Of a stretch of DNA of 64,000 bases, positions 1 through 64,000 are shown piece after piece (positions within the stretch are counted from its first letter, which is position 1; every line of letters begins with the position of its first letter). Position numbers and translations under genes: made by a program. This DNA is from an uncultured delta proteobacterium. Lineage in GTDB: Bacteria > Desulfobacterota > Desulfovibrionia > Desulfovibrionales > Desulfovibrionaceae. The DNA lies in contig LT599018.1 of assembly GCA_900079685.1 (NCBI GenBank), forward strand, positions 1,572,970 to 1,636,969, given 5' to 3'. The notes under the pieces were generated by a model that saw nothing but the letters and a program-made list of their open reading frames with translations, did no database searches and was not told the origin of the DNA.

Positions 1-17
1 CCGAAGGAAAAAACCGT

Positions 18-950
18 ATGGCCGATCTCCCGAAAATTGACGTCCTCATCAACGTTTTCGGCAAGCCCTACCAGACCATGCTGGCCCTGCTCTCGCTTTT
101 GCGCCATTCCGGGCAGCACATCGGCACGGTCTATTTCCAGGAAGAGCCGTGCACCGCCGAATTCGAACGGCGGGACCACTCGCAGATTCTGCGGCTTCTG
201 GGCGACAGGGCGGTCCAGTATCAGGCGAAACACTGGTGCGGCATAAGCACCACGGACGTCTCCCGCCTCACCGAGGAGGATTACCGGTTGTCCATGCGGT
301 ACCAGTACGGGTGGGAGAACGCCAAACAGCCGTATGTTCTGCTGATCCACAACGATATCGAGGTCACCGGGGATATTGCCGGCGCGCTCCTTGGCGCCAT
401 CGGCGAGGCCACGGGCGCGGGGCAGATCGGCCAGTGCTGGTGGTGCCCGGCGTTCGAGGCCGGGGCCTGCTCGCCGGAGCGGTACACGGCATTCAAGCCC
501 AAGTACCACCAACTCATGTACATGTATAACACGGGCATGGATTACACCAAGCGGCGCGCCTACAACCTGGGCCTGAACCAGTCGTTCTGGGACAACCCCT
601 GGCCCCTGCCCGAATGCCGCCTGAACGAGTGGTGCGCGCTGATCGACCTGAAAAAGGCCCGGCCCGCCACCATGCCCTACGGCAACGCCGCGCCCATAGG
701 GGCCAAGTACCCTTCCGGCTCCAAAATCGGGGAAAACTGGGACCGGGACGTGAACCTGGATACGGCCGTGCAGTGGTTCCGGGACATGAGCCTTGCCGGG
801 CACACCTTTACGCACTACCCCATCGAGCAATACGTTATCCACGACCGTCTGGGTTGCACCAAGCTCGACAGCGCGGAAAAATACGTCCAGGCGGAAATGG
901 CGGCCAAACTGCGGCTGGCGGAAGACTACCCCGACGCGTTGCGCGCCTGA
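18..950 (+). CDS. glycosyltransferase-like protein (GT-A/family 2-like)
   Basis: This is a 310-residue soluble protein whose N-terminus (IDVLINVFGKPYQTMLALLS) looks like the opening beta-strand and nucleotide-sugar loop of a GT-A glycosyltransferase. The segment LLIHNDIEV near residue 110 resembles the strand that ends in a DxD-like metal site. The start is supported by a GAAGGA ribosome-binding sequence close to the window edge. It is Trp- and Tyr-rich in the middle, as expected for sugar-binding loops. It lies 33 bases before the metallo-hydrolase gene on the same strand. The acceptor is unknown, and the family call rests on N-terminal resemblance only. Confidence 0.5.
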   Translation: MADLPKIDVLINVFGKPYQTMLALLSLLRHSGQHIGTVYFQEEPCTAEFERRDHSQILRLLGDRAVQYQAKHWCGISTTDVSRLTEEDYRLSMRYQYGWENAKQPYVLLIHNDIEVTGDIAGALLGAIGEATGAGQIGQCWWCPAFEAGACSPERYTAFKPKYHQLMYMYNTGMDYTKRRAYNLGLNQSFWDNPWPLPECRLNEWCALIDLKKARPATMPYGNAAPIGAKYPSGSKIGENWDRDVNLDTAVQWFRDMSLAGHTFTHYPIEQYVIHDRLGCTKLDSAEKYVQAEMAAKLRLAEDYPDALRA

Positions 951-983
951 CTCCCGCCGCCCTGAAACCACCGGAGAAAAACC

Positions 984-1790
984 ATGCGCCTTGTCGTGCT
1001 GGCCGACAACAATACCCTTATCGACAACTACTACATGGGAGAACCCGCCGTCTGCTATTACATCGAGGACGGGGACGCGAAAATCCTGCTGGACGCCGGG
1101 TATTCGGACCTGTTCATCAAAAACGCCCACCTGCTGGGGGTGGATTTGCACCAGGTCACGCATGTGGCGCTCTCCCACGGACACAACGACCATTCGCGCG
1201 GGCTGGCCTTTTTGCACGAGCACGTCCTGCCGCGCAAAATCGCCGTGGTCGCCCACCCGGACGCGCTGGCGGAGCGGCACGACAACGGCACGCCCATCGG
1301 CTGCCCGCTGGGCAGGGCCTTTCTGGAAGCGCAATACGCGCTGACCCTGACCCGCGAGCCGTTCGCCTTTGGCGAAAACCTGGTTTTCCTGGGCGAGATC
1401 CCCTCGTACAACGATTTCGAGAGGACGAAACCCATGGGCGTGATGCGCGATAAAAACGGCGAGCGGGACGACTTTGTGCTGGACGATTCAGCCATGGCCT
1501 GCACCTGCGGGGACGGGCTGTTCATTATCACCGGCTGCTCGCACAGCGGGATCTGCAACATCATCGAGCACGCCAAACGCGTTTGCGGCAAGGAAAAGAT
1601 ACTCGGGGTCATCGGCGGGTTTCATCTCTTCGAGGTGTCCGAGCAGCTCACGCGGACGATCCGGTACTTCCGGGACAACGGGATCGACACCCTCTACCCC
1701 TGCCATTGCGTCTCGTTCGCGGCAAAGGCGGAAATCCACAAACACATCCCGGTCCGCGACGTGGGCGTGGGGCTGGAGATCACCGCGTAG
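984..1790 (+). CDS. metallo-beta-lactamase fold hydrolase (COG1237-like)
   Basis: A 268-residue cytoplasmic protein with the metal-binding motif HGHNDH at residues 65-70, then His187 (TGCSHSG), His214 (GGFHLF) and His241 (YPCHC). This His/Asp set and order match the MBL-fold subgroup that includes proteins annotated as dihydropterin ribofuranosyl-aminobenzene phosphate synthase-like. Two metal ions are expected, and hydrolysis of an ester or phosphoester bond is plausible. The substrate cannot be read from sequence. A GGAGA ribosome-binding site precedes the start. It is likely co-transcribed with the upstream glycosyltransferase-like gene. Confidence 0.75.
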   Translation: MRLVVLADNNTLIDNYYMGEPAVCYYIEDGDAKILLDAGYSDLFIKNAHLLGVDLHQVTHVALSHGHNDHSRGLAFLHEHVLPRKIAVVAHPDALAERHDNGTPIGCPLGRAFLEAQYALTLTREPFAFGENLVFLGEIPSYNDFERTKPMGVMRDKNGERDDFVLDDSAMACTCGDGLFIITGCSHSGICNIIEHAKRVCGKEKILGVIGGFHLFEVSEQLTRTIRYFRDNGIDTLYPCHCVSFAAKAEIHKHIPVRDVGVGLEITA

Positions 1791-1829
1791 ACGCCAAGGG
1801 TGCGCCCCGAAAACAACGTAGCGATATCA

Positions 1830-1859
1830 AGGAAGCCACGGCAATTGCCGTGGCTTCCT
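1830..1859. terminator. 30-bp perfect palindrome between convergent genes
   Basis: Arms AGGAAGCCACGGCAA and TTGCCGTGGCTTCCT are exact reverse complements with no loop bases. It sits 40 bases after the MBL-fold gene and just past the 3' end of the Rhs remnant on the other strand. The position suits a bidirectional transcription terminator, but there is no clear T-tract on the plus side. Confidence 0.5.
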
Positions 1860-1864
1860 GAACG

Positions 1865-2205
1865 CTACTCACCTTCTTTTTTGAGCGCTTCTTGTTTCAA
1901 TGAAAAGTTCTGCGTAAACCGTTGCGCACCGTTGGCAACAGGCTGTATGAACCTCGCCACGTATGGGGCTGCCGCTTGAGCGCCCCGCACATACCACGGA
2001 TTCAACCCCGCCGGGTCCACCAAACTCACCGGGTCGTCCACGCAATAATCGTACACGTCATGATCCCCGCCGGTGTCGCCCAGCGGGTCCGGGCTAGTAA
2101 AACGGCCTACAACCGGATCATAATCCCGGAGCCCGAAGCGGACAAGGCCCGTGTCCCTATCCACCAGGGCAATCGCATGAATATTCCATTGTGCCACAAT
2201 ACGTT
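1865..2205 (-). pseudogene. Rhs-family C-terminal remnant
   Basis: The minus-strand frame encodes the Rhs-associated core signature: NIHAIALVDRDTGLVRFG, then RDYDPVVGRFTSPDPLGDTG and YCVDDPVSLVDPAGLNPWYV. Intact Rhs proteins are above 1000 residues and carry a variable toxin tail after this core. Here only about 110 residues remain, and the reading frame upstream runs into the dRS3-like repeats instead of YD repeats. The tail after DPAGL is short (about 50 residues) and is not a recognised toxin. It is a fragment, with no sign of its own start site. Confidence 0.75.
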
Positions 2206-2213
2206 GCAAGAGA

Positions 2214-2302
2214 CTGGATCCCCGCCTGCGCGGGGATGACGTGGACAGTAGATGCAACGCCCGGGAGGGGCAAACGTCATTCCCGCGCAGGCGGGAATCC
2301 AG
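2214..2302. repeat. pair of inverted dRS3-like repeats
   Basis: Two 29-bp copies in opposite orientation (2214-2242 and 2274-2302) differ at few bases. Each copy is itself a small palindrome of the form ATTCCC-N8-GGGAAT (second copy) or ATCCCC-N8-GGGGAT (first copy). The pattern equals the core of the neisserial dRS3 repeat, and similar repeats are common in other Proteobacteria. They interrupt the Rhs remnant. Confidence 0.75.
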
Positions 2303-2324
2303 TGCCTTTTTGCCTTTCATCGTA

Positions 2325-2370
2325 TGGTATTATTGCGCCAAAAGGTAATATTCATGCGATCGCCCTGCCC
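2325..2370 (+). pseudogene. second, inverted scrap of Rhs core
   Basis: The plus strand here repeats, with changes, the Rhs segment that is on the minus strand at about 2163-2205. Both contain AATATTCATGCGAT-GCCCTG, preceded by a TATT..TG.GC.CAA block. Translation gives GNIHAIAL, the same Rhs core start. It is too short to encode anything and marks an inverted duplication around the dRS3-like pair. Confidence 0.6.
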
Positions 2371-2429
2371 CAAGGGCGGAGCGGCGCAGCGCCGCCCCGC
2401 CGGTTTGACCCGCGCTCGCGGGCGCGGTA

Positions 2430-3155
2430 TCAGACGGCCTGTAGTTCTTCCAGGGTTGTCGCGGCTTCCGCCGCCGCTTTCCTTTGCCCGCCTGTCTCCA
2501 TCCGCGCGGCCTTGTGGGCCAGCGCCCCGCCCGTGTAGAGCGCGAGGAAGGTATCCGGCGTCAGGACAAGGCGGACCAGGGAGCGGGAAACGACGGCCCC
2601 GGCTTCGTCCTTTGCCTCCTCCCAGCCGTTCCAGGTCACGGATTCCGGAACATTCGGCACGCCCATCTTGGAAAGGAGCGACGCGTTGGCCGAATCCGCA
2701 AAGTTCTGCTGGTCGTTGGCGTCGTAAGAGAAGTGCAGGGTTCGGCCGTCCACCGTGTATTCAAACCCGGCCAGGATGGCGGCGGATGTTTCCGCGTCGA
2801 TGGCGGCCAGCTTGGCCGCGCGGGCTTCTTCCAGGGCGGGCGGGGCTGGGGTTGCGCTCCAGCCGTCTGGCGGCGGGCCGAAGTCCGTGATGGTATACGG
2901 CTCGCCGTTCAGCCACCCAGCCTCCCCCTTGTGGCTCTGAAAATAGACGACCGCGCCGTTTTGCATTCCGGGCCACCGGCCTTCGGGACCGGTGTCAAGG
3001 GGGGCGTCGCCGCGCAGCGTATGGGGCGGCGGGCTGGTATCCGGATTCGCGGGCACGGAGAACAAATAGGGGTACACCGGAGCGTCTTCCGTTGCCGGAA
3101 AAACGGCGGCCGGCAAGGACCCGTTCATATCGAAGTAATGATTGTACGTTGCCAT
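2430..3155 (-). CDS. phage tail protein with C-terminal DUF4376
   Basis: A 241-residue protein, last gene of the minus-strand prophage module. The C-terminal half (AAIDAETSAAILAGFEYTVD through LALYTGGALAHKAARME) has the layout of DUF4376, found in phage tail-fibre accessory or assembly proteins. The N-terminal half is Pro- and Gly-rich and resembles the short beta-rich segment of tail-fibre chaperone-like proteins. The start has a GGAGAATGCA ribosome-binding region. Its position directly after the tail-fibre gene supports a tail-tip role. Confidence 0.7.
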   Translation of the reverse strand: MATYNHYFDMNGSLPAAVFPATEDAPVYPYLFSVPANPDTSPPPHTLRGDAPLDTGPEGRWPGMQNGAVVYFQSHKGEAGWLNGEPYTITDFGPPPDGWSATPAPPALEEARAAKLAAIDAETSAAILAGFEYTVDGRTLHFSYDANDQQNFADSANASLLSKMGVPNVPESVTWNGWEEAKDEAGAVVSRSLVRLVLTPDTFLALYTGGALAHKAARMETGGQRKAAAEAATTLEELQAV

Positions 3156-3165
3156 TGCATTCTCC

Positions 3166-3429
3166 TTATCTGACTCTAATCAGCGGCGTGTAGATGATGA
3201 GCGGGCCGTGGGATATGTCGCCGGAATAACGGGGGCCAAGACGGGCGGAATTGAGCGTTTTGAGCGTGGACTCCAGCACGTGTGTTGATGCGCCCGTGCT
3301 TCCCCCTTCATATATTGCTCCCGAACTGCTCCCGTAAACATACCCGATCTGGCCCGTAATCGGCCTAATTTGATCCGGTAAAAAGTCCCCGTGCTTTGCC
3401 TTTGCCGCCGTATCGGGAAACCCCAAACT
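3166..3429 (-). pseudogene. tail fibre protein, 3' part (cut off by IS3 element)
   Basis: This holds the C-terminal 86 codons of the tail fibre, beginning LGFPDTAAKAK and ending in ITGQIGYVYGSSSG... followed by a short basic tail. Removing the IS and one copy of the ACT duplication joins codon AGT (Ser) of the upstream part in frame to TTG GGG TTT here. The reconstructed protein is about 442 residues. Alone, this fragment has no ribosome-binding site and only a TTG that could serve as a start. Confidence 0.85.
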
Positions 3430-3459
3430 TGAGGTAGGTCGTCAAATTCGAACGCCATG

Positions 3460-4341
3460 TTAAGCGGCAATCGGCAGCTTTGGTTTCATCATCCCGCTTC
3501 TGACAAACGCCGCCGGTGAGAGATAGCCAAGTGCTGCCTGGCGTCTTTGTCGATTATAAAAAACCTCAATATACTCTGTCACATCTGTAATTGCTTCTGC
3601 CTGTGATCTGTAGCTTTTGCGATGGACCAACTCATTCTTCAATAAGCCCCAGAAGCTCTCCATGGGGGCGTTGTCGTAACAATCCCCTTTTTTGCTCATG
3701 GAACAGATCAGACCATATGCGTGGAGCTTTTTCTGATAAGCTGCGCTGCAATACTGGCTGCCGCGATCCGAATGCAGAATCAGTCCCACAGGTGGGCGGT
3801 GGAAACGCACCGCCTTCATCAATGCAGCCAAGACAAGCCCGGTATCCATACGCTCAGCCAGGCTGAAGCCGACAATTTCCCGGCTGTGTAAATCTTTGAT
3901 TCCGGCAAGATATACCCAGCCCTGCCGTGTGGGGATATAGGTTATGTCACTCACCCACACGCGGTTGTGTTCGCCCGGCGTGAAGTCACGGTTCAGAAGA
4001 TTGGAAGCGACCGGCAACGCGTGATTTGACTCCGTGGTGCGGATAACCCGTCGTTTGCGCTTACAGACGAGGCCCAGTTCACGGCGGAGCTGCTTGACCT
4101 TCCAGAGGCTGACGGCACAACCGCTTGCCACGAGTTCCCGGTGCAACCGCTCCGCGCCGTATGTGCCGCGTGTTCTCTGGTGGGCAGCCAGAACCTCGGC
4201 CTCCAGACGAGTTGTCTTGTTTGATGGGGCAGCGTCGCGTTTGAGCCAGGCGTAGTATCCACTGACAGATGCGTGCAAAACCAGGCAAATAAAACGGACA
4301 GGATATCGGTGTCGCAAAGCACTGACTGCGGCGTACCTCAC
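3460..4341 (-). CDS. IS3-family transposase OrfB (DDE integrase domain)
   Basis: 293 residues: an N-terminal HTH_21-like segment (ASVSGYYAWLKR, YGAERLHREL), then an rve-type catalytic core. The DDE residues are visible as WVSDITY, LHSDRGSQY and PMESFWGLLKNE. The start is a GTG that overlaps the orfA stop (GTGA). In IS3 elements the active enzyme is usually the OrfAB fusion made by a -1 frameshift, and this frame stays open upstream through the orfA slippery run. No damage is visible. Confidence 0.93.
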   Translation of the reverse strand: MRYAAVSALRHRYPVRFICLVLHASVSGYYAWLKRDAAPSNKTTRLEAEVLAAHQRTRGTYGAERLHRELVASGCAVSLWKVKQLRRELGLVCKRKRRVIRTTESNHALPVASNLLNRDFTPGEHNRVWVSDITYIPTRQGWVYLAGIKDLHSREIVGFSLAERMDTGLVLAALMKAVRFHRPPVGLILHSDRGSQYCSAAYQKKLHAYGLICSMSKKGDCYDNAPMESFWGLLKNELVHRKSYRSQAEAITDVTEYIEVFYNRQRRQAALGYLSPAAFVRSGMMKPKLPIAA

Positions 4342-4634
4342 AGCGACTCTTTGGCAAAGTACGCCGCCGCTTTTTTTAGAATGTCGCGCTCCATACGCAG
4401 CAGGGCGTTTTCTTTCTTCAACCGCGCCAACTCCGCATCCTGCTCACTCACGCCCGGCTTCAAGGCGAACTCGTGCTTGTCCAGTCGGTACTGCGTAACC
4501 CAATTCGCTAAAGTTTTCATAGGAACAGACAACCTTCGCGCTGTTTCCGTTACGCCGAAGCCATCCTCAACCGCCATGGTGACGGCTTGCTGCCTCAATT
4601 CCTGTGAATAACGTCCTCGTGGTGTTTTCGTCAT
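4338..4634 (-). CDS. IS3-family OrfA (HTH and leucine-zipper protein)
   Basis: 98 residues with a helix-turn-helix (VTMAVEDGFGVTETARRLSV, then TLANWVTQYR) followed by a heptad-like coiled coil (AELARLKKENALLRMERDIL). It binds the terminal inverted repeats in this family. Near its 3' end codons CTA AAA AAA GCG form an A7G run suited to -1 slippage into the orfB frame. The frame after slippage has no stop before the orfB start. Confidence 0.9.
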   Translation of the reverse strand: MTKTPRGRYSQELRQQAVTMAVEDGFGVTETARRLSVPMKTLANWVTQYRLDKHEFALKPGVSEQDAELARLKKENALLRMERDILKKAAAYFAKESL

Positions 4635-4686
4635 AGAACCTCCTCATATGGATATGAACTATGGCGTCCGTTTTTTCCAGCCTACC

Positions 4687-5757
4687 TCAACTTGCCCTTT
4701 TGCCCAAGAGCGGCATCCTGAACGTGGTGGCCCCGTCCCCAAGAGAATATTTGCCGCAAACACCGTTATTGGCGGCCAGTTCCGCAAGCCATGCGGCGTC
4801 CTCAACCACGGCGCCCGTGCCCGCGTCATGCGCGGCCTGGATATCCGCAAAGGCTTCCCCGTATTCGGAACGGAGTAGAAGGCCGTTGTCCCGGGAGGCG
4901 ACGAGATAGTTGTCCTTCGCCAACCCCGTTGTGGACCAGATGACGGACAGAAGCGGAACGCCGACGCTCTTTTTGGCTTCCGCCGTGACTTCCTCGCGGA
5001 TATCCTCGCGGATTTCCTCTCTGAGCGCGTCCCGCAAGGCCTTTACATGCGCGGGCGTGGCCGCGAGGCCGGATGCGCCGCTCTCGTGCTCCGCCGCCGT
5101 GGCAAGACGGACGATGCCCTTGGTGGATTCCGTGGCATCCGCCATGCCCTGGGCCACGGTGTTCGCCGCGTCCAGAGCGCTCTGCGCGGCGGATTCCGCC
5201 ATGAGCGCCGCACTCCTGGCCTGGGAGGCGGCGTCCCGCGCCATGTCCCGGGCGTCCCGCGCGGCCCCGCCGCTTATCGATGCCGAGGAACCGGCCTCGT
5301 CCGCCGCGAGCCTTGCGTCATCCGCCGCCAGGAAAAGGGCCTCCGTGTATTCCACGGGCGTCATGTCCGCGCCGCGCGGGATTTTCAGCGTCCACGCGAA
5401 CTGGTCGTCGATTTCCTGGGCGATCGCCACCAGGCGGTCGAAATCCGTTTCCACCACTTTGGCCGGGAACCGCCCGCCTTCGGGGTAGTCGCTCTCCTGC
5501 ACCCGTTTGGTCCAGCGGTACAACACCAGCTTCGGCCCGAAGGACGGCGGCGTGAAAAACCGCACGTGCGCGCCCTCCTCGGTGCCGAGGCCTTCCACCG
5601 TAAAATTGGCAAGTTCCGTCTGTGTCATGTCCTCCACCGCGACCGCGTACACGTCGTCCGCGTCAAACACGGGAAACGGCACGGGGAACCGCGTCTGCAA
5701 TCCATCCGGTTCGTACACCACGCTCGTGGTGGCGCTTCCGGTCATCGTCATAAGCAT
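4687..5757 (-). pseudogene. tail fibre protein, 5' part (interrupted by IS3 element)
   Basis: 356 codons. The N-terminus (TTSVVYEPDGLQTRFPVPFPV...DVYAVAVED) matches the T7 gp17-like tail-fibre N-domain that attaches the fibre to the tail. An Ala-rich coiled-coil stalk follows (about residues 140-215), then a tail-collar signature LGDGATTFRMPLLGK. Translation runs four bases into the IS and stops after RAS. The remaining 86 codons lie beyond the IS. Loss of the distal receptor-binding tip would be expected to abolish adsorption by virions from this lysogen. Confidence 0.88.
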
Positions 5758-7217
5758 TCTCCCATCCGGCTGTATCCGGCGGAACCATCTGTCCCGCCCG
5801 TATTGTTACGCATTCCCTCTTCCCCCATCGCCGCCAGAATTTCCCCGACGGCGCGGTCCGCATGGCGGCCCAGCCGTTCGCGGAACTCCGCGTAGGCGGC
5901 GGTGCGGGCCGCTGCATCCGCCGCCGCCAGCCGGCCCGCCAGTGAGACGAGAGAACGCCGCTCCGCGTTGGTCAGCACCCGGCGGTCCTCCTCGGGCACG
6001 CCGTTCCGCGCCTGGGCCGCCAGGCGGCAGGAGGCGGTCTGCTCCTCGGTTTCCCCCCTGGCTTCATCCGCCACGGCTTCCGCCGGGTCGCGGAGGAGAA
6101 CCGTTTCCCGGTGCCGGTACACGGCCGCGCGCAAGCCGAGTTCCGTTTCCAGCACGCCGCGCAGGGACGCACTCGCAACGGCGCGCAGGGTCTTTTCCAA
6201 TTTATGGATAACGGACGAGAGCGCGGGCAGGTCCATGGCCGCGCTCTCCTTAATCACCACCGCGTGGGACTCGTACAGATCCGCATGGCGCAGCAGCTCT
6301 TCCGCCGCCTTTTGCTCCCCGGCATCCAGGAACTGCACGGCCAGGAGGCGCAAGCCGTTGCCGTCCCCGGTCAGGGCCGCGGCGGTTTCCGCGTCTTCCA
6401 CGTCCCCGGCCAGAACGGCCGCGCGGTCGCGCCGCGCGGCGTCCTCCATCAGTTCCCCGGCTCGCGCATCCCCGTCAAAGCGGCAGCGCTCGCGTTTTTG
6501 GCGCGCGGCGTCAAACCCCAGCGCGCTCATGGCCGCCATGGCCTTGCCCGGATCCGCCGCGTACAGGCTGCCGAAGACGATATCCTTGAGGGCGAGCGTA
6601 TCGAGCCCCAGCCGCTTGTGCGCTTCCCCCGGCGTAAAAAGCCCCTGACCCACCGCGAGCACATGGACTTCCTCCATCTGCGCCGCATGGTCCGCGTATT
6701 GTTCCGGCTCCATGGAGGCCGCGCGTAAAATGCCGCCCCGCCGTGCGTCGTGCTGTTCAAGGGCGTGCTCGCGCCGTTGCGTGTCCTCAAACGCGGCCAT
6801 GCGCAGGCAAACCGCCCTGCCCCTGCCTTTGGCCCAGACGCGGAAGGCCTCCCCGGCTTCCGCATCCATCGCGCTCTCCGCCATGGCCTCGTCCACGGCC
6901 CGCGTGTGGTGCGCGACGCAGTCTTTCGCCACATTCGCCGCGCGCGCCCCCCTCCGTTCGGCTTGCGCGGTTTCCGTCCATTGATCCATCAACAGTGTGT
7001 AGGTGTTTTGCGCTTCCACCAGCGCCGTGTGCGCCATCTGGCGCCGTTTTTGGCGTAGCCAGACGCCAAGAGCGTCGTCATTTCGCAAGACGCCAAGAGC
7101 GTCGTCATTTCGCCAGACGCCAAGAGCGTCGTTATTCCGCAAGGCGCCGAGGGCGGAATCGTCCCTCCCCCTTTCTTCCGTATCCGGCATGAGTGCTTCG
7201 CCCGGTATGCGCATCAC
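5748..7217 (-). CDS. large Ala-rich phage protein, internal virion protein candidate
   Basis: 489 residues, mostly predicted helix, rich in Ala, Arg and Glu. The first ~55 residues contain a tandem nine-residue repeat (DDALGVWRN type). The rest resembles no family I can name. It starts at GTG or the adjacent ATG, overlapping the stop of the preceding gene (GTGA), so translation is probably coupled. Its place between a small internal-protein-like gene and the tail fibre is where T7-like phages encode ejection/core proteins. The function is inferred from position only. Confidence 0.6.
   Translation of the reverse strand: MMRIPGEALMPDTEERGRDDSALGALRNNDALGVWRNDDALGVLRNDDALGVWLRQKRRQMAHTALVEAQNTYTLLMDQWTETAQAERRGARAANVAKDCVAHHTRAVDEAMAESAMDAEAGEAFRVWAKGRGRAVCLRMAAFEDTQRREHALEQHDARRGGILRAASMEPEQYADHAAQMEEVHVLAVGQGLFTPGEAHKRLGLDTLALKDIVFGSLYAADPGKAMAAMSALGFDAARQKRERCRFDGDARAGELMEDAARRDRAAVLAGDVEDAETAAALTGDGNGLRLLAVQFLDAGEQKAAEELLRHADLYESHAVVIKESAAMDLPALSSVIHKLEKTLRAVASASLRGVLETELGLRAAVYRHRETVLLRDPAEAVADEARGETEEQTASCRLAAQARNGVPEEDRRVLTNAERRSLVSLAGRLAAADAAARTAAYAEFRERLGRHADRAVGEILAAMGEEGMRNNTGGTDGSAGYSRMGECL
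7061..7168. repeat. 27-bp tandem repeat inside the 489-residue phage gene
   Basis: Three near-identical 27-bp units start at 7061, 7088 and 7115 (agacgccaagagcgtcgt...), and a fourth degenerate unit starts at 7142. The length is a multiple of three, so each unit adds nine residues of the (N)DDALGV(W/L)R type. Units 1 and 2 differ by one base, which points to recent slippage or expansion. Confidence 0.9.
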
Positions 7218-7738
7218 CGCTGCCCCATGAAGGTTCCGCCGCCGGAATTGAGATAATTGCCCCAGAGCGCGTCGCGGCCTCCGAAGGTGTTCATGGGATC
7301 CAGCAAATTGGCGGTCACGCCGCTCATTGCCGTGCGCGCCCGCTGTTTGGCCGCCTTTTTCTGCACGTTCCAGTCAAGCGCGTTCATATCCCCGGTATAC
7401 AGCGCCTGCAGGGCGGAAACCTCGCCGTCCGCCTCGATGGAGGCCAGAACGTTGACCGGCGTTCCCTCGTTGACGTCCACACCCCGCCCGCCATAGGCCG
7501 CCATTGTGGACGACGCCTTGCGCGCCGCTTGCAGCCGCTCCAGGTAGGCGTTGTTCCGCCCTTCCTGGAGCGCGTTTTTACGCCTGGCGTCCGCGAACTT
7601 GGCGCTTTTGTTCGCTTCCGCGTAGGCGCTGAGGCCGCCCAGGATATTCCCGGTGGTCCCCATGCCCTCTCTGTACGATTCCGCGATGGGCTTGAACGGC
7701 CCCGCGTGCGCCGTGCCGCCTGATCCTGCCATAGTCAT
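7214..7738 (-). CDS. phage internal virion protein A-like (T7 gp14-type candidate)
   Basis: 174 residues from an ATG after GGGGAGGA; a second ATG two codons on has even better spacing. The N-terminus is Gly/Ala-rich (GTTGNILGGLSAYAEANKS), then a helical segment (RRKNALQEGRNNAYLERLQAARKAS). Its size, small-residue-rich start and place just before a large helical gene resemble T7 gp14-type core proteins. No conserved motif proves this. The open frame extends upstream to 7804, but without a ribosome-binding site. Confidence 0.5.
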   Translation of the reverse strand: MTMAGSGGTAHAGPFKPIAESYREGMGTTGNILGGLSAYAEANKSAKFADARRKNALQEGRNNAYLERLQAARKASSTMAAYGGRGVDVNEGTPVNVLASIEADGEVSALQALYTGDMNALDWNVQKKAAKQRARTAMSGVTANLLDPMNTFGGRDALWGNYLNSGGGTFMGQR

Positions 7739-7819
7739 TCCTCCCCGGCCCGCGTTCCGCCCGCCCGGAAGGCTTGCGGGCCTGTTTGCGTGTGTTCCGG
7801 GCACATCCGCGTGTTCCCC

Positions 7820-8251
7820 CTACGCCACTATGGACAATAGAAACCTGTCCTGCGCGTTGGGCCCGCTTTTGCGGGCCACCCCTTCCACGGAAAACCCCAG
7901 CGAGCGCGTGAGCCAGGCCAGGGATTTCGCGTTATGGGTGTGGCAATAGGCCTCCACCCGGTGGCAGCCCGCCCGCAGCAGCCGCCCGATCATCTCCCGG
8001 CCCAGCTTGACCGTGAGCACCGGCAACTTGTCCGTAAGGGGCGAACTGACGGCCCATAACAGCCCGCAGCCCTGCTCCATCCAGCCGCCGTAGAAGAAGG
8101 CCGGTTCGCCGTTGTAGAGGAGCGTGTGGCCGCCCTCCCAGCCCTGGAGCAGAAACGCCCTGTCGATGCCCGCGAGGTCCATTGCGTCTTCCGCCCGCAA
8201 GGGCATGGCGTCGTAATGCTCCGGTTTGAAGTCCACCACTGTGATATCCAT
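7820..8251 (-). CDS. phage GNAT-like protein
   Basis: 143 residues starting MDITVVDFKPEHYDAMPLR, a typical first strand and helix of a GNAT acyltransferase. A C-terminal part follows in which VEAYCHTHNAKSLAWLTRSL corresponds to the last GNAT helix and beta-bulge region. Short proteins of this type are encoded in tail/head regions of podoviruses. Whether it still binds acetyl-CoA is unclear, because the R/Q-x-x-G-x-G/A loop is not obvious. GGGGGA precedes the chosen start. Confidence 0.6.
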   Translation of the reverse strand: MDITVVDFKPEHYDAMPLRAEDAMDLAGIDRAFLLQGWEGGHTLLYNGEPAFFYGGWMEQGCGLLWAVSSPLTDKLPVLTVKLGREMIGRLLRAGCHRVEAYCHTHNAKSLAWLTRSLGFSVEGVARKSGPNAQDRFLLSIVA

Positions 8252-8340
8252 GAATCCCCCTGCTGCCGACCCGACGGCGCGCGACAAGAGTGCCATCCGT
8301 AACGGCTTCTGCGACGCGTCTCTTTTTTGTATTGTTTTCC

Positions 8341-10047
8341 CTACTCGTTCATTGCGGCGGATACGGTGACCATGATGACGGTGGCCGGGAACGGCCCCTT
8401 GCCCATGAAGATAACGCGCGCGTCCGTGTCCCAGCCGCCGGGCATGGGCAGGGTCACGTCGCCGGTGAAGGGCGCGGGCGCGTCTCCCATGGGCATGTCC
8501 ACCTCGCGCATGGGCAGGATGTAGGCATCCTCCCGCTGCCCGGCCCAGGCGTATCGCAGCCCCATGGTTTTGTAGACCCGCGCCATGACCTCCACGATCC
8601 TGGCCTTTTTGCCCTGGGCCGTGCCGCGCTGGGAAAGCCCTTCCAGCCGCATGGGCGCGAGCGTCCAGGAATACGGGAGCCCCGCCAGTACCCGGCTTGC
8701 GGGCACGGCCAGGGTGATCTTGCCCTCCCGAACCACGCGCGCCGGGTGGCCCGCGCCGTCCGCCAGGATATCCACGGTCTGGCCTTCAAGATGCTCCAGC
8801 CCGGCAATGACCGTGGCTTCGTCCCCCTCGTACAGCAGGGCGGAGTCCAGAAACCAGCACCCGGCCTCGTTGGTGGTTTGCCCGTCCCAGGGCGCGGCCA
8901 TGCGCTCGATAAACACGCCGTTTTTGCGCTTCACGGCCAGCCAGGTTTCCGTGTGGCCGTCCCCCGGAATGCAGGCCACGGACAACACCTCCCCGTCCGT
9001 CTCGTGGCGGTGCCAGGCGATGACCTCCTGGGCGCGCAGGTAGGTGCAGCCGACCAGGGAGCCGTCATCCATGGCGCACCAGACGATGCCGTCCGGGTTC
9101 TGGCAATCCGCGATTGCCTTTATGCCGGGCCGCACCAGGTGCTCGGACATGAGCGAGATGTCCTGGGACAGGTAACTGTCGTCCACCACGGAAAAGGCCA
9201 GGTCGCGGAGCCGCCGGGAATCCGCCGAGACGTGGACGCCCGAGGCCCCGACCAGGAGCGGCCGCACCATGGCCGAGCCGTAGTTGCTGTTCCGTTTGGC
9301 CTGGATGTTCTTGCTGGTCACGGCGGCATCGCCGTCGCCGTAGATGACCCACTCCCCGCCCGAGGTGCCGCCGAGCAGGACCTTTTGCGAGAGCAGCCAG
9401 CGGATGGCGTTGACCCGCTCGGACACCAGCGAGAGGCTCATGGCGTCCGCGTCGTCGCTGCCGGTGGTGAAGTTTTCGAAATTGCCGGTCTTGCTGGCCC
9501 AGAGCTTTTGCGGGTTCTTGGGCGCGCCGCCGAACCACAGCCGCTGCTGGTGGAAGGTGACGGCGGCGGGCCAGTTGTTTTCGCCCCAGTCCGCGGGCTG
9601 GGCGGTAAAGGCGACGTCCGCAAGCGCGAAGGTATCCGCGCCGGGCCGCGTGAGTTTGCGCGGCCTGACGCGCGGGCAGACGAGGTACATGACGTCCGCC
9701 GCCTGGCAGAAGTTGAGTTGTTTGACGTCGTCCCAGGTGTAGGCCGTGGTGACAGTGGCATTGGCCAGCAGGCCGCCGTCGCGGAAGAAGCGGATTTTGC
9801 CCGGCGACAGTTCCAGAACATAGGCTTGCTCCGTGTTGTAGATGAATTCCACGAGCCGGATTTCCTCACCCGCCGCATCGGCCACGTAGGCCGTGCCCAT
9901 GCGCTTGGTGGCCGCGCCGTGCGGGATGAGGGTCATGTTGACCATATCGGTGCAGGCCTGGCCGTACTTGCCGATATCCACCCGGCCATAGAGTTTGGGC
10001 GACCATTCCCCGGCCGTGAAGTTGGTGATTGCGACTGTTCCTTGCAT
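8341..10047 (-). CDS. phage tail/nozzle protein (stabilisation or tubular B-like)
   Basis: 568 residues starting GTVAITNFTAGEWSPKLYGR. This 'NFTAGEWSPKLYGRVDIGKY' opening is characteristic of large podovirus tail proteins that occupy the T7 gp12 (nozzle) or stabilisation-protein slot. The interior is beta-rich with repeated W-containing strands, as in a propeller-like nozzle. It lies between the Gly/Met-rich protein plus moron and the acetyltransferase-like gene. The family call is reasonably sure, the exact structural role is inferred. Confidence 0.75.
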   Translation of the reverse strand: MQGTVAITNFTAGEWSPKLYGRVDIGKYGQACTDMVNMTLIPHGAATKRMGTAYVADAAGEEIRLVEFIYNTEQAYVLELSPGKIRFFRDGGLLANATVTTAYTWDDVKQLNFCQAADVMYLVCPRVRPRKLTRPGADTFALADVAFTAQPADWGENNWPAAVTFHQQRLWFGGAPKNPQKLWASKTGNFENFTTGSDDADAMSLSLVSERVNAIRWLLSQKVLLGGTSGGEWVIYGDGDAAVTSKNIQAKRNSNYGSAMVRPLLVGASGVHVSADSRRLRDLAFSVVDDSYLSQDISLMSEHLVRPGIKAIADCQNPDGIVWCAMDDGSLVGCTYLRAQEVIAWHRHETDGEVLSVACIPGDGHTETWLAVKRKNGVFIERMAAPWDGQTTNEAGCWFLDSALLYEGDEATVIAGLEHLEGQTVDILADGAGHPARVVREGKITLAVPASRVLAGLPYSWTLAPMRLEGLSQRGTAQGKKARIVEVMARVYKTMGLRYAWAGQREDAYILPMREVDMPMGDAPAPFTGDVTLPMPGGWDTDARVIFMGKGPFPATVIMVTVSAAMNE

Positions 10048-10138
10048 GTTCCTCCTCTGATTGGAGTCTTGTGTGCCTGTTGCTTTTAGTTGATGTTCCC
10101 GCCGCCTGGGGACGTTTCGTCCCTACTGCTAAAACGCT

Positions 10139-10167
10139 TGCATCCTTTTAAAAGTACGGTAACTATA
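10139..10167 (+). promoter_or_regulatory. possible sigma-70 promoter of the moron gene
   Basis: A TTGCAT hexamer lies 16-17 bases before TAACTAT, just ahead of the lone plus-strand membrane-protein gene. The match to consensus is moderate. The gene must have its own promoter, because its neighbours are transcribed the other way. Confidence 0.35.
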
Positions 10168-10171
10168 GGCT

Positions 10172-10732
10172 ATGGAGCGCCTGTCAGAAATACTCTTCAC
10201 CTTGTCCAAAGCCGTTGGGTCCCCATATGCCCTAATCTTCTGGGTCATCCTCCTGGCTGTTTTTATGCAATGCGTGGGACCGAAAACCGCTCCGGCTGAC
10301 CCGAGTCAACGTACGCCGACAGCGACAATTGTTTTTACTACCATATCTTTCTTTTTCCCATTTAGCTTTATTAACGATGCCTTTTTTAAAGCATGGTACG
10401 TGACACAACTTTCTATAAATTTGTTATATGCAGCAATATTCCTCTTTTTACTTTTAATAACATACTGCACTATACATATAACATCCATGTTTAAACTTTA
10501 TTCATCGCCAGACAATAGAGTAAAATTTACAAAAATAACGTTATTAATACTACCTATAGTTGCATATTTATTTGAATCATTTTATTCAATATGCCAATAT
10601 ATTTCAAACATTGAAATTAATGTCCCCCGAAAACACTCCGCAATTGGAATTTTTCTCAGTGTATCTATTTTATGGTCTATACCTTGGCTTATCTACTTTA
10701 CCTTTGTGAAACATCCCCCTTATAAAAGATGA
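10172..10732 (+). CDS. low-GC multi-pass membrane protein, probable phage moron
   Basis: 186 residues with four or so hydrophobic segments (about residues 20-37, 55-70, 80-100, 118-140 and 158-175). It is the only plus-strand gene inside the structural module. From about 10320 onward the DNA is clearly AT-rich, unlike both neighbours, and codons such as ATA and TTA are common. A possible promoter (TTGCAT, 16-17 bases, TAACTA) lies just upstream at 10139-10167. The ribosome-binding site is weak. I recognise no family; autonomous prophage genes like this often alter the lysogen, for example by superinfection exclusion. Confidence 0.6.
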   Translation: MERLSEILFTLSKAVGSPYALIFWVILLAVFMQCVGPKTAPADPSQRTPTATIVFTTISFFFPFSFINDAFFKAWYVTQLSINLLYAAIFLFLLLITYCTIHITSMFKLYSSPDNRVKFTKITLLILPIVAYLFESFYSICQYISNIEINVPRKHSAIGIFLSVSILWSIPWLIYFTFVKHPPYKR

Positions 10733-10761
10733 CAGTACAACAGCCTAAAGGTATCTGCAGT

Positions 10762-12387
10762 TCATTTTTTCTTTTCTTTTTCCTCCAGTCGCTTCCTTTC
10801 TACCCCTTTCAACGTTCCACCTATTTGTGAAGCAGTATTCAGCCGCGACAAAGCAGTTGTGCCTATCGTTCCATATTTTTTTGCAACGCCTATCTTGTCA
10901 GTGATATTAAAGCCAGCCCCTTCAAGAATTTTGCCAGCGAGTTGCACTGGCGCGGCAATAGGATCAATTTTACTCCCGGCGGAAACAGCTTTTTGGCCGA
11001 TTGTTTCCATGGCTTTTCCAGCTGTCTGCACGCCCTTCCCCAACTCAGCAAGTTTGCCGGCATTAACCGCCTTTCCAGCCACTCCGGCCATCTTGCCGCC
11101 AAGACGCAGAGTGCCGCCCCCAATACCCAAAGCCGCACTGGCGTCCGCCAAAACGCCCACCGGGTCCTGCGCTATGCTCCGCTTCAAATTGTCCATGGAT
11201 CCATAGCGGTCTTTAAAATAACTGTTAATGCTGTCAGCATATTGTGTGTATTCATTCTCCTTGCCTATAATTTTATTCCCGTACCCCAGCGCTGCTTTCC
11301 CCAAATTCTCGGCTGTTCCTGGCAAATCTTTGACGGCATCCAACAAATCCGAACCAAACTGTTTCGCCGACGGCTCCAAATTCTCCCCGATCCCATGCAA
11401 TATCATTTTGGCGCTATAGTCGCGCTCCGATTCCGGGAGAGCCTGGAGACGTTCCCACTCCTCACTAAGATGTTTGTTTTTCTCCTTGCCGATATCTTCC
11501 AATTCCTTCATCCACGTTTCCATTGAATACGCCGGAGCTTGGTTGACGGATGCATCCGGCTCGTCACGGATAAAATCTATCGCAACCTCGGTCCCTTCCG
11601 GATACCCGTATCGCCTCCCGTCACGCCGGGGATCGCTTTCAGGCCACCCGAGTCCGCCGGGCAACTGGTACCCATACTGTTCCCCACCGTTCCCCCCGGA
11701 CGGATCGCGCAGAAATCCGCCGCCCTGAGATGGGGCAGTACCGGACTCCATATCCGGAATGCCCTGTATGCCGCCGGAAGACGCGCCTTCCATGCCGCCG
11801 GTCCAGCGCGGGACGCTCATGCCGCCCTCCCCGCCGCCGAGCATGCTGCTCATGATGTTCTGCACCATGGACATGACGAACCCGCCCGCCATGCCGCCGG
11901 ACATGCCTCCTCCCTGGCCCATCCCCCCGGCCCCATCCGCCATGCCGGGCATGCCGGACGCACCCTCGGCCAAACCCATGGCGTTCCCGGCCATCCCGCC
12001 GTTGCCCGCCATGCCGCCCATGCCGGTCGCCTGATCCTGCCGTAAAAGTTTAAGCCCCTCCGGATCTTCCGGTTTCGATGCATCCTTACTCGGTATTTTT
12101 ACCATTTCTCCCCGGGGCGTTTTCTCCGGCAGTTGCGATTCATCGGGCTTTTCAACCCCGCCGCCGCCCTCATTCAGCTGGCGCGGGGCCTGGCCCACCG
12201 AAAGGTTGCCGCCTTGCGGCCCTTTGGAATTGTATGTCGGCAACTGCCAGGCGTCCCCGCCGTACCCCACGGCGGAGCCGTCGCCCAGGATGCCGATGCC
12301 CCGGCCAAGGGCCTCTTCCGCCCGCATCCGTTTTTCAAATTCCTCGTCCGATAACGGCATGGGCCGAGGACGGTATCGCTCTGCCAT
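10762..12387 (-). CDS. Gly/Met-rich phage structural protein, possible ejection protein
   Basis: 541 residues from an ATG preceded by GGGGAG (MAERYRPRPMPLSDEEFEKR). Residues about 120-200 are an extreme Gly-Met repeat region (GGMAGNGGMAGNAMG, GGMGQGGGMSGGMAGG). The C-terminal half is helical, with a DRYGSMDNLKRSIAQDPVGV segment and long amphipathic, small-residue-rich stretches. The layout fits an internal virion protein that can cross membranes, but no catalytic domain is visible. It is the largest unassigned gene of the module. Confidence 0.6.
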   Translation of the reverse strand: MAERYRPRPMPLSDEEFEKRMRAEEALGRGIGILGDGSAVGYGGDAWQLPTYNSKGPQGGNLSVGQAPRQLNEGGGGVEKPDESQLPEKTPRGEMVKIPSKDASKPEDPEGLKLLRQDQATGMGGMAGNGGMAGNAMGLAEGASGMPGMADGAGGMGQGGGMSGGMAGGFVMSMVQNIMSSMLGGGEGGMSVPRWTGGMEGASSGGIQGIPDMESGTAPSQGGGFLRDPSGGNGGEQYGYQLPGGLGWPESDPRRDGRRYGYPEGTEVAIDFIRDEPDASVNQAPAYSMETWMKELEDIGKEKNKHLSEEWERLQALPESERDYSAKMILHGIGENLEPSAKQFGSDLLDAVKDLPGTAENLGKAALGYGNKIIGKENEYTQYADSINSYFKDRYGSMDNLKRSIAQDPVGVLADASAALGIGGGTLRLGGKMAGVAGKAVNAGKLAELGKGVQTAGKAMETIGQKAVSAGSKIDPIAAPVQLAGKILEGAGFNITDKIGVAKKYGTIGTTALSRLNTASQIGGTLKGVERKRLEEKEKKK

Positions 12388-12543
12388 GTACTCCCCTGTA
12401 TTGCCGGGCGGGGGCCTTCCCCCGCCCGGTTGTGCGCTGTTCCGTATTATCCGTTGCCCGTTTCCCGATTCCCGTTCCGCCGCGCAGAAGGACCTTCTCC
12501 CGCGCATCCACCGGCTCCGGCCCGGCGGCAGCGGAACGCGTCC

Positions 12544-13110
12544 TTACCCCAGACGGGCGGCCGCCCAGCGGCCCGGCCCCTTGTGGATCTGGGCTTCCCC
12601 TTCTCGCGCGTCCGCGCTCCTGGCCTCTTTCAGCCGGTCCCTGTACTGGGCGTCCAGCGATTGCGCGAGCGCCGTGGACGCCGTCGCGCCAAAGGCCATC
12701 ATGGCGGCCAGTTTCAAGGCCAGGCAGTCGCGCAAGGACGCGTCAAAGAGGTTGGCGTCCTCAACGCGCGCCACGTAGGCGATCAAGAGCTCCGGCGCAT
12801 CGGCCATGAGGCGGTCGCCCTCCACGGAAAACCGGGCCTCACCGGGTTCCGTACCCGCCAGCCGGAGGAAATCCGGCGGCAGCTGGTACTGGAACGCGAA
12901 CCCGAAAACGGGCCGCGCGGCCAGCTTCGCCAGGCGGACGCGTTTCTGGGCGCATTTCCAGATATGGGAGCGGAGCACCCCGTCGCGCGCGCCGGGCCAC
13001 ATGCGCCTGGCCCGCGCGGCGTTGGGGCTGCGTTCCTCCATATTGATTATGGGCGCCTGGCCCAGGTAATCCAGGGCCGTGTTGACGATATCCACGACGG
13101 ACGCGTTCAT
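12544..13110 (-). CDS. phage tail tubular protein A-like (T7 gp11-type adaptor)
   Basis: 188 residues starting MNASVVDIVNTALDYLGQAP. The early helix (NTALDYLGQ), the central QYQLPPDFLRLAG and the later LIAYVARVEDANLFDASLRD match the fold pattern of head-tail adaptor proteins of the gp11 group. In this module it follows capsid and a small head protein, as expected. It would bridge portal and nozzle. The C-terminus is Arg/Ala-rich. Confidence 0.75.
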   Translation of the reverse strand: MNASVVDIVNTALDYLGQAPIINMEERSPNAARARRMWPGARDGVLRSHIWKCAQKRVRLAKLAARPVFGFAFQYQLPPDFLRLAGTEPGEARFSVEGDRLMADAPELLIAYVARVEDANLFDASLRDCLALKLAAMMAFGATASTALAQSLDAQYRDRLKEARSADAREGEAQIHKGPGRWAAARLG

Positions 13111-13113
13111 GGC

Positions 13114-13341
13114 TCACACTCCCACGAGAAAGACGGCGCTTTTTCCCGCCCCGCTTTTCCCCATGTTGACGATCACGACGTCGCCGGGCCGCATGCCGTA
13201 GCGCTCGCAGGCGGCGTCAAAAAAGCCGTTCTCCCTCACGGCGGTTTCGTCCGTTCCACGGGCGTCGTATTTCCAGATGCCGCAGCCGGTGCCGGTGAGG
13301 CGTTTGGCCTCGAAGCTTTTCCCCATACGGTTCTCCGCCAT
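13114..13341 (-). CDS. small phage head-region protein
   Basis: 75 residues (MAENRMGKSFEAKRLTGTGC...). It lies between capsid and the gp11-like adaptor with gaps of only a few bases, so it is part of the late operon. The sequence GKSGAGKSAVFLVGV at the end superficially resembles a P-loop, but the protein is too short for an NTPase. I do not recognise the family; a decoration or head-completion role is guesswork. Confidence 0.55.
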   Translation of the reverse strand: MAENRMGKSFEAKRLTGTGCGIWKYDARGTDETAVRENGFFDAACERYGMRPGDVVIVNMGKSGAGKSAVFLVGV

Positions 13342-13347
13342 GCGCGC

Positions 13348-14190
13348 CTACTTGTTTTTGACGTGGAGGCAGACGATGCCGTCCTGGTCGATGGCAACGG
13401 CCCCGGCGGCGATCATGTTGTTGCACAGGTACGCGGCCTTCTCCGGCACGTAGTTGATTTCCGATTTCACGCCGTTGCCGTTTTCCGCAAGGCCCACGGC
13501 GCTTCGGTGGTACATGAGGCATTTGGTGGCGGCCGTCGCGCCGGTACCGGTCTTTTCCAGGCCGGTGTGCATCATCCACACGGTATTGAGCCAGCGTTTG
13601 GATTCCGTGCCCTTGAGCCAGGCGAAGTCGCCGTCGCCTACGTAATCCGCGTTGGCGAACTGCTCGATCTTGAGCAGCGCGTTCCACTGCTGCGGGCCGA
13701 CGATGGCGAAGCGGTTGCCGTCATCCGGCACGGTGGCCTCGTTCAGCTGCGCGAAGGCTTCCAGGCAGTTGTCGAGGGTCAGCACCGCCGCGCCCGTGCC
13801 GAGAATCTGGCTCGCGGGCAGAGCTTTGAGGGCCGCCGCGATGATGATCTCGTCAATCTTGCGGCCCACGGCGTACCCGCCCGCCTGGGCCAGGGCCCGG
13901 CGCTCGTCGTGCTGGATTTTGAACTCGTCCAGCTTGTCCACGTAGTCCGGGGCGTACCAGTCCTGCAAAATCGCCTCGACCTGGGAGTGGTCCACGTTCA
14001 TGGGCGTGACCATGCCGCCCCGCGTCTTCTGCGTGGCGACGCCCTTGCCGATCTTCATGAACTTGGTGGTGGACCCGACGACGCCGGACTTCACGCGGAC
14101 CGTGTTGCGCAGGCGGCTGCCGCCTTCCTGGTACTGGACATGAACCTCGCCCTCGTACTGTGTGATAAACGTAGTGGAAACATCAGCCAT
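13348..14190 (-). CDS. major capsid protein
   Basis: 280 residues starting MADVSTTFITQYEGEVHVQY. The pattern (N-terminal strand-rich arm, RLRNTVRVKSGVVGSTTKF, then WYAPDYVDKLDEFKIQHDER, and RFAIVGPQQWNALLKIEQF) is that of podovirus capsid proteins found next to a gp9-like scaffold. GGAGAAAAAA precedes the start. Order portal - Bbp19-like - scaffold - capsid supports the call. An intergenic hairpin repeat separates it from the scaffold gene. Confidence 0.82.
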   Translation of the reverse strand: MADVSTTFITQYEGEVHVQYQEGGSRLRNTVRVKSGVVGSTTKFMKIGKGVATQKTRGGMVTPMNVDHSQVEAILQDWYAPDYVDKLDEFKIQHDERRALAQAGGYAVGRKIDEIIIAAALKALPASQILGTGAAVLTLDNCLEAFAQLNEATVPDDGNRFAIVGPQQWNALLKIEQFANADYVGDGDFAWLKGTESKRWLNTVWMMHTGLEKTGTGATAATKCLMYHRSAVGLAENGNGVKSEINYVPEKAAYLCNNMIAAGAVAIDQDGIVCLHVKNK

Positions 14191-14260
14191 TTTTTTCTCC
14201 TCGTTAAATGGTTGCTCGCCGGGGCCGGAGCCGGCGCGCGGGACGGGGACCGTCCAGTCT

Positions 14261-14383
14261 CAATGAGGATTTTCGTTCTCTGGCAAGGAAGGCGAGTTCC
14301 GGGCGGAGCGCGGTGTATATGGACATACACAAGCTTCGCACGGGACGAGCCTGACGCGGCCAGAGGGCGAAAAGACCATTGAG
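14261..14383. repeat. intergenic hairpin repeat, copy A
   Basis: About 122 bp with outer arms beginning CAATGAGGATTTTCG and ending CGAAAAGACCATTG, and a long inner stem whose 14-base arms are GTTCCGGGCGGAGC and GCTTCGCACGGGAC, capped by GTGTATATGGACATACAC. Copies B (26396) and D (58655) share this plan with different bases in paired positions. It lies between scaffold and capsid genes of the prophage and could process, attenuate or stabilise the late mRNA. Confidence 0.8.
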
Positions 14384-14411
14384 CCCCCCGCCCCTCGCGA
14401 CGGTTCCCGCC

Positions 14412-15140
14412 TTACCGCTTCACCCGCGCGGCGAGCGCCTCGACCTTGCGTACGGCCGTGGGGTCGTTCCGGCGGTAAGCCTCGGACTGGATGACCCGGA
14501 TCATCTCGGCCCTGGCGGCTTCTCCCACGGGCAACGCGCCTTTGGCCGCGCCCGTGAGGCGCATGGCGTCTTCCCCGACCATGCGGCCCACGGCATGGGC
14601 CATGCGGAGCACCAGGGGATGCGCGGAAAGCCCTTCGGCATCCAGCTCGTTCCCGATTTTCAGGAACCGCGCCCCGCGCCGGGCGATATCCACGTTCCGG
14701 GCCGTCTCGGCGGGCCAGAGACGGTTCACTGTTTCCGTAAGGCTGTGGTTATACGCCGCGTTGTCTTCCGCGATGCCGTCCGCGAGCACCTTGCCCACGG
14801 TGTCGAAGAGCGCCACGGCCTGGGTGTCCGTCAGTTTGCAGGCGTGGCAGACGTCCATGAACGCTTCCCGGTCCCCGTCCAGAATGCCGGAAACCCGGGC
14901 GGCGATATCCTCGTGAACGCCCTCCCCGGCCCAGGTTTGGGGCAGGACGTACCCGTCCCGCGTTTCCGGCGTCGCGCCAGTAGTACCAGGCGTGCCGGAG
15001 CCAGGGCTATCCCCGGCCCCCTGTCCGTAATCGGGCGCGGAACCGTCTCCGGTTGCGCTCCCGTTCGTATTGCCGCCATATGCCGCGTCATCCGGGCCGG
15101 TTCCGGCATCCGTTGACGTCATTCCCTCGAACTCATCCAT
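14412..15140 (-). CDS. phage scaffolding protein (T7 gp9-like)
   Basis: 242 residues. The first ~65 are Gly/Asp/Thr-rich and disordered. The rest is helical (YVLPQTWAGEGVHEDIAARV, VCHACKLTDTQAVALFDTVG, ...EALAARVKR) with a basic C-terminus, the usual design for scaffold proteins that bind capsid through their C-terminal tail. It sits immediately before the capsid gene. Its start overlaps the stop of the Bbp19-like gene by eight bases. Confidence 0.75.
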   Translation of the reverse strand: MDEFEGMTSTDAGTGPDDAAYGGNTNGSATGDGSAPDYGQGAGDSPGSGTPGTTGATPETRDGYVLPQTWAGEGVHEDIAARVSGILDGDREAFMDVCHACKLTDTQAVALFDTVGKVLADGIAEDNAAYNHSLTETVNRLWPAETARNVDIARRGARFLKIGNELDAEGLSAHPLVLRMAHAVGRMVGEDAMRLTGAAKGALPVGEAARAEMIRVIQSEAYRRNDPTAVRKVEALAARVKR

Positions 15141-15375
15141 GGTCTTCCTCCGTGGTTGTCAGTGTGCGCACGATGCGCAGGGCCAGCGCCCGCTCCCCGT
15201 CGTGAAAGGCGCGCTCTTCCGCGCTCTGGCCGGGCAAGGGCGCCCGCTTGAGACTGGTTGTTATGTCCGCGAGGACCAGGCGTCCGGCCGGGCTTGCGAA
15301 AACGCCCCTGTAGGCGGCCCTGAGGTCGGCTTTGTCCACGGCTGCGCGGGATGTGAAAAGAATTCCCTCGATCAT
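15133..15375 (-). CDS. Bbp19-like small phage protein
   Basis: 80 residues. The core FASPAGRLVLADITTSLKR and the ending DGERALALRIVRTL follow the pattern of the Bbp19-like phage domain (named after Bordetella phage BPP-1), a small helical protein coded just after the portal. It overlaps the portal stop by four bases and the scaffold start by eight, so translation is tightly coupled. Its molecular role is not established. Confidence 0.7.
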   Translation of the reverse strand: MIEGILFTSRAAVDKADLRAAYRGVFASPAGRLVLADITTSLKRAPLPGQSAEERAFHDGERALALRIVRTLTTTEEDHG

Positions 15376-17144
15376 GCGCCCCCCTGTTCCCGCGCGACCG
15401 GTTGCATGGCCTCGGCGGCCTCTTTGCGCTCCTTGGCGACCACGGCCGCGTCGCGCAGGTATTTCTGGGGGTAGCCGAACATGTCCTGGGTATCGCGGAC
15501 GATCGCGTCGCCGTCGAAGTTCGCCAGAACGTCCGGGTTGGCCTGGACCACGGGCATGATGAAGGACATGGCCGCCGCGAAGCTTTCCGCCTCCCCCTGC
15601 TTCTGCGCCCGCGCGATGGGCGAGACGTACTTGGCCTGGGTCTCCCGGCCGCGTATGGACTCCGGCGCGGCCGGCAGCCTGCCCGCGCGGTACAGCAGGG
15701 CGAAGGTTCTGGCGACCAGCGGGCCGAGGAACTCCGATTGCAGCCGCCCCAGAACCGGGCCGAGAACGAGCATCTGCTTGCGTTCGCGGGCCGCGACCTC
15801 CGTGGCCGTCATCTGCGGCCCCCCGGCCATCTGGATGCGGTCGTTCAGAAAGGCCCGGCGCACGGCCTCCTGGCGTTTGGTGATGATGGCTTCCATCACT
15901 TCCAGGTTCACGGCCACCGGCAGCGTGGCGATGCGGTCGCCGTGGCCCGGCGTGTAATAGGTGATGCCCCCGGAATGGGTGTTGATCTTGCCGAGCACGC
16001 CGTCGTCCGGCACCAGCAGGGGCGGGTCGGCCTGTTTTTCCGCCGCCGTGAGCTGGGCCGCCGCCACCGCGTTCAAGACCCGGATGTCCGGCAGGGCGGC
16101 ATGGCCCGGCCCCCTGCCGTAGACCTCTCCGCTGCGTTTGGCCCAGCGCGGCGCCTGGAAAGGCGGCTCGAAGTACCCGCCCGCGTGCAGCAGGCGTTTG
16201 TCCGCCGTCTCGTAATACACGGAGATGAAGGGATGCCGGTCCGGGAGGACCGGTTCGAACGCTTCGCCGCCCGCTTCCAGGTCCAGGCCGAGCCCGGCCG
16301 CGAGGCCTTCCTCCCGTGGCCCGGCGGGCGCGTCATCCAGTATGTTTTCCGGCAATGTATTTTCCGGCGGGGCGTTTTCCGAAGCGCCCTCCCCGGCCTT
16401 GTCTTCCTCGTCCCACAGACGCAGGTTTTCCGGCAGTTTTTCGCGGGGCATGACCAGATGCGTGACGCCGAAATGCTTCTGCGGATCTTTTTCCGCCGCC
16501 CGTTTGACCGCGTCGGAAACCCGGTCGCCGAACTCCTCGATCATCTGCGAAGCGGTCAGGGTGTAGCGCCGCACGATGGTATCCACCTGGCCCGCGGCGT
16601 TTTCCGCTATGGCGCACTGGGCCGGGGAGAGAGCGCGAAAACGCAGTCCTTCGCCCACGCGGCTTTCGCTCCAGAACACCCCCCAGCCGAAGACCGGCAG
16701 GTCCATGTAAAACGCGTTGACCTCGTTCTGGAATCCGGTGGCCGGGTCCGCGAAGGCCTGCAGCATGAGCCGGGTTGCTTCGGTCAGCCATTCCCCGGCT
16801 TCCCCGCCGACGGTGCCGTCGCCGTCCGCGAGCTCGAGGCGGAACCAGCTCGCGGCCGGGTTTGTCAAAAGGCTTCCCAGGGCCGCGCTGAGCATCTGCG
16901 CGGCTTCTTCCGGGGTACCGTCCCATATTTCCCGGCGGCCTTCCTCGTCCGGCCCGAGGCCGTAATGCGGGCTGCCGTCATCCGGATGCGCGAAGGACTG
17001 CCGGTCCGGGTAGATATACCGCGCCAGTTCTTCCATGCGGGAATCGATGGTTTCGCGCCCTTTCCACACGGCTTCCGCGATGGCAGCGAGCCCGTCCATG
17101 CCGCACGCCCGGTGTTTCACGGGCGGGATGTATGCTTCACTCAC
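15372..17144 (-). CDS. portal (head-to-tail connector) protein
   Basis: 590 residues, the usual length for podovirus connectors. Conserved-looking stretches are IAEAVWKGRETIDSRMEELA, IYPDRQSFAHPDD, WDGTPEEAAQMLSAALGSLL and TNPAASWFRLEL near the start, and VAARERKQMLVLGPVLGRLQ toward the end, as in BPP-1/T7-like portals. Dodecameric portals form the DNA channel and dock TerL. A roughly 90-residue acidic, Pro-rich insert in the middle (EEDKAGEGASENAPPENT...) is unusual and could be a variable loop. Confidence 0.85.
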   Translation of the reverse strand: MSEAYIPPVKHRACGMDGLAAIAEAVWKGRETIDSRMEELARYIYPDRQSFAHPDDGSPHYGLGPDEEGRREIWDGTPEEAAQMLSAALGSLLTNPAASWFRLELADGDGTVGGEAGEWLTEATRLMLQAFADPATGFQNEVNAFYMDLPVFGWGVFWSESRVGEGLRFRALSPAQCAIAENAAGQVDTIVRRYTLTASQMIEEFGDRVSDAVKRAAEKDPQKHFGVTHLVMPREKLPENLRLWDEEDKAGEGASENAPPENTLPENILDDAPAGPREEGLAAGLGLDLEAGGEAFEPVLPDRHPFISVYYETADKRLLHAGGYFEPPFQAPRWAKRSGEVYGRGPGHAALPDIRVLNAVAAAQLTAAEKQADPPLLVPDDGVLGKINTHSGGITYYTPGHGDRIATLPVAVNLEVMEAIITKRQEAVRRAFLNDRIQMAGGPQMTATEVAARERKQMLVLGPVLGRLQSEFLGPLVARTFALLYRAGRLPAAPESIRGRETQAKYVSPIARAQKQGEAESFAAAMSFIMPVVQANPDVLANFDGDAIVRDTQDMFGYPQKYLRDAAVVAKERKEAAEAMQPVAREQGGA

Positions 17145-17375
17145 TCATTCCCCCAGCAGTTTTTTCCGCGTAACGCCCGCCTCATCCCCGTAGGAGCCGC
17201 CGAGCACCGTGCCGCTCATGCCCTTGTCCGCGAGCGCCGCCCGCTTGCGGACGGCTTCGTCTTCAGCTTTTTTCCGTTCCGCCTCCAGGTCGGGCGTTTC
17301 CGGCACCTTGGCGCTCGGCGTGGAGCCGAACACCTTGCCCGAAATTTTGGATAACCCCTTGGCCACTCCACCCAT
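17145..17375 (-). CDS. small basic phage protein between TerL and portal
   Basis: 76 residues (MGGVAKGLSKISGKVFGSTP...). It has a charged helix (EAERKKAEDEAVRKRAALAD) and a Gly-rich end (GTVLGGSYGDEAGVTRKKLL). It abuts the portal start with no gap and begins one base after the TerL stop. Similar short genes occur here in related phages, but I know of no assigned function. Confidence 0.6.
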   Translation of the reverse strand: MGGVAKGLSKISGKVFGSTPSAKVPETPDLEAERKKAEDEAVRKRAALADKGMSGTVLGGSYGDEAGVTRKKLLGE

Positions 17376-17376
17376 G

Positions 17377-18639
17377 TCATTGCCTCCTGTTAATCGTCTT
17401 TTCCTGCCGCGGCCCGGCCCGTTCCGGCATCAGGCCCACGGCCAGATACCGGAACGCGTCCGCCGCGTGGCTCGTCCAGTTGTGCAGGGGCTTGCCGAAA
17501 ACCCCCATGATCTCGTTCCAGACCTTCTGATACTGCCGCAGGGCTTGCAGCCCCACGGCGCAGCGGGCGGCGTCAAACCAACAGAAAGGCAGAAGCCGCC
17601 GCACCGCATTGATGCCGTCCGCCACCGGCAGGTTCCGGCAGGGCGTGAAGGAAAGCCCGAGGGACCGGGCCGTTTCCAACCGGCTTTTGCCGGTGCCGAG
17701 CTCCCGCACCATGATATCGTGCGGCGCGATGTGCCTGGCGTAGCGCCAGCCCTTGCCCAGCACGAACCCGGTATAATGCTCCAGCCCCTCCCCGCTGTTT
17801 TCGTAGTATTCAAGGATGCGGATACCGCCCGACGGTTCCTGTTGGAAAAACCAGATGGCTGTCGCGTCGTCCATGCCCAGGTCCCAGGCCGTGGACACGG
17901 CGAGTTCCGGCGCATACGGCGCGATGCCGATGCGCCCGGCCTCGTCCGCCGCGTCGAGTTCCTTGGCGTAAAAAGCGCCGCGCACCGCCGCCGCGAAGGA
18001 ACATTCGAACTCCTGCGCGTATTCCTCCCCGGTCATGTCCGCGCGGGCTCTGGCGAGTTCTTCCGCGTCCACGTACCCTGTTTCCGAGGCTTTGAAGATG
18101 AAGGCGGCCCAGGCGGCCGGGGCCTTGCCCGCCGCGTCCCGCATATCCGCCAGCAGATTGTTTTCGCCTTTCGGCGTTCCCATGAAGAGCGCCCAGCCCT
18201 GCCTGTCCGCCAGCGCGGGCCGCAGGACCAGGGACCAGACGGAACGCGGCACGTCCGCCGCCTCGTCAATGACCAGGTCGTCGAAGTACAGGCCGCGCAG
18301 GGCATCCGGGTTGTCCGCCCCGTACAGGCGGATGCGCGCGGCGTTGGGCAGGTCCAGCCTGAGTTCCGTTTCGGAAAACCGCGCGCCCGGAACGGCCCCG
18401 GCAAAGTGTTTCAGGTAATCCCAGGCAATGCCCTTGGCCTGTTTCAGATAGGGCGCGACGTACCCGGCCCGCCATGCGCCCCGGTTTTCCCCGTGCAGCA
18501 GGGCGCGCCGCAGCAGCTCGCACACCGCAAACACGGTTTTGCCGAACCGCCGGTGCGTTATCAGGAGCGTATTGCGCCGCCGCCCTTGATGGACCGCCGA
18601 TTGCAGCGGCCGTGGTTTGTACGGAATCCGTATGTGCAT
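17377..18639 (-). CDS. terL: terminase large subunit
   Basis: 420 residues. The ATPase domain shows a Walker A-type RRFGKT at residues 30-35 and Walker B VIDEAAD at 123-129, followed by the coupling motif MGTPKG. The C-terminal half has DLGMDDATAIWF, the expected RNase H-like nuclease start with acidic metal ligands, and ends with HAADAFRYLAVG, whose Asp is a likely nuclease ligand. It packages DNA into proheads through the portal. No damage is visible. Confidence 0.92.
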   Translation of the reverse strand: MHIRIPYKPRPLQSAVHQGRRRNTLLITHRRFGKTVFAVCELLRRALLHGENRGAWRAGYVAPYLKQAKGIAWDYLKHFAGAVPGARFSETELRLDLPNAARIRLYGADNPDALRGLYFDDLVIDEAADVPRSVWSLVLRPALADRQGWALFMGTPKGENNLLADMRDAAGKAPAAWAAFIFKASETGYVDAEELARARADMTGEEYAQEFECSFAAAVRGAFYAKELDAADEAGRIGIAPYAPELAVSTAWDLGMDDATAIWFFQQEPSGGIRILEYYENSGEGLEHYTGFVLGKGWRYARHIAPHDIMVRELGTGKSRLETARSLGLSFTPCRNLPVADGINAVRRLLPFCWFDAARCAVGLQALRQYQKVWNEIMGVFGKPLHNWTSHAADAFRYLAVGLMPERAGPRQEKTINRRQ

Positions 18640-18648
18640 ACTCCCCCG

Positions 18649-18906
18649 TTACTCCAAAAAGCTGATACTCATACTCGCATCCCCGGTTTTGGCGGCGCCG
18701 CCGGCCTTGATGGCCCTAATCATGTCCATGGCCGCCTTGATATCCCGGATACGCGCGGCCAGGTCCGTCACCTCGTTTTGCAGGACGTAGTCGAGCTGTC
18801 TGTTCACGGCTTCCTCCAGCCGCGCGACGCGATCTTCGTCCGACAGGGCTTCCCCAACTGCCGGGAGCGGCGCGTCTTCCTTTGCCGCCGTCTTACGTCT
18901 GGCCAT
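18649..18906 (-). CDS. small protein before TerL, possible terminase small subunit
   Basis: 85 residues starting MARRKTAAKEDAPLPAVGEA. It contains a helical, coiled-coil-like segment (SDEDRVARLEEAVNRQLDYV, then LAARIRDIKAAMDMIRAIKA). The position just before terL is the usual small-terminase slot, and the basic N-terminus could bind DNA. It lacks a clear HTH and is short for TerS, so this is positional inference. It overlaps the upstream membrane-protein gene by 14 bases. Confidence 0.55.
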   Translation of the reverse strand: MARRKTAAKEDAPLPAVGEALSDEDRVARLEEAVNRQLDYVLQNEVTDLAARIRDIKAAMDMIRAIKAGGAAKTGDASMSISFLE

Positions 18907-19360
18907 TGGCCCACCCCTTGCCCGCGCTGTTCCGGCCTTCGAGCATGACAATGAGCCGTTCCAGGGCGCGGGTGTTGCCCACCACCACGTCCTGCAATCC
19001 TTCCGCGAGACGCTTATAGTTTTTGGCAAGCTCCACGTTGTCTTTGTAATATTGGTCCGTGGCCCGCTGGTTGGCGCCGAGATCACGCACCAGCTGCTGG
19101 GTGTCCGCGCGGTAGGCTTCCAGTTGCGCGGCTGCGTTGTCGCGCGAGCGGGCGTTTTCCTCCCGCATGGCCGCGAGCATTGCCGCGTTCTCCGCCCGTT
19201 GCTTCACGCTGCGGTGGTACTCGATGACAAGGACCGCCAGCACGACCAGGGCCGGGCCGGACAGGACCAAAAGGACCAGCCCGCCGATGCCCAGCTTGTC
19301 CAGAACCTGGACGATGCCGGTCAGGATCTCCAGCGCCTGTGTGATTTCAATGCCGTTCAT
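18893..19360 (-). CDS. single-pass membrane coiled-coil phage protein
   Basis: 155 residues from an ATG after GAGGGGG. There is one strong transmembrane helix (IGGLVLLVLSGPALVVLAVL) at about residues 25-45, followed by a long charged coiled coil (AAMREENARSRDNAAAQLEA ...). It could be a lysis accessory or holin-like protein given the nearby lysis genes, but one transmembrane segment plus a long coiled coil is not a typical holin. Confidence 0.55.
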   Translation of the reverse strand: MNGIEITQALEILTGIVQVLDKLGIGGLVLLVLSGPALVVLAVLVIEYHRSVKQRAENAAMLAAMREENARSRDNAAAQLEAYRADTQQLVRDLGANQRATDQYYKDNVELAKNYKRLAEGLQDVVVGNTRALERLIVMLEGRNSAGKGWANGQT

Positions 19361-19375
19361 TGTGATTCCCCCTCA

Positions 19376-19520
19376 AGATGTGTATGCGCGCGCCAGGCCG
19401 GGTTTCCCGATCCCCGCACCGCCTGCCGCGCCCGCCCTCACGGCCCCGCGCAGCCGGGATGGTGCGCAGGGCCGCTTTGGGGCGGTTTTCTCAAACAGGT
19501 TAAGGTTGTTGGTTTTCCCC
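19376..19520 (-). repeat. degenerate copy of the spanin 3' region
   Basis: Read on the minus strand, this stretch encodes KTNNLNLFEKTAPKRP...RGAVRAGAAGGAGIG. The Rz-like gene encodes GTNNLNVFGEAAPERP...RGAVRKGAAGGTGAG at about 20360-20480. The DNA is also clearly related. The copy has no start of its own and lies downstream of the frameshifted tail-collar gene, so that gene is bracketed by two versions of the same sequence. Confidence 0.75.
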
Positions 19521-19523
19521 GCC

Positions 19524-20071
19524 TCATGACGCCGGTTTGCCGAGATACACGCACGGGAGTACCCCAAAAGCACGGGGCTTGTTGGCGTTGCCCACCGGAA
19601 CCACGCGAGACAGGTCCATTTTTGCGTAAACGTAAAAATCTGTCCGCGCCATACCCACTCCGGCCGCATAATTAACGGGAAAGTCTTCATTGGTGAGCGT
19701 AAAGGCCCCCAGAGGCATGGATAACGTGCCCACGTGTTGAGGTCCGCCACTCGTGAAACCGCCCGTAACGTTTCGCACCGTGTCCCCATGCACCCCTCCC
19801 ACATCAAGGCCGTCAAATCCTGCGGCCTCGGCGTACATACCGCGCAGATCCGGCAGACGCAGCGCGCCGGTTTCCAAATTCAGCGCATAGAAGGGCACAC
19901 CGCTCCGTTGATCATTTCCTGAATTTCCTCACGGGGCAGAGACTGCCCGCCGAGAACTTTCACCGCACCGGCAAGTTGCGTAAGGTCGGTCACGTCGGGC
20001 GTAAGGCCCGCTTCTTTGATGCAATTGACGATTTCCACGCTCGCGACATACCCCGTGCTCCGAATATCCAT
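19524..20071 (-). pseudogene. second tail-collar gene, apparently frameshifted
   Basis: The first frame starts MDIRSTGYVASVEIVNCIKE after an AAGGAG site and ends prematurely at INGAVCPSMR (stop at 19880). The second frame opens at an overlapping GTG (PFYALNLETGALRLPDLRGM) and continues to GVLPCVYLGKPAS. LRLPDLRGMY is the classic tail-collar motif. Deleting one TG from the GTGTG at 19894-19898 would fuse the two as INGAVPFYALN and give roughly 180 residues. A coupled two-protein arrangement is a less likely alternative. Confidence 0.65.
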
Positions 20072-20183
20072 GCTGAAACTCCTTGATAATACGTTGGTAC
20101 TGAAAAAAGATTGCCGTTGCCGCCATCGCGCCGTATCCGGACGGTTCCCGCCCGGCAATGCGCCCCACTCCTCAAAACCAATG

Positions 20184-20978
20184 TTATTCTGTACCGTTCA
20201 CCACCTTTCCCTCCACAAGGTGTATGAGCGCGCCGAGCTGGGCTTCGATATCCCGGCACCGCCTGCCGTAGTAAGCGATGTAGGCGAGCACGTCCCGCTC
20301 GGTAACGCTCGCGGTTGCGGTTACAGCGGGACCGGTGGCGGATGCATCCGGTTCATCCCCGTGGCCGGAGCCCGCCCCGGTCCCGCCCGCCGCGCCCTTC
20401 CTCACGGCCCCGCGCGCTCCCGGCGCGCGGGGCCGCTCCGGGGCGGCTTCCCCAAACACATTCAGATTGTTGGTTCCCCCGCTGCCGTCTCCCCGCCGAA
20501 CCCCGGAACCAGCGGCAATGCCGGGTCCGGACGCCGCAGCAGTTCCGGCGGCAGGAGGCGGTTTTCCGGCGGCAGGAGCGTCGGCTCCCACTGCCTCGTT
20601 GAACAGCCGCACAAACTCAGGGCTGAAACGATGCACGCTGCCGCGAGTAGCCGCCGTAATGCGTGCCTGCAAAGAACGCTGTATGGCCGCATGGTCCTCC
20701 TTTGCCCGCGCCAGGGCCGCCCCGGCATCCAGGGCCTTTTCCGCTTCGCGCCGGAGCCTGGCCGCGTATTCCGCCATGGCCGCCGCGTATTGCCTGGCAT
20801 GATCCCGCTCAAGCGCCGCGTACGCGGCATCCCCCAAGGCCTTTGCCGCCGTGTGCCCGGCGTCGAACCCCTTTTTGACGCCCGCGCCGTATGCGCCGCC
20901 GACAACCAGCACCGCCGCCGCCCCCAGCGCGATTCGCCAGGCCCACGGCAATTGCCCAAGCAACGCCGTCACTGCCAT
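20184..20978 (-). CDS. Rz-like inner-membrane spanin subunit
   Basis: 264 residues beginning MAVTALLGQLPWAW, then one transmembrane helix (RIALGAAAVLVVGGAYGAG). A periplasmic helical coiled coil follows (AAYAALERDHARQYAAAMAE ... EEA/KEDHAAIQRSLQARI), then a long Ala/Gly/Pro-rich tail. The gene overlaps the end of the lysozyme gene. Its tail is longer than in typical Rz proteins and contains the host frame of the embedded Rz1 gene. Together the two would fuse inner and outer membranes at the last lysis step. Confidence 0.75.
   Translation of the reverse strand: MAVTALLGQLPWAWRIALGAAAVLVVGGAYGAGVKKGFDAGHTAAKALGDAAYAALERDHARQYAAAMAEYAARLRREAEKALDAGAALARAKEDHAAIQRSLQARITAATRGSVHRFSPEFVRLFNEAVGADAPAAGKPPPAAGTAAASGPGIAAGSGVRRGDGSGGTNNLNVFGEAAPERPRAPGARGAVRKGAAGGTGAGSGHGDEPDASATGPAVTATASVTERDVLAYIAYYGRRCRDIEAQLGALIHLVEGKVVNGTE
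20462..20692 (-). CDS. Rz1-like outer-membrane spanin lipoprotein, embedded in Rz
   Basis: 76 residues in another frame wholly inside the Rz-like gene. The ATG follows a near-perfect AAAGGAGG site. The protein has a basic start (MRPYSVLCRHALRRL), a hydrophobic signal (LAAACIVSALSL) and a lipobox LCGC with the lipid-anchored Cys at residue 30. The mature part is Pro-rich (WEPTLLPPENRLLPPELLRR), as in lambda Rz1. Nested Rz/Rz1 pairs are a known arrangement; the lipobox and ribosome-binding site make this one convincing. Confidence 0.85.
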   Translation of the reverse strand: MRPYSVLCRHALRRLLAAACIVSALSLCGCSTRQWEPTLLPPENRLLPPELLRRPDPALPLVPGFGGETAAGEPTI

Positions 20979-21457
20979 TGCCCCGTCTCCATCTGCCGGA
21001 TGAGCCGCCGCGCGCGCTCCTTGACCTGGAAGGCCCATTTGCTGGCCCGCATGCGGCGGGCCGCGCCCGCGTAATCGCCCCGTTTCACGTCCGCAAGCGT
21101 GCCCGTGAACGAGCACAGCCCCGCGATGCCCATGTTGAAGGCCATGTTCACCAACACGGCGAACCGGGGAAAATCCAGGGTGATGCTCCAGGGCAACGCG
21201 CGGAGAACCTGCCCTGTAACCAGTTCCGCGTCGCGCTCCAGGAGCTTGGCCGCCTCATGCTCCACCATGGTGGCCCCTTCCCCCATTCCCGGAAGAGGGT
21301 TCGCCTCCAGGTTGTGCCCGTAACCGATGGTCAACTTTCCCGCCGGGCATCTGTATGCCGCGTGCCGCCCGTCCCGGTCGCGGACAGCGCCTTCGTCGCG
21401 CCGCAACTGTTCAAGGAGGCGCTCTGCATTCGTGCTCCCGCTCTCCGCCATATACAT
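20969..21457 (-). CDS. phage lysozyme (endolysin, GH24-like)
   Basis: 162 residues from an ATG after GAGGTG. The catalytic region reads LRRDEGAVRDRDGRHAAYRC then PAGKLTIGYGHNLE, matching GH24 lysozymes: a Glu (residue 22) after the first helix, and the TIGYGHN loop. The segment LVNMAFNMGIAGLCSFTG is the conserved second lobe. A six-residue insertion separates the Glu from the YRCPAG block compared with usual forms. No signal peptide is seen, so a holin would be needed for export. Confidence 0.88.
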   Translation of the reverse strand: MYMAESGSTNAERLLEQLRRDEGAVRDRDGRHAAYRCPAGKLTIGYGHNLEANPLPGMGEGATMVEHEAAKLLERDAELVTGQVLRALPWSITLDFPRFAVLVNMAFNMGIAGLCSFTGTLADVKRGDYAGAARRMRASKWAFQVKERARRLIRQMETGQWQ

Positions 21458-21470
21458 CACCTCTTTGTTG

Positions 21471-21487
21471 TTGTTATAATATAACAA
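21471..21487 (-). promoter_or_regulatory. AT-rich palindrome upstream of lysis genes
   Basis: TTGTTATAATATAACAA has seven-base arms around AAT and contains a good -10-like TATAAT/TATATTA on both strands. It is immediately upstream of the lysozyme start, in a markedly AT-rich patch (21463-21505). A promoter with an overlapping operator for the lysis cassette is plausible. Confidence 0.45.
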
Positions 21488-21714
21488 ATTATACTTGTTA
21501 CAATGCGGACAAAAACAGGAGCGCCTTCCCGCCACAGGACGGGACCGCGCCGGCAGCGTGCCGCCGGGCATTGCCGCGCTCGCGCACGTCCCTAAAGCGG
21601 GAGGGTGCTAACCCGGCGTTTGAAGAACGCCGTTTTATGGATGTGGAAATTCCCCTGTGTAATCGATCTACACAAATTTACCTTGTATGTATAGACCCGA
21701 ACTGTTCACACCAT

Positions 21715-21764
21715 CCGTGGAGGGCGCCCCGCGTCACGTGTGCAGCGGGGGCGGCCCTCCACGG
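21715..21764 (-). terminator. large GC-rich hairpin after DUF1328 gene
   Basis: Arms CCGTGGAGGGC and GCCCTCCACGG plus inner CCCCGC/GCGGGG form a strong stem just past the stop of the small membrane-protein gene. There is no T-tract, so it may be a processing or Rho-assisted structure. Confidence 0.5.
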
Positions 21765-21772
21765 AGGTTTCT

Positions 21773-21940
21773 TCACAGCGGCGGCGTGCCCCTGCCGAAA
21801 ATGAGCGAAACCAAAAGCAGCACCACGGCCGCCACCAGAACGAGCTTGGCCGCCCACGCCGCTGTTCCCGCGACGCCGCTAAAACCGAAAAACGCCGCGA
21901 CAATGGCTATCACTAAAAAGATAATGGCCCATCTGAACAT
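21773..21940 (-). CDS. DUF1328 (YtjA-like) two-helix membrane protein
   Basis: 54 residues: [20 protein letters not shown], then [20 protein letters not shown], a pair of transmembrane helices with a short Gly-rich turn. This matches the small DUF1328 family found in many proteobacterial chromosomes. The ATG follows GGAGGAGG. In this location, next to the lysozyme and spanins, it could serve as the holin, but DUF1328 proteins are not known holins, so this is inference. Confidence 0.75.
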
Positions 21941-22075
21941 ATGCCTCCTCCTTGCTATCCGGGGCGCCCCCTTTGGTAATGGAGAAGAGGGCCGCCCCGC
22001 GAACGGTTTGCATCCGAACCTCGCAAGAGAGGAATTACTCTGCAATGATAGTAAAACGCATCCGGATCAGGTGCT

Positions 22076-22498
22076 TCACAACCCGCGCGGCGCGGCCCCC
22101 GCCGCGGAGTCCGGCCCATACTCGGGCCCATACTCGGGCCCATACTCGGGACGGACGGCCAGCCCCGCTTCCCGCCGCACGCGCTGCACGTACCGGTCGG
22201 TGACGCCCAGTTCCAGAGCGATATCCCGGCAGGCGACGCCCCGGTCGAGCCGCGTGAGAATATCATGCTTGCATGACGTCCGGCGGTGGAGTTTCGGGAT
22301 CGTCACCATGCCCGGCGCGAAAAGCCCGCACAGAGCCCGGAGGGCCTCCATGCCCGCAATGGCGGCCATGGGATGCGATGCTTCGGGATTTACCGGCAAA
22401 TACCAGGACAACCCGCCAAGATCACGGCACAGAACACGGGCAGCCGGTTCTCCCACAACGGATTCCAATACCGCAAACGACAGCCACTTTCTGCTCAT
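22076..22498 (-). CDS. phage HTH regulator (Mor-like C-terminus)
   Basis: 140 residues. The second half reads TSCKHDILTRLDRGVACRDI then ALELGVTDRYVQRVRREAGL, a helix-turn-helix of the Mor/terminase-small type. The C-terminus carries a PEYG-PEYG-PEYG repeat from a 12-bp DNA repeat. Being near the immunity region and upstream of late genes, it may activate them. The N-terminal ~60 residues are unassigned. Confidence 0.6.
   Translation of the reverse strand: MSRKWLSFAVLESVVGEPAARVLCRDLGGLSWYLPVNPEASHPMAAIAGMEALRALCGLFAPGMVTIPKLHRRTSCKHDILTRLDRGVACRDIALELGVTDRYVQRVRREAGLAVRPEYGPEYGPEYGPDSAAGAAPRGL
22113..22148. repeat. 12-bp perfect tandem repeat, three copies
   Basis: GGCCCATACTCG occurs three times in a row without change, inside the 3' end of the HTH gene. 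It encodes the (G)PEY repeat. Copy number could vary by slippage without shifting the frame. Confidence 0.95.
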
Positions 22499-22546
22499 GC
22501 CCCCTCCCTGTCATCCATGCGCCCCATACGGCGCGAATCCGGCCGC

Positions 22547-22876
22547 TCACCAGAGCCGCCCCCCCATGCCGTTCATAAGCGCGTCCCAGCCGATCACGGG
22601 CGGGTGCTCCAACGCGTCGTCCCAGAACGGTTCTTCCCGCGCGAGGGCGTCAAAAACCGCTTCGTCGCGCTCATAATGCTCCAGACAGGCGGGCGCGCAG
22701 CCGTTGACCAGCACGTACTCCGGCGTTTTACTCGCCGCATACTCCCGCAACGGCGGCACCAGCTCCCGGCAGATGTACAAATCCGCGTCGCGAGTGAGAT
22801 GTCCCGCATCCTCGGCGTGGAGGCAGGTTCTGCAAATGGACAAGCCCGGCGCTTCCGCCTGCGTGCTCCTGGTCAT
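22547..22876 (-). CDS. hypothetical Cys-rich prophage protein
   Basis: 109 residues (MTRSTQAEAPGLSICRTCLH...). Cysteines at CRTC, YICRE and GCAPACLEH, with nearby His residues, suggest a small metal-binding protein. It is the first gene of the leftward (minus) transcription unit starting in the immunity region. No family is recognised. It ends with VIGWDALMNGMGGRLW. Confidence 0.55.
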   Translation of the reverse strand: MTRSTQAEAPGLSICRTCLHAEDAGHLTRDADLYICRELVPPLREYAASKTPEYVLVNGCAPACLEHYERDEAVFDALAREEPFWDDALEHPPVIGWDALMNGMGGRLW

Positions 22877-23189
22877 TGCACCACCTCCCCCAACGCCAGA
22901 CGCACGCCCTCAATCTTTCCGCTCAGCATACCCCTCCCCGCAGCCCTGTTTTTCGCGCGCGCTTCCCGCGCTGTGGACTACCTGCTTTCTTGTATCTAAC
23001 CCCATTGACCAACAACGTTTGACGCGGTAAGTTGCGAAAAGAACAGACAGCAACTACCGTCGAAATCACTATCTACAATTTTTAAGTGTATGTCAACCGA
23101 AAAAAATAGTTGAATCTTTATAGTAATAGTTTTATCTAGATTGTGCAGCAACCGATTTCGGTTGATAAAAAATACAGGTGAACATAGTT
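22877..23189. promoter_or_regulatory. prophage immunity/control region
   Basis: This divergent region between the leftward gene and the repressor is AT-rich from about 23040 to 23185, unlike the genes around it. It holds the palindrome CAACCGATTTCGGTTG and a related partial site CAACCGA..TAGTTG at 23094-23112. It probably contains both the repressor promoter and the early leftward promoter. Confidence 0.55.
23149..23164. promoter_or_regulatory. candidate repressor operator
   Basis: CAACCGATTTCGGTTG has perfect seven-base arms (CAACCGA/TCGGTTG) around TT and lies 25 bases before the repressor start. A degraded relative is about 40 bases upstream. The spacing suits autoregulation by the dimeric repressor. 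Confidence 0.55.
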
Positions 23190-23933
23190 ATGAAAGAATC
23201 CACCAGCCCCGACATGGTTTTGAACCGGTTGCGCGAAGGCATGGCCGCCAAAAGCGACAGCGAACTCGCGCGGAAACTGGGCATTTCCCAGCAATCCATA
23301 TCCAGCGCGCGGACCAAAGACAGGGTCCCCGATTCATGGGTCCGGGCCGCGGCCGAGCGTTTCCACCTCTCCGCGGACTGGCTGCTGTTCGGCATCGGCA
23401 CCATGTTCCTCGGCGGCGAAGGGCCGCGCGAACCCCGCCCCGCCTACCACGCGCGGGCATGGCACGGCCAGGGAACGCCGGACGCGGAACCCGAGCGTTT
23501 CCTGGCGACGGACGGGGAAATTATCATGATCCCCATGGTTGAAGCGCGCCTCTCCGCCGGGGGCGGGAGCTTTGAGACCAGCGGCAGCGTTGAGCGCCAT
23601 TACGCCTTCCGCATGGATTTTCTGCGGCGCAAGGGCCAGCCCGCCCAGATGGCGCTGATGCGCGTGGACGGCGACAGCATGGCGCCGGAGATCCAGAACG
23701 GGGACGCCGTGCTCATCGACCAGAGCCAGAGCGCCCCCCGCCCCGGCGGCACCTACGCCGTCAGCGTGGAGGACATGATCTACCTGAAAGTGGTCAACGC
23801 GGAGCCCGGCAAGCTTGTCCTGACGAGCCACAACCCGGCTTACGCGCCCATTGCCGTGGACACGCGCGGCCAGCTCGAGAACACCGTCAGGATCATCGGC
23901 AGGGTTGTCTGGCTGGGGCGGGAATTCTTCTGA
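23190..23933 (+). CDS. LexA/CI-type phage repressor (HTH plus S24 peptidase)
   Basis: 247 residues. The N-terminal HTH (SDSELARKLGISQQSISSAR) resembles the Bacteriophage CI repressor helix-turn-helix. The C-terminal S24 domain has the catalytic Ser in MRVDGDSMAPEIQNGD and the Lys in YAVSVEDMIYLKVVN. An Ala-Gly cleavage site is plausible in the VEARLSAGGGSFET region. It would maintain lysogeny and be inactivated in the SOS response. It is the only plus-strand control gene of the prophage. Confidence 0.85.
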   Translation: MKESTSPDMVLNRLREGMAAKSDSELARKLGISQQSISSARTKDRVPDSWVRAAAERFHLSADWLLFGIGTMFLGGEGPREPRPAYHARAWHGQGTPDAEPERFLATDGEIIMIPMVEARLSAGGGSFETSGSVERHYAFRMDFLRRKGQPAQMALMRVDGDSMAPEIQNGDAVLIDQSQSAPRPGGTYAVSVEDMIYLKVVNAEPGKLVLTSHNPAYAPIAVDTRGQLENTVRIIGRVVWLGREFF

Positions 23934-23956
23934 TGGGGGACGTCTGATGTCCCCCA
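23934..23956 (+). terminator. hairpin after repressor gene
   Basis: TGGGGGAC-GTCTGAT-GTCCCCCA begins directly after the stop codon. There is no T-tract, so termination strength is uncertain. Confidence 0.5.
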
Positions 23957-24388
23957 ATCCCGCCCACCCCTCAATACGCATTTCTTTATAAAAAAATGCT
24001 GTTAAAGAGCATGATTCCGGCTGTATATTACAGTTATACCATTACTTGCCCTTACAGAAAACGATTTTATGCAGGAATTGATCCGGACAGGGGTTGCCTC
24101 CGGCGCTCCCGGCAGGGATGTCTGATGTCTTGAATCACAACTATTCCTTCTCTCCCTTTGCATTTATCAAGCACACCCATGAAAAACAGGCCTCCCCCGT
24201 TGACCATTTCCGCCGAGAGGGATATGAGGGGACGATCTTTATACCGCGCCGGGGATGCGGTCGAACGGCGGGCCGTTTTGCGAAGGCCTGCGTCCCGATA
24301 AAACGTTGCCCATGCGGGCGTTTTCAGGGTGCATTACCGGTCTTTCGCGGCATTCGCTTTCAAACCTTTAATCAGGGAGTTTCATACT
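23957..24388 (+). other. intergenic region, right side of prophage to E1 alpha gene
   Basis: The first 130 bases are AT-rich and contain a small hairpin (GCT-GTTAAA-GAGC type). The rest is of mixed composition with no gene having a ribosome-binding site. I find no tRNA and no obvious direct repeat that matches the left side of the prophage. A promoter for the dehydrogenase operon must lie here, but no clear -35/-10 or -24/-12 pair stands out. Confidence 0.45.
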
Positions 24389-25396
24389 ATGGAAACGCCG
24401 AACATTATCCAAATGTCCGCAAGCGTCCCTCTTAAAAAGTATCCCAAGGACAAGCTTGATTTTTTTTACACGACCATGCTCAAGATCAGAAACTTCGAGC
24501 TGACCGTTGAAGAAAAGTTCAAGGCGGGCGAAATCCCCGGGTTCGTGCATCTGTACATAGGGGAAGAAGCCATCGCCACGGGCGTTATGGCCAACATGAC
24601 CCACAAGGACTATATTGAAAGCACCCACCGGGGCCACGGTCACACCCTTGCCAAGGGCGCGGATGTAAAACGCATGATGGCGGAAATATTCGGCAAAAAA
24701 ACCGGTTGCTGCAAAGGCAAGGGCGGTTCCATGCACATCGCGGACTTTTCCGTGGGCATGCTGGGCGCCAACGGCATCGTGGGCGGCGGCTACACGCTCG
24801 CGACGGGCGCGGCCCTTGCCATTAAAATGACGGGCCGCACGGATGTTTCCGCCGTGTTTTTCGGAGACGGCGCATCCAACCGCGGCACCTTCCATGAAGC
24901 CGCCAACATGGCCGCCGCCTGGAAACTGCCCGTCCTCTTCGTCTGCGAAATGAACGAGTGGGCCTCCACCACCCCGTACCGCACCACCACCTCCGTCAAG
25001 GACATCGCCCAGCGCGCCTACGGCTACGACATGCCCGGCATCATCGTGGACGGCAACGACGTGTTCGCCGTGTACGAAGCCGCGCAAAAACTCATCGAAG
25101 GCATCCGCAAGGGCAACGGCCCGGCTTTCCTCGAATGCAAAACCTACCGCGTGCGCGGCCACTTCGTCGGTGACCCCGAGCACTACAGAACGCGTGAAGA
25201 GGTCCAGAAAAACGTTGATGAGCGCGACCCCATAGCCGCCTTCGAGAAAAAGGTCCTGAAGGAAAAAATCTACACCAAGGACCAACTCACGAAGATACAG
25301 GACACGGTGAAAAAAGAGATCGCGGACGCACTGAAGTTCGCTGTGGAATCTCCCGAGCCGGCGCCTTCCGAACTGTTTGACGATCTTTACGTGTAA
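24389..25396 (+). CDS. 2-oxoacid/acetoin dehydrogenase E1 alpha subunit
   Basis: 335 residues with an AGGGAG site ahead of the chosen ATG. The thiamine-diphosphate motif is FFGDGASNRGTFHEAANMAA, followed by VLFVCEMNEWASTTP. Short E1 alpha proteins of this length are typical of acetoin dehydrogenase and of pyruvate dehydrogenase of the AcoA/PdhA type. With E1 beta it decarboxylates the substrate and hands the acyl or acetaldehyde unit to the lipoyl arm of E2. The next gene starts 17 bases later. Pyruvate versus acetoin cannot be decided from sequence alone. Confidence 0.88.
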   Translation: METPNIIQMSASVPLKKYPKDKLDFFYTTMLKIRNFELTVEEKFKAGEIPGFVHLYIGEEAIATGVMANMTHKDYIESTHRGHGHTLAKGADVKRMMAEIFGKKTGCCKGKGGSMHIADFSVGMLGANGIVGGGYTLATGAALAIKMTGRTDVSAVFFGDGASNRGTFHEAANMAAAWKLPVLFVCEMNEWASTTPYRTTTSVKDIAQRAYGYDMPGIIVDGNDVFAVYEAAQKLIEGIRKGNGPAFLECKTYRVRGHFVGDPEHYRTREEVQKNVDERDPIAAFEKKVLKEKIYTKDQLTKIQDTVKKEIADALKFAVESPEPAPSELFDDLYV

Positions 25397-25413
25397 TTTA
25401 GAGGGGACATACA

Positions 25414-26385
25414 ATGAAAAACATTACTTTTTCTCAAGCCACGCTCGAAGCCATGGACGAGGAGATGTCCCGCGATTCTTCCGTGTTCGTCATGGGTGAA
25501 GACATTGCCCGGCAGGGCGGCATTTTCGGCCAGTTCAAAGGGTTGCCGCAGAAATTCGGTTTCGACCGGGTGAAGGACACCCCTATTTCCGAAACCGCCA
25601 TCATGGGCGCGGCCGTGGGCGCGGCGCTCGCGGGCATGCGCCCCGTGGCGGATATGCACTTCGCGGACTTTGTCGGCGTGTGCATGGACGAAATATTCAA
25701 CCAGATGGCCAAGGTCCACTACATGTTCGGCGGCCAGAAGACCGTGCCCATGGTGCTCCGCGCCCCGGACGGCCTTATCAACTGCGCCGCCGCCCAGCAC
25801 TCCCAGTCCGTGGAAGCCTGGTTCGGCCACATCCCGGGCGTCAAGGTGGTCATCCCTTCCAACCCGGCGGACGCCAAGGGCCTGCTGAAAGCCGCCATCC
25901 GCGACGAGAACCCGGTCATCTATTTTGAACATAAAGCCCTCTTCGCCCAGAAAGGCGACGTGCCCGAAGGCGAACACCTGGTGGAAATCGGCAAGGCCCG
26001 CATCGAACGCGAAGGAAGCGACCTCACCATCGTCTCCTGGTCCGCCATGATGGGCAACGCGATCAAGGCGGCGGACAAGCTGGCTTCCGACGGCATCAAG
26101 GCCGAGGTCATCGATCTGCGCACCATTTCCCCGTACGACAAGGACGCCATCCTGAAATCCGTCGCCAAGACCGGGCGGCTGTGCATCGCGCACGAAGCGG
26201 TCAAGCAGGGCGGGTTCGGCGCGGAGCTCGCGGCCATGGTGGCCGAGGAAGGGCTGGATTACCTGGACGCGCCCATCGTGCGCGTCGGCGCGCCCTTCAC
26301 CCCGGTGCCCTTCGCCCGCCCGCTGGAAGCCGCGTACAGACCCACGGCCGACAAGATTTACGACGCCGTTAAAAAGATTCTCTAA
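25414..26385 (+). CDS. 2-oxoacid/acetoin dehydrogenase E1 beta subunit
   Basis: 323 residues (MKNITFSQATLEAMDEEMSR ... FVMGEDIARQGGIFGQFKGL). The transketolase-like pyrimidine domain and C-terminal domain are complete (DTPISETAIMGAAVGAALAG; HEAVKQGGFGAELAAMV; PFTPVPFARPLEAAY). It forms the alpha2beta2 E1 component with the preceding gene. GAGGGG lies ahead of the start. It is a paralogue of the E1 beta gene at the right edge. Confidence 0.9.
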   Translation: MKNITFSQATLEAMDEEMSRDSSVFVMGEDIARQGGIFGQFKGLPQKFGFDRVKDTPISETAIMGAAVGAALAGMRPVADMHFADFVGVCMDEIFNQMAKVHYMFGGQKTVPMVLRAPDGLINCAAAQHSQSVEAWFGHIPGVKVVIPSNPADAKGLLKAAIRDENPVIYFEHKALFAQKGDVPEGEHLVEIGKARIEREGSDLTIVSWSAMMGNAIKAADKLASDGIKAEVIDLRTISPYDKDAILKSVAKTGRLCIAHEAVKQGGFGAELAAMVAEEGLDYLDAPIVRVGAPFTPVPFARPLEAAYRPTADKIYDAVKKIL

Positions 26386-26395
26386 GGACTACATT

Positions 26396-26574
26396 CAAAT
26401 GAGGATTTTTGTCCTCTGCAGCGCTGCTCTCTGTATCCGTAAGGCTTCGCCTAACGGCTAAAGGCAGGAAGGAACGTTTCGGACGGAGCGAAGTGTATAT
26501 AGCCATACATGAGCTTCGTACGAAACGGGCCTTACCCGAAAAAGGGCGAAGGCAGAGGATAAAAAGACCATTTG
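26396..26574. repeat. intergenic hairpin repeat, copy B
   Basis: Outer arms run CAAATGAGGATTTTTGTCC... and ...GGATAAAAAGACCATTTG. The inner stem has 14-base arms GTTTCGGACGGAGC and GCTTCGTACGAAAC around GTGTATATAGCCATAC. Relative to copy A, an extra module with hairpin CCGTAAGGC-TTCG-CCTAACGG is inserted on the left side. It fills the gap between E1 beta and E2 and ends 13 bases before the E2 start. Confidence 0.85.
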
Positions 26575-26587
26575 CCCGGGAGGCAAT

Positions 26588-27901
26588 ATGGCTTTTACGA
26601 TTACCATGCCGAAGCTGGGATTGACCATGAACAGCGGTTCGGTGGCTGAATGGAAAAAACAGATAGGCGACCCCGTCAAAAAAGGCGAAATTCTCTACGT
26701 CGTCGCCACGGACAAACTGACCGTGGATGTGGAAAGCCCCGCTGACGGCGTACTGCTCGCCATTACGATCAAGGACGGCCAGGAAGTGCCCGTGGGCGAC
26801 CCCATTGGCGCCATCGGCGAACCCGGCGAAAAGGTCGAGGGCGCGTCCGCTCCGGCTCCGGCCGCTGCCGCCGCTCCGGCTGCCGCGCCCACGGCAACGG
26901 CGGCTCCCGCGGCCCAGGCTCCCGCGGCCAGGACAGGGCATATCCCCTCTTCGCCCAAGGCCAAGAAAATCGCCCGCGAAAAGGGCATTGACCTCGCCAC
27001 CGTCGCGCCCACCGGCCCCAACGGCTGGATCGTGGCGAAAGACGTGCTGGGAGCGCCTTCTTTCGCCGCGCCCAAGGCGTCCCCCGTGGCTGCGAAAATG
27101 GCCGCCGAGGCGGGTATCGCTCTCGCGTCCGTGGACGCTTCCGGCTCCCGCATCATGAAGGCGGACGTCGCGGCGGCCACGGCTCCGGCTGCCGCCGCCC
27201 CGGCGGGCGGCACGCGGCGCGTGCCCATGACCCAGATGCGCCGCGTCATCGGCGACCGCATGCTGGCCAGCACCAACTCCATCCCGTCGGTACACTATTT
27301 CGTGGACGTGGACATGACGGCGCTGAACGCCATGCGGGGAAACTGCAACGCGCGGCTCGGCAAAAAGGAAGGCGCGGTCAAGGTTTCGGTCAACGACATC
27401 CTGATGAAGTTCTGCGCCAAGCTTTTGCTTGACTGCCCGCTGCTCAACGGCTCGGTTGAGGCGGACGCCTTCATCATGCACGATTACGTCAACGTCGGGT
27501 TCGCCGTGGCGCTGCCCGGCGGGCTGATGGTGCCCAACATCAAGAACGTGCAGAACAAGGGGCTGGAAGCCATCGCCCGCGAACGCGCGGACCTGGTTGC
27601 CAAAACGCGCGGCGGCGGCCTGTCTCCGGACAGCATGACCGGCGGCACCTTCACCATCTCCAATATCGGCATGATGGGCGTGGACAAATTCACCCCCATC
27701 ATCAACCCGCCGGAAGTGGCCATCCTCGGGGTGGGCATGACCAGGGAAGTGCCGGTCGTGAAAAACGGCGAGATCGTCATCCGCCCGGTGGCGACGCTGT
27801 GCCTCGCGGCGGACCACCGCCTGGTGGACGGCGCGGACGCGGCGGAATTCATCGCCAAACTGCGGGACCTCATTGAAGATCCCGATCTCTTCCTGCTGTA
27901 A
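26588..27901 (+). CDS. dihydrolipoamide acyltransferase (E2)
   Basis: 437 residues. The N-terminal lipoyl domain carries the lipoylated Lys at residue 43 (ATDKLTVDVESPADG). An Ala/Pro linker leads to an E3-binding domain at about 118-155 (IPSSPKAKKIAREKGIDLAT). A second, similar E3-binding-like domain lies at about 163-196 (ASPVAAKMAAEAGIALASVD). The catalytic domain ends with ADHRLVDGADAAEF, holding the active-site His and Asp. It forms the core of the complex. The doubled peripheral-subunit-binding domain is unusual for bacterial PDH but is seen in some acetoin/branched-chain E2 proteins. Confidence 0.9.
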   Translation: MAFTITMPKLGLTMNSGSVAEWKKQIGDPVKKGEILYVVATDKLTVDVESPADGVLLAITIKDGQEVPVGDPIGAIGEPGEKVEGASAPAPAAAAAPAAAPTATAAPAAQAPAARTGHIPSSPKAKKIAREKGIDLATVAPTGPNGWIVAKDVLGAPSFAAPKASPVAAKMAAEAGIALASVDASGSRIMKADVAAATAPAAAAPAGGTRRVPMTQMRRVIGDRMLASTNSIPSVHYFVDVDMTALNAMRGNCNARLGKKEGAVKVSVNDILMKFCAKLLLDCPLLNGSVEADAFIMHDYVNVGFAVALPGGLMVPNIKNVQNKGLEAIARERADLVAKTRGGGLSPDSMTGGTFTISNIGMMGVDKFTPIINPPEVAILGVGMTREVPVVKNGEIVIRPVATLCLAADHRLVDGADAAEFIAKLRDLIEDPDLFLL

Positions 27902-27924
27902 TTCCGAAAGAGAGGGACCGTGAA

Positions 27925-29313
27925 ATGAGCAAACGAGTCATCGTCATCGGCGCGGGTCCGGGCGGGTATGTGGCGGCCATCAGGGCCGCCCAGTTCGGCG
28001 CGACCGTTACGATTATTGAAAAGGGCAACGTCGGCGGCACCTGCCTGAACGTGGGCTGCATTCCCACCAAGGTGCTCCTGCATTCCGCCGAACTCTTCAC
28101 CGCCATAACGCACGAGGGGCCGTCCATCGGCATCCTGGCGGACAATGTGCGCTTCGACTGGTCCGCCATCATGAAGCGCAAAGCCTCGGTGGTAAAACGC
28201 CTGGTGACGGGCGTCGCGGGGCTCTTGCGCTCCAACGCCATAACCCAGGTGCCCGGGGAAGCCAAAATAGTGGCCCCGAACGCCGTGGAAGTCGGCGGCC
28301 AGCGGCTGGAAGCGGACGCCATCATCATCGCGGCCGGTTCCGTTCCGGCGGTACCGCCCATTCCGGGACTGGACCTGCCGGGCGTCATCACCTCCGACGG
28401 CGCCCTTGCCCTTGAGTCGCTGCCCCAAAGCATCGCCATCGCGGGCGGCGGCGTCATCGGGGTGGAATTCGCCTCGGTGTTCGCGTCCTTCGGGGTCAAG
28501 GTCACGGTGGTTGAAATGCTGCCCCGCATCCTGCCCAACATCGATGCGGAAGCGGCGGAAATCCTGAAAAAAGCCCTGGTCAAAAAGGGCGTGGCCTTCC
28601 ATACCGCCTCCAAGCTTCAGTCCGTTGCCCAAAACGGCGCCGGGCTCCGGCTGCAGGTGGAAACGCCCGCCGGGCCGCTCACGCTCGACGTGGACAAGCT
28701 CCTGGTCGCTACCGGCCGCCGCCCCAACACGGGGAACCTCGGCCTGGAAGCGCTCGGCGTGACCATGGACAGGGCGCGCATCGTAACCGACGAACGCATG
28801 CAAACGAACATTCCGGGCGTCTACGCCATCGGCGACTGCACCAGCAAAATCATGCTGGCGCACGTGGCCGAGCACGAAGGCCAGATCGCGGCCGAGAACA
28901 TCATGGGGCATGACGCGGTCATGGATTACAAGGCCGTGCCCTCCGCCATCTACACCACCCCCGCCGTTGCGTCCGTGGGCATGAGCGAGGAAGACGCGGT
29001 CAAGGCCGGGTACTCCGTCAAGGTCGGCCGGTTCCCGCTTGTGGCGAACGGCAAAAGTCTCATTGCCGGGGACACGGAAGGCATGATAAAAATTATCGCA
29101 GACTCTCACCACGACGAGATCCTCGGCATGCACATTGTCGGCGGCCCGGCCACCGACATGATAGCCGAGGGAGGACTTGCGTTGCGGTTGGAGGCCACGC
29201 TGGACGAGATCATCACGACCATCCACGCGCACCCGACGGTTTCCGAAGCCGTCGCGGAAGCGGCGATGGACGCGATGGGCCGGGTCATCCACATGCCCCG
29301 GTCCGCCCGGTAA
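27925..29313 (+). CDS. lpdA: dihydrolipoamide dehydrogenase (E3)
   Basis: 462 residues. FAD motif IVIGAGPGGYVAAIRAAQFG, redox-active disulfide in GGTCLNVGCIPTK (Cys40, Cys45), NAD motif AGGGVIGVEFASVFASFG, and the C-terminal HAHPTVSEAV with the catalytic His. It reoxidises dihydrolipoamide of the preceding E2 and makes NADH. It is 23 bases after E2, in one operon with the complex. Confidence 0.92.
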   Translation: MSKRVIVIGAGPGGYVAAIRAAQFGATVTIIEKGNVGGTCLNVGCIPTKVLLHSAELFTAITHEGPSIGILADNVRFDWSAIMKRKASVVKRLVTGVAGLLRSNAITQVPGEAKIVAPNAVEVGGQRLEADAIIIAAGSVPAVPPIPGLDLPGVITSDGALALESLPQSIAIAGGGVIGVEFASVFASFGVKVTVVEMLPRILPNIDAEAAEILKKALVKKGVAFHTASKLQSVAQNGAGLRLQVETPAGPLTLDVDKLLVATGRRPNTGNLGLEALGVTMDRARIVTDERMQTNIPGVYAIGDCTSKIMLAHVAEHEGQIAAENIMGHDAVMDYKAVPSAIYTTPAVASVGMSEEDAVKAGYSVKVGRFPLVANGKSLIAGDTEGMIKIIADSHHDEILGMHIVGGPATDMIAEGGLALRLEATLDEIITTIHAHPTVSEAVAEAAMDAMGRVIHMPRSAR

Positions 29314-29339
29314 AACCTATTGGCCAGGCTTGCACCAGT

Positions 29340-29358
29340 GCCCCGTATGTTACGGGGC
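29340..29358 (+). terminator. short hairpin between E3 and DctP
   Basis: GCCCCGTA-TGT-TACGGGGC lies 24 bases before the DctP start. Without a T-tract it may act as an mRNA processing or stability hairpin and set different levels for enzyme and transporter. Confidence 0.45.
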
Positions 29359-29382
29359 CGCACTCTCAAAGGAGGCATCATC

Positions 29383-30465
29383 GTGAAAAAGGTATTGACC
29401 GCTCTCGCAACCGTTCTTGTCATCGGCGCTCTTGTAGCCCCGGCTTCCGCCGCCTACAAAGACGAATACAAACTGGACATCGTGCCGAGCATCGTTTCGG
29501 CCTGGGGCCAGGGCGCCCAGTATTTCGCCGACCTCGTCAAGGAACGCAGCGGCGGCAAAATCAACATCAAAGTGTACCCCAACTCCCAGCTGACCACCGG
29601 CAAGCAGACCAACGCCTTCATGCTGCTGCGCAACGGCACCATCGACTTCGCCAACCAGTCCACCATCAACTATTCCCCGCAAATTCCCGAACTGAACCTG
29701 TTCGCCCTGCCCTTCTTCTTCGCCAGCCAGCCCGACCGCTACAAAGCGCTTGACGCGGTTACCACCGGCAAGGCCGGCAAACTGGTTGCCGAAGCCATTG
29801 AAAAGAAAGGCGGCAAGTTCATCGCCTTCGGCGAAAACGGCTTCCGCGAACTGACCAACAGCAAGCGGGAAATCCGCAAGCCCGCCGACATCCAGGGCCT
29901 GAAAATGCGCGTGGTGGGCAGCCCGCTCTTCATCGACATCTTCAAAGCTCTCGGCGCCAACCCCCAGACCATGGCCTGGTCCGATACCATGTCCGCCATC
30001 CAGCAGGGCGTTATCGACGGTCAGGAAAACCCGACCGCCCTCTTCTACCCCCTCAAGGTGACCGACTACCACAAGTTCGTGACCAACTGGCACTATGTGG
30101 CCGACCCGACCCTGTTCGTCGCCAACCCCGGCGTGTGGAAGTCCTTCAGCCCCGCCGACCAGGAACTTATCACCAAGGCCGCTGTTGACGCCGGCAAGTT
30201 CCAGTCCGCCCTCGGCCGCGCCGGCCTCGACGAAAACGACGGCGGCAAGAACGCCGCGTACCTCGCGACCCTCGGCAAAAAGGCCGACTCCGACAACTGG
30301 GACGAAACCCTTAAAAAGGCCGGGGCCACGGTGACCAACCTCACCCCCGAAGAAATGAAGGCCTTTGTTGACGTCACCAAGCCCGTGGTTGACGCGTGGC
30401 GCGAAAAGGTCGGCGCCGACCTGATTAAGGCCGCCGAAGCCGACATGGCTTCCGTCCGCAAGTAA
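29383..30465 (+). CDS. dctP: TRAP transporter substrate-binding protein DctP
   Basis: 360 residues beginning at a GTG after AAAGGAGG. There is a signal peptide (VKKVLTALATVLVIGALVAP, cleavage after ASA near residue 23). The mature part is a typical DctP: WGQGAQYFADLVKERSGGKI, KVYPNSQLTTGKQTNAFMLL, and the C-lobe MRVVGSPLFIDIFKALGANP with the conserved Arg that binds a carboxylate, then IQQGVIDGQENPTALFYPLK. Placed after a 2-oxoacid/acetoin dehydrogenase, it may import an organic acid used there. A strong hairpin follows the gene. Confidence 0.92.
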   Translation: MKKVLTALATVLVIGALVAPASAAYKDEYKLDIVPSIVSAWGQGAQYFADLVKERSGGKINIKVYPNSQLTTGKQTNAFMLLRNGTIDFANQSTINYSPQIPELNLFALPFFFASQPDRYKALDAVTTGKAGKLVAEAIEKKGGKFIAFGENGFRELTNSKREIRKPADIQGLKMRVVGSPLFIDIFKALGANPQTMAWSDTMSAIQQGVIDGQENPTALFYPLKVTDYHKFVTNWHYVADPTLFVANPGVWKSFSPADQELITKAAVDAGKFQSALGRAGLDENDGGKNAAYLATLGKKADSDNWDETLKKAGATVTNLTPEEMKAFVDVTKPVVDAWREKVGADLIKAAEADMASVRK

Positions 30466-30482
30466 GACCAATTCCAGCCTGT

Positions 30483-30510
30483 CCGGGAGGGGGATTTTCC
30501 CCCTCCCGGG
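30483..30510 (+). terminator. hairpin after dctP
   Basis: CCGGGAGGGGG-ATTTT-CCCCCTCCCGG is a strong stem 18 bases after the dctP stop, followed by TGTTTT. It probably gives partial termination, so that DctP is made in excess over the membrane subunits, as is usual for TRAP operons. Confidence 0.75.
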
Positions 30511-30516
30511 TGTTTT

Positions 30517-30638
30517 AGAGCATTTTACCATTGAAATTGCTCTATTCAGATAAAATGCTCTGGCCTTGCGAAACAGAGTGCAGCAAGGCCCGCGAGATTT
30601 TCGTAGGCGGGCTTTGCCCGCCGTAAAGCGGAAATCTC
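30517..30638. repeat. composite multi-hairpin intergenic element
   Basis: Three hairpins in a row: AGAGCATTTTA/TAAAATGCTCT (30517-30561), GGCCTTGC/GCAAGGCC (30562-30590) and GAGATTT..GGCGGGC/GCCCGCC..AAATCTC (30594-30638). It fills the dctP-dctQ gap after the terminator-like stem. It looks like a mosaic repetitive element and not a coding sequence. Confidence 0.7.
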
Positions 30639-30671
30639 AAGCGTAATATGTTGCATTGAGGAGTAACAGTC

Positions 30672-31142
30672 GTGCTCAAAAAATTGTTCAACCATTTCGA
30701 AGAAGCGCTGGGAGCGGTGGTCATGGGCGTGATGGTGACATTGACGTTCGTCAACGTCGTCACCCGCTATGTTATCGTGTACCCCTTGGCGTTCACCGAG
30801 GAAATTACCATCAGCATGTTCGTGTGGGTCACGCTGCTCGGGGTTTCCATCGCGTTTCGCAGCAACGCCCACCTGGCGGTGACCTTCTTTTATGACCTTG
30901 GTTCCCTCCGCCTGCGGAAAATTTTCTACTTTGTCTCCACCGCCATGAGCATCATCTTTTTCGCGCTGCTCACCTGGCTGGGCACCACCCAGGTGCTGGA
31001 CGAAATGGCGCTCGGCGTGACGACGGACTCTCTCGCCATTCCCGCGTGGATTTATTCCGCCGGGATACCCGTGTTCTCCATCCTGGTCATCATCCGCATA
31101 ATCCAGGCCACGGCAGCCACTGTCCGTGAAGGCAATTACTAA
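30672..31142 (+). CDS. dctQ: TRAP transporter small permease DctQ
   Basis: 156 residues from a GTG (GAGGAG upstream). Four transmembrane helices are visible: ALGAVVMGVMVTLTFVNVVT, FTEEITISMFVWVTLLGVSI, IFYFVSTAMSIIFFALLTWL and IYSAGIPVFSILVIIRIIQA. This is the standard DctQ plan. It stabilises DctM in the membrane. The DctM gene starts 11 bases later. Confidence 0.9.
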   Translation: MLKKLFNHFEEALGAVVMGVMVTLTFVNVVTRYVIVYPLAFTEEITISMFVWVTLLGVSIAFRSNAHLAVTFFYDLGSLRLRKIFYFVSTAMSIIFFALLTWLGTTQVLDEMALGVTTDSLAIPAWIYSAGIPVFSILVIIRIIQATAATVREGNY

Positions 31143-31153
31143 GGAGAGGCGCA

Positions 31154-32446
31154 GTGATATTTAAAGATCCCGTATTCTGGACACTGGCCCTCTTCCTCGT
31201 TCCCCTGGTCGTTCGCGTTCCGATCGCCGTGGCCCTCGGAACCGCCACCATCGCGGTGGTCTGGTTCTGGGACATGGGCTACCAGATGCTGTCCTACAGC
31301 TTTTACGCCGGCATCTCCAAAACGCCGCTCCTGGCCATCCCCTTCTTTATCCTCGCGGGGATCATCATGGAGAAGGTGGGCATAGCGGAACGCATCATCG
31401 CCCTTATCAAGCAGATCGTGGGCGACATAACCGGCGGCCTCGCCATCGCAACGGTCGTCGTGGCGGCCTTCTGGGGCGCGGTCAGCGGTTCCGGTCCCGC
31501 AACCGTTGCGGCGCTGGGGCTCATCCTTATCCCCAGCATGGCGAAAGCCGGGTACGACAAACCCTTCGCCGCGGCGACGGTTTCCGTTTCCTCGGGCCTT
31601 GCCATCATCATCCCGCCCAGCATCGCGTTCATCGTGTACGCGGACATCATGCAGGAATCCGTGGGCGCCATGTTCGCGGCCGGCATCCTGCCGGGCATTC
31701 TGATCGCCTCGTGCCTCGCCATCGCGGTGTACATCGTGTCGCGCATCAAAGGCTACCGGGGTGAAAAACGCGGCACCCCGGCCCAAATTTGGGCCGCCTT
31801 CTACGACGCCCTCTGGGGCCTCGCCACCCCGGGCATCATTCTGGGCGGCATTTACGGAGGGATTTTCACGCCGACCGAAGCCGCTGCCGTGGCCACGTTC
31901 TACGGGCTTTTCGTGGGCATTCTCGTCTACCGGACCCTGACCTTTAAAGTCCTGTACGAAATTCTGGTGGAAGCCACGATTTCAACGGCGGTCGTCATGT
32001 TCGTGGTGGCCTGCGCCGGCCTTTATTCCTGGCTGGGCGCAACCGTCGGCCTGATCGACAAAATCGCCACCGTACTGCTTGCCGTGTCCCAGAACCCCGC
32101 GATCATCATGCTGATGATAAACGTCATTCTGCTCGTCGCGGGCATGCTGCTGGACGCCAACTCCATCATGTACATCTTCCTGCCCATCCTGATGCCCATC
32201 ATCAAGCACCTGGGCTGGGACCCGATCTGGTTCGGCATCGTCATGACGGTCAACCTCGCCATCGGCCAGGTTACGCCGCCGGTCGCCGTCAACCTGTTCG
32301 TGGGCGCGCGTATATCCGGGCTGACCATGGAAGCCATCGCCAAACCGGCCATCCCGCTGATCGTGGCGGCGGCCATAGGGCTGGCGATCCTGTGCGTGTT
32401 CGAGGATATCGCGCTTGTCATCCCGCGCGCGCTGGGCATGATGTAG
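31154..32446 (+). CDS. dctM: TRAP transporter large permease DctM
   Basis: 430 residues from a GTG after GGAGAGGCG. It has about 12 hydrophobic segments and the DctM signatures LAIPFFILAGIIMEKVGIAE, AAFWGAVSGSGPATVAALG, IIIPPSIAFIVYADIMQESV and LGGIYGGIFTPTEAAAVATF. It couples sodium entry to substrate import with DctP and DctQ. A T-rich terminator follows directly. Confidence 0.93.
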   Translation: MIFKDPVFWTLALFLVPLVVRVPIAVALGTATIAVVWFWDMGYQMLSYSFYAGISKTPLLAIPFFILAGIIMEKVGIAERIIALIKQIVGDITGGLAIATVVVAAFWGAVSGSGPATVAALGLILIPSMAKAGYDKPFAAATVSVSSGLAIIIPPSIAFIVYADIMQESVGAMFAAGILPGILIASCLAIAVYIVSRIKGYRGEKRGTPAQIWAAFYDALWGLATPGIILGGIYGGIFTPTEAAAVATFYGLFVGILVYRTLTFKVLYEILVEATISTAVVMFVVACAGLYSWLGATVGLIDKIATVLLAVSQNPAIIMLMINVILLVAGMLLDANSIMYIFLPILMPIIKHLGWDPIWFGIVMTVNLAIGQVTPPVAVNLFVGARISGLTMEAIAKPAIPLIVAAAIGLAILCVFEDIALVIPRALGMM

Positions 32447-32470
32447 CGGCTTTTCCGCCAACCGACTCCA

Positions 32471-32496
32471 AACCCCGGCAAAGCCGGGGTTTTTTT
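32471..32496 (+). terminator. Rho-independent terminator of the TRAP operon
   Basis: AACCCCGGC-AAA-GCCGGGGTT is followed by TTTTTT, 25 bases after the dctM stop. Confidence 0.92.
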
Positions 32497-32510
32497 ATGG
32501 CGCACGCCGC

Positions 32511-32534
32511 AAAAAAGCCCCCGGCAGGGGGCTT
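32511..32534 (-). terminator. Rho-independent terminator of the secreted-protein gene
   Basis: Read on the minus strand, GCCCCC-TGCC-GGGGGC is followed by TTTTTT, 23 bases after the stop of the convergent gene. Confidence 0.9.
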
Positions 32535-32556
32535 GCGCGCGCAATTTCCGGAGCGG

Positions 32557-33360
32557 CTATTGCCGGGGAATATAGACTTTTCCTTGATCCAGAACGAGAG
32601 CGGCCCCCTCCATGCCCCGGACCTTCCCCACCACAACGCCCTGGCCGCCGTCTTTTAACAGCGCGTAAGACGGGTCGCCGCCGCCGACAAGGCACACCAC
32701 TTTTCCGCTGCCCGCCTCCGTGCCGGGCATTTCCACGAAGCGCCGCCCCTTGTCGTCCTGGCGCAGCGCAATGCTCTGCCCCAGCACGGTGACCTCTTTT
32801 CCCCGGAAGGCGGCGTCCGTGCCCTCCGCGTCGTCCCGGTACAGGACCAGCAATTTTTCGGCGGCAAAGGCCGGCGCGTGAAAGCGCCATAAGTCGCCGG
32901 CCCACTCGTTCCTGGCTTCCGCCAGCGCGGTTTCATAAGCCTTTTTGTCGTTCGGGCTCTGGTTGCGCTCCTTCATGATTTCCCGGGCCGAGAAATCCAT
33001 GGAGGACACGAGGGAATTTATGGGGTTGTCGCGTTCCTCGAAATAAATCGCCACCAATTCCTCGCTGACCGGCCTGCTGCCTGAAAAAAAGACCACTTTC
33101 CCGGCCGGGACGTCCGTGGCGCCGAAAATACGCTCCACCACCGCATACCCGTCGCCCTCCGAAAGTATTTCCGGCGCATGGAAGACCCGCGCGGCAGCGT
33201 AATACCCCGGAATGACCTGTACCATTTCCACCGTCATCGCCGCGACGACGGCCGGATCCGGCTCCGGGACGGGCCGGTCAGCCTCCCACACCGCGGCGGG
33301 GGCAGTGCCCGGAAAAAATATGAGTGCCAGGACAAGAAGGCAGGCGGATACGGTTTTCAC
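32557..33360 (-). CDS. secreted protein of unknown function
   Basis: 267 residues starting at a GTG after AAAGGAA. A clear Sec signal peptide (VKTVSACLLVLALIFFPGTA, cleavage near PAA-A) leads into a mature part with no family I recognise. It contains IPGYYAAARVFHAPEILSEG, MDFSAREIMKERNQSP and a C-terminal beta-rich stretch ending LVLDQGKVYIPRQ. The longer open frame upstream has no signal or start support. It is monocistronic, with its own terminator. Confidence 0.75.
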   Translation of the reverse strand: MKTVSACLLVLALIFFPGTAPAAVWEADRPVPEPDPAVVAAMTVEMVQVIPGYYAAARVFHAPEILSEGDGYAVVERIFGATDVPAGKVVFFSGSRPVSEELVAIYFEERDNPINSLVSSMDFSAREIMKERNQSPNDKKAYETALAEARNEWAGDLWRFHAPAFAAEKLLVLYRDDAEGTDAAFRGKEVTVLGQSIALRQDDKGRRFVEMPGTEAGSGKVVCLVGGGDPSYALLKDGGQGVVVGKVRGMEGAALVLDQGKVYIPRQ

Positions 33361-33534
33361 GCAAGAATTCCTTTGGCGGTTGTTTGTGGCTGAGCGTGAG
33401 AATATTCGGCATTGGGAACTATTGCAAGCGGGTGGTGGCATCGTTTCAGGGCGGCGCGCACCTTGAGTTTGACGGCAAAAAAACATACTGTCCGGGAATG
33501 TTCGGACCAACCTTTCTCTACCCAAGGAAAATTC

Positions 33535-34845
33535 ATGGACCGCATCGAACAGAAAATACTCCAGATTATTGACCGGAACGCCCCCGCGCTCATCGCGGAG
33601 GGACGGGCCCTGTTTTGTGCCGCCGAGCGCGGGTTCGCCGAATATGAAACCGCGAAAATGACCGCCGGAAAACTCCGCGCCATGGGGCTGGACGCCCGCG
33701 AAGGCCTGGCCGTGACCGGGGTCAAGGCCGTGCTCGGCAAAGCCGGCGGCCCCACGGTGGCCGTCATCGGCGAGCTTGACGGCATCATGTGCGCGGAGCA
33801 CCCCAATGCCGTGCCGGGAACGGGCATGTCCCACGCCTGCGGGCACAACGCCCAGATGATGGGCATGTTCGGCGCGGCCCTGGCGTTGAGCGACCCGGAA
33901 GTCGCTTCCTCCCTTGACGGGCGCGTCGCCATTTTCGCCGTGCCGTCGGAAGAGTATCTTTCGGCGGACATCCGCGAATCCCTGAAGGCGGAAGGTAAAA
34001 TCCGGTACTACAGCGGCAAGAGCGAACTGATCCGCCTGGGAGAGTTCGACGATGTGGACATCTGCCTGACCACTCACGCCCACATGGTGGCGAACGCGGA
34101 TTGCGACCTTTTGCTCGGCAACAACTCGGTCAGCGGGTTCATCGGCAAGACCGCCGTGTTCAAGGGCAAAGCCGCCCACGCGGCCGCCGCCCCCCACGAA
34201 GGGGTCAACGCCCTGAACGCCGCGGCGCTCGGCCTCGCGGCGCTGGGCATGGCGCGCGAAACCTTCCGGGAAAAGGACTACATCCGGGTGCACCCGGTCA
34301 TGCGCTCCGGCGGCGGGGCCGTGAACGTGGTGCCGCAGGAGGCGGTCCTGGACATGATGGTGCGCGCCAAGACCATGGAAGGCATCGCGGAGGCCTCCGC
34401 CAAAACCGACCGGGCCTTTCGCGGCGCGGCGGCGGCCATCGGCGCGGAAGTGGCCATCAGGGAAGCGCAGGGCTATATGCCGGTCATCGAGCGGGAGGCC
34501 GACCCCGTGCTGTTTGCAGCGGCGGCGGCGCTGGGGGATGGTGTGAGCGTCAAGGGCATTACCCCCGGCATCCAGAACGCGGCCTCCACCGACGCCGGGG
34601 ATTTAACCCACATCATGCCGGTGCTCAACTTCACCTTCGGCGGGTCCAGGGGCGCGCTGCACAGCCGCGACTTCACCGTGACGGACGAAGAGCTTTTTTA
34701 CGTCACCCCGGCGAAACTCCTGGCACTTACCGCCTACCGCCTCCTGCGCGCTGGGGCCGGGGAGGCAAAAGCCGTCATGGAATCCTTCACGCCGGTATTC
34801 TCCCGCAAAGGCTACCTGGAGCATATCGAAACCCTGCACCGCTGA
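33535..34845 (+). CDS. M20-family amidohydrolase (AbgB-like)
   Basis: 436 residues with AAGGAAA before the ATG. Metal-binding pattern MSHACGHNAQMM, then VPSEEYLS with the catalytic Glu pair, TTHAHMV, and a dimerisation/lid domain (GKAAHAAAAPHEGVNALNAA). The length and the VPSEE block fit the aminobenzoyl-glutamate/peptidyl-carboxylate subgroup. The next gene is an AbgT transporter, which supports an imported N-acyl or aminoacyl amide as substrate. Confidence 0.85.
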   Translation: MDRIEQKILQIIDRNAPALIAEGRALFCAAERGFAEYETAKMTAGKLRAMGLDAREGLAVTGVKAVLGKAGGPTVAVIGELDGIMCAEHPNAVPGTGMSHACGHNAQMMGMFGAALALSDPEVASSLDGRVAIFAVPSEEYLSADIRESLKAEGKIRYYSGKSELIRLGEFDDVDICLTTHAHMVANADCDLLLGNNSVSGFIGKTAVFKGKAAHAAAAPHEGVNALNAAALGLAALGMARETFREKDYIRVHPVMRSGGGAVNVVPQEAVLDMMVRAKTMEGIAEASAKTDRAFRGAAAAIGAEVAIREAQGYMPVIEREADPVLFAAAAALGDGVSVKGITPGIQNAASTDAGDLTHIMPVLNFTFGGSRGALHSRDFTVTDEELFYVTPAKLLALTAYRLLRAGAGEAKAVMESFTPVFSRKGYLEHIETLHR

Positions 34846-34875
34846 GGCGGTACTTCGGCATTTTCTCAAACTCCC

Positions 34876-34926
34876 GCAAGGTTCCGGACGCCCGGTCAAA
34901 AAGATTGACAGCGTCCGGGGCCTTGC
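34876..34926. terminator. long hairpin between amidohydrolase and AbgT genes
   Basis: Arms GCAAGG..CCGGACGC and GCGTCCGG..CCTTGC enclose a 19-base loop. It lies 31 bases past the amidohydrolase stop and no T-tract follows, so it may reduce but not block readthrough. Confidence 0.5.
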
Positions 34927-35008
34927 CTATCGTTCCGTATTATATTTTTATCCGATGTGGCGCGGCGGAGCCGCTTTTTCTTACTCCTCAGCAATAAAGG
35001 AAAAACGC

Positions 35009-36565
35009 ATGGCGCAAGTTAAAGAACAGTCTGGTTTGGAAGAACGGTCCGGTTTGTTCGAACGTCTGCTCGGCTGGATTGAACGCGTAGGCAACAAGCT
35101 CCCCGACCCCACGACCCTGTTTGTCATCCTGGCCTTCCTGGTCATCCTCATTTCCTGGATTTGCAGCATGGCGGGCGTTTCCGCCATACACCCCGGCACC
35201 GGCAAGGAGCTCACGGTCACCAACCTGCTCTCCAAGGAAGGGTTCCGGAGAATGTGGAGCATGGCCGTTCCCAACTTCGCGGGGTTCGCGCCGTTCGGCA
35301 TGGTGCTGGTGGCCGTCATCGGGGCCGGGGCCGCTGAGAAAAGCGGCTTTCTCGCGGCCCTGATGCAGAAAATGCTGGCCAACGCCTCGCGCACCATGGT
35401 GACAGCCGTCATCATCTTCATCGGCATCAACGGCAACCTGGCCGGGGATGCCGCTTTCGTCATCATGCCCCCGCTGGCCGCCGTGACCTACCTCGGCATG
35501 GGCCGCCACCCCCTGTTCGGCATGTTCACGGCCTTTGCCGCCGTTGCCGCGGGCTTTTGCGCCAACGTCACGCTCGGCCTTTCCGACGCCCTGGCCTACG
35601 GGTTCACCGAACCGGCGGCCAGGATGATAGACCCCACGTACCATCAGTCTCCGGCCATCAACTACTACTTCCTGATCGTTTCCTGCATCGTGCTGACCGT
35701 GGTCGGCACCTTTGCGGCCGAAAAACTGGTCGCTCCCCGCTTTGAAGGGCAGGATCTTTCCAAATACGGCAAGGCCACCGTGGAAGCCCTCACTCCGGAA
35801 CAGCACCGCGGCATCAAGATGGCCGGCTTCGCGTTCCTGATCGCCTGCCTGGTTCTCATCGCCATGTGCCTCGGCGACGACCCCCTGATGGGCGACCCGG
35901 CGGCGGGCGGCTCCATCATGTCGTCCAAGTCCCCGTTCATGAGCGGGATCATCGTGACGGTTTCCGTGCTGCTGTTCATCCCCGGCGTCACCTACGGGTT
36001 CGTCTCCGGCAAGTACAGGAACGACAAGGACATGTTCCGCGACGTGGTGGCCGCGTTCCGGGACATGGCGCCCTATATCCTGCTCTGCTTCTTCTGCGCG
36101 CAGTTCACCAACTATTTCGGCTGGTCGAACCTCGGGGTCATCATCGCGGTCAAGGGCGCAGCCGCGCTGAAAGCGTTGAACTTCACGGGCATTCCCCTGC
36201 TGGTCGGCGTCATCTTCGTCTCCTGCATCGTCAACATCTTCATCGGCTCGGCCTCGGCCAAGTGGGCCATCCTGGCCCCGGTCTTCGTGCCCATGATGAT
36301 GCTCATGCATTTCGACCCGGCCGTCACCCAGGTGGCGTACCGCATCGGCGACTCCATCACCAACCCGCTCTCCCCGCTGTTCTACTACTTCCCGCTGATC
36401 CTCGGCTTCGCGCACCGCTACGAGCCGGATACCGGCATGGGCACGGTCATCGCCAACATGTTCCCGTTCTCGCTGTGCTTCTCCATCACCTGGATCATCC
36501 AGCTCGTCATCTGGTGCCTGCTGGACGTTCCGCTGGGACCCGGCGGCGGGATCTACCTGCAATAA
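35009..36565 (+). CDS. AbgT-family transporter
   Basis: 518 residues with AAAGGA before the ATG. The N-terminus (FERLLGWIERVGNKLPDPTT LFVILAFLVI, split here) is the AbgT signature, and ANMFPFSLCFSITWIIQL lies near the C-terminus. About 13 transmembrane helices are expected. Family members carry p-aminobenzoyl-glutamate or export sulfonamides. Being flanked by three M20 amidohydrolases suggests uptake of an acylated amino acid or similar conjugate that is hydrolysed inside the cell. Confidence 0.88.
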   Translation: MAQVKEQSGLEERSGLFERLLGWIERVGNKLPDPTTLFVILAFLVILISWICSMAGVSAIHPGTGKELTVTNLLSKEGFRRMWSMAVPNFAGFAPFGMVLVAVIGAGAAEKSGFLAALMQKMLANASRTMVTAVIIFIGINGNLAGDAAFVIMPPLAAVTYLGMGRHPLFGMFTAFAAVAAGFCANVTLGLSDALAYGFTEPAARMIDPTYHQSPAINYYFLIVSCIVLTVVGTFAAEKLVAPRFEGQDLSKYGKATVEALTPEQHRGIKMAGFAFLIACLVLIAMCLGDDPLMGDPAAGGSIMSSKSPFMSGIIVTVSVLLFIPGVTYGFVSGKYRNDKDMFRDVVAAFRDMAPYILLCFFCAQFTNYFGWSNLGVIIAVKGAAALKALNFTGIPLLVGVIFVSCIVNIFIGSASAKWAILAPVFVPMMMLMHFDPAVTQVAYRIGDSITNPLSPLFYYFPLILGFAHRYEPDTGMGTVIANMFPFSLCFSITWIIQLVIWCLLDVPLGPGGGIYLQ

Positions 36566-36574
36566 CAAGACAAC

Positions 36575-36603
36575 GCGGCCCGTTTCACGGCGAAACGGGC
36601 CGC
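36575..36603. terminator. hairpin after AbgT gene
   Basis: GCGGCCCGTTTC-ACGGC-GAAACGGGCCGC forms a 12-bp stem 10 bases after the stop codon. No T-tract follows. Confidence 0.6.
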
Positions 36604-36610
36604 TATCGTA

Positions 36611-36662
36611 CGTGACGGGAGCGGCTCAACGTAGCTTCGGACAAGCACCTTGAGCCGCTACC
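36611..36662. repeat. short hairpin module related to repeat copy D
   Basis: AGCGGCTCAA (36620-36629) pairs with TTGAGCCGCT (36650-36659). The outer stem of copy D at 58655 uses the same GTAGCGGCTCA sequence. It lies just before the ribosome-binding site of the next gene, as copies B and D do. Confidence 0.6.
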
Positions 36663-36676
36663 GCAAAAGGACAATA

Positions 36677-37867
36677 ATGACATACCTTTCACGAGCCATG
36701 GAGCTTGACGGCGCGGTCACCGCCCACCGCCGGTGGCTGCACACGCATGCCGAGCTGCCCTTTGAGGAAAAGGAAACCACCGCCTACATCATCAAGGCGC
36801 TGGAAGGGATGGGGATCGAGGTCATCTCCTTTCCGGATTATTACGGCGCCATCGGCGTCATACACGGGAACAAGCCGGGCAAGACCCTCATGCTGCGCGC
36901 GGACATTGACGCCCTGCCCATGGAAGAGCACAGCGGGGAGAGCTTTGCCGCCACCAACGGGTGCATGCACGCCTGCGGGCATGACGCGCACACCGCCATG
37001 CTCCTGGGCGCGGCCCAGATGCTGGCCGAGCGGAAAGACGAGCTCGCCGGCACCGTCAAGCTGCTCTTCCAGTCGGCGGAAGAAGGGTTTACCGGCGCGC
37101 GGTATTACGCGGACAAGGGATACCTCGACGGCGTTGCCGCCATTTTCGGCATGCACGTCTGGGGCACGCTAGAGGCCCCGCTGCTCAATATCCAGGACGG
37201 GCCGCGCATGGCCTCCTGCGACAATTTCACTATCACCATACGCGGGCACGGGGCGCACGGCTCCACCCCGCATCTGGCCAAAGACCCCATTGTGGCGGCC
37301 AGTTCGATCATCATGAATCTGCAGACCTTCGCCAGCCGGAACTACGACCCGCTCTACCCCCTGGTCGTCACGGTGGGCACCGTCAAAAGCGGCTCGCAGT
37401 TCAACATCATCCCGGAAATCGCCGTCATGGAAGGCACGATCCGCACCCTGTCGCGCGAGCTTAAGCCCACCATCGTGCCCGGCATACGCCGGATTATCGA
37501 AAACACGGCCCAGGCTCTGGGCTGCACGGCGGAAATGACCGTTGAGGAGATCGACACGCCCATCGTCAACGCGGATATCCACATGAACGACATCGCCCGC
37601 GAGGCGGCCGTCAAACTGTTCGGCAAGGACGTCCTCGTGCCCATGGCCGAGAGCATGGGCGCGGACGATTTCTCCTACCTCCAGGAACGGGTGCCGGGCC
37701 TCTACGTTTTTCTCGGCTGCCTGAACGAGAGCAAGGGGATCGTCCACCCCAACCATTCGGACAAGTTCCGGATCGATGAGGATATCCTCCACCGGGGCGC
37801 GGCGCTGTACGCCCAGTTCGCCCACGATTTCCTGGCGGACGGCGCGTCAAACGGGGGGAAGGCATGA
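36677..37867 (+). CDS. M20-family amidohydrolase (hippurate/N-acyl amino acid type)
   Basis: 396 residues, start after AAAGGA. Motifs: LRADIDALPMEEHSGESF, CMHACGHDAHTAMLLGAAQM, FQSAEEGF (catalytic Glu), GMHVWGTLE, and HGAHGSTPHLAKDPIVAAS in the lid domain. These are the features of the amidohydrolase/hippuricase subgroup. It overlaps the following paralogue by four bases (ATGA). Confidence 0.9.
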   Translation: MTYLSRAMELDGAVTAHRRWLHTHAELPFEEKETTAYIIKALEGMGIEVISFPDYYGAIGVIHGNKPGKTLMLRADIDALPMEEHSGESFAATNGCMHACGHDAHTAMLLGAAQMLAERKDELAGTVKLLFQSAEEGFTGARYYADKGYLDGVAAIFGMHVWGTLEAPLLNIQDGPRMASCDNFTITIRGHGAHGSTPHLAKDPIVAASSIIMNLQTFASRNYDPLYPLVVTVGTVKSGSQFNIIPEIAVMEGTIRTLSRELKPTIVPGIRRIIENTAQALGCTAEMTVEEIDTPIVNADIHMNDIAREAAVKLFGKDVLVPMAESMGADDFSYLQERVPGLYVFLGCLNESKGIVHPNHSDKFRIDEDILHRGAALYAQFAHDFLADGASNGGKA

Positions 37868-39036
37868 TGGACATCAAAACCCTGGCCAAAGAGCAGGAAG
37901 CCTACATCATCGGGCAGCGGCGCCATTTCCACATGTATCCCGAACTGAGCAAGCAGGAAGTGCAAACCACGAAACATATCGTGGCCGAGCTGCAAAAAAT
38001 GGGGATCGAGGTGCAGACCTTCGACAACTGCCTGGGCTGCGTCGGCGTCATTCGCGGCAGCCGCCCCGGCAAAACCGTGATGCTGCGCGCGGACATCGAC
38101 GCCCTGCCCATCAGCGAGCCGCAGAACAAACCCTACGCCTCGAAAAATCCCGGCGTCATGCACGCCTGCGGCCACGACTGCCACATGGCCATGCTCCTGG
38201 GCGCGGCGAAAATCCTTTCCGCCCACAGGGACGAACTTAACGGCACCGTCAAGCTGCTGTTCCAGTGGGCCGAGGAAACGGGCGACAACGCCGTCATCTA
38301 CGTGGAAAACGGCGCGCTCGACGACGTGGACGCGGTGTTCGGCATGCACGTCTGGCTGGCCATGGATGCGGGCTTCGCCAACTTCCAGGACGGCGAGCGC
38401 ATGGCCTCCAGCGACCGCTTTTCCATCACCGTCAAGGGCCGCTCCGCGCACGCGGCCGCCCCGCATGACGGCAAAGACGCCATCGTGGCGGCCTCCGCCG
38501 TGGTCATGGCCCTGCAATCCCTCGTCACCCGCATGAACGACCCGCTCAACTCCCTGGTCCTGTCCATGGGCGCGATGAACGGCGGGCAGAAGCTCAACAT
38601 CATCGCGGACACCGTGGAACTGGTCGGCACCGTGCGGACCTTCAACCGCGCGTTCCGCGCGGCCATGCCCGCCAAGGTCGAACAGATGGCCAGGGACGTG
38701 GCCGCCGGGTACGGCTGCACCGTGGAGTGCACGTACGAGTTCTACCCCGCGCCGGTCATCAACGAGCACCCGGAGCTGACCCGCCTTGCCCAAGGCGCGG
38801 CCGTTGCCATGCTGGGGGAAAAATCCCTGGTGCCGCTCCAAAAAATGATGGGAGCCGATGATTTCTCCGGGCTCATGCGCAAGGCTCCCGGCGTGTACGG
38901 CTACATCGGGGCGCGCAACGCAGCCAAAGGGCTGACCGCCACACACCACAACCCGGCCTTCGACATCGACGAGGATATCCTGCATTCCGGCGCGGGCATT
39001 TACGCCCGGTTCGCCGTGGATTTTCTGAAAGGGTGA
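37864..39036 (+). CDS. M20-family amidohydrolase, second paralogue
   Basis: 390 residues (MMDIKTLAKEQEAYIIGQRR...). Motifs: LRADIDALPISEPQNKPY, VMHACGHDCHMAMLLGAAKI, FQWAEETGD (catalytic Glu), GMHVWLAMDAG and RSAHAAAPHDGKDAIVAA. It is translationally coupled to the preceding gene. The pair may form enzymes with different side-chain preference, or a hetero-oligomer like AbgAB; the sequence does not decide. Confidence 0.9.
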   Translation: MMDIKTLAKEQEAYIIGQRRHFHMYPELSKQEVQTTKHIVAELQKMGIEVQTFDNCLGCVGVIRGSRPGKTVMLRADIDALPISEPQNKPYASKNPGVMHACGHDCHMAMLLGAAKILSAHRDELNGTVKLLFQWAEETGDNAVIYVENGALDDVDAVFGMHVWLAMDAGFANFQDGERMASSDRFSITVKGRSAHAAAPHDGKDAIVAASAVVMALQSLVTRMNDPLNSLVLSMGAMNGGQKLNIIADTVELVGTVRTFNRAFRAAMPAKVEQMARDVAAGYGCTVECTYEFYPAPVINEHPELTRLAQGAAVAMLGEKSLVPLQKMMGADDFSGLMRKAPGVYGYIGARNAAKGLTATHHNPAFDIDEDILHSGAGIYARFAVDFLKG

Positions 39037-39063
39037 GCTGCCGGTTTGCAAAAAATGATTGCC

Positions 39064-39089
39064 AGGCCCCGCCAGCAGTGGCGGGGCCT
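39064..39089. terminator. bidirectional hairpin terminator
   Basis: AGGCCCCGCCA-GCAG-TGGCGGGGCCT sits between the convergent amidohydrolase and YyaL-like genes. T-richness on either side is weak. Confidence 0.7.
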
Positions 39090-39095
39090 CTGCCT

Positions 39096-41135
39096 TTATG
39101 ATCCCGCAGGGCCGCTCTCCCCGAGCAGTTTCCGCCGTACCGTTTCAAAGTCGCCGGTGGGTGCGTCGCACCGGCGGTTTTGGCAAAGGTAGTAGACCGC
39201 GCCGCGCCGGGGAACAGGGTAAGCGGCCGCAAAAGGAGCGATGCGCCCGATGCCTTCCTCATCCTGGGCCGCCTTGACCAGCACCGCCGTCTGCGGATGG
39301 GCGAAGCCGCCAAGCGCGAGCGCCAGGGGGGCTTTTTCCTTTTCATCCGCCAGAACGCAGACCAGCTCCTGCGCGGGGTAAACCACTTGCAGCAGCGCGG
39401 TCAGGGCAAAGGTGACGGCCGAGGGCCGGTCCTCAAACCATTCGCCGAAACCGGCCAGCTGCCGTTCGGCGGCCGTCCGCCAGGATTCTTCCCCCGTCAA
39501 GGCGGCCAGGCGGGCCAGGCACCAGGCGGCCACGGAATTGCCGGAGGGCATGGCGCCGTCGTAATATTCTTTCGGGGAAAAGAGCAGCCGCTCCCCGTCC
39601 CTGGGCGAGAGGTACAGCCCGCCGGAAGGGCTGGAAAAGGCCTCAAGCGCCCTGCTCATGAGGTCGCGGGCCCGCTCCAGGCAGTCCAGCCGGAAGGTGC
39701 TCTCGTACAATTCCAGGCAGGCCCAGGCCAGGAAGGCGTAATCGTCCAGCAGGCCGTCTCCTTTTGCCCGGCCGTTCCGGAAACTGACGCGCAGACGCCC
39801 GCCCTCCCCGGTCAGATGCCGGGCGATAAAGGAAAGCGCGTTTTCAGCCGCGTGCAGGTATGTTTCCTTGCCAAAGACCCGGTAGGCTTTGGCGTATGCG
39901 GCCGCCATCAGGGCGGTCCAGGCGGTCAGGGTTTTGTCGTCCTTGTGCAGGGGATACCGCGCCAGCCTGTAGGCGTACAGTTTTTCAAGCATCACTTCCG
40001 TAGCATCGTCCGGCAGAGCGGCTGCCCGCCCGATAAGATTCGGGATGCTTTTTCCTTCAAAGTTGCCCGGCCCGGTGACGTCATACCCTTCGCAAAAGGC
40101 GCGCCCGTCCTTTTCTCCCAAAACCCGCCGGATCTCGTCCGGCGTGACGGTGTAATATTTCCCCTCCTCTCCTTCGCTGTCGGCGTCTTGGGCGGAATAA
40201 AACCCTCCTTCCGGGGACGTCATTTCGCGGCGGGCATACGCGAAAATTTTTTCCGCAATCCCCCGGTACAGCGGATTGGCGGTGATTTGGAAAGCCTCGG
40301 TGTATGCCATGGCCAGCAGGGCGTTATCGTAAAGCATTTTCTCAAAATGGGGGGCAAGCCACTTTTCGTCGGTGGAGTAGCGGGAAAACCCGCCGCCGAT
40401 ATGGTCGAAAATGCCCCCCTGGTACATGGCCCGCAGGGCGTGTTCCGCCATGGCCAGCGGCTTGCGGCCTATGCCCAGCAGGTGGCAGCGCAGTAAAAAC
40501 AAAATGTTGTGGGCAGCGGGAAATTTGGGCGCGCTGTCGAATCCCCCCCAGCGGGCGTCGTACCGCCGTTCAAGCTGATTTTCCGCTTCTTCGGCCGCGG
40601 CCCGGCTCAACGCGTGGGGGCCTGCCGCTTTTTCGTCCGAAAAGAGGGCCGCTATCTGCTTTCCGGCGGCCAGCAGGCCGTTTTTGTCCTCTTTCCAGGC
40701 TCGGGAAATCATGCCCAGCAGTTCCAGCAGCCCGCGCTGGCCGTATCGCGGCTCTTTGGGAAAATAGGTGCCCGCGAAGAACGCCGTTTTCCCGGGCGTC
40801 AGAAAAACGGTCAGCGGCCAGCCCCCGCTGCCGTTCAGCGCATGGCACACCGCCATGTACACCGCGTCGATATCCGGCCGCTCTTCCCGGTCCACCTTGA
40901 TGCAGACGAAACCCGCATTCAGCGCGGCGGCAACCTCGGGGTCCTCAAAGGATTCCTTTTCCATCACATGGCACCAGTGGCAGGTGCTGTAGCCGATGGA
41001 GAGGAAAACGGGCTTGTCCTCGGATCGGGCTTTCGTAAACGCCTCTTCTCCCCACGGGAACCAATCGACGGGATTGTGGGCGTGTTGCAGCAGGTAGGGG
41101 GATATTTCATTGATCAGAAGGTTGGGCTTATCCAT
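39096..41135 (-). CDS. thioredoxin-domain protein, YyaL/spermatogenesis-associated 20 family
   Basis: 679 residues. The N-terminal thioredoxin-like domain has CHWCHVME in [20 protein letters not shown], and [16 protein letters not shown] follows, both hallmarks of the DUF255 family. The rest is an alpha/alpha-barrel like that of N-acylglucosamine epimerases ([40 protein letters not shown]). The length matches the family. The function is not settled in bacteria; a thiol or sugar-linked role has been proposed for homologues. It is monocistronic. Confidence 0.88.
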
Positions 41136-41276
41136 GGCGATGCGTTCTCCTTCCCCATTACAGGGCTATGGCACTCGCCTTGAGGCTAAACCATTTTTCA
41201 CGTTTGTACAAAAATATCCGCGATTCGGATTATAATTTCACCGTGATTCCCGCGAAGTTGATCGTGACGAAAAAGG

Positions 41277-41480
41277 CAAAAGCGCGCCTCTTTGGTTTCA
41301 TCAAAGAGACGCGCTTTATGGCGCCGCGACACCAGTATGTGAGCTTCGGAGAAGCGAACAGAACGGGAAACGCGCGCGTTTCCCCCACACTCCCCGAATG
41401 CAGGTGCAGGCCTTTAGCCGTAGGCGAGTCTTCGAGCCGTACGGATAAAGAGAGCATAGCGGCGCGCCCCTGCCTGGGGT
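41277..41480. repeat. mosaic of hairpin modules related to repeat copy B
   Basis: It opens with hairpin GCGCGCCTCTTTG/CAAAGAGACGCGC. Further on, the reverse strand reads GCTCTCTTTATCCGTACGGC ... CTACGGCTAAAGGC, closely matching the extra module of copy B (GCTCTCTGTATCCGTAAGGC ... CTAACGGCTAAAGGC). A plus-strand segment AGTATGTGAGCTTCGGAG recalls the inner loop of copies A and B. The modules are rearranged, not collinear. Confidence 0.65.
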
Positions 41481-41485
41481 GGATT

Positions 41486-41516
41486 CTTAAGGAGGGGCGA
41501 GCAGCCCCTCCTTAAG
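41486..41516 (-). terminator. hairpin after FadR-like gene
   Basis: CTTAAGGAGGGGC-GAGCA-GCCCCTCCTTAAG is a strong 13-bp stem 20 bases after the gene on the minus strand. The arms resemble those of the hairpin at 63001. Confidence 0.7.
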
Positions 41517-41535
41517 CCGCCGGAGGCACTCTTTC

Positions 41536-42291
41536 TTACTCTTTGGCGCCGGCGACGATTTTTGCCCGGCGGGACGCCCTGTCTTTGGCGGCCCAGAAAA
41601 TATTTTCCACGTTTTCGAGATGCGCGCGCATGGCGTTTTCCGCCGCATCCGGATCCTGGGCGGCAATGGCATCATATAAGGCCATATGGCAATTGAGAGC
41701 GAGATCCGTCTGGCCCGGCAGGGAGAGGACGACGGTCCGCTGCTCGATGAGCCACTGGTTCATGGCCTCGAACACGACGTCAAACACCCGGCTTTTGGCC
41801 ATCTGCACCACGGCGAAATGAAAATCGACGTCCAGGGCTTCAAAGGCTTCCGCGTTATCGAGGCATTCCCTGCTCTGTTCCAAAAGATCGCGCAACCGGG
41901 AAAGAGCCGCTTCGTCGCGGGTTTTGGCCGCTTCCCTGGCGAGGTTGCACTCCAGCATCCTGCGGGCGAACTGCAACTCCCGGACGCCTTGCGGATCAGC
42001 CATGAAATGGGCGACCGCCACATCCATCTCGCGGATGATGGCGCTCGGGTCCGCGCTGACGACGGTCGCGGGACTGCCGCTGCGCAGCGCGATAAGCCCC
42101 GAGCGCTCCAGAAGAAGCAACGCCTCGCGCACGGCAGGCCGCCCGATGCCGAAGGTAGCCTGGAGCTCGCGCTCGGAAGGCAGTTTGTCTCCCGGCAGGA
42201 ACTGGCGCTCCAGGATCATGGCCTGCAACCGCTCGGCAACCTGCTCGTGAAGTTTTCTGGGACGGATCGGTTCTTCGCTCAACGTCGTCAT
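41536..42291 (-). CDS. GntR-family regulator, FadR/FCD subgroup
   Basis: 251 residues. The winged helix-turn-helix reads RPRKLHEQVAERLQAMILER then GDKLPSERELQATFGIGRPA (DNA recognition helix GRPAVREALLLLE). The C-terminal FCD effector domain is helical, with metal-ligand candidates (ALDVDFHFAVVQMAKSRVFD; MNQWLIEQRTVVL; NCHMALYDAIAAQDPDAAEN). FCD proteins usually sense small carboxylates such as sugar acids. It is divergent from a hydroxyacid dehydrogenase gene that it probably controls. Confidence 0.88.
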   Translation of the reverse strand: MTTLSEEPIRPRKLHEQVAERLQAMILERQFLPGDKLPSERELQATFGIGRPAVREALLLLERSGLIALRSGSPATVVSADPSAIIREMDVAVAHFMADPQGVRELQFARRMLECNLAREAAKTRDEAALSRLRDLLEQSRECLDNAEAFEALDVDFHFAVVQMAKSRVFDVVFEAMNQWLIEQRTVVLSLPGQTDLALNCHMALYDAIAAQDPDAAENAMRAHLENVENIFWAAKDRASRRAKIVAGAKE

Positions 42292-42407
42292 GGCTACCTC
42301 GGACTATCTACCCAAAAGGGCGTCTGCGGCGCAGTATCGCAGGTTTCCGCCCGGTCAGGCAAGGGACAAAATACGGATGGGCCAAGCTGGCCCCCATCAG
42401 CAGCAAC

Positions 42408-42420
42408 CTATCATACCACT
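42408..42420. promoter_or_regulatory. candidate FadR-type operator, copy 1
   Basis: CTATCATACCACT matches the second copy at 42541 at 11 of 13 bases. The complement holds TGGTAT, a typical GntR half-site. It lies at the regulator-side edge of the AT-rich core. Confidence 0.4.
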
Positions 42421-42540
42421 AAAAAATCATATAGAACTTTTTGTTTTTAGAAAAATAATATAAATTATTAATAGTTATATGTTATAAAATCAGATTGACA
42501 GCATGATTGTTCCAGTATACACAATCAAAAAGCTAGCATA

Positions 42541-42553
42541 CTGTCATACCACA
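42541..42553. promoter_or_regulatory. candidate FadR-type operator, copy 2
   Basis: CTGTCATACCACA is the partner of the site at 42408, in the same orientation, 55 bases before the reductase start. It could lie near the transcription start. Confidence 0.4.
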
Positions 42554-42607
42554 ATGCTTTTTCTCATTACCGTAGCCGCGGGAAACCGCGCCCGTAAGGA
42601 TGGGTGT

Positions 42608-43492
42608 ATGGAAACTATCGGGTTTATCGGTCTCGGCATCATGGGCAGGCCCATGGCCGCCAACCTTGTCAAAGGCGGTTTCACGGTCATCGGGTTCGAC
42701 GTTATGCCGCAGAACTGCAAGGACGCGGCGGAACGCGGCGTTCAGATCGCCGCGAGCGCGGCCGAGCTGGCTGCCGCATGCTCCATCATCATCCAGATGC
42801 TGCCCACCCCCGCCATTTGTGTGGAAAGCGCCGTCGAGGTAAGCAAACACGCCAAGCCCGGAACCCTGGTTCTGGACATGAGCTCCCTCTCGCCCATGAC
42901 CGCGCAGCAGATTCACGCCATTCTCGCCGAAAAGGGCATCCATATGATGGATGCGCCCGTTTCCGGCGGCGAGCCCAAGGCCATCGACGCCACCCTCGCC
43001 ATCATGGCGGGCGGTGCCAAGGAAGATTACGACCGGGCGCTTCCGGTCTTCAAACCCATGTCCGCCTCCACCATCCTGGTCGGCAAGGTGGGCGCGGGCT
43101 GCATCGCCAAGCTCGCCAACCAGATCATGGTCGGCGTGAACATTGCCGCCATGGGCGAGGCCTTTACCCTGGCCGCAAAGGCGGGAGTCGACCCGGGCCT
43201 GGTATTCGAGGCGGTCAAGAACGGCCTTGCCGGGTCCACGGTGCTGAACCAGAAAGGCCCCATGATCCTTGAGCGCAACTATACTCCCGGCGCGCGGATG
43301 GAAATCCACATCAAGGATTTCGTGAACGTGCTGGATACGGCCCATTCCATGAGTTCCCCGGTTCCCCTGACGGCCAGCGTCATGGAAATGATGCAGTCTC
43401 TCAAGGCCAACGGCATGGGGCAGATCGACCACGGCGGCGTTGTCCGCTTCTATGAAATGATCGCCGGGGTGGAAGTGAAGAAAGGCGCGTAA
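42608..43492 (+). CDS. 3-hydroxyisobutyrate dehydrogenase family reductase (tartronate semialdehyde reductase-like)
   Basis: 294 residues from METIGFIGLGIMGRPMAANL, the NAD(P) motif GLGIMG plus substrate loop. DAPVSGGEPKAIDATLAIMA is the family substrate-binding signature, and the catalytic Lys lies in GCIAKLANQIM. In this family the substrates are small 3-hydroxy acids; 2-hydroxy-3-oxopropionate (tartronate semialdehyde) reductases are the closest match in pattern. It is followed by IlvD and preceded by a divergent FCD regulator, which suggests sugar-acid or hydroxyacid catabolism. Confidence 0.82.
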   Translation: METIGFIGLGIMGRPMAANLVKGGFTVIGFDVMPQNCKDAAERGVQIAASAAELAAACSIIIQMLPTPAICVESAVEVSKHAKPGTLVLDMSSLSPMTAQQIHAILAEKGIHMMDAPVSGGEPKAIDATLAIMAGGAKEDYDRALPVFKPMSASTILVGKVGAGCIAKLANQIMVGVNIAAMGEAFTLAAKAGVDPGLVFEAVKNGLAGSTVLNQKGPMILERNYTPGARMEIHIKDFVNVLDTAHSMSSPVPLTASVMEMMQSLKANGMGQIDHGGVVRFYEMIAGVEVKKGA

Positions 43493-43593
43493 CGCGCATC
43501 TTGCCGGGCAGGCCCGCAAAGCGGCCCGCCCGGTCCATACATTGTGCCGCGCCGTACGCCGAAACATCGCGGCCATAATCAAGGAGCAGTCAC

Positions 43594-45246
43594 ATGCGTA
43601 GCGATATCGTGAAAAAAGGTCCCACCCGCGCGGGCCACAGAGCGTTGTTCCACGCCATGGGGTACAGCCTCGAGGATCTGGAAAAACCTCTTATCGGCGT
43701 CGTCAACTCGTTCAACGAGATCGTGCCGGGCCACTTCAACCTGGACGACATAGCGGAAGCCGCCAAGCTGGGCGTTGCCGCCGCCGGGGGCACACCCATC
43801 GAATTTCCCGCCATCGGCATTTGCGACGGCATCGCCATGGGCCACCAGGGCATGAAATACCCCCTGCCCAGCCGGGAACTCATCGCGGATTCCATCGAAG
43901 CCATGGCTATCGGCCACGGCCTGGACGGCCTGGTGCTCATCCCCAACTGCGATAAAATCGTGCCCGCCATGCTCATGGCGGCCGCGCGGATCAACATTCC
44001 CGCCGTGGTGGTCAGCGGCGGCCCCATGCTGGCCGGGCGGTTTCAGGGCAAGAGCGTGGATTTGACGAACATCTTCGAAGCGCCGGGCCTGCACGCCGCC
44101 GGAAAACTCAGCGACAAGGACCTGGCGGGCATGGAACAATCCGTCTGCCCCGGCTGCGGGTCCTGCGCGGGCCTGTTCACGGCCAACAGCATGAACTGTC
44201 TTACCGAGGCTCTGGGCATGGGCCTGCCGGGCAACGGCACCGTGCCTGCCGCCTACACCGGCGCGCGCCGCATGCTGGCCAAACGCGCGGGCGCGGCGGT
44301 CCTGGATCTGGTCAAGAAGAACATCAAACCCCGCGACATCATGACAAAGGCCGCCTTTACCAACGCCATCGCCGTGGACATGGCCATCGGCGGCTCCTCC
44401 AACACGGTGCTGCACCTGCCGGCCATCGCGCAGGAAGCGGGCATAGACCTGCCCCTCGAACTCTTTGAGGCCATCAGCAAAAAGGCCCCCTACATCACCA
44501 AAATGAGCCCGGCGGGCCAGCACCATCTGCAGGATCTGGGCGAAGCCGGGGGCATTTCCGCCGTCATGAAGGAACTGACCAAAAAGAACCTCATTGACGA
44601 GACCGCCATGACCGTCACCGGCCCCCTGGGGGATCGCCTGAAAGAGGCCGCCATCACCCGGCCCGACGTCATCCGGAACGTTGACGACCCCTACCGCAAG
44701 ACCGGCGGCATTGCCATCCTCTACGGCAACCTCGCGCCGGAATGCGCGGTGGCCAAGGAAAGCGCCGTGTCTGAAGACATGCTGACCTTCAAAGGCCCGG
44801 CCAGGGTTTTCGATTCCGAGGAGGAAGCCACCGAAGCCCTGCTGGCCCACAAGGTCAAGGACGGGGACGTGGTGGTCATCCGCTACGAAGGCCCGCAGGG
44901 CGGCCCCGGCATGCGCGAGATGCTCAGCCCCACCGCCATCATCGCGGGCATGGGCCTGAAGGTGGCGCTGCTTACGGACGGGCGCTTCTCCGGCGTCACG
45001 CGCGGGGCCTGCATCGGGCATATCTGCCCGGAAGCGGCGAAAGGCGGCCCCATCGCGCTCCTGCGCGACGGGGATATCGTGGATATCGATATCCCCGGCC
45101 GAACCCTGAAAGCCCTGGTATCCGATGCGGAAATGGCCGAACGGCAAACGAACTGGAAGCAGCCCGCGCCCAAGGTCACCTCCGGCTATCTGGCCCGCTA
45201 CGCCCGCATGGTGCAGTCCGCCAAATACGGCGCCATCGTCCGCTGA
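43594..45246 (+). CDS. ilvD: dihydroxy-acid dehydratase
   Basis: 550 residues. Motifs: [40 protein letters not shown] and [20 protein letters not shown] contribute the Cys ligands of the Fe-S cluster. [20 protein letters not shown] is near the C-terminus. It removes water from 2,3-dihydroxy-3-methyl acids in valine and isoleucine synthesis. Paralogous members act on sugar acids, and its place next to a hydroxyacid reductase and an FCD regulator leaves that option open. The residue pattern looks like standard IlvD. Confidence 0.88.
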
Positions 45247-45279
45247 CCGCCGCCGTGCAGGCGGCTGGCACGAAAACAG

Positions 45280-45316
45280 CGCAAAACGGCCGGGAGGAAC
45301 TCCCGGCCGTTTTGCG
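45280..45316. terminator. bidirectional terminator between ilvD and ubiX
   Basis: CGCAAAACGGCCGGGAG-GAA-CTCCCGGCCGTTTTGCG is a long stem with AT pairs at its base, so both directions get a short T-run (GTTTTG). Confidence 0.85.
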
Positions 45317-45336
45317 TCACGCGGCGGCAACAGCGG

Positions 45337-45912
45337 TCACAGGCCCTTTGCGCCCGCATCTCCCGCCCAGCGGGGGGCAAGGTCATTCGCGACCCCCAGG
45401 CAATCGAGCAGCCGCCCCACATACGCGGCTACCAGCGCGTCAATGCTCGCGGGGTGGTGGTAAAACGCGGGGCAAGCCGGGGCGATGCCGACGCCGATGC
45501 GCGAGAGCTTCAGCATGTTTTCCAGATGGATGGGGCTGAGCGGCGTTTCCCGCACGGCGAGCACCAGGTTGGCGCGCTCTTTCAGCACGACGTCCGCCGC
45601 GCGGCAGAGGAGGTTGTCCGCGAAGCCGTTCGCGATGGCGGCGAGCGTCTTCATGCTGCACGGGGCGATGGCCATGCCGTCCGCCCGGAACGATCCGCTG
45701 GCGATGGGCGCGGTGATGTCTTCCGCCGGATACAGCGCCGCCACCAGGGGACGGATGTCCTTTTCCGCCAGGGAGCACTCGTGGCGCAGCACCTTCCAGC
45801 CATAGGCGCTGACCGTGCAGTGGACCTCGTGGCCGAGGGACGCGAGGGCGCGCAGGAGCTCCACCCCGTATACCGCGCCGCTCGCGCCCGTTATGCCGAC
45901 AATGATGCGCAT
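45337..45912 (-). CDS. ubiX: UbiX-type flavin prenyltransferase
   Basis: 191 residues from MRIIVGITGASGAVYGVELL, the UbiX/Pad1 flavin-binding start, after an AGGAGGAAGG site. IASGSFRADGMAIAPCSMKT and RETPLSPIHLENMLKLSRIG are further family signatures. It makes prenylated FMN for UbiD-type decarboxylases. No UbiD is in the window. It follows the DUF1847 gene after about 30 bases. Confidence 0.92.
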   Translation of the reverse strand: MRIIVGITGASGAVYGVELLRALASLGHEVHCTVSAYGWKVLRHECSLAEKDIRPLVAALYPAEDITAPIASGSFRADGMAIAPCSMKTLAAIANGFADNLLCRAADVVLKERANLVLAVRETPLSPIHLENMLKLSRIGVGIAPACPAFYHHPASIDALVAAYVGRLLDCLGVANDLAPRWAGDAGAKGL

Positions 45913-45944
45913 GGCCTTCCTCCTGAACGCGCCGGAAGCGGCGC

Positions 45945-46673
45945 CTACTCCCCTTTCGGGAATCCGGGCTCGGGTTCTTCCGGGAACATGGGGTTGTGCA
46001 TCCAGGCGTAATAGGAATCGTACATATACAACGCGGCCAGGGGATTGTGCCCCATGAGCCTGTCCTTGACCGCCAGGATGGTGGACGGGGCCTTGAGATG
46101 CGCCAGCACCAGGGAATCGTGCCCCACGCACAGGCCGAGCAGGATATTCAGCTGCGTCCCGGCCCGGTTGGCGATTTCCGCCTGCATGGCCGGGTTGCAC
46201 ATGCTCTCGTGCCCTTTGGGCCGCAGCTGCTCTGCAACCGTCAGCCCCAGTTCGGACTTGGGCAGGCAGCCGACCTTGCACACGCAGGAGGTGACCTCGA
46301 ACCCGTTGGTCGCGAGAATTTTTTCCGTGATGGCGGCTTCTTTGCGCAACCCGATACAGAAAATGAGGCCGAGTTTTTTGTAGCCCATGCGTTTGGCGAA
46401 ATCCACCAGCTCCACGATCCGGGGACGGACGGCATGCAGCCCGTTCGCTTCCCGCGCATAGCCCGCGCGCTCGACCTGGCTGGCGATTGTGGCCATTTTC
46501 GCGAATTCGGCGGATTTATAGACCGCGAGGCTCTCGTCCGCCACGTCCGGCATGTTCACGGTGGGGCAGTCCGGCGGATTTTTCCCCTCCGGCCGCACAC
46601 AGCGCCGGTCCGTGGGTTTGGTAAAGGGGCAGGCCGCGCAATTGGCTTCCGGGGTCTTTGATGCTGTGCTCAT
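45945..46673 (-). CDS. DUF1847 protein (Cys-rich, metal/cluster-binding candidate)
   Basis: 242 residues starting MSTASKTPEANCAACPFTKP. Cys motifs ANCAACPF, RRCVRPEG, DCPTVNMPD, VTSCVCKVGCLPKSE and LLGLCVGHDSLV match the DUF1847 family. Family members occur in anaerobes and their Cys content suggests a metal or Fe-S site. The biochemical role is unknown. The gene runs into ubiX in the same direction. A longer upstream frame exists, but the chosen ATG follows GGATCGCCC with moderate ribosome-binding support. Confidence 0.75.
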   Translation of the reverse strand: MSTASKTPEANCAACPFTKPTDRRCVRPEGKNPPDCPTVNMPDVADESLAVYKSAEFAKMATIASQVERAGYAREANGLHAVRPRIVELVDFAKRMGYKKLGLIFCIGLRKEAAITEKILATNGFEVTSCVCKVGCLPKSELGLTVAEQLRPKGHESMCNPAMQAEIANRAGTQLNILLGLCVGHDSLVLAHLKAPSTILAVKDRLMGHNPLAALYMYDSYYAWMHNPMFPEEPEPGFPKGE

Positions 46674-46756
46674 GGGCGATCCTTTCTCTGGAGGATGGAT
46701 AGTATAAAAAACCGCAGGCTCGATACGGTGTATCAGGCCCGCGGATGGATTGTCCA

Positions 46757-46797
46757 CCTTCCGGCAGCGGCTCATTGTGGCGAACCGCTGCCGGAGG
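46757..46797 (-). terminator. hairpin after 4-hydroxybutyrate CoA-transferase gene
   Basis: CCGGCAGCGG and CCGCTGCCGG form a 10-bp stem with extra pairs, 13 bases after the stop codon on the minus strand. A second hairpin (CCGCAGGC..GATAC/GTATC..GGCCCGCGG) follows around 46710-46744. Confidence 0.65.
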
Positions 46798-46809
46798 CGA
46801 GATAAGGGT

Positions 46810-48114
46810 TTACTCTTCCGGAGCCCAGCCGTAGAGGTCGATGCAGTCCTGACGGAGCTGGTCGCGGAATTCCGGGGCCGAGATCTTAATCAGGGCGGCG
46901 GCGCGCTGGCGCATGGTCATGCCGCGAAGCAAAGCCACGCCGTATTCCGTGACAACGTACTGCACGTCGTTACGCGTGGTGGTGACCGCCTGGCCGCGCT
47001 CAAGGGACGCGGAAATGCGGGAAACCTTGCCCTTGGCCGCCGTGGCGGGCAGGGCGATGATGCTGCGGCCGTTCTTGGACATCATGGCGCCGAGAACGAA
47101 GTCGTTCTGGCCGCCGACGGCGCTGAACTGCTTGGGGCCCATCATGTCGGCCGCCACCTGGCCCAGAAGGTCCACGGTGATGGCGGAGTTGACGGAAACC
47201 ACGTTGTCGTTCTGCTTGATGACCAGCGGGTCGTTCACAAAGGTGATGGGGTGGAATTCCGTGGCCGGGTTATCGTCGAGCCACTGGTAGAATTCATTGG
47301 TGCCCATGGCGAACCCGATGACGCACTTGCCGGGCAGGAGCTGCTTGCGGCTGTTGTTGATGTTGCCCGCTTTCATCAGGCCCATCACGCCGTCGGAAAT
47401 CATTTCCGAGTGGATGCCCATGTCGTTCTTTTCGGTCAGGAAGCGGAGCACCGCGTCCGGAATGGCGCCGATGCCGAGCTGCAGGCAGTCGCCGTCCTGG
47501 ATGAGGGAGGCCACGTTTTTGCCGATGCCCATTTCCACGTCGGTCAGGGCCGGCGGGGGAAGTTCCACCAGCGGGGCGTTGCTTTCCACGAAGTAGTCCA
47601 CTTCGGAGACGTGCACGAAGGAATCGCCGAGCGTGCGGGGCACGTGGCGGGAAATTTCCGCCACAACGAACTTGGCGCGTTTGACCGCTTCCTTCGAATA
47701 GTCGACGGAAATGCCCAGGCTCATGTAGCCGTGTTTATCCGGGGGAGAAACTTTGATGAACGCCGCGTCGAGCGGGAAGGTTTCCGTGAAGAGCGAAGGA
47801 ATTCTGCGGAACAGGCGGGGAATGAAATCCGCGCGGCCTTCGTTGATGGCGCCGCGGGTGCTGCCGCCGGAGAAAACGGAAACGTGGCGGAAGGACCGGC
47901 AATACGGCTCTTCACAATAGGGGGCCGGGGTCAGGGGAACCATGTGCGTGATCTGCACTTCGCTCAGTTCGTCTTTCCTTTCCATCAGCGCGTCGATCAG
48001 AACCGTGGGGGACGCGCAGGCGTGGCCGAAGGACATCTTCCAGCCGGATTTGACATGGCGCACGGCTTCCGCCGCGCTGACCAGCCGGGATTTGTAGTGC
48101 TCTTGCCAGCTCAT
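46810..48114 (-). CDS. 4-hydroxybutyrate CoA-transferase type enzyme (copy 1)
   Basis: 434 residues from MSWQEHYKSRLVSAAEAVRH, with GGAGAAAA ahead of the start. The catalytic Glu lies in GIHSEMISDGVMGL, the coenzyme-A loop in FAMGTNEFYQWLDDNPATEF, and FSAVGGQNDFVLGAMMSKNG is a family signature. AbfT/Cat2-type enzymes move CoA between acetyl-CoA or butyryl-CoA and 4-hydroxybutyrate. It is followed by neighbours that make 4-hydroxybutyrate (iron alcohol dehydrogenase) and is paralogous to the gene at 54248. Confidence 0.88.
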   Translation of the reverse strand: MSWQEHYKSRLVSAAEAVRHVKSGWKMSFGHACASPTVLIDALMERKDELSEVQITHMVPLTPAPYCEEPYCRSFRHVSVFSGGSTRGAINEGRADFIPRLFRRIPSLFTETFPLDAAFIKVSPPDKHGYMSLGISVDYSKEAVKRAKFVVAEISRHVPRTLGDSFVHVSEVDYFVESNAPLVELPPPALTDVEMGIGKNVASLIQDGDCLQLGIGAIPDAVLRFLTEKNDMGIHSEMISDGVMGLMKAGNINNSRKQLLPGKCVIGFAMGTNEFYQWLDDNPATEFHPITFVNDPLVIKQNDNVVSVNSAITVDLLGQVAADMMGPKQFSAVGGQNDFVLGAMMSKNGRSIIALPATAAKGKVSRISASLERGQAVTTTRNDVQYVVTEYGVALLRGMTMRQRAAALIKISAPEFRDQLRQDCIDLYGWAPEE

Positions 48115-48238
48115 GTGTTTTCTCCTCAAGGGTATTCGGGGCGCCATGCGCCGTTATGTTTACTTTCGGGATTCCGGCACCGGCCTGGAAGGCCGTGGAC
48201 GCGAAACCGCCGCAAAATCACACTCGTTCAAAACAAGC

Positions 48239-48274
48239 GCCGTGAACCGGGGACGGATGTTCCCGGTTCACGGC
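48239..48274 (-). terminator. hairpin after iron alcohol dehydrogenase gene
   Basis: GCCGTGAACCGGG-GACGGATGT-TCCCGGTTCACGGC gives a stem of at least 12 bp, 31 bases past the dehydrogenase stop codon. It is not followed by a T-tract. Confidence 0.65.
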
Positions 48275-48304
48275 AGGTATCACGGTCTGCTGCCGGGGCA
48301 GGCT

Positions 48305-49420
48305 CTAGTACAGAGACTCATAAATGGCTTTTACCGCGGCGGCGTCCAGGGGCACGTAGTTGTTGGCGGTCAGGCGGCCCTGTTTGGTCATCACGTTGTC
48401 GGTAAAGGCGTCGAGGTCGGCCTTGGTCACGCCGTATTCACGCAGGGGCTTGCGCTGCAGAATCTTGTTGAGCAGCTTTTCAAGCTCTTCGTAAACCACG
48501 TCTTCCTTGCAGCCCAGGATATCGCAGATGATCTTGTTGACTTCCTTGATCTTCCCGTTGGGGTTGCCCTTCTGGTAGGCTTTGCACACGCCCACGAACA
48601 GGGCGTAGTTGGCTTCGCCGTGGGGCACGTGGTAGGTGCCGCCGAGCGGGTAGCTCATGGCGTGGACCGCGCCCACACCGGCGTTGCCGAACGCGATGCC
48701 CGCGTAGTTGGACGCGATGAGGAAGCTTTTCAGCAGGGGCTTTCTGGCGTCTTCGCCTTCGGCGGCGATTTTCTTGTAGCCTCTGATGATGAGGTCAATG
48801 GCTTCGCGGGCGAAGAGCTCCGTGTAGGGGGAAGACTTCGGGGAAAGGTAGGATTCGTACGCGTGGATCAGGGCGTCCACGGAGGAGGTGGCGAAGAACT
48901 TGAACGGCAGGCCGTTCAGGAGTTCCGGGATCATCACGGCGGAGTCGGCATAGAGTTCGTCCGTGGCGAGGCCCATCTTGGTGTGGCGGCTCTTCAGCTC
49001 CAGAATGGAGATGTTGGTCACTTCCGAACCGGTGCCGCAGGTGGTGGGCACGAGGATGAGTTGCTTGTCCTTCACGATTTCCAGCTTGCGGTCGAAGAGG
49101 TCCAGGATGGGGGACACGTTCTTGAGCGCGTACAGCTTGGAAATATCAATGATGGTGCCGCCGCCGATGGCGATGATACGCTTGAAGCCGCCGTCTTTCA
49201 TGTCGGCGTAAATTTTTTCAGCCATTTCGTCGGACGGTTCGCCCATGCCGTACTTTTCCTGGTACAGCACGGTGGCCTTCAGGTTCATGCTGCCGAAAAA
49301 GGGCTGATAGATGTATTCGTTGGTGATAATCAGGTCTTTTTCGTTGATCTGCAACGCTTCCGCGAATTCCTTGCAGCTGGCGTAGTAGTCAAGGACCGGT
49401 TTTATGGAGAGCATTTTCAT
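48305..49420 (-). CDS. iron-type alcohol dehydrogenase (4-hydroxybutyrate dehydrogenase)
   Basis: 371 residues. The NAD fold reads RIIAIGGGTIIDISKLYALK, and PTTCGTGSEVTNISIL is the family III alcohol-dehydrogenase signature. Fe ligands are expected in SSVDALIHAYESYLS and HAMSYPLGGTYHVPHGEANY. Length and the overall pattern fit AbfH/4hbD-type succinate semialdehyde reductase, reversibly making 4-hydroxybutyrate. It lies between an aldehyde dehydrogenase and a 4-hydroxybutyrate CoA-transferase, with hairpins in each gap. The substrate call uses that context. Confidence 0.85.
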   Translation of the reverse strand: MKMLSIKPVLDYYASCKEFAEALQINEKDLIITNEYIYQPFFGSMNLKATVLYQEKYGMGEPSDEMAEKIYADMKDGGFKRIIAIGGGTIIDISKLYALKNVSPILDLFDRKLEIVKDKQLILVPTTCGTGSEVTNISILELKSRHTKMGLATDELYADSAVMIPELLNGLPFKFFATSSVDALIHAYESYLSPKSSPYTELFAREAIDLIIRGYKKIAAEGEDARKPLLKSFLIASNYAGIAFGNAGVGAVHAMSYPLGGTYHVPHGEANYALFVGVCKAYQKGNPNGKIKEVNKIICDILGCKEDVVYEELEKLLNKILQRKPLREYGVTKADLDAFTDNVMTKQGRLTANNYVPLDAAAVKAIYESLY

Positions 49421-49474
49421 ATCGGTTCTTCCTCATTAAATGTTACCCGCTCACCGCGGGGAGTAGCCGCAATA

Positions 49475-49508
49475 ATTCGGCTTCCCGGGATTACCCGGGA
49501 AGCCGAAT
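49475..49508 (-). terminator. hairpin between aldehyde and alcohol dehydrogenase genes
   Basis: ATTCGGCTTCCCGGG-ATTA-CCCGGGAAGCCGAAT gives a 15-bp perfect stem 16 bases after the aldehyde dehydrogenase stop. No T-tract follows, so readthrough is possible. Confidence 0.7.
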
Positions 49509-49523
49509 ACTATGTTGCGCGGG

Positions 49524-50927
49524 CTATGCCCAGATTTCCGCTTCGGTCGGGACTTTGTTGTCCTTCATGAAGTAGGCGATCCGGGAAATGTTGATCAGGT
49601 GGTAGTAGGTCAGGTTTTCGGAGATGGAGTTGTTGCCCCAGGAACCGCAGCCAAGGGTGTTGGTCGGGTTCAGGCCGTTGAAGAAGCTGCCGCCGGCCGT
49701 GGAGGCGCAGGACTGGTTGATAACCACGCGGGACACTTCAATGTGCGTACCGGCGTATTCGATGTTCGCGTCGTTGGTGGAATGCACGGAAACGCTGTGG
49801 CCCAGGCCGATCTTGTGCAGGTTGTCGCGGGCGATTTCCACCGCTTCTTCCCACTTGTCGTAACGGTAGGCGGTCAGCACCGGGAACATCTTTTCCCAGC
49901 CCAGCACGTCTTTCACGTTTTCCGCTTCCACGATCAGGATCTTGGTGCCGGCCGGGACTTTAAGACCGGCGGCCGCGGCCACTTCCTCGGCGTTTTTGCC
50001 GACGAGGTCACGGCTCATGTGCCCGCCGGGGAAGATGACGTCGCGCAGTTTGGCGCGATCGGCGTTGGCGACGATGTAGGAGCCGTTGGCTTCAAAAGCC
50101 TTCATGGCCTTGTCGAAATCTTCGCGCGGCAGAATGACGGACTGTTCGGCGGCGCAGATGATGCCGTTGTCGAAGGAGCGGCCCGCGATGACTTTGGGAG
50201 CCACGTCGTTGTAGTCCATGCCCCGGTCCACGATGGTCTGCACGTTGCCCGCGCCGACGCCCAGAGCGGGCTTGCCGGAGGAGTAAACGGAACGGACCAT
50301 GTCCATGCCGCCGGTGGCGATGATGACGTCAACGGCTTTGGTCAGCATCTGGGTGAGTTCCAGGGCCGCGATGTCGAGGATCTGGATGACGTTGTCCGGC
50401 GCGCCGAGCTTTTTCAGTTCCGCGTTCATGTAGTTCACGGTCTTTTTGCAGCATTCCATGGCTTTGGGGTGCACCGCGAAGATGATGGGGTTGCGGCCCT
50501 TGATGGCGAACATGGCGTTGGACATGCAGGTCACGATGGGGTTGGTCATCGGGGTGATGGCGCCCACAACGCCCACGGGGCTGCCGACCTTGATGATGCC
50601 GGTGCCTTTCTCGCGTTCGATGATGCCCACGGACTTTTTGTCGCGCAGGGACCACCAGATGATTTTGGCTTTGTTCTTGTTTTTCGCGATCTTGTCGGGC
50701 ACGTTGCCGAGCTTGGTTTCCGCAACCGCGTCTTTGGCGAGTTCTTCGCCGTTATCAAACACCGCTTTGGCGCACGCTTTGACGAGTTTGTCGACCTGCT
50801 CCTGGGTGTAGGGGTTCAGCGCCGCAAGGGCTTTACGCGCCTTGGCTACTTTATCGTCAAGGTGGGCCTGGTATTCAGCAATTTTCGCCGCTTTTTCTTC
50901 CGGAGTAAGCTCCCGCTTCTGACTCAT
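49524..50927 (-). CDS. CoA-acylating aldehyde dehydrogenase (succinate semialdehyde type, SucD-like)
   Basis: 467 residues with GGGAGGG before the ATG. There is a conserved GVVGAITPMTNPIVTCMSNA, the phosphate-loop PALGVGAGNVQTIVDRGMDY, and the catalytic Cys in SFDNGIICAAEQSVILP. This is the CoA-acylating aldehyde dehydrogenase class of SucD/AdhE/EutE. The next gene is a 4-hydroxybutyrate dehydrogenase type enzyme, so succinyl-CoA to succinate semialdehyde is the likely reaction. The alternative is acetaldehyde. The upstream frame extension lacks a ribosome-binding site. Confidence 0.85.
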   Translation of the reverse strand: MSQKRELTPEEKAAKIAEYQAHLDDKVAKARKALAALNPYTQEQVDKLVKACAKAVFDNGEELAKDAVAETKLGNVPDKIAKNKNKAKIIWWSLRDKKSVGIIEREKGTGIIKVGSPVGVVGAITPMTNPIVTCMSNAMFAIKGRNPIIFAVHPKAMECCKKTVNYMNAELKKLGAPDNVIQILDIAALELTQMLTKAVDVIIATGGMDMVRSVYSSGKPALGVGAGNVQTIVDRGMDYNDVAPKVIAGRSFDNGIICAAEQSVILPREDFDKAMKAFEANGSYIVANADRAKLRDVIFPGGHMSRDLVGKNAEEVAAAAGLKVPAGTKILIVEAENVKDVLGWEKMFPVLTAYRYDKWEEAVEIARDNLHKIGLGHSVSVHSTNDANIEYAGTHIEVSRVVINQSCASTAGGSFFNGLNPTNTLGCGSWGNNSISENLTYYHLINISRIAYFMKDNKVPTEAEIWA

Positions 50928-51364
50928 AAATCCCTCCCTGTCTGCGAACAGGTCGTCTTTAAGGTTAAAAAAGCTCCACAGATTGGGCAGTCCTGCCCGC
51001 AAGTGGCGCCATCGTAGCCAACTCGTGAAAAAAAGTACACCTCAAAAATAAAAAGAAAGTTCCTTCCTGCACATTATCCCGTTCGATCATGAACGAATTC
51101 AGCTTTTTCCGTTACCGGTTTTTTTTATTTTCCCATTCCGGAAAATTTATTTTAGAAAAAAAACGAGATAAACCTGTAGGATACGTAACGACCAAGAACC
51201 GTCTTTTGCCGCGTATTTCCCGGTAGCCCAAGAACTTTACCCTATCTGAGGGCGGGCGTCAAAAAACTTCCCCGGCCCGAAAGGGCGGCGTTGAAAATTT
51301 GCCGCGCCTGATGTACGCCCACGAAGAGCGCCATTGCCCGAGCCTTTTACGCCGGAGGGTCACC
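50928..51364. other. intergenic region upstream of aldehyde dehydrogenase
   Basis: The stretch from 51025 to 51190 is AT-rich and likely holds the promoter for the minus-strand operon. It includes palindrome CGTTC-GATCAT-GAACG (51081-51096), with the same 5-6-5 layout as the GATGC sites near 54 kb but different half-sites. I see no convincing -24/-12 promoter. Confidence 0.5.
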
Positions 51365-51454
51365 ATGAAATTAATGCACGCCAAACTGCCCGCGTTCATC
51401 GCCAAAATGCGCCTCGCGGACACCTTCGTGCGCACCGCGCACCTGGACGTCTGA
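51365..51454 (+). CDS. 29-residue upstream ORF
   Basis: MKLMHAKLPAFIAKMRLADT plus nine residues, preceded by GGAGGG at good spacing. It ends 16 bases before the next gene. It has no sequence similarity that I know. It may be a leader peptide coupling translation of the 197-residue gene, or the residue of a longer gene. Confidence 0.4.
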   Translation: MKLMHAKLPAFIAKMRLADTFVRTAHLDV

Positions 51455-51470
51455 TCCCTCCGGCAGCACA

Positions 51471-52064
51471 ATGGCCGATACCACCGAAAACGCCCCCTTG
51501 CGCGGCTTTCTCTGCCAGGGCCGGACTCAGGAAGGGCATCCGCTGGCCATGGGGGGCCTGTACACGGGCACGGACGACCCTTCCCCCCTGTTCGCGGCAA
51601 GCATCGCCGCGTTTTCCCCGCGCAATTCGCGCGACCCGTTTTTTGTGGATTACCTTTTGGCGGAACATATCCGCCGCATCGCGCCAGCCTCGGTCGCGGC
51701 GGCGGGCGCGTCCCTGGCGGTCCCCGGCCTCGAGGGCGGCGGCGGGGTCATCGGCAGCCCGTCCCTTCCCTCAGCCTCAGCCACAGGAGCCATGGAACAA
51801 ATCGGCCCTGATCTTTACTGCCTCTCCCTGCCCGGCCGGTTCGGCCTTGCCGCTGCCGCGCGGGAGGAACACGCTCCTGCCCTCGAAACGCTCCTCACCG
51901 GGGAATCTCCCATCGTAACGGGAGAGCAAGCGGAAAAACTCTGCCGGGAAATCGCCCGTCACGCATCCGCCTTCGTCTTCGCGGCGGACGGCTGCGTTCC
52001 CGGCCAGACCGGCTGCGTGGCCGTCTGGTGCGGCGGGGAGCTGCGGTTAGTAATGGTGGGGTGA
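51471..52064 (+). CDS. hypothetical protein, 197 residues
   Basis: MADTTENAPLRGFLCQGRTQ... No family is recognised. There is a Gly-rich middle (VPGLEGGGGVIGSPSLPSAS) that may be a flexible linker, and a Cys-containing end (AADGCVPGQTGCVAVWCGGE). No signal peptide or transmembrane helix is evident. It is convergent with the sigma-54 regulator gene. The upstream ribosome-binding site is weak (CCTCCGGCAGCACA), so coupling from the 29-residue ORF is possible. Confidence 0.5.
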   Translation: MADTTENAPLRGFLCQGRTQEGHPLAMGGLYTGTDDPSPLFAASIAAFSPRNSRDPFFVDYLLAEHIRRIAPASVAAAGASLAVPGLEGGGGVIGSPSLPSASATGAMEQIGPDLYCLSLPGRFGLAAAAREEHAPALETLLTGESPIVTGEQAEKLCREIARHASAFVFAADGCVPGQTGCVAVWCGGELRLVMVG

Positions 52065-52078
52065 GGGGGTAGGAAAAA

Positions 52079-53845
52079 TTACGCGCCCTTCTCTTTGCGC
52101 AACGCCAGCCCCAGCTTCCTGGCTTTCCGGACCACGCTGGACTGGTCTATGCCCAGCACCTCGGCCGCGCGCCGGGTGGTTTTGTGGCGGGCGAGCGCGT
52201 CGCGCAAGACCGTGGCTTCCACTTCGTCCAGGATATCCTTAAGGGTCTTGCCGGTCAGGGCCAGGGGCGCGGCGCCGGAACTTTCCACGTTCCGCAGGAA
52301 GGGTGGGAGATCCTCCACGCCGATGACGCTGCCGGGGGAGGTGACCACCAGCCGCTCCATGATGTTTTCCAGTTCCCGCACGTTGCCGGGCCAGGAGTAG
52401 TCTATCAGACGGGGCATAAGGGCCGGGTCCAGCTCCTTGGAGCGATGGTGGCGTTCGCAAAATTTTTTCAGGAAGGCCTGGACCATGAACAGGATGTCTT
52501 CCTTGCGCTCCCGAAGGGGCGGCACCTGGATGGGCACGACGTTGAGACGGTAGTACAGATCTTCGCGGAACTGCTTTTTGCGCACCATTTCCACCAGGTT
52601 GTGGTTGGTGGCGGCGATCAGGCGCACGTCGATGTACCGGGGAATATTGTCGCCGATGCGCCGGGTCTGCCGGTCCTGGATCACGCGGAGGAGCTTGACC
52701 TGCAAGGTGGCGGGCAAATCGCCGATTTCGTCGAGCAGCAAGGTGCCGCCGTCCGCGGCTTCAAACAGGCCGATCTTGCCTTCCTTGTTGGCCCCGGTGA
52801 ATGCGCCGCGCACGTAGCCGAAGAGTTCGGATTCCAAAAGCTGCTCCGGGATGGCCGCGCAGTTGATGCGCACGAAGGCCTTGTCCTTGCGGGGGGAATT
52901 GCTGTGGATGAACTCCGCCACCACCTCTTTGCCCACCCCGGATTCCCCCTGGATGAGCACGGTGGAATCCACGGAACTGAGCCGCGAGGACAGGTCGAAC
53001 ACCGCCTCCATGGCCGCGGAGTGCACGATGATGTCGTCCCCGCGCAGGGTCTTGCGCTTGAGCTGGCGCAACTCGTCCTCATAGCGGGTCTTCAGGTTGC
53101 CCACGGCGTTCAGCTCGTCCCGCAGCCGGTTGAGCTCCGTAAGATCGCGCACGGTTGTCACCACGCGCACAATGTTGCCGTTCGCGTCCCGCAGGGGGTT
53201 GCCGCTGACCATGACCGTGGCGCCGTTGCGGATTTTCTGGATAAGAGTGGCGGGCTCGCCGGTTTCCAGCACGCGGACGCTGGTGGACTGGTCGAATACC
53301 TTATTTTTGACCAGCTCGTACATGCTGTGGCCCACGACCTCTTCCCGCTTGAGACCGGTAATGCGCTCGTAGCTCTTGTTGATCCGCAGCGTCACGCCCT
53401 TGCTGTCCGTGACGTAGATGCCGTCAAAGGCGGAATCGATGATGCCTTCGAGCTCTTCGGTGAGCAACCGCACGGACATGAGCTCGCTGGAAATCTGTTC
53501 CAGCTCGGAAATTTCATGCAGACTGGCGAGCGCCCCCACCACCTCGCCCCGGACCAGCAAGGGCGACCGGTTGACCAGGAACGAGCGGCCGCGGTAGGAA
53601 AATTTCTGCCACTTCTCGCCGTGGCCGGTTTCCACCACTTGCATAAGCTGCGTGCCTTCGATAACTTCCGCGAGCGGCTTGCCGATCACCGCGTTTTTCG
53701 GCGACCGCAGAAGTTCGGCCATGGCTTCGTTGCACAGCCGGACGGCCCCCAGCCGGTCAACCCCGAGGATGGGGCTGGAAATGGCCGCGAGGATGGACTC
53801 GATAATGGGCGACGCCATCAGCAGCGGATCAGTTGCAGCAGTCAT
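52079..53845 (-). CDS. sigma-54-dependent activator (PAS-PAS-AAA-HTH)
   Basis: 588 residues. Two PAS-like sensor domains lie at about 10-115 and 130-240 (GIYVTDSKGVTLRINKSYER). The AAA+ domain follows with Walker A GESGVGKE, the sigma-54-contact GAFTGA loop in GYVRGAFTGANKEG, and Walker B GTLLLDEIGDLP. A TyrR-type HTH ends the protein (HKTTRRAAEVLGIDQSSVVR). It activates -24/-12 promoters from upstream sites. Palindromes GATGC-N6-GCATC flank its own start and recur upstream of the operon at 54248 and the dehydratase at 60859. The ligand for the PAS domains is unknown. Confidence 0.92.
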   Translation of the reverse strand: MTAATDPLLMASPIIESILAAISSPILGVDRLGAVRLCNEAMAELLRSPKNAVIGKPLAEVIEGTQLMQVVETGHGEKWQKFSYRGRSFLVNRSPLLVRGEVVGALASLHEISELEQISSELMSVRLLTEELEGIIDSAFDGIYVTDSKGVTLRINKSYERITGLKREEVVGHSMYELVKNKVFDQSTSVRVLETGEPATLIQKIRNGATVMVSGNPLRDANGNIVRVVTTVRDLTELNRLRDELNAVGNLKTRYEDELRQLKRKTLRGDDIIVHSAAMEAVFDLSSRLSSVDSTVLIQGESGVGKEVVAEFIHSNSPRKDKAFVRINCAAIPEQLLESELFGYVRGAFTGANKEGKIGLFEAADGGTLLLDEIGDLPATLQVKLLRVIQDRQTRRIGDNIPRYIDVRLIAATNHNLVEMVRKKQFREDLYYRLNVVPIQVPPLRERKEDILFMVQAFLKKFCERHHRSKELDPALMPRLIDYSWPGNVRELENIMERLVVTSPGSVIGVEDLPPFLRNVESSGAAPLALTGKTLKDILDEVEATVLRDALARHKTTRRAAEVLGIDQSSVVRKARKLGLALRKEKGA

Positions 53846-53858
53846 GCGCTCTCCATAT

Positions 53859-53874
53859 GATGCAAAAAAGCATC
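53859..53874. promoter_or_regulatory. activator site 1 (GATGC-N6-GCATC)
   Basis: GATGCAAAAAAGCATC is a perfect palindrome in its half-sites, 13 bases upstream of the activator start codon. It can serve both as autoregulatory operator and as part of the enhancer for the divergent operon. Confidence 0.75.
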
Positions 53875-53963
53875 AAAAACCGGCCCGGGCACGCTGGCGC
53901 GCGCATCGAAAAACCGGCGGCAACCACAGCTGCCAGCATCACTTTGCGCCCTTTCGGACAAGC

Positions 53964-53979
53964 GATGCATCGCAGCATC
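53964..53979. promoter_or_regulatory. activator site 2 (GATGC-N6-GCATC)
   Basis: GATGCATCGCAGCATC repeats the half-sites of site 1 with a different six-base spacer, about 215 bases upstream of the -24 element. The distance suits an enhancer acted on by looping. Confidence 0.75.
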
Positions 53980-54031
53980 TTTTATAAAAGCAGAAAACAT
54001 ACTGGTATCACTTTATTTTCTGTATAACAGC

Positions 54032-54047
54032 GATGCGTATATACATC
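54032..54047. promoter_or_regulatory. activator site 3 (one half degenerate)
   Basis: GATGCGTATATACATC keeps one perfect half (GATGC) and has ACATC in the other. The spacing is identical to sites 1 and 2. ACATC is also used in the distal site at 62748. Confidence 0.6.
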
Positions 54048-54178
54048 ATTGAACCGGAAAAGTACACCCGTTTCAGCCCTTCCAAGCCCTCCCCCAAAAA
54101 AATATTTGCGCTGCAACCTGTGCGGTTCCCGGCTCTTATCTGTTTTGTGCATCTCGCTTACCGGAAACCGGACAGTTC

Positions 54179-54193
54179 TGGCACGGCGATTGC
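54179..54193 (+). promoter_or_regulatory. sigma-54 (-24/-12) promoter of CoA-transferase/Etf operon
   Basis: TGGCAC-GGCGA-TTGC matches the consensus TGGCAC-N5-TTGC exactly. Transcription would begin near 54205, leaving about 43 bases to the start codon. The activator gene lies immediately upstream and divergent. Confidence 0.85.
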
Positions 54194-54247
54194 TATTTCC
54201 TTCACAAGCGGTACAGCCGACCAGCGGACATCGAACGGGAGCTTTCT

Positions 54248-55555
54248 GTGAACTGGCGCGAGCACGTAAAGAACAACACGGTCACAGCCGCCGAGGCGGC
54301 CGCTCTTGTTGCTTCCGGCAACAGGGTTGCCGTGGGGCATGCCGCCGGCGCGCCGGATATCCTCACCCGCGCCATGGTGGCCCGCGCCGATGCGCTCCGC
54401 GACGTCGAGATCACCCACATGGTCGCGCTGGACGAATGTCTATACTGCCGCCCGGAATACGAAAAGAGCTTCCGCTTCAACAGCACCTTCATGAGCCGCC
54501 CCACGGTGGACGCTCTGGCCGAAGGCCGGGCCGATTACACGCCCATTTTCTTTTCGCAGATCCCCATCCTGATGCGGGACCCGTCCTTCCCCATCGACGT
54601 GGCCATGATTATGGTCACCCCGCCCGACGACCAGGGCCGGGTAAGCCTCGGCGTCTCCGTGGACTACACGCTGCAAATCGCCCTTTCCGCAAAAATCACC
54701 ATCGCCCAGGTCAACAGGCACATGCCCTACATCGTGGGCGGCGCGCTGATCGACGTTTCGGAAATAGACCGCTTCGTGTTCCACGATTCTCCTTTGCCCG
54801 AGTCGCCCCCGGCGGCTTTCGGCGATACGGAGCGGGCCATCGGCGAACAGATCGCGAACCTTATCCCGGACGGGGCCTGCTTGCAGCTCGGCATCGGCTC
54901 CATTCCGGACGCCGTGCTGGCCGCGCTGGACGGCAAACGCGACCTTGGCGTGCACTCGGAAATGATCTCCGACGGCGCCATGCGCCTGGTGGAAAAGGGC
55001 GTCATCAACTGCTCGCGCAAGACCATCCACCAGGGGAAAATCGTCATCTCCTTCGCCATGGGAACATCTTCCTTCTATGCTTGGCTCGACCGCAATCCCA
55101 TGATAGAAAGCTATCCTGTCGACTACGTGGACGACGCGCGCGTCATCGGCCGGCACGACAATCTGGTCGCCATCAACTCCGCCATGTCCGTGGATCTCCT
55201 CGGGCAGGTGGCCGCCGAGTCCATAGGCACCAGGCAGTTTTCCGCCGTGGGCGGCCAGGTGGATTTCGTGCGCGGCGCGCGCTTCTCCCAGGGCGGGTTC
55301 AGCATCATCGCCATGCCGGCCACCGCCGCCGGCGGCGCGGTTTCCCGCATCTGCGGCACATTCCCGCAAGGACAAGCCATTACCACAACCCGGAACGACG
55401 TGGACTATATCGTGACCGAATACGGAACCGCCTATCTTTGGGGAAAAACGACCAACCAACGGGCGGCGGCGCTCATCGCCATCGCGGCCCCGGAATTTCG
55501 TGAGGAACTCGCCCGTGAAGCCCGCGACGTCTACGGCTTCAAGGTGAATATTTAA
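54248..55555 (+). CDS. 4-hydroxybutyrate CoA-transferase type enzyme (copy 2)
   Basis: 435 residues from a GTG (MNWREHVKNNTVTAAEAAAL, read with GTG start). The catalytic Glu lies in LGVHSEMISDGAMRLVEKGV. FAMGTSSFYAWLDRNPMIES and FSAVGGQVDFVRGARFSQGG match copy 1. It is the first gene of the sigma-54 controlled operon with acyl-CoA dehydrogenase, EtfBA and FixCX, and likely activates a short-chain hydroxy- or unsaturated acid. Confidence 0.88.
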   Translation: MNWREHVKNNTVTAAEAAALVASGNRVAVGHAAGAPDILTRAMVARADALRDVEITHMVALDECLYCRPEYEKSFRFNSTFMSRPTVDALAEGRADYTPIFFSQIPILMRDPSFPIDVAMIMVTPPDDQGRVSLGVSVDYTLQIALSAKITIAQVNRHMPYIVGGALIDVSEIDRFVFHDSPLPESPPAAFGDTERAIGEQIANLIPDGACLQLGIGSIPDAVLAALDGKRDLGVHSEMISDGAMRLVEKGVINCSRKTIHQGKIVISFAMGTSSFYAWLDRNPMIESYPVDYVDDARVIGRHDNLVAINSAMSVDLLGQVAAESIGTRQFSAVGGQVDFVRGARFSQGGFSIIAMPATAAGGAVSRICGTFPQGQAITTTRNDVDYIVTEYGTAYLWGKTTNQRAAALIAIAAPEFREELAREARDVYGFKVNI

Positions 55556-55603
55556 TACACGGTAACAAAAGTTGCCAAACCTTAACGTTTTGGAGAAACT
55601 CCC

Positions 55604-56740
55604 ATGAGCATGTTGACCGAAGATCAAGAACTCATCCAGGGCATGGTACGTGAATTCGCGGTCGACGAAGTGGCCCCCATCGCCGCCGAAATCGACAAAA
55701 CCCACGAATTTCCCACGGCCACCGTGGCCCGCATGGCGGAACTCGGCCTCCTCGGCCTGACCGTGCCGGAAGAGTACGAAGGGTCCGAAGGCGACTACAT
55801 CAGCTACTCCGTGGCGGTGGAAGAAATGTCCCGGGTGTGCGCCTCCCACGGCGTTATCCTGTCCGCCCACGTTTCTTTGTGCGTGGCCCCGATCAAGTAC
55901 TTCGGGACCGAGGAACAGAAGAAAAAATACCTGCCGGATCTGGCCTCCGGCCGCAAGCTCGGCGCCTTCGGCCTGACGGAAGCCGGCGCGGGCACCGACG
56001 CCTCCGCCCAGAAAACCACCGCCGTCCTGCAGGGCGACAAGTACATCCTGAACGGCGCCAAGGTGTTCATCACCAACGGCGGCTATGCGGAAACCTTCGT
56101 GGTGTTCGCCATGACCGACAAGGAAAAGGGCAACAAGGGCATTTCCGCCTTTATCGTGGAAAAGAGCTTCCCCGGCTTCTCCATCGGCCAGACCGAGGAC
56201 AAGATGGGCATCTGCGCTTCTTCCACCACCGAAATCATCATGAAGAACTGCGAAGTGCCGAAGGAAAACCTGCTGGGCAAGGAAGGCGAAGGCTTCAAAA
56301 TCGCCATGCACACCCTTGACGGCGGCCGCATCGGCATCGCCTCCCAGGCGCTGGGCATCGCCCAGGGCGCGCTTGACGCCGCCGTCGCGTACGCGAAGGA
56401 ACGCGTGCAGTTCGGCAAGCCCATCGCCGCCAACCAGGGCATCCAGTGGATGCTGGCCGACATGGCGACCCGCACGGAAGTGGCGCGCAACATGATCCGC
56501 CACACCTGCGCCCTGCGTGACGCCCACCAGAAGCACTCCATGGAATCCGCCATGTCCAAGGTGTTCGCGGCGGAAACGGCCATGTGGGTCACCACGAAAG
56601 CCGTGCAGATCCACGGCGGGCTCGGCTACACCAAGTCCTACCCGGTGGAACGCTACATGCGCGACGCCAAGATCACGGAAATCTACGAAGGCACCAGCGA
56701 AGTGCAGCGCATCGTCATCTCCGCCGGGCTTTTGAAATAG
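55604..56740 (+). CDS. short-chain acyl-CoA dehydrogenase (butyryl-CoA type)
   Basis: 378 residues after a GGAGAAA site. FAD/substrate motifs: [40 protein letters not shown], and the C-terminal [20 protein letters not shown], whose Glu (YEGTSEV) is at the usual catalytic position of short-chain enzymes. It interconverts butyryl-CoA and crotonyl-CoA with the Etf encoded downstream. This fits the product of the 4-hydroxybutyryl-CoA dehydratase encoded at 60859. Confidence 0.9.
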
Positions 56741-56827
56741 TTGTGATTGCCGCCGCCGCCCGAGAGCCGGGCTGCGGCCCGTTCAACCCTAGCGCCGCGC
56801 ATACCGCGCGGCTGTAACGAGGAATCC

Positions 56828-57610
56828 ATGAAAAAGATTGCCGTTTGTTACAAGTGGGTTCTTTCCGATGCGGATATCCGCGTCAACGACAAGACTCACC
56901 AACTGGATATGGAAAAATGCAAGCCGCAGATCAGCGAATACGACCGTAACGGGATCGAGTGCGGCGTGCAGATAAAGGCCGCCAGCGGCGCCGAATTCGT
57001 CGGCGTATCCTGCGGCTCTGCCTGCGCCGCCTCCTCGAAGGACGCCCTCTCCCGCGGGCCGGACGCCGTCTACACCCTTGACGACGCCGTCATGGCGGAA
57101 GCGGACAGCACCACTACCTCCAAGGTGCTGGCCGGCATGATTAAAGCCATCGGCGACGTGGACGTGGTCATCTGCGCCGAAGGCTCCAGCGACGAATACG
57201 CCCGCCAGACCGGCCCCCGCCTTGCGGCGCTGCTCGGCTGGCCCTCCGTCTCCTACGTTTCCAAAGTCACCGTGAACGGCGACTCCTTTGACCTTGAGCG
57301 CAAAATGGAAGAAGGCACCGAAATGGTGACCGTTCCCGCTCCCGTGGTTCTCTCCGTCCTGCCGGACGTCGGCGAAGCCCCGATCCCCAGCGTGAAGCAG
57401 ATCCTGGGCGCCAAGAAAAAGCCCGCCAATGAAATGAACCTCGCGGGCATCGGCCTTTCCGCCGACGCGGTGAAGCCCTTCATGAAAGTTGAAAGCGTGC
57501 TGGCCCCGGTTACCGAACGCAAGAAAATCCACCTCAACGCCGATGGCAAAACCATTGACGCGGCCGCGGCCGAGCTCGTGAAAGAGCTTTCCGCCGCCGG
57601 TATTCTGTAA
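56828..57610 (+). CDS. etfB: electron transfer flavoprotein beta subunit
   Basis: 260 residues (MKKIAVCYKWVLSDADIRVN...). AEGSSDEYARQTGPRLAALL is the family signature at the AMP-binding face, followed by VTVNGDSFDLERKMEEGTEM. It is a FixA/EtfB-type protein, in an operon with acyl-CoA dehydrogenase, EtfA and FixCX. It carries AMP (or FAD, in bifurcating types) and receives electrons from the dehydrogenase. Confidence 0.9.
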   Translation: MKKIAVCYKWVLSDADIRVNDKTHQLDMEKCKPQISEYDRNGIECGVQIKAASGAEFVGVSCGSACAASSKDALSRGPDAVYTLDDAVMAEADSTTTSKVLAGMIKAIGDVDVVICAEGSSDEYARQTGPRLAALLGWPSVSYVSKVTVNGDSFDLERKMEEGTEMVTVPAPVVLSVLPDVGEAPIPSVKQILGAKKKPANEMNLAGIGLSADAVKPFMKVESVLAPVTERKKIHLNADGKTIDAAAAELVKELSAAGIL

Positions 57611-57624
57611 GGAAGGAGAAAGCC

Positions 57625-58551
57625 ATGCGTGATATCTGGATAGTTGCTGAAAACCCCGCCTGGGCCGCCGTTCTTTTCGCCGGCGCCAAAGCGATCAGCT
57701 CCGACGCGAAAATCGTTGCTTTTGTGAACGGCGATGAAGCCGCCGCCAAAGCCGCCGGTTCCTACGGCGCTGCCGCCGCGTTCGCCATGCCCCAGCCCGC
57801 CGACGGCCTGTGGGAAGGTTACGCGAAACCGCTCGCCGAAAAGGCCAAAGCGGAAACGCCCGCCCTCATCCTGGTGAGCGCTTCCAAGCGCGGCCGCGAC
57901 CTGGCCGCCCAGGTTGCCGCCATCCTTGACGCGCCGCTCTTCACCGACGGCAAGAACGTCACGGTCAACGGCGACGCCGTGACCGCCCAGACCATGATCT
58001 ACGGCGGCACCGGCATCAAAACCGCCACCGCTACCGCCACCACGGCCCTCGTCACCGTGGGCGCGAAGGATTACGACCCGGCCCCCGCCGGTTCCGCTCC
58101 CGGCTCCGTGGCGACGCTTCCCTATGCCGCCACCGCCGCCAAGGTCACCGGCCACCAGGCCCGCCCGGCCGCGTCCGTGAACCTGCCGGAAGCCGCCAAA
58201 GTGGTTTCCGTGGGCCGCGGCTTCGCGGAAGAGGCGGAACTCGCCTTCGCGCGGGATCTCGCCGCCGCCATCGGCGCGGAAGTGGGCTGCTCGCGCCCCA
58301 TCGCGGAATTCTTCAAGTGGATGCCCGAAGAATGCTACGTGGGCATTTCCGGCCAGGTGCTGAAACCCGACCTGTATCTCGCGGTCGGCATTTCCGGCCA
58401 GGCCCAGCACCTGTTCGGCTGCCGCGACGCGAAATGCATCGTGAGCATCAACAAGGATGCCGAATGCCTCATGAACCAGAACGCCGACTACTATATCGTG
58501 GGCGATCTGAAAGAAGTCGTCCCGGCCATCATCAAGGCGGCGAAGGGCTGA
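57625..58551 (+). CDS. etfA: electron transfer flavoprotein alpha subunit
   Basis: 308 residues with AAGGAGA before the ATG. The C-terminal FAD domain is clear: VVSVGRGFAEEAELAFARDL, ECYVGISGQVLKPDLYLAVG, ISGQAQHLFGCRDAKCIVSI and NKDAECLMNQNADYYIVGDL. The Gln-His pair (GISGQAQH) contacts FAD. It pairs with EtfB 14 bases upstream, forming the electron carrier to FixCX or the dehydrogenase. Confidence 0.93.
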   Translation: MRDIWIVAENPAWAAVLFAGAKAISSDAKIVAFVNGDEAAAKAAGSYGAAAAFAMPQPADGLWEGYAKPLAEKAKAETPALILVSASKRGRDLAAQVAAILDAPLFTDGKNVTVNGDAVTAQTMIYGGTGIKTATATATTALVTVGAKDYDPAPAGSAPGSVATLPYAATAAKVTGHQARPAASVNLPEAAKVVSVGRGFAEEAELAFARDLAAAIGAEVGCSRPIAEFFKWMPEECYVGISGQVLKPDLYLAVGISGQAQHLFGCRDAKCIVSINKDAECLMNQNADYYIVGDLKEVVPAIIKAAKG

Positions 58552-58796
58552 TAACCGGGGGGAGGCGGGGGGACGCCGTCCCCTCGCGCTCCCCTGCCGG
58601 GGGATGCCCCCCGGACCCCACAATGGGGATAGTCTCTTAATGTGAGCAATGTTGGTAGCGGCTCAGCTTGGCGTCAGACGAGGAAGGCGCGTTTTTTGCG
58701 GAGGGAATGGACTCTTCTGTCCATGACCGGAGCAAAAAACGATGCCTGACGAAGTATCACGCCAAGCTGGGACGCTACTCAAAAGGAGAGAAAACC
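58552..58796. other. gap between etfA and fixC
   Basis: 245 bases. The first 70 are GC-rich with short G-runs. The rest is repeat copy D. No coding frame with a ribosome-binding site is seen, and the FixC start is set by AAAGGAGAGAAAACC. Confidence 0.6.
58655..58778. repeat. intergenic hairpin repeat, copy D
   Basis: Outer arms GTAGCGGCTCAGCTTGGCGT and ACGCCAAGCTGGGACGCTAC. Inner arms GTTTTTTGC and GCAAAAAAC, and an apical ATGGAC-TCTTCT-GTCCAT hairpin. The flanking AGGAAGGCG and ATGCCTGACG align with copies A and B. It ends just before the ribosome-binding site of fixC. Confidence 0.85.
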
Positions 58797-60083
58797 ATGG
58801 CTGATTACGACGCCATAGTCGTGGGCGCGGGCCTTTCCGGCAGCACCGCGGCCTACCTGATGGCCAAAGCCGGCCTCTCCGTCCTCGTTGTGGAGCGCGG
58901 CGATACCGCCGGGTCCAAAAACGTCACGGGCGGACGCCTCTACGGCCACAGTCTGGAAAAAATCATCCCCGGCTTCGCGGATGAAGCCCCGGTGGAACGC
59001 AAGGTCATGCGCGAGCGCATCACCATGATGACCCCGGAATCCGCCTTCACGGTGGACTTCGCGGCGGACAAGTTCGCGGATCCCGCTTCCGCCTCCTACA
59101 CCGTGCTCCGCGCCGAGTTCGACGCCTGGCTCGCGGGCAAGGCCGAGGAAGCGGGCTGCGACGTGGTCTGCCCCGCGGTGGTGGACGACCTGCTGCGCGA
59201 TGAAAACGGCAAGATCGTCGGCGTCATCGCCGGTGAGGACGAACTGACCGCCGAGGTCGTGCTGCTGGCCGAAGGGGTCAACGGCATGCTGGCCCAGAAG
59301 GCCGGTCTCAAGAAAGAATTGAGCCCCCACCATGTGGCCGTGGGCGTCAAGGAAATCGTGGAACTCGGGGAAGGGCTCGTCAACGACCGCTTCAACCTGG
59401 CTTCCGGCCAGGGCCTCTGCCACATGTTCGCGGGTTCGCTCTCCAACAACCTGGTGGGCGGCGGCTTCATGTACACCAACAAGGACAGCGTGTCCGTGGG
59501 CATGGTCATGACCGTCGCGGGCATGTGCAAGTCCGACAAGCGCCTTCCCGACATGATGGAAGAGTTCCGCAACTCCAGCCCGGTGCGCCCGTTCCTGGAA
59601 GGCGGCAAACTCATCGAGTACTCCGCCCACCTCGTGCCCGAAGGCGGCATCAACATGACGCCCACCCTCTACGCGGACAACGTCCTCGTGCTGGGCGACA
59701 CGGCCGGGTTCTGCCTGAACATGGGCTACACCGTGCGCGGCATGGACTACGCCATCGGCTCCGCCGAATGCGCGGCCCAGACCGTGATCGAAGCCAAGGA
59801 ACGCGGCGACTTCTCCGCCGCCGCCCTTTCCGGCTACAAGACCCGCCTGGAAAACAGCTTCGTGATGCAGGACATGGTCACGCACAAACACGCGCCGGAC
59901 TTTGTCGAGCACACCCCGAACCTGTTCAACAGATACCCGGAACTCGTCCAGAACATCTTCCTGGAAATGTTCACGGTTAACGGACCCTCCAAGCTCATGG
60001 CGAAAAAGGCCCTGCCGCACGTTCTCAAGGCGGGCCTGTTCAGTCTGGCGAAAGACGGTCTCAGAGGAGCGAGGGCAATCTAA
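58797..60083 (+). CDS. fixC: FixC-type Etf:quinone oxidoreductase
   Basis: 428 residues. The FAD motif DAIVVGAGLSGSTAAYLMAK is at the N-terminus. GGRLYGHSLEKIIPGF and VLGDTAGFCLNMGYTVRGMD are FixC/electron-transferring-flavoprotein dehydrogenase signatures. It would take electrons from EtfAB and pass them, with FixX, to (mena)quinone. It lacks the C-terminal 4Fe-4S domain of mitochondrial Etf-QO, which FixX supplies. The stop overlaps the FixX start (AATGA). Confidence 0.88.
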   Translation: MADYDAIVVGAGLSGSTAAYLMAKAGLSVLVVERGDTAGSKNVTGGRLYGHSLEKIIPGFADEAPVERKVMRERITMMTPESAFTVDFAADKFADPASASYTVLRAEFDAWLAGKAEEAGCDVVCPAVVDDLLRDENGKIVGVIAGEDELTAEVVLLAEGVNGMLAQKAGLKKELSPHHVAVGVKEIVELGEGLVNDRFNLASGQGLCHMFAGSLSNNLVGGGFMYTNKDSVSVGMVMTVAGMCKSDKRLPDMMEEFRNSSPVRPFLEGGKLIEYSAHLVPEGGINMTPTLYADNVLVLGDTAGFCLNMGYTVRGMDYAIGSAECAAQTVIEAKERGDFSAAALSGYKTRLENSFVMQDMVTHKHAPDFVEHTPNLFNRYPELVQNIFLEMFTVNGPSKLMAKKALPHVLKAGLFSLAKDGLRGARAI

Positions 60084-60364
60084 TGAACGTTGAACAAAAA
60101 CTTTCCATCGACAAGTTCAATGTGGATGAAGGCCATCCGCATATCGTCATGAACCCGGAAAACATGGACCCGGAAATCGAGCGCATCCTGACGGTGGTCT
60201 GCCCCGCGGGCCTCTACACCCTGGACGACAAGGGCCGCATGGCCTTTGAATTCGCGGGCTGCCTGGAATGCGGCACCTGTCGCGTGGCCGTGGCCCATAA
60301 AAAGGGCGCGCTGGACTGGGCGCATCCGCGTCCGTCCTTCGGCGTGCAGTACCGCTGCGGCTGA
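60083..60364 (+). CDS. fixX: FixX-type ferredoxin
   Basis: 93 residues. The ferredoxin cluster ligands come from VVCPAGLY and AGCLECGTCRVA, as in FixX proteins that combine with FixC. The end PRPSFGVQYRCG is also typical. It is the last gene of the operon, with a strong terminator after it. Confidence 0.9.
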   Translation: MNVEQKLSIDKFNVDEGHPHIVMNPENMDPEIERILTVVCPAGLYTLDDKGRMAFEFAGCLECGTCRVAVAHKKGALDWAHPRPSFGVQYRCG

Positions 60365-60386
60365 AAAGCGCCGCATGACAACCGAC

Positions 60387-60419
60387 AAAACTCTCCGGCC
60401 CGACGGGCCGGAGAGTTTT
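60387..60419 (+). terminator. terminator of the CoA-transferase/Etf/Fix operon
   Basis: AAAACTCTCCGGCCCG-A/C-GGGCCGGAGAGTTTT is a long palindrome with a T-run at its end, 23 bases after the fixX stop. Confidence 0.88.
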
Positions 60420-60485
60420 GTCGTATCAGCCGGGTGTTTTCACCCTTTCTTTTTCGCAAGGCGCGCTCCCGCGAGACGTTGTGCA

Positions 60486-60496
60486 CCCCCCCCCCC
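60486..60496. repeat. run of 11 C
   Basis: Eleven C residues stand in a non-coding gap between fixX and the CGGC protein gene. Such runs are slippage-prone and are a common place for assembly errors. Confidence 0.8.
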
Positions 60497-60530
60497 GGCT
60501 ACGGCGTTGCAGGCTTTGTCATACCGAAAA

Positions 60531-60554
60531 GGCCGGGAGATTTCTCTCCCGGCC
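60531..60554 (-). terminator. Rho-independent terminator of the dehydratase operon
   Basis: On the minus strand GGCCGGGAGA-GAAA-TCTCCCGGCC is followed by TTTT, 25 bases after the stop of the CGGC protein gene. Confidence 0.88.
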
Positions 60555-60579
60555 CTTGGCTTTCTTATTCCAGGCGTGG

Positions 60580-60849
60580 TCATTTGGGAATGGAGCGGAG
60601 TATTTCCTCGAGACGCAGACACTCTTCTTCCGACGAGGTCACCGTCTTGCCGTGTTTCCCCTGCAAATCCTCATGTGAGGCGCAGGCGGCGGAACACCCG
60701 CACAGCACGATAACGTGGTCAAAGGGCCCGTCGTCGTCGCCCGTTTCCACAAACTCGGTATCCGGGAAGGCGGTTTGCAACCGTTCGACGACCGCCTTCC
60801 GGTCATAGCGGGGGTTGCAGCCCCCGCAATACTTCACCCGGACTTTCAT
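60580..60849 (-). CDS. small CGGC-motif protein downstream of the dehydratase
   Basis: 89 residues. It begins MKVRVKYCGGCNPRYDRKAV and contains VIVLCGCSAACASHEDLQGK, giving Cys pairs CGGC and CGC..C. The strong Cys pattern and thioredoxin-like size (Rossmann-like secondary structure) suggest a redox or Fe-S role. It starts 10 bases after the dehydratase stop and is co-terminated with it. I do not know a published function. Confidence 0.65.
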   Translation of the reverse strand: MKVRVKYCGGCNPRYDRKAVVERLQTAFPDTEFVETGDDDGPFDHVIVLCGCSAACASHEDLQGKHGKTVTSSEEECLRLEEILRSIPK

Positions 60850-60858
60850 TGAGCGGAA

Positions 60859-62304
60859 TTATTCCTGGATCTTGGCGATGGCCTTGGCCAGTTTCTTCTT
60901 CTGCTCGATGTTGCCCTGACGCGCGATCATGATGCGCTGAGCCTGCGGGGAACCGGCGCCGTGCATGGATTCCGTGCGGTAGCCGACAGCGGCGGTGCCG
61001 AGGCAGAGGTTTTCGATGAGGCGCAGGATCTTCAGGCGGTTTTCCGTGGAAACGGAAGCCACGCCCTTGAGGTACTTGTCAATGTAGGGTCCCAGCTTCG
61101 GATGGCGGAAGTCCTTTTCGGACGGCGCGGTCACCATGAGGCCGCCGGCGATGTCTTCGGCGAGGCGGGTGATTTCGTACGGGAAGCGGGTGACGTTCTG
61201 CTTGCACACGTTGGCCAGCAGGAGGTCGATGATGTAGTTGCCGGATTCGGTCTTTTTGCCTTCGGCCGAGCAGGCGATACCGCTGGAGTACAGGGTTTCG
61301 TTCAGGTGGGTCATCTCAATGAGCTTGTCCTTGAGGTGGCTGGCCTTGTGCGCGCCGTTGTAGTCGGCGGCAACGGCGGCGGCGCCGATCAGCACGTCGC
61401 CCACGCCCACTTTGCAGCCGCCGTAGCTCTGGCGGTGGTAGCCGGCGAAGCGTTCAACCATCATGCCGGCGAAGTCGGTTTCGCCGTTCAGGAAGATGCG
61501 GTCGTTGGGCACGAACACGTTGTCGAAAATGGTCAGCGCTTCAACGCCGCCGAATTCGCAGTTGCCCACGTCCATCTTGGAGCCTTCGAGCTTGCGGGTG
61601 TCGCAGGACTGGCGGCCGATAATCATGAACAGGCCTTCGGAATCCATGGGCACGGCAAAGGCGATGGCGTAGTCTTTGTCTTCCGGGCGCATGGCGATGG
61701 TGGGCATCACGATGACTTCGTGGGAGTTGCAGATACCGGTCTGGTGCACTTTGGCGCCGCGAACGACCACGCCGTCGGGGCGGCGTTCAACAACGCGGAG
61801 GTACAGATCCGGGTCGGCCTGCTGCGAGGGGGAAAGGCCGCGGTCGCCTTTGGGGTCGGTCATGGCGCCGTCGGTGACCAGGTCCTGTTCCTGCGCCATG
61901 GCGAGGTACTTCAGGAAGTTCTGATGATATTTGGTGCCGTGGGCTTTGTCGATTTCAAAGGTGGTGCTGAAGATCGCGTTGAACGCGTCCATGCCCACAC
62001 AGCGCTGGAAGCAGGCCGCGGTCTTCTGGCCGAGCAGGCGCTGCATTTTGACCTTCTTGACCAGGTCTTCGGTGCTCTGGTGGATGTGGGTGAAACGGTT
62101 GATTTTCTTCCCGGTAAGGTGCGATTTAGCCGTCATCAGATCTTCATATTCGGGATTCTGGGCCAGGTCGTAGGTGGCCTTCACCGAGTTCAGCGACGGG
62201 CGCAGAATCGGGTTGGTCACGGCGCTTTCGACCTGCTCGCCGAACATGAAAATCTTCATGTTAATTTTTTTGATACTTTCGACATACTGGTCACCGGTCA
62301 TCAT
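60859..62304 (-). CDS. abfD: 4-hydroxybutyryl-CoA dehydratase / vinylacetyl-CoA isomerase
   Basis: 481 residues of the 4-hydroxyphenylacetate hydroxylase fold. The four ligands of the unusual [4Fe-4S] cluster in Clostridium AbfD are present at the same spacing: Cys98 and Cys102 (AACFQRCVGMD), and His290 with Cys297 (YHRQSYGGCKVG). This separates it from the flavin monooxygenases of the family, which lack them. It removes water from 4-hydroxybutyryl-CoA to give crotonyl-CoA. A sigma-54 promoter and two GATGC sites lie upstream. The start at the first Met is supported by a GGGGTACCCGCC context only weakly. Confidence 0.93.
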   Translation of the reverse strand: MMTGDQYVESIKKINMKIFMFGEQVESAVTNPILRPSLNSVKATYDLAQNPEYEDLMTAKSHLTGKKINRFTHIHQSTEDLVKKVKMQRLLGQKTAACFQRCVGMDAFNAIFSTTFEIDKAHGTKYHQNFLKYLAMAQEQDLVTDGAMTDPKGDRGLSPSQQADPDLYLRVVERRPDGVVVRGAKVHQTGICNSHEVIVMPTIAMRPEDKDYAIAFAVPMDSEGLFMIIGRQSCDTRKLEGSKMDVGNCEFGGVEALTIFDNVFVPNDRIFLNGETDFAGMMVERFAGYHRQSYGGCKVGVGDVLIGAAAVAADYNGAHKASHLKDKLIEMTHLNETLYSSGIACSAEGKKTESGNYIIDLLLANVCKQNVTRFPYEITRLAEDIAGGLMVTAPSEKDFRHPKLGPYIDKYLKGVASVSTENRLKILRLIENLCLGTAAVGYRTESMHGAGSPQAQRIMIARQGNIEQKKKLAKAIAKIQE

Positions 62305-62474
62305 GGCGGGTACCCCTTGGTTAATGAGTGTTTATAAAACGTGCCTGCTCGCAGGCAGTACTACCTTCATTCCGGGAACGGCGCCGCCCCGGCGGGATTG
62401 GGGAAATTCCGTGAACGTTCCCGCTGCCGGGATCCGCGTAACGCACGCGGCGGCAACGGGAGCGGTGTCATATC

Positions 62475-62489
62475 GCAAGGCTAGTTCCA
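62475..62489 (-). promoter_or_regulatory. sigma-54 (-24/-12) promoter of abfD
   Basis: On the minus strand TGGAAC-TAGCC-TTGC keeps the invariant GG and GC with the correct spacing; it differs from consensus by one base. Transcription would start near 62463, leaving about 160 bases of leader. Confidence 0.65.
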
Positions 62490-62634
62490 AAAAGCACCAA
62501 ATAAAAAGGCTTGTCCTGCAATATTTTTCACTTGTTGCTGCGGATTGGGGCCACCAACCGGGCACAACGGGTATTTCCTCTCACCATGCCAAGGATAATC
62601 ATTTGAAATAACTTGGCAACGTCTTTTTTTGAGA

Positions 62635-62650
62635 GATGTACTTTTGCATC
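62635..62650. promoter_or_regulatory. activator site 4, upstream of abfD
   Basis: GATGTACTTTTGCATC has one perfect half (GCATC) and one with a single change. It is about 150 bases upstream of the -24 element. Confidence 0.65.
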
Positions 62651-62747
62651 ACACTTGCCCTGGACGGACTTTCTAACACGTCATCGGTAAATCTGCTGAA
62701 TTAACCCGGCATTTCCGATACGATTTTGTTCTATCTTGCACAAGCCT

Positions 62748-62763
62748 GATGCAAAAAAACATC
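62748..62763. promoter_or_regulatory. activator site 5, upstream of abfD
   Basis: GATGCAAAAAAACATC has one perfect half and an ACATC half like site 3. Its A6 spacer is the same as in site 1. It is about 260 bases upstream of the -24 element. Confidence 0.65.
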
Positions 62764-63000
62764 AAAAAAAATTATTGCCCGGCGCAAATTCTGTTTTTTC
62801 CGGCTTTTTCCGCGGCGTGAAGCGGTATACCCGTACCAGAAAAAAAGCTCTGTGGCGAGCGTTCTTATCCTGGCGGCGGCTTTCTTGTAACCAGTTGTGT
62901 TATAACATATTTAAGATATTCAGGCTGCTTTGCCTTGGGCCGGAACGGATTTTCCGTCCATCGCGGAGCCGCCGGCGGGCACGGAAGAGGACGGAGATAC

Positions 63001-63029
63001 GCAAGGAGGGGCTATACACCCCTCCTTGC
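63001..63029 (-). terminator. hairpin after the right-edge E1 beta gene
   Basis: GCAAGGAGGGG-CTATACA-CCCCTCCTTGC is an 11-bp stem 19 bases after the stop codon on the minus strand. No T-tract follows. The arms closely match those of the hairpin at 41486. Confidence 0.65.
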
Positions 63030-63047
63030 GCTGCTGGAAAACCATGC

Positions 63048-64000
63048 TCAGGCGTAGGTTCTGCTGACCATGCGCTTCGCCTGGGCCACTATTTGGGAGG
63101 CCTGGGGCAGGAAGGCGTCTTCCAGGGTGCCGCTGAAAGGCACCGGGCAATCCGGCGCGGCCACCCGTTCGATGGGCGCATCCAGGCAGTCTATGATGTT
63201 TTCCGCCACCACGGCCGCGATTTCCCCGGCTATGCCCCCGGTTTTGCAGGCTTCGTGGGCGATGAGGAGCCGCGTGGTTTTTGCGACGGACGTCAAAATG
63301 GCGTCGTGATCGAGCGGCAGAATGGAGCGCAGGTCGATGACCTCGGCCTCGATGCCCTCTTTGGCAAGATCCGTGGCGGCCTGCATGGCTTTTGGCACCA
63401 TGGCCCCGCAGGAGACGATGGTCAGATCGCGGCCCTCGCGGCGGATGGCCGCCTTGCCGATGGGGGTGACGTACTCGCCTTCGGGCACGTCGCCGCGCAC
63501 GCCGTAGAGCATCTTGTGTTCAAGGTAGATGACCGGGTTGGGGTCGCGGATGGCGGCCAGCAGCAGCCCTTTGGCGTCCTCGGGTGTGGTGGGCATGACC
63601 ACCTTGATGCCCGGAATGTGGGCGAACATGGCTTCCAGGTTCTGGCAGTGGTGCATGCCGGACCGCATGCCCCCGCCGAAGGGCGCGCGCAGCACCATGG
63701 GCACGCACATTTCCCCGTCGTAGGAGTAGCACATCTTGGCCGCGTTGTTTAAAATCTGGTCAAGGGCCAGGGGGATGAAGTCCGCGAACATAATTTCCAG
63801 CACGGGCCGCATGCCCATCATGGCGGAGCCGATGGCCGCGCCGGTGATGGCCACTTCGGAAATGGGCGTGTCGATCACGCGCTCCGGGCCGAATTCCTCA
63901 AACAGGCCGAGCGTCACCTGCAAGGTGCCGCCATAGGCTCCGACGTCCTCGCCAAGCACAAACACGCGGGAATCGCGGCGCATTTCCTCGGCCAGAGCCA
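63048..64000 (-). CDS. 2-oxoacid dehydrogenase E1 beta subunit, second locus (5' end cut by window)
   Basis: At least 317 residues of an E1 beta (ALAEEMRRDSRVFVLGEDVG...). It holds DTPISEVAITGAAIGSAMMG, HEACKTGGIAGEIAAVVAEN and CPVPFSGTLEDAFLPQASQI, and ends in QAKRMVSRTYA. It is clearly distinct from the E1 beta at 25414. The frame is open to the window edge, so the start and upstream partners (probably E1 alpha) lie outside. It belongs to a second PDH/acetoin-type complex. Confidence 0.9.
   Translation of the reverse strand, partial: ALAEEMRRDSRVFVLGEDVGAYGGTLQVTLGLFEEFGPERVIDTPISEVAITGAAIGSAMMGMRPVLEIMFADFIPLALDQILNNAAKMCYSYDGEMCVPMVLRAPFGGGMRSGMHHCQNLEAMFAHIPGIKVVMPTTPEDAKGLLLAAIRDPNPVIYLEHKMLYGVRGDVPEGEYVTPIGKAAIRREGRDLTIVSCGAMVPKAMQAATDLAKEGIEAEVIDLRSILPLDHDAILTSVAKTTRLLIAHEACKTGGIAGEIAAVVAENIIDCLDAPIERVAAPDCPVPFSGTLEDAFLPQASQIVAQAKRMVSRTYA

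Follow-up and report, generated by a model that had tools for sequence, protein, structure and literature searches.

AbfD, the 4-hydroxybutyryl-CoA dehydratase, performs a difficult radical dehydration in butyrate-forming anaerobes of gut and soil, and its cluster is unusual and oxygen-labile. In the accessible parts of the literature we examined, we found no explanation of how this cluster is built and kept up. In the stretch of DNA analysed here (64,000 nucleotides of contig LT599018.1, hereafter the window), a gene for AbfD is followed at once by a small gene for a cysteine-rich protein of an unnamed family, which we call the CGGC protein. What might such a protein do for such an enzyme? 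The initial annotation suggested a maturation or redox partner of AbfD. If this were so, a small, co-encoded and as yet unnamed factor would offer a direct handle on the building and upkeep of the AbfD cluster.

The CGGC gene and its locus

The ORF in question starts with ATG and encodes an 89-residue, cysteine-rich protein with the motifs YCGGCNPRYDR and LCGCSAACASH, exactly as first described (Table 1). Its reported start 10 bases after abfD holds as well: the ORF begins at the tenth base, 9 nt (bases 60850-60858) lying in between. Judging by sequence comparison, this ORF is a real gene, far beyond chance, with relatives at 23-55% identity adjoining AbfD in other bacteria.

Table 1. Positions of the CGGC gene, its motifs and neighbouring features in the window.
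Feature	Position	Strand	Basis
Four-cysteine CGGC protein, 89 aa, unnamed family	60580..60849	-	ORF, homologues, no Pfam/NCBIfam family
Motif C8-G9-G10-C11 (CGxC), after predicted strand 1 (model residues 2-8)	60817..60828	-	149-sequence alignment, model
Motif G51-C52-x3-C56 (GCxxxC), after predicted strand 3 (model residues 45-50)	60682..60699	-	149-sequence alignment, model
abfD, 4-hydroxybutyryl-CoA dehydratase, 481 aa; presumed cluster ligands C98, C102, H290, C297	60859..62304	-	PF11794, PF03241, 1U8V match; ligands assigned after 1U8V
GC-rich hairpin followed by TTTT, probable shared terminator	60531..60554	-	Sequence; scan gave plus orientation only
abfT-like CoA-transferase	54248..55555	+	PF02550, PF13336

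The gene directly 5' of the CGGC ORF can be assigned as abfD: its product carries the HpaB_N and HpaB domains of Pfam, and its best solved relative is 1U8V, described as ‘gamma-aminobutyrate metabolism dehydratase/isomerase’ (794.7 bits). The four residues that we take, after 1U8V, to be the cluster ligands (three Cys and one His) are all present in the window protein. A second AbfD-family gene of the same genome (L144, G000:C1:1137158-1137961), located outside the window, has the cluster ligands too, its open frame being given as 349 aa only.

A GC-rich hairpin of 10 pairs starts 25 nt past the stop codon of the CGGC gene and is followed by TTTT on the minus strand. The initial annotation saw here a terminator shared with abfD; the hairpin and its tail agree with that, while the consensus scan reported the hairpin in the plus orientation only, and a terminator common to both genes is thus likely, not proven. 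Beyond the hairpin, 11 C bases stand in a row (60486-60496), where a one-base assembly error is possible.

On the other strand, the genes between 54248 and 60364 (plus) run in one direction, convergent with abfD and the CGGC gene. They encode the AbfT-like CoA-transferase, an acyl-CoA dehydrogenase, two ETF subunits, an FAD-dependent oxidoreductase and a small ORF. Such a set of genes indicates that the window probably holds a 4-hydroxybutyryl-CoA pathway region. The oxidoreductase is FixC-like by position; the small ORF, which contains a Cys-rich stretch, gave no Pfam match at E<=0.001.

A family with four conserved cysteines

Across 149 distinct sequences of the family, C11 and C52 are kept in all, and C8, G9, G51 and C56 in 148 each. 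The sole exception at C8 is one gap, probably belonging to a TGA-interrupted copy (L210); C50 of the window protein falls outside the conserved columns. We rejected a CX5R phosphatase-type loop (C11 to R17) as the core of the protein, R17 being missing in 18 of the 149 sequences. Selenocysteine was likewise rejected in two copies. In L145, the TGA is a stop codon only. L210 has an in-frame TGA where the second CGGC residue should stand (about 1522-1524), and SelA is found in the genome; the family relatives have no stop in the match, and the downstream RNA folds of L210 contained, in our judgement, no convincing element. A nonsense mutation or a mistake in the assembly is the probable origin of this TGA, rather than Sec.

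The AlphaFold model of the protein (pLDDT 87.9) has the order E-H-E-E-E-H, with the motifs following strands 1 and 3. Alignments with flavodoxin- or Rossmann-like folds suggest that the two cysteine pairs would converge at an edge of the sheet. A Foldseek search with the model returned no match at E<=0.001. In the VIA structure comparison (best Z 6.7), only generic alpha/beta folds were found, SelW and Nfu structures being absent from the matches listed, and a sequence search of solved structures (PDB) gave nothing usable for the CGGC protein. No Pfam or NCBIfam model covers the family, which therefore merits a name.

For the window protein, the Pfam and NCBIfam searches gave sub-threshold Rdx/SelW matches only: 14.5 bits to the N-terminal part against a cut-off of 22.6 for PF10262 (E 0.043), and 13.9 bits against 34.2 for TIGR02174. 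At E<=0.1, each of the two models matched 8 of 50 family members, with best E values of 0.013 and 0.0048, respectively. Such a likeness raises the alternative of a thiol-redox partner, in which CGxC and GCxxxC would form a SelW/Rdx-like dithiol relay that keeps the AbfD cysteines or FAD redox-active and carries no cluster. The CxxC motif lying directly after strand 1 in the model of a small alpha/beta protein is indeed what the Rdx/SelW-SelT-SelH proteins have. Unlike them, however, the CGGC protein stays far below the curated cut-offs, possesses a second near-invariant motif, GCxxxC, and has AbfD and pathway genes as neighbours. Moreover, a stop replacing any of the four cysteines was not seen in the 149 sequences, and a dithiol relay would leave a NifU-domain neighbour, described below, unexplained. 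We consider this alternative unlikely. The CGGC domain (PF08821) has the letters CGGC and several conserved cysteines in common with our family, but the window protein did not match it at E<=10, and only 1 of 50 members did (E 0.079).

Co-occurrence with AbfD, gene order and fusions

In the window's phylum, an AbfD-family gene (E<=1e-80, the threshold of our phylum surveys) is present in 135 of 394 genomes and a CGGC match in 70. Except for one, all these carriers are also AbfD-positive (69 of 70; Fisher p about 1e-37), the exception (G442) having a partial CGGC match (E 0.002). When the 66 AbfD-positive, CGGC-negative genomes were rescanned with a better profile, two further copies appeared, both adjoining AbfD, which brings the carriers to 71 of 135 and leaves 64 AbfD-family genomes without CGGC; for the 259 AbfD-negative genomes, the search relied on the smaller profile A1 alone. 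An initial scan of genome contigs with the window CGGC protein itself confirmed no relative. Measured against the AbfD genes listed for 96 of the 135 genomes, at least 49 of 77 CGGC copies lie within 400 bp of an AbfD-family gene on the same strand (37 downstream and 12 upstream), and at least 58 lie within 20 kb, 58 of 58 on the same strand; for 19 copies no AbfD gene is listed on the contig, where one may still be present.

The clostridial phylum of Clostridium brassicae (G504) yielded 24 CGGC matches in 20 of its 299 genomes. Two of them were dropped, L216 because it looked MiaB-like and L217 as a fragment with three stops, so that 22 copies in 18 genomes remained. An AbfD-family gene stands within the 1.5-kb flanks of 19 of these 22 copies (18 of 19 on the same strand) and a NifU-domain gene within those of 8. 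AbfD-family genes occur in 51 of the 299 genomes, including all 18 CGGC carriers (Fisher p about 8e-16). As read by eye from the table, CGGC is found in 18 of 33 genomes with an AbfD-family member of >=56% identity and in 0 of 18 that have only members of <=47%. A family rarely next to abfD, the outcome which the initial annotation held to be adverse to its proposal, is thus not what these neighbourhood surveys returned. In the family of G632 (45 genomes), the G632 protein retrieved 13 copies from 12 other genomes, and AbfD was seen in the flank of all 13; the copy in G659 also belongs to the phylum sample.

In the Synergistota, the link between CGGC and AbfD is looser. CGGC is present in 10 of 185 genomes, and AbfD lies within the flank in three of the ten (L285, L287 and L292), as assessed in flanks some of which end early at contig ends. 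One of the carriers (G496) was reached via its AbfD locus, L090. By eye, the neighbours of L286 are AbfT-like and 3-hydroxyacyl-CoA dehydrogenase-like, and that of L289 is a MaoC-like protein.

A set of named genomes was composed of the best 80 of 580 confirmed AbfD loci in GTDB genomes, corresponding to 79 genomes when counted by record title. Most are clostridia; Desulfovibrio, Synergistaceae, Treponema, a planctomycete, Fusobacteriaceae and Calditrichales are also represented. Within flanks of up to 8 kb, 39 of these 80 loci have both a NifU-domain gene and CGGC, 12 NifU only, 10 CGGC only and 19 neither. CGGC is therefore found in 39 of 51 loci with NifU vs 10 of 29 without it (Fisher p 0.0003). 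The NifU-domain gene directly precedes CGGC on the same strand in 33 of the 39 loci, the matched stretches being -5 to 60 nt apart, and does not in 6. As to AbfD, it lies within 400 bp of CGGC on the same strand in 30 of the 49 named loci with CGGC, further away on the same strand in 10, and on the opposite strand in 9; in 8 of the 49, the two are more than 1.5 kb apart. Distances in the flank surveys (clostridial, Synergistota and named loci) were measured from one matched stretch to the next and may differ from those between the gene ends themselves. The 31 loci lacking CGGC come from 30 genomes, and when these were searched as a whole, a copy was detected elsewhere in 10. Among the 79 genomes of these best 80 loci, 59 thus have CGGC (49 near AbfD and 10 elsewhere), and 20 have no detectable copy. 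Locus L087, with a shortened copy (E 0.001), was scored as lacking CGGC. Its 49-residue remnant (7209-7358, minus strand), where the CGGC motif continues directly into the second one, lies beside a NifU-domain gene and resembles an internal deletion of a CGGC gene.

A common order in clostridia is abfD, NifU domain, CGGC, abfT. In C. brassicae, CGGC stands directly behind the NifU-domain gene, and two clostridial neighbour genes that were tested match PF01106 (E 4.6e-23 and 1.9e-26). An abfT-type gene lies directly 3' of the CGGC gene in many clostridia, or is fused to it. In Clostridioides difficile (L141), the order is abfD, CGGC, CoA-transferase. CD2341 is abfD and CD2339 is cat2 in PMC3510511, in the accessible part of which the name CD2340 is absent; from the order in L141 and this naming, CD2340 is probably the CGGC protein. 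The 1.5-kb flanks of 32 CGGC loci of the window's phylum, the window and G055 included (L001-L003 and L034-L062), contained no NifU-domain gene, and the only PF01106 match of the window genome maps some 150 kb away from the window. A NifU partner is hence not general.

In some genomes, CGGC is joined in a single open frame with another domain: acetyl-CoA hydrolase/transferase (L064), MaoC (L137), FabA-like (L082) or crotonase (L211). Further joined frames were recognised by eye, L066 being like L064, L121, L111, L109, L101, L104, L112 and L199 MaoC-like, and L081 and L084 FabA-like, while the frames of L281 and L282 continue into a further sequence resembling a CoA-transferase. All of these are open frames read from DNA, in which separate starts are possible. 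Assuming the usual functions of their families, the fusion partners would act just before or after AbfD. Such evidence brings in a second alternative, a structural tether or channelling adaptor that would dock AbfD to the CoA-transferase and crotonyl-CoA hydratase, its cysteines holding structural zinc. The joining of CGGC to a CoA-transferase and to three unrelated hydratase-type domains agrees with this, as does the frequent position of CGGC between abfD and abfT. However, 32 of 49 named copies have an open frame below 150 aa, co-transcribed neighbours can fuse without any function, and the NifU neighbour would again have no explanation; we regard this alternative as rather improbable.

The AbfD of the window is 84-86% identical to three Sedimentibacter and 83-85% to three Desulfovibrio records among the best 80 of 580 loci. 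Within its own phylum sample, the closest relative belonging to a different family reaches 74%. None of the 17 genomes of the same family listed in the AbfD search had a match, and of 99 relatives searched only two have CGGC, the window genome and G055, in both cases beside abfD. The Sedimentibacter-like identity of AbfD and this restriction of CGGC to two genomes fit a joint transfer, and abfD and CGGC seem to have travelled together. G055 has a second, divergent copy elsewhere (L003), a paralogue with the pattern CGHC ... CACxxxC; no AbfD was seen in its flank, and an ORF with several Cys pairs follows.

AbfD and CGGC distances also correlate over 126 pairs encoded in one locus (Spearman 0.34 vs a highest value of 0.13 in 500 permutations, species relatedness being ignored). 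A passenger gene or regulator, carried in acyl-CoA operons and having no direct action on AbfD, would suit the 20 of 79 genomes without CGGC and the copies that by eye lie away from AbfD beside other acyl-CoA genes, but it is very doubtful in view of this correlation and of near-exclusive co-occurrence in two phyla despite drift of the CGGC sequences to a median identity of 27% among the same pairs.

Overall, we consider it very probable that the CGGC protein is a partner of AbfD, because co-occurrence is near-exclusive in two phyla, adjacency is conserved and fusions join it to pathway-type enzymes. This part of the initial annotation stands. Its other part, a maturation or redox function, is supported indirectly, by the four cysteines and the NifU neighbour.

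A possible role in loading or repair of the AbfD cluster

Which service, then, could the CGGC protein render to AbfD? Our tentative preference, held at somewhat less than even confidence, is that it loads or repairs the AbfD cluster. We favour this reading because the cluster of AbfD is unusual, four cysteines are kept in the CGGC protein, and a NifU-domain gene lies directly upstream in many clostridia. The scenario would be as follows. The CGGC protein would be a dedicated accessory factor of AbfD, whose two cysteine pairs lie in adjacent loops, at the same edge of a small alpha/beta sheet, and make up a single site. What this four-cysteine site carries may be an Fe-S cluster or a precursor of one; a metal or a dithiol would be alternatives. 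Docking on AbfD, the protein would insert or repair the [4Fe-4S] cluster, which is labile, exposed to the substrate and ligated by three Cys and one His. The protein would do so together with the NifU-domain carrier of the operon or, where there is none, with a general carrier. It may also be physically seated within a complex of the pathway enzymes, as fusions to enzyme types acting before and after AbfD suggest. Those fusions would suit a tether and a maturase equally well.

The scenario has parallels among known systems. Nfu and the C-terminal domain of NifU (PF01106) are small, contain a CxxC motif and have a role with Fe-S clusters; the CGGC protein is likewise small with CxxC, and the gene for such a domain directly precedes its own in many clostridia. 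Unlike Nfu, it has two cysteine pairs instead of one, is tied to one enzyme family and has no match to PF01106 (window protein and 50 members). Enzyme-dedicated metallocofactor maturation factors, as a class, are Cys-rich and encoded beside one target enzyme, and in both respects the CGGC protein resembles them. We know of no dedicated maturation factor for the HpaB/AbfD family, and none was named in our literature search, which covered mostly journals other than subscription ones. The abfD and abfT homologues of C. homopropionicum are described in PMC4591306 with no mention of the small protein, nor does the CGGC protein appear in the accessible parts of PMC3510511, PMC8364193, PMC7078158, PMC7845616, PMC12316311 and PMC11204068.

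Several observations limit cluster loading as an explanation. Against it stand the 20 of 79 AbfD genomes (best 80 of 580 loci) in which CGGC is not detectable; CGGC is therefore not universally required. Weighing on the same side are the 64 of 135 AbfD-family genomes of the window's phylum that have no CGGC, the lack of a NifU-domain gene in the flanks there, the opposite strands or wider spacing in some of the named loci, and the looser link in the Synergistota. AbfD expressed alone in E. coli is active. Activity is also tabulated for the dehydratase of Metallosphaera sedula in the accessible part of PMC7078158. Taken together, these two cases indicate that the factor is not absolutely required. 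The CCHC set is kept in 154 of 154 aligned AbfD-family members (the window included), with or without a CGGC neighbour, and 20 of 20 members without adjacent CGGC in this alignment keep it. In a set of 16 divergent relatives whose genomes lack CGGC, CCHC is present in 12, CCYC in two, CCQC in one and none of the ligands in the last. The ligands are thus ruled out as the sole predictor of CGGC: they are kept in many AbfD relatives without it, and having the cluster is not enough to account for where CGGC occurs.

Keeping in mind these limits, it is tempting to carry loading and repair one step further. The CGGC proteins might represent a new four-cysteine Fe-S family which, alone or with a NifU-domain carrier, is dedicated to cluster insertion and repair for one radical enzyme, the first such case for AbfD/HpaB, and which also docks pathway enzymes, so that repair would take place inside the working complex. 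From the sequences compared here, we see in this broader picture a speculative possibility, less likely than not.

A last comment concerns a group of clostridial loci (L109, L110, L112, L114, L115, L119 and L121) in which the CGGC gene lies, by eye, beside an acyl-carrier-protein-like cluster gene, with a NifU-domain gene near. The CGGC frame in these loci is mostly longer and partly MaoC-fused, and they possibly belong to a different acyl pathway.
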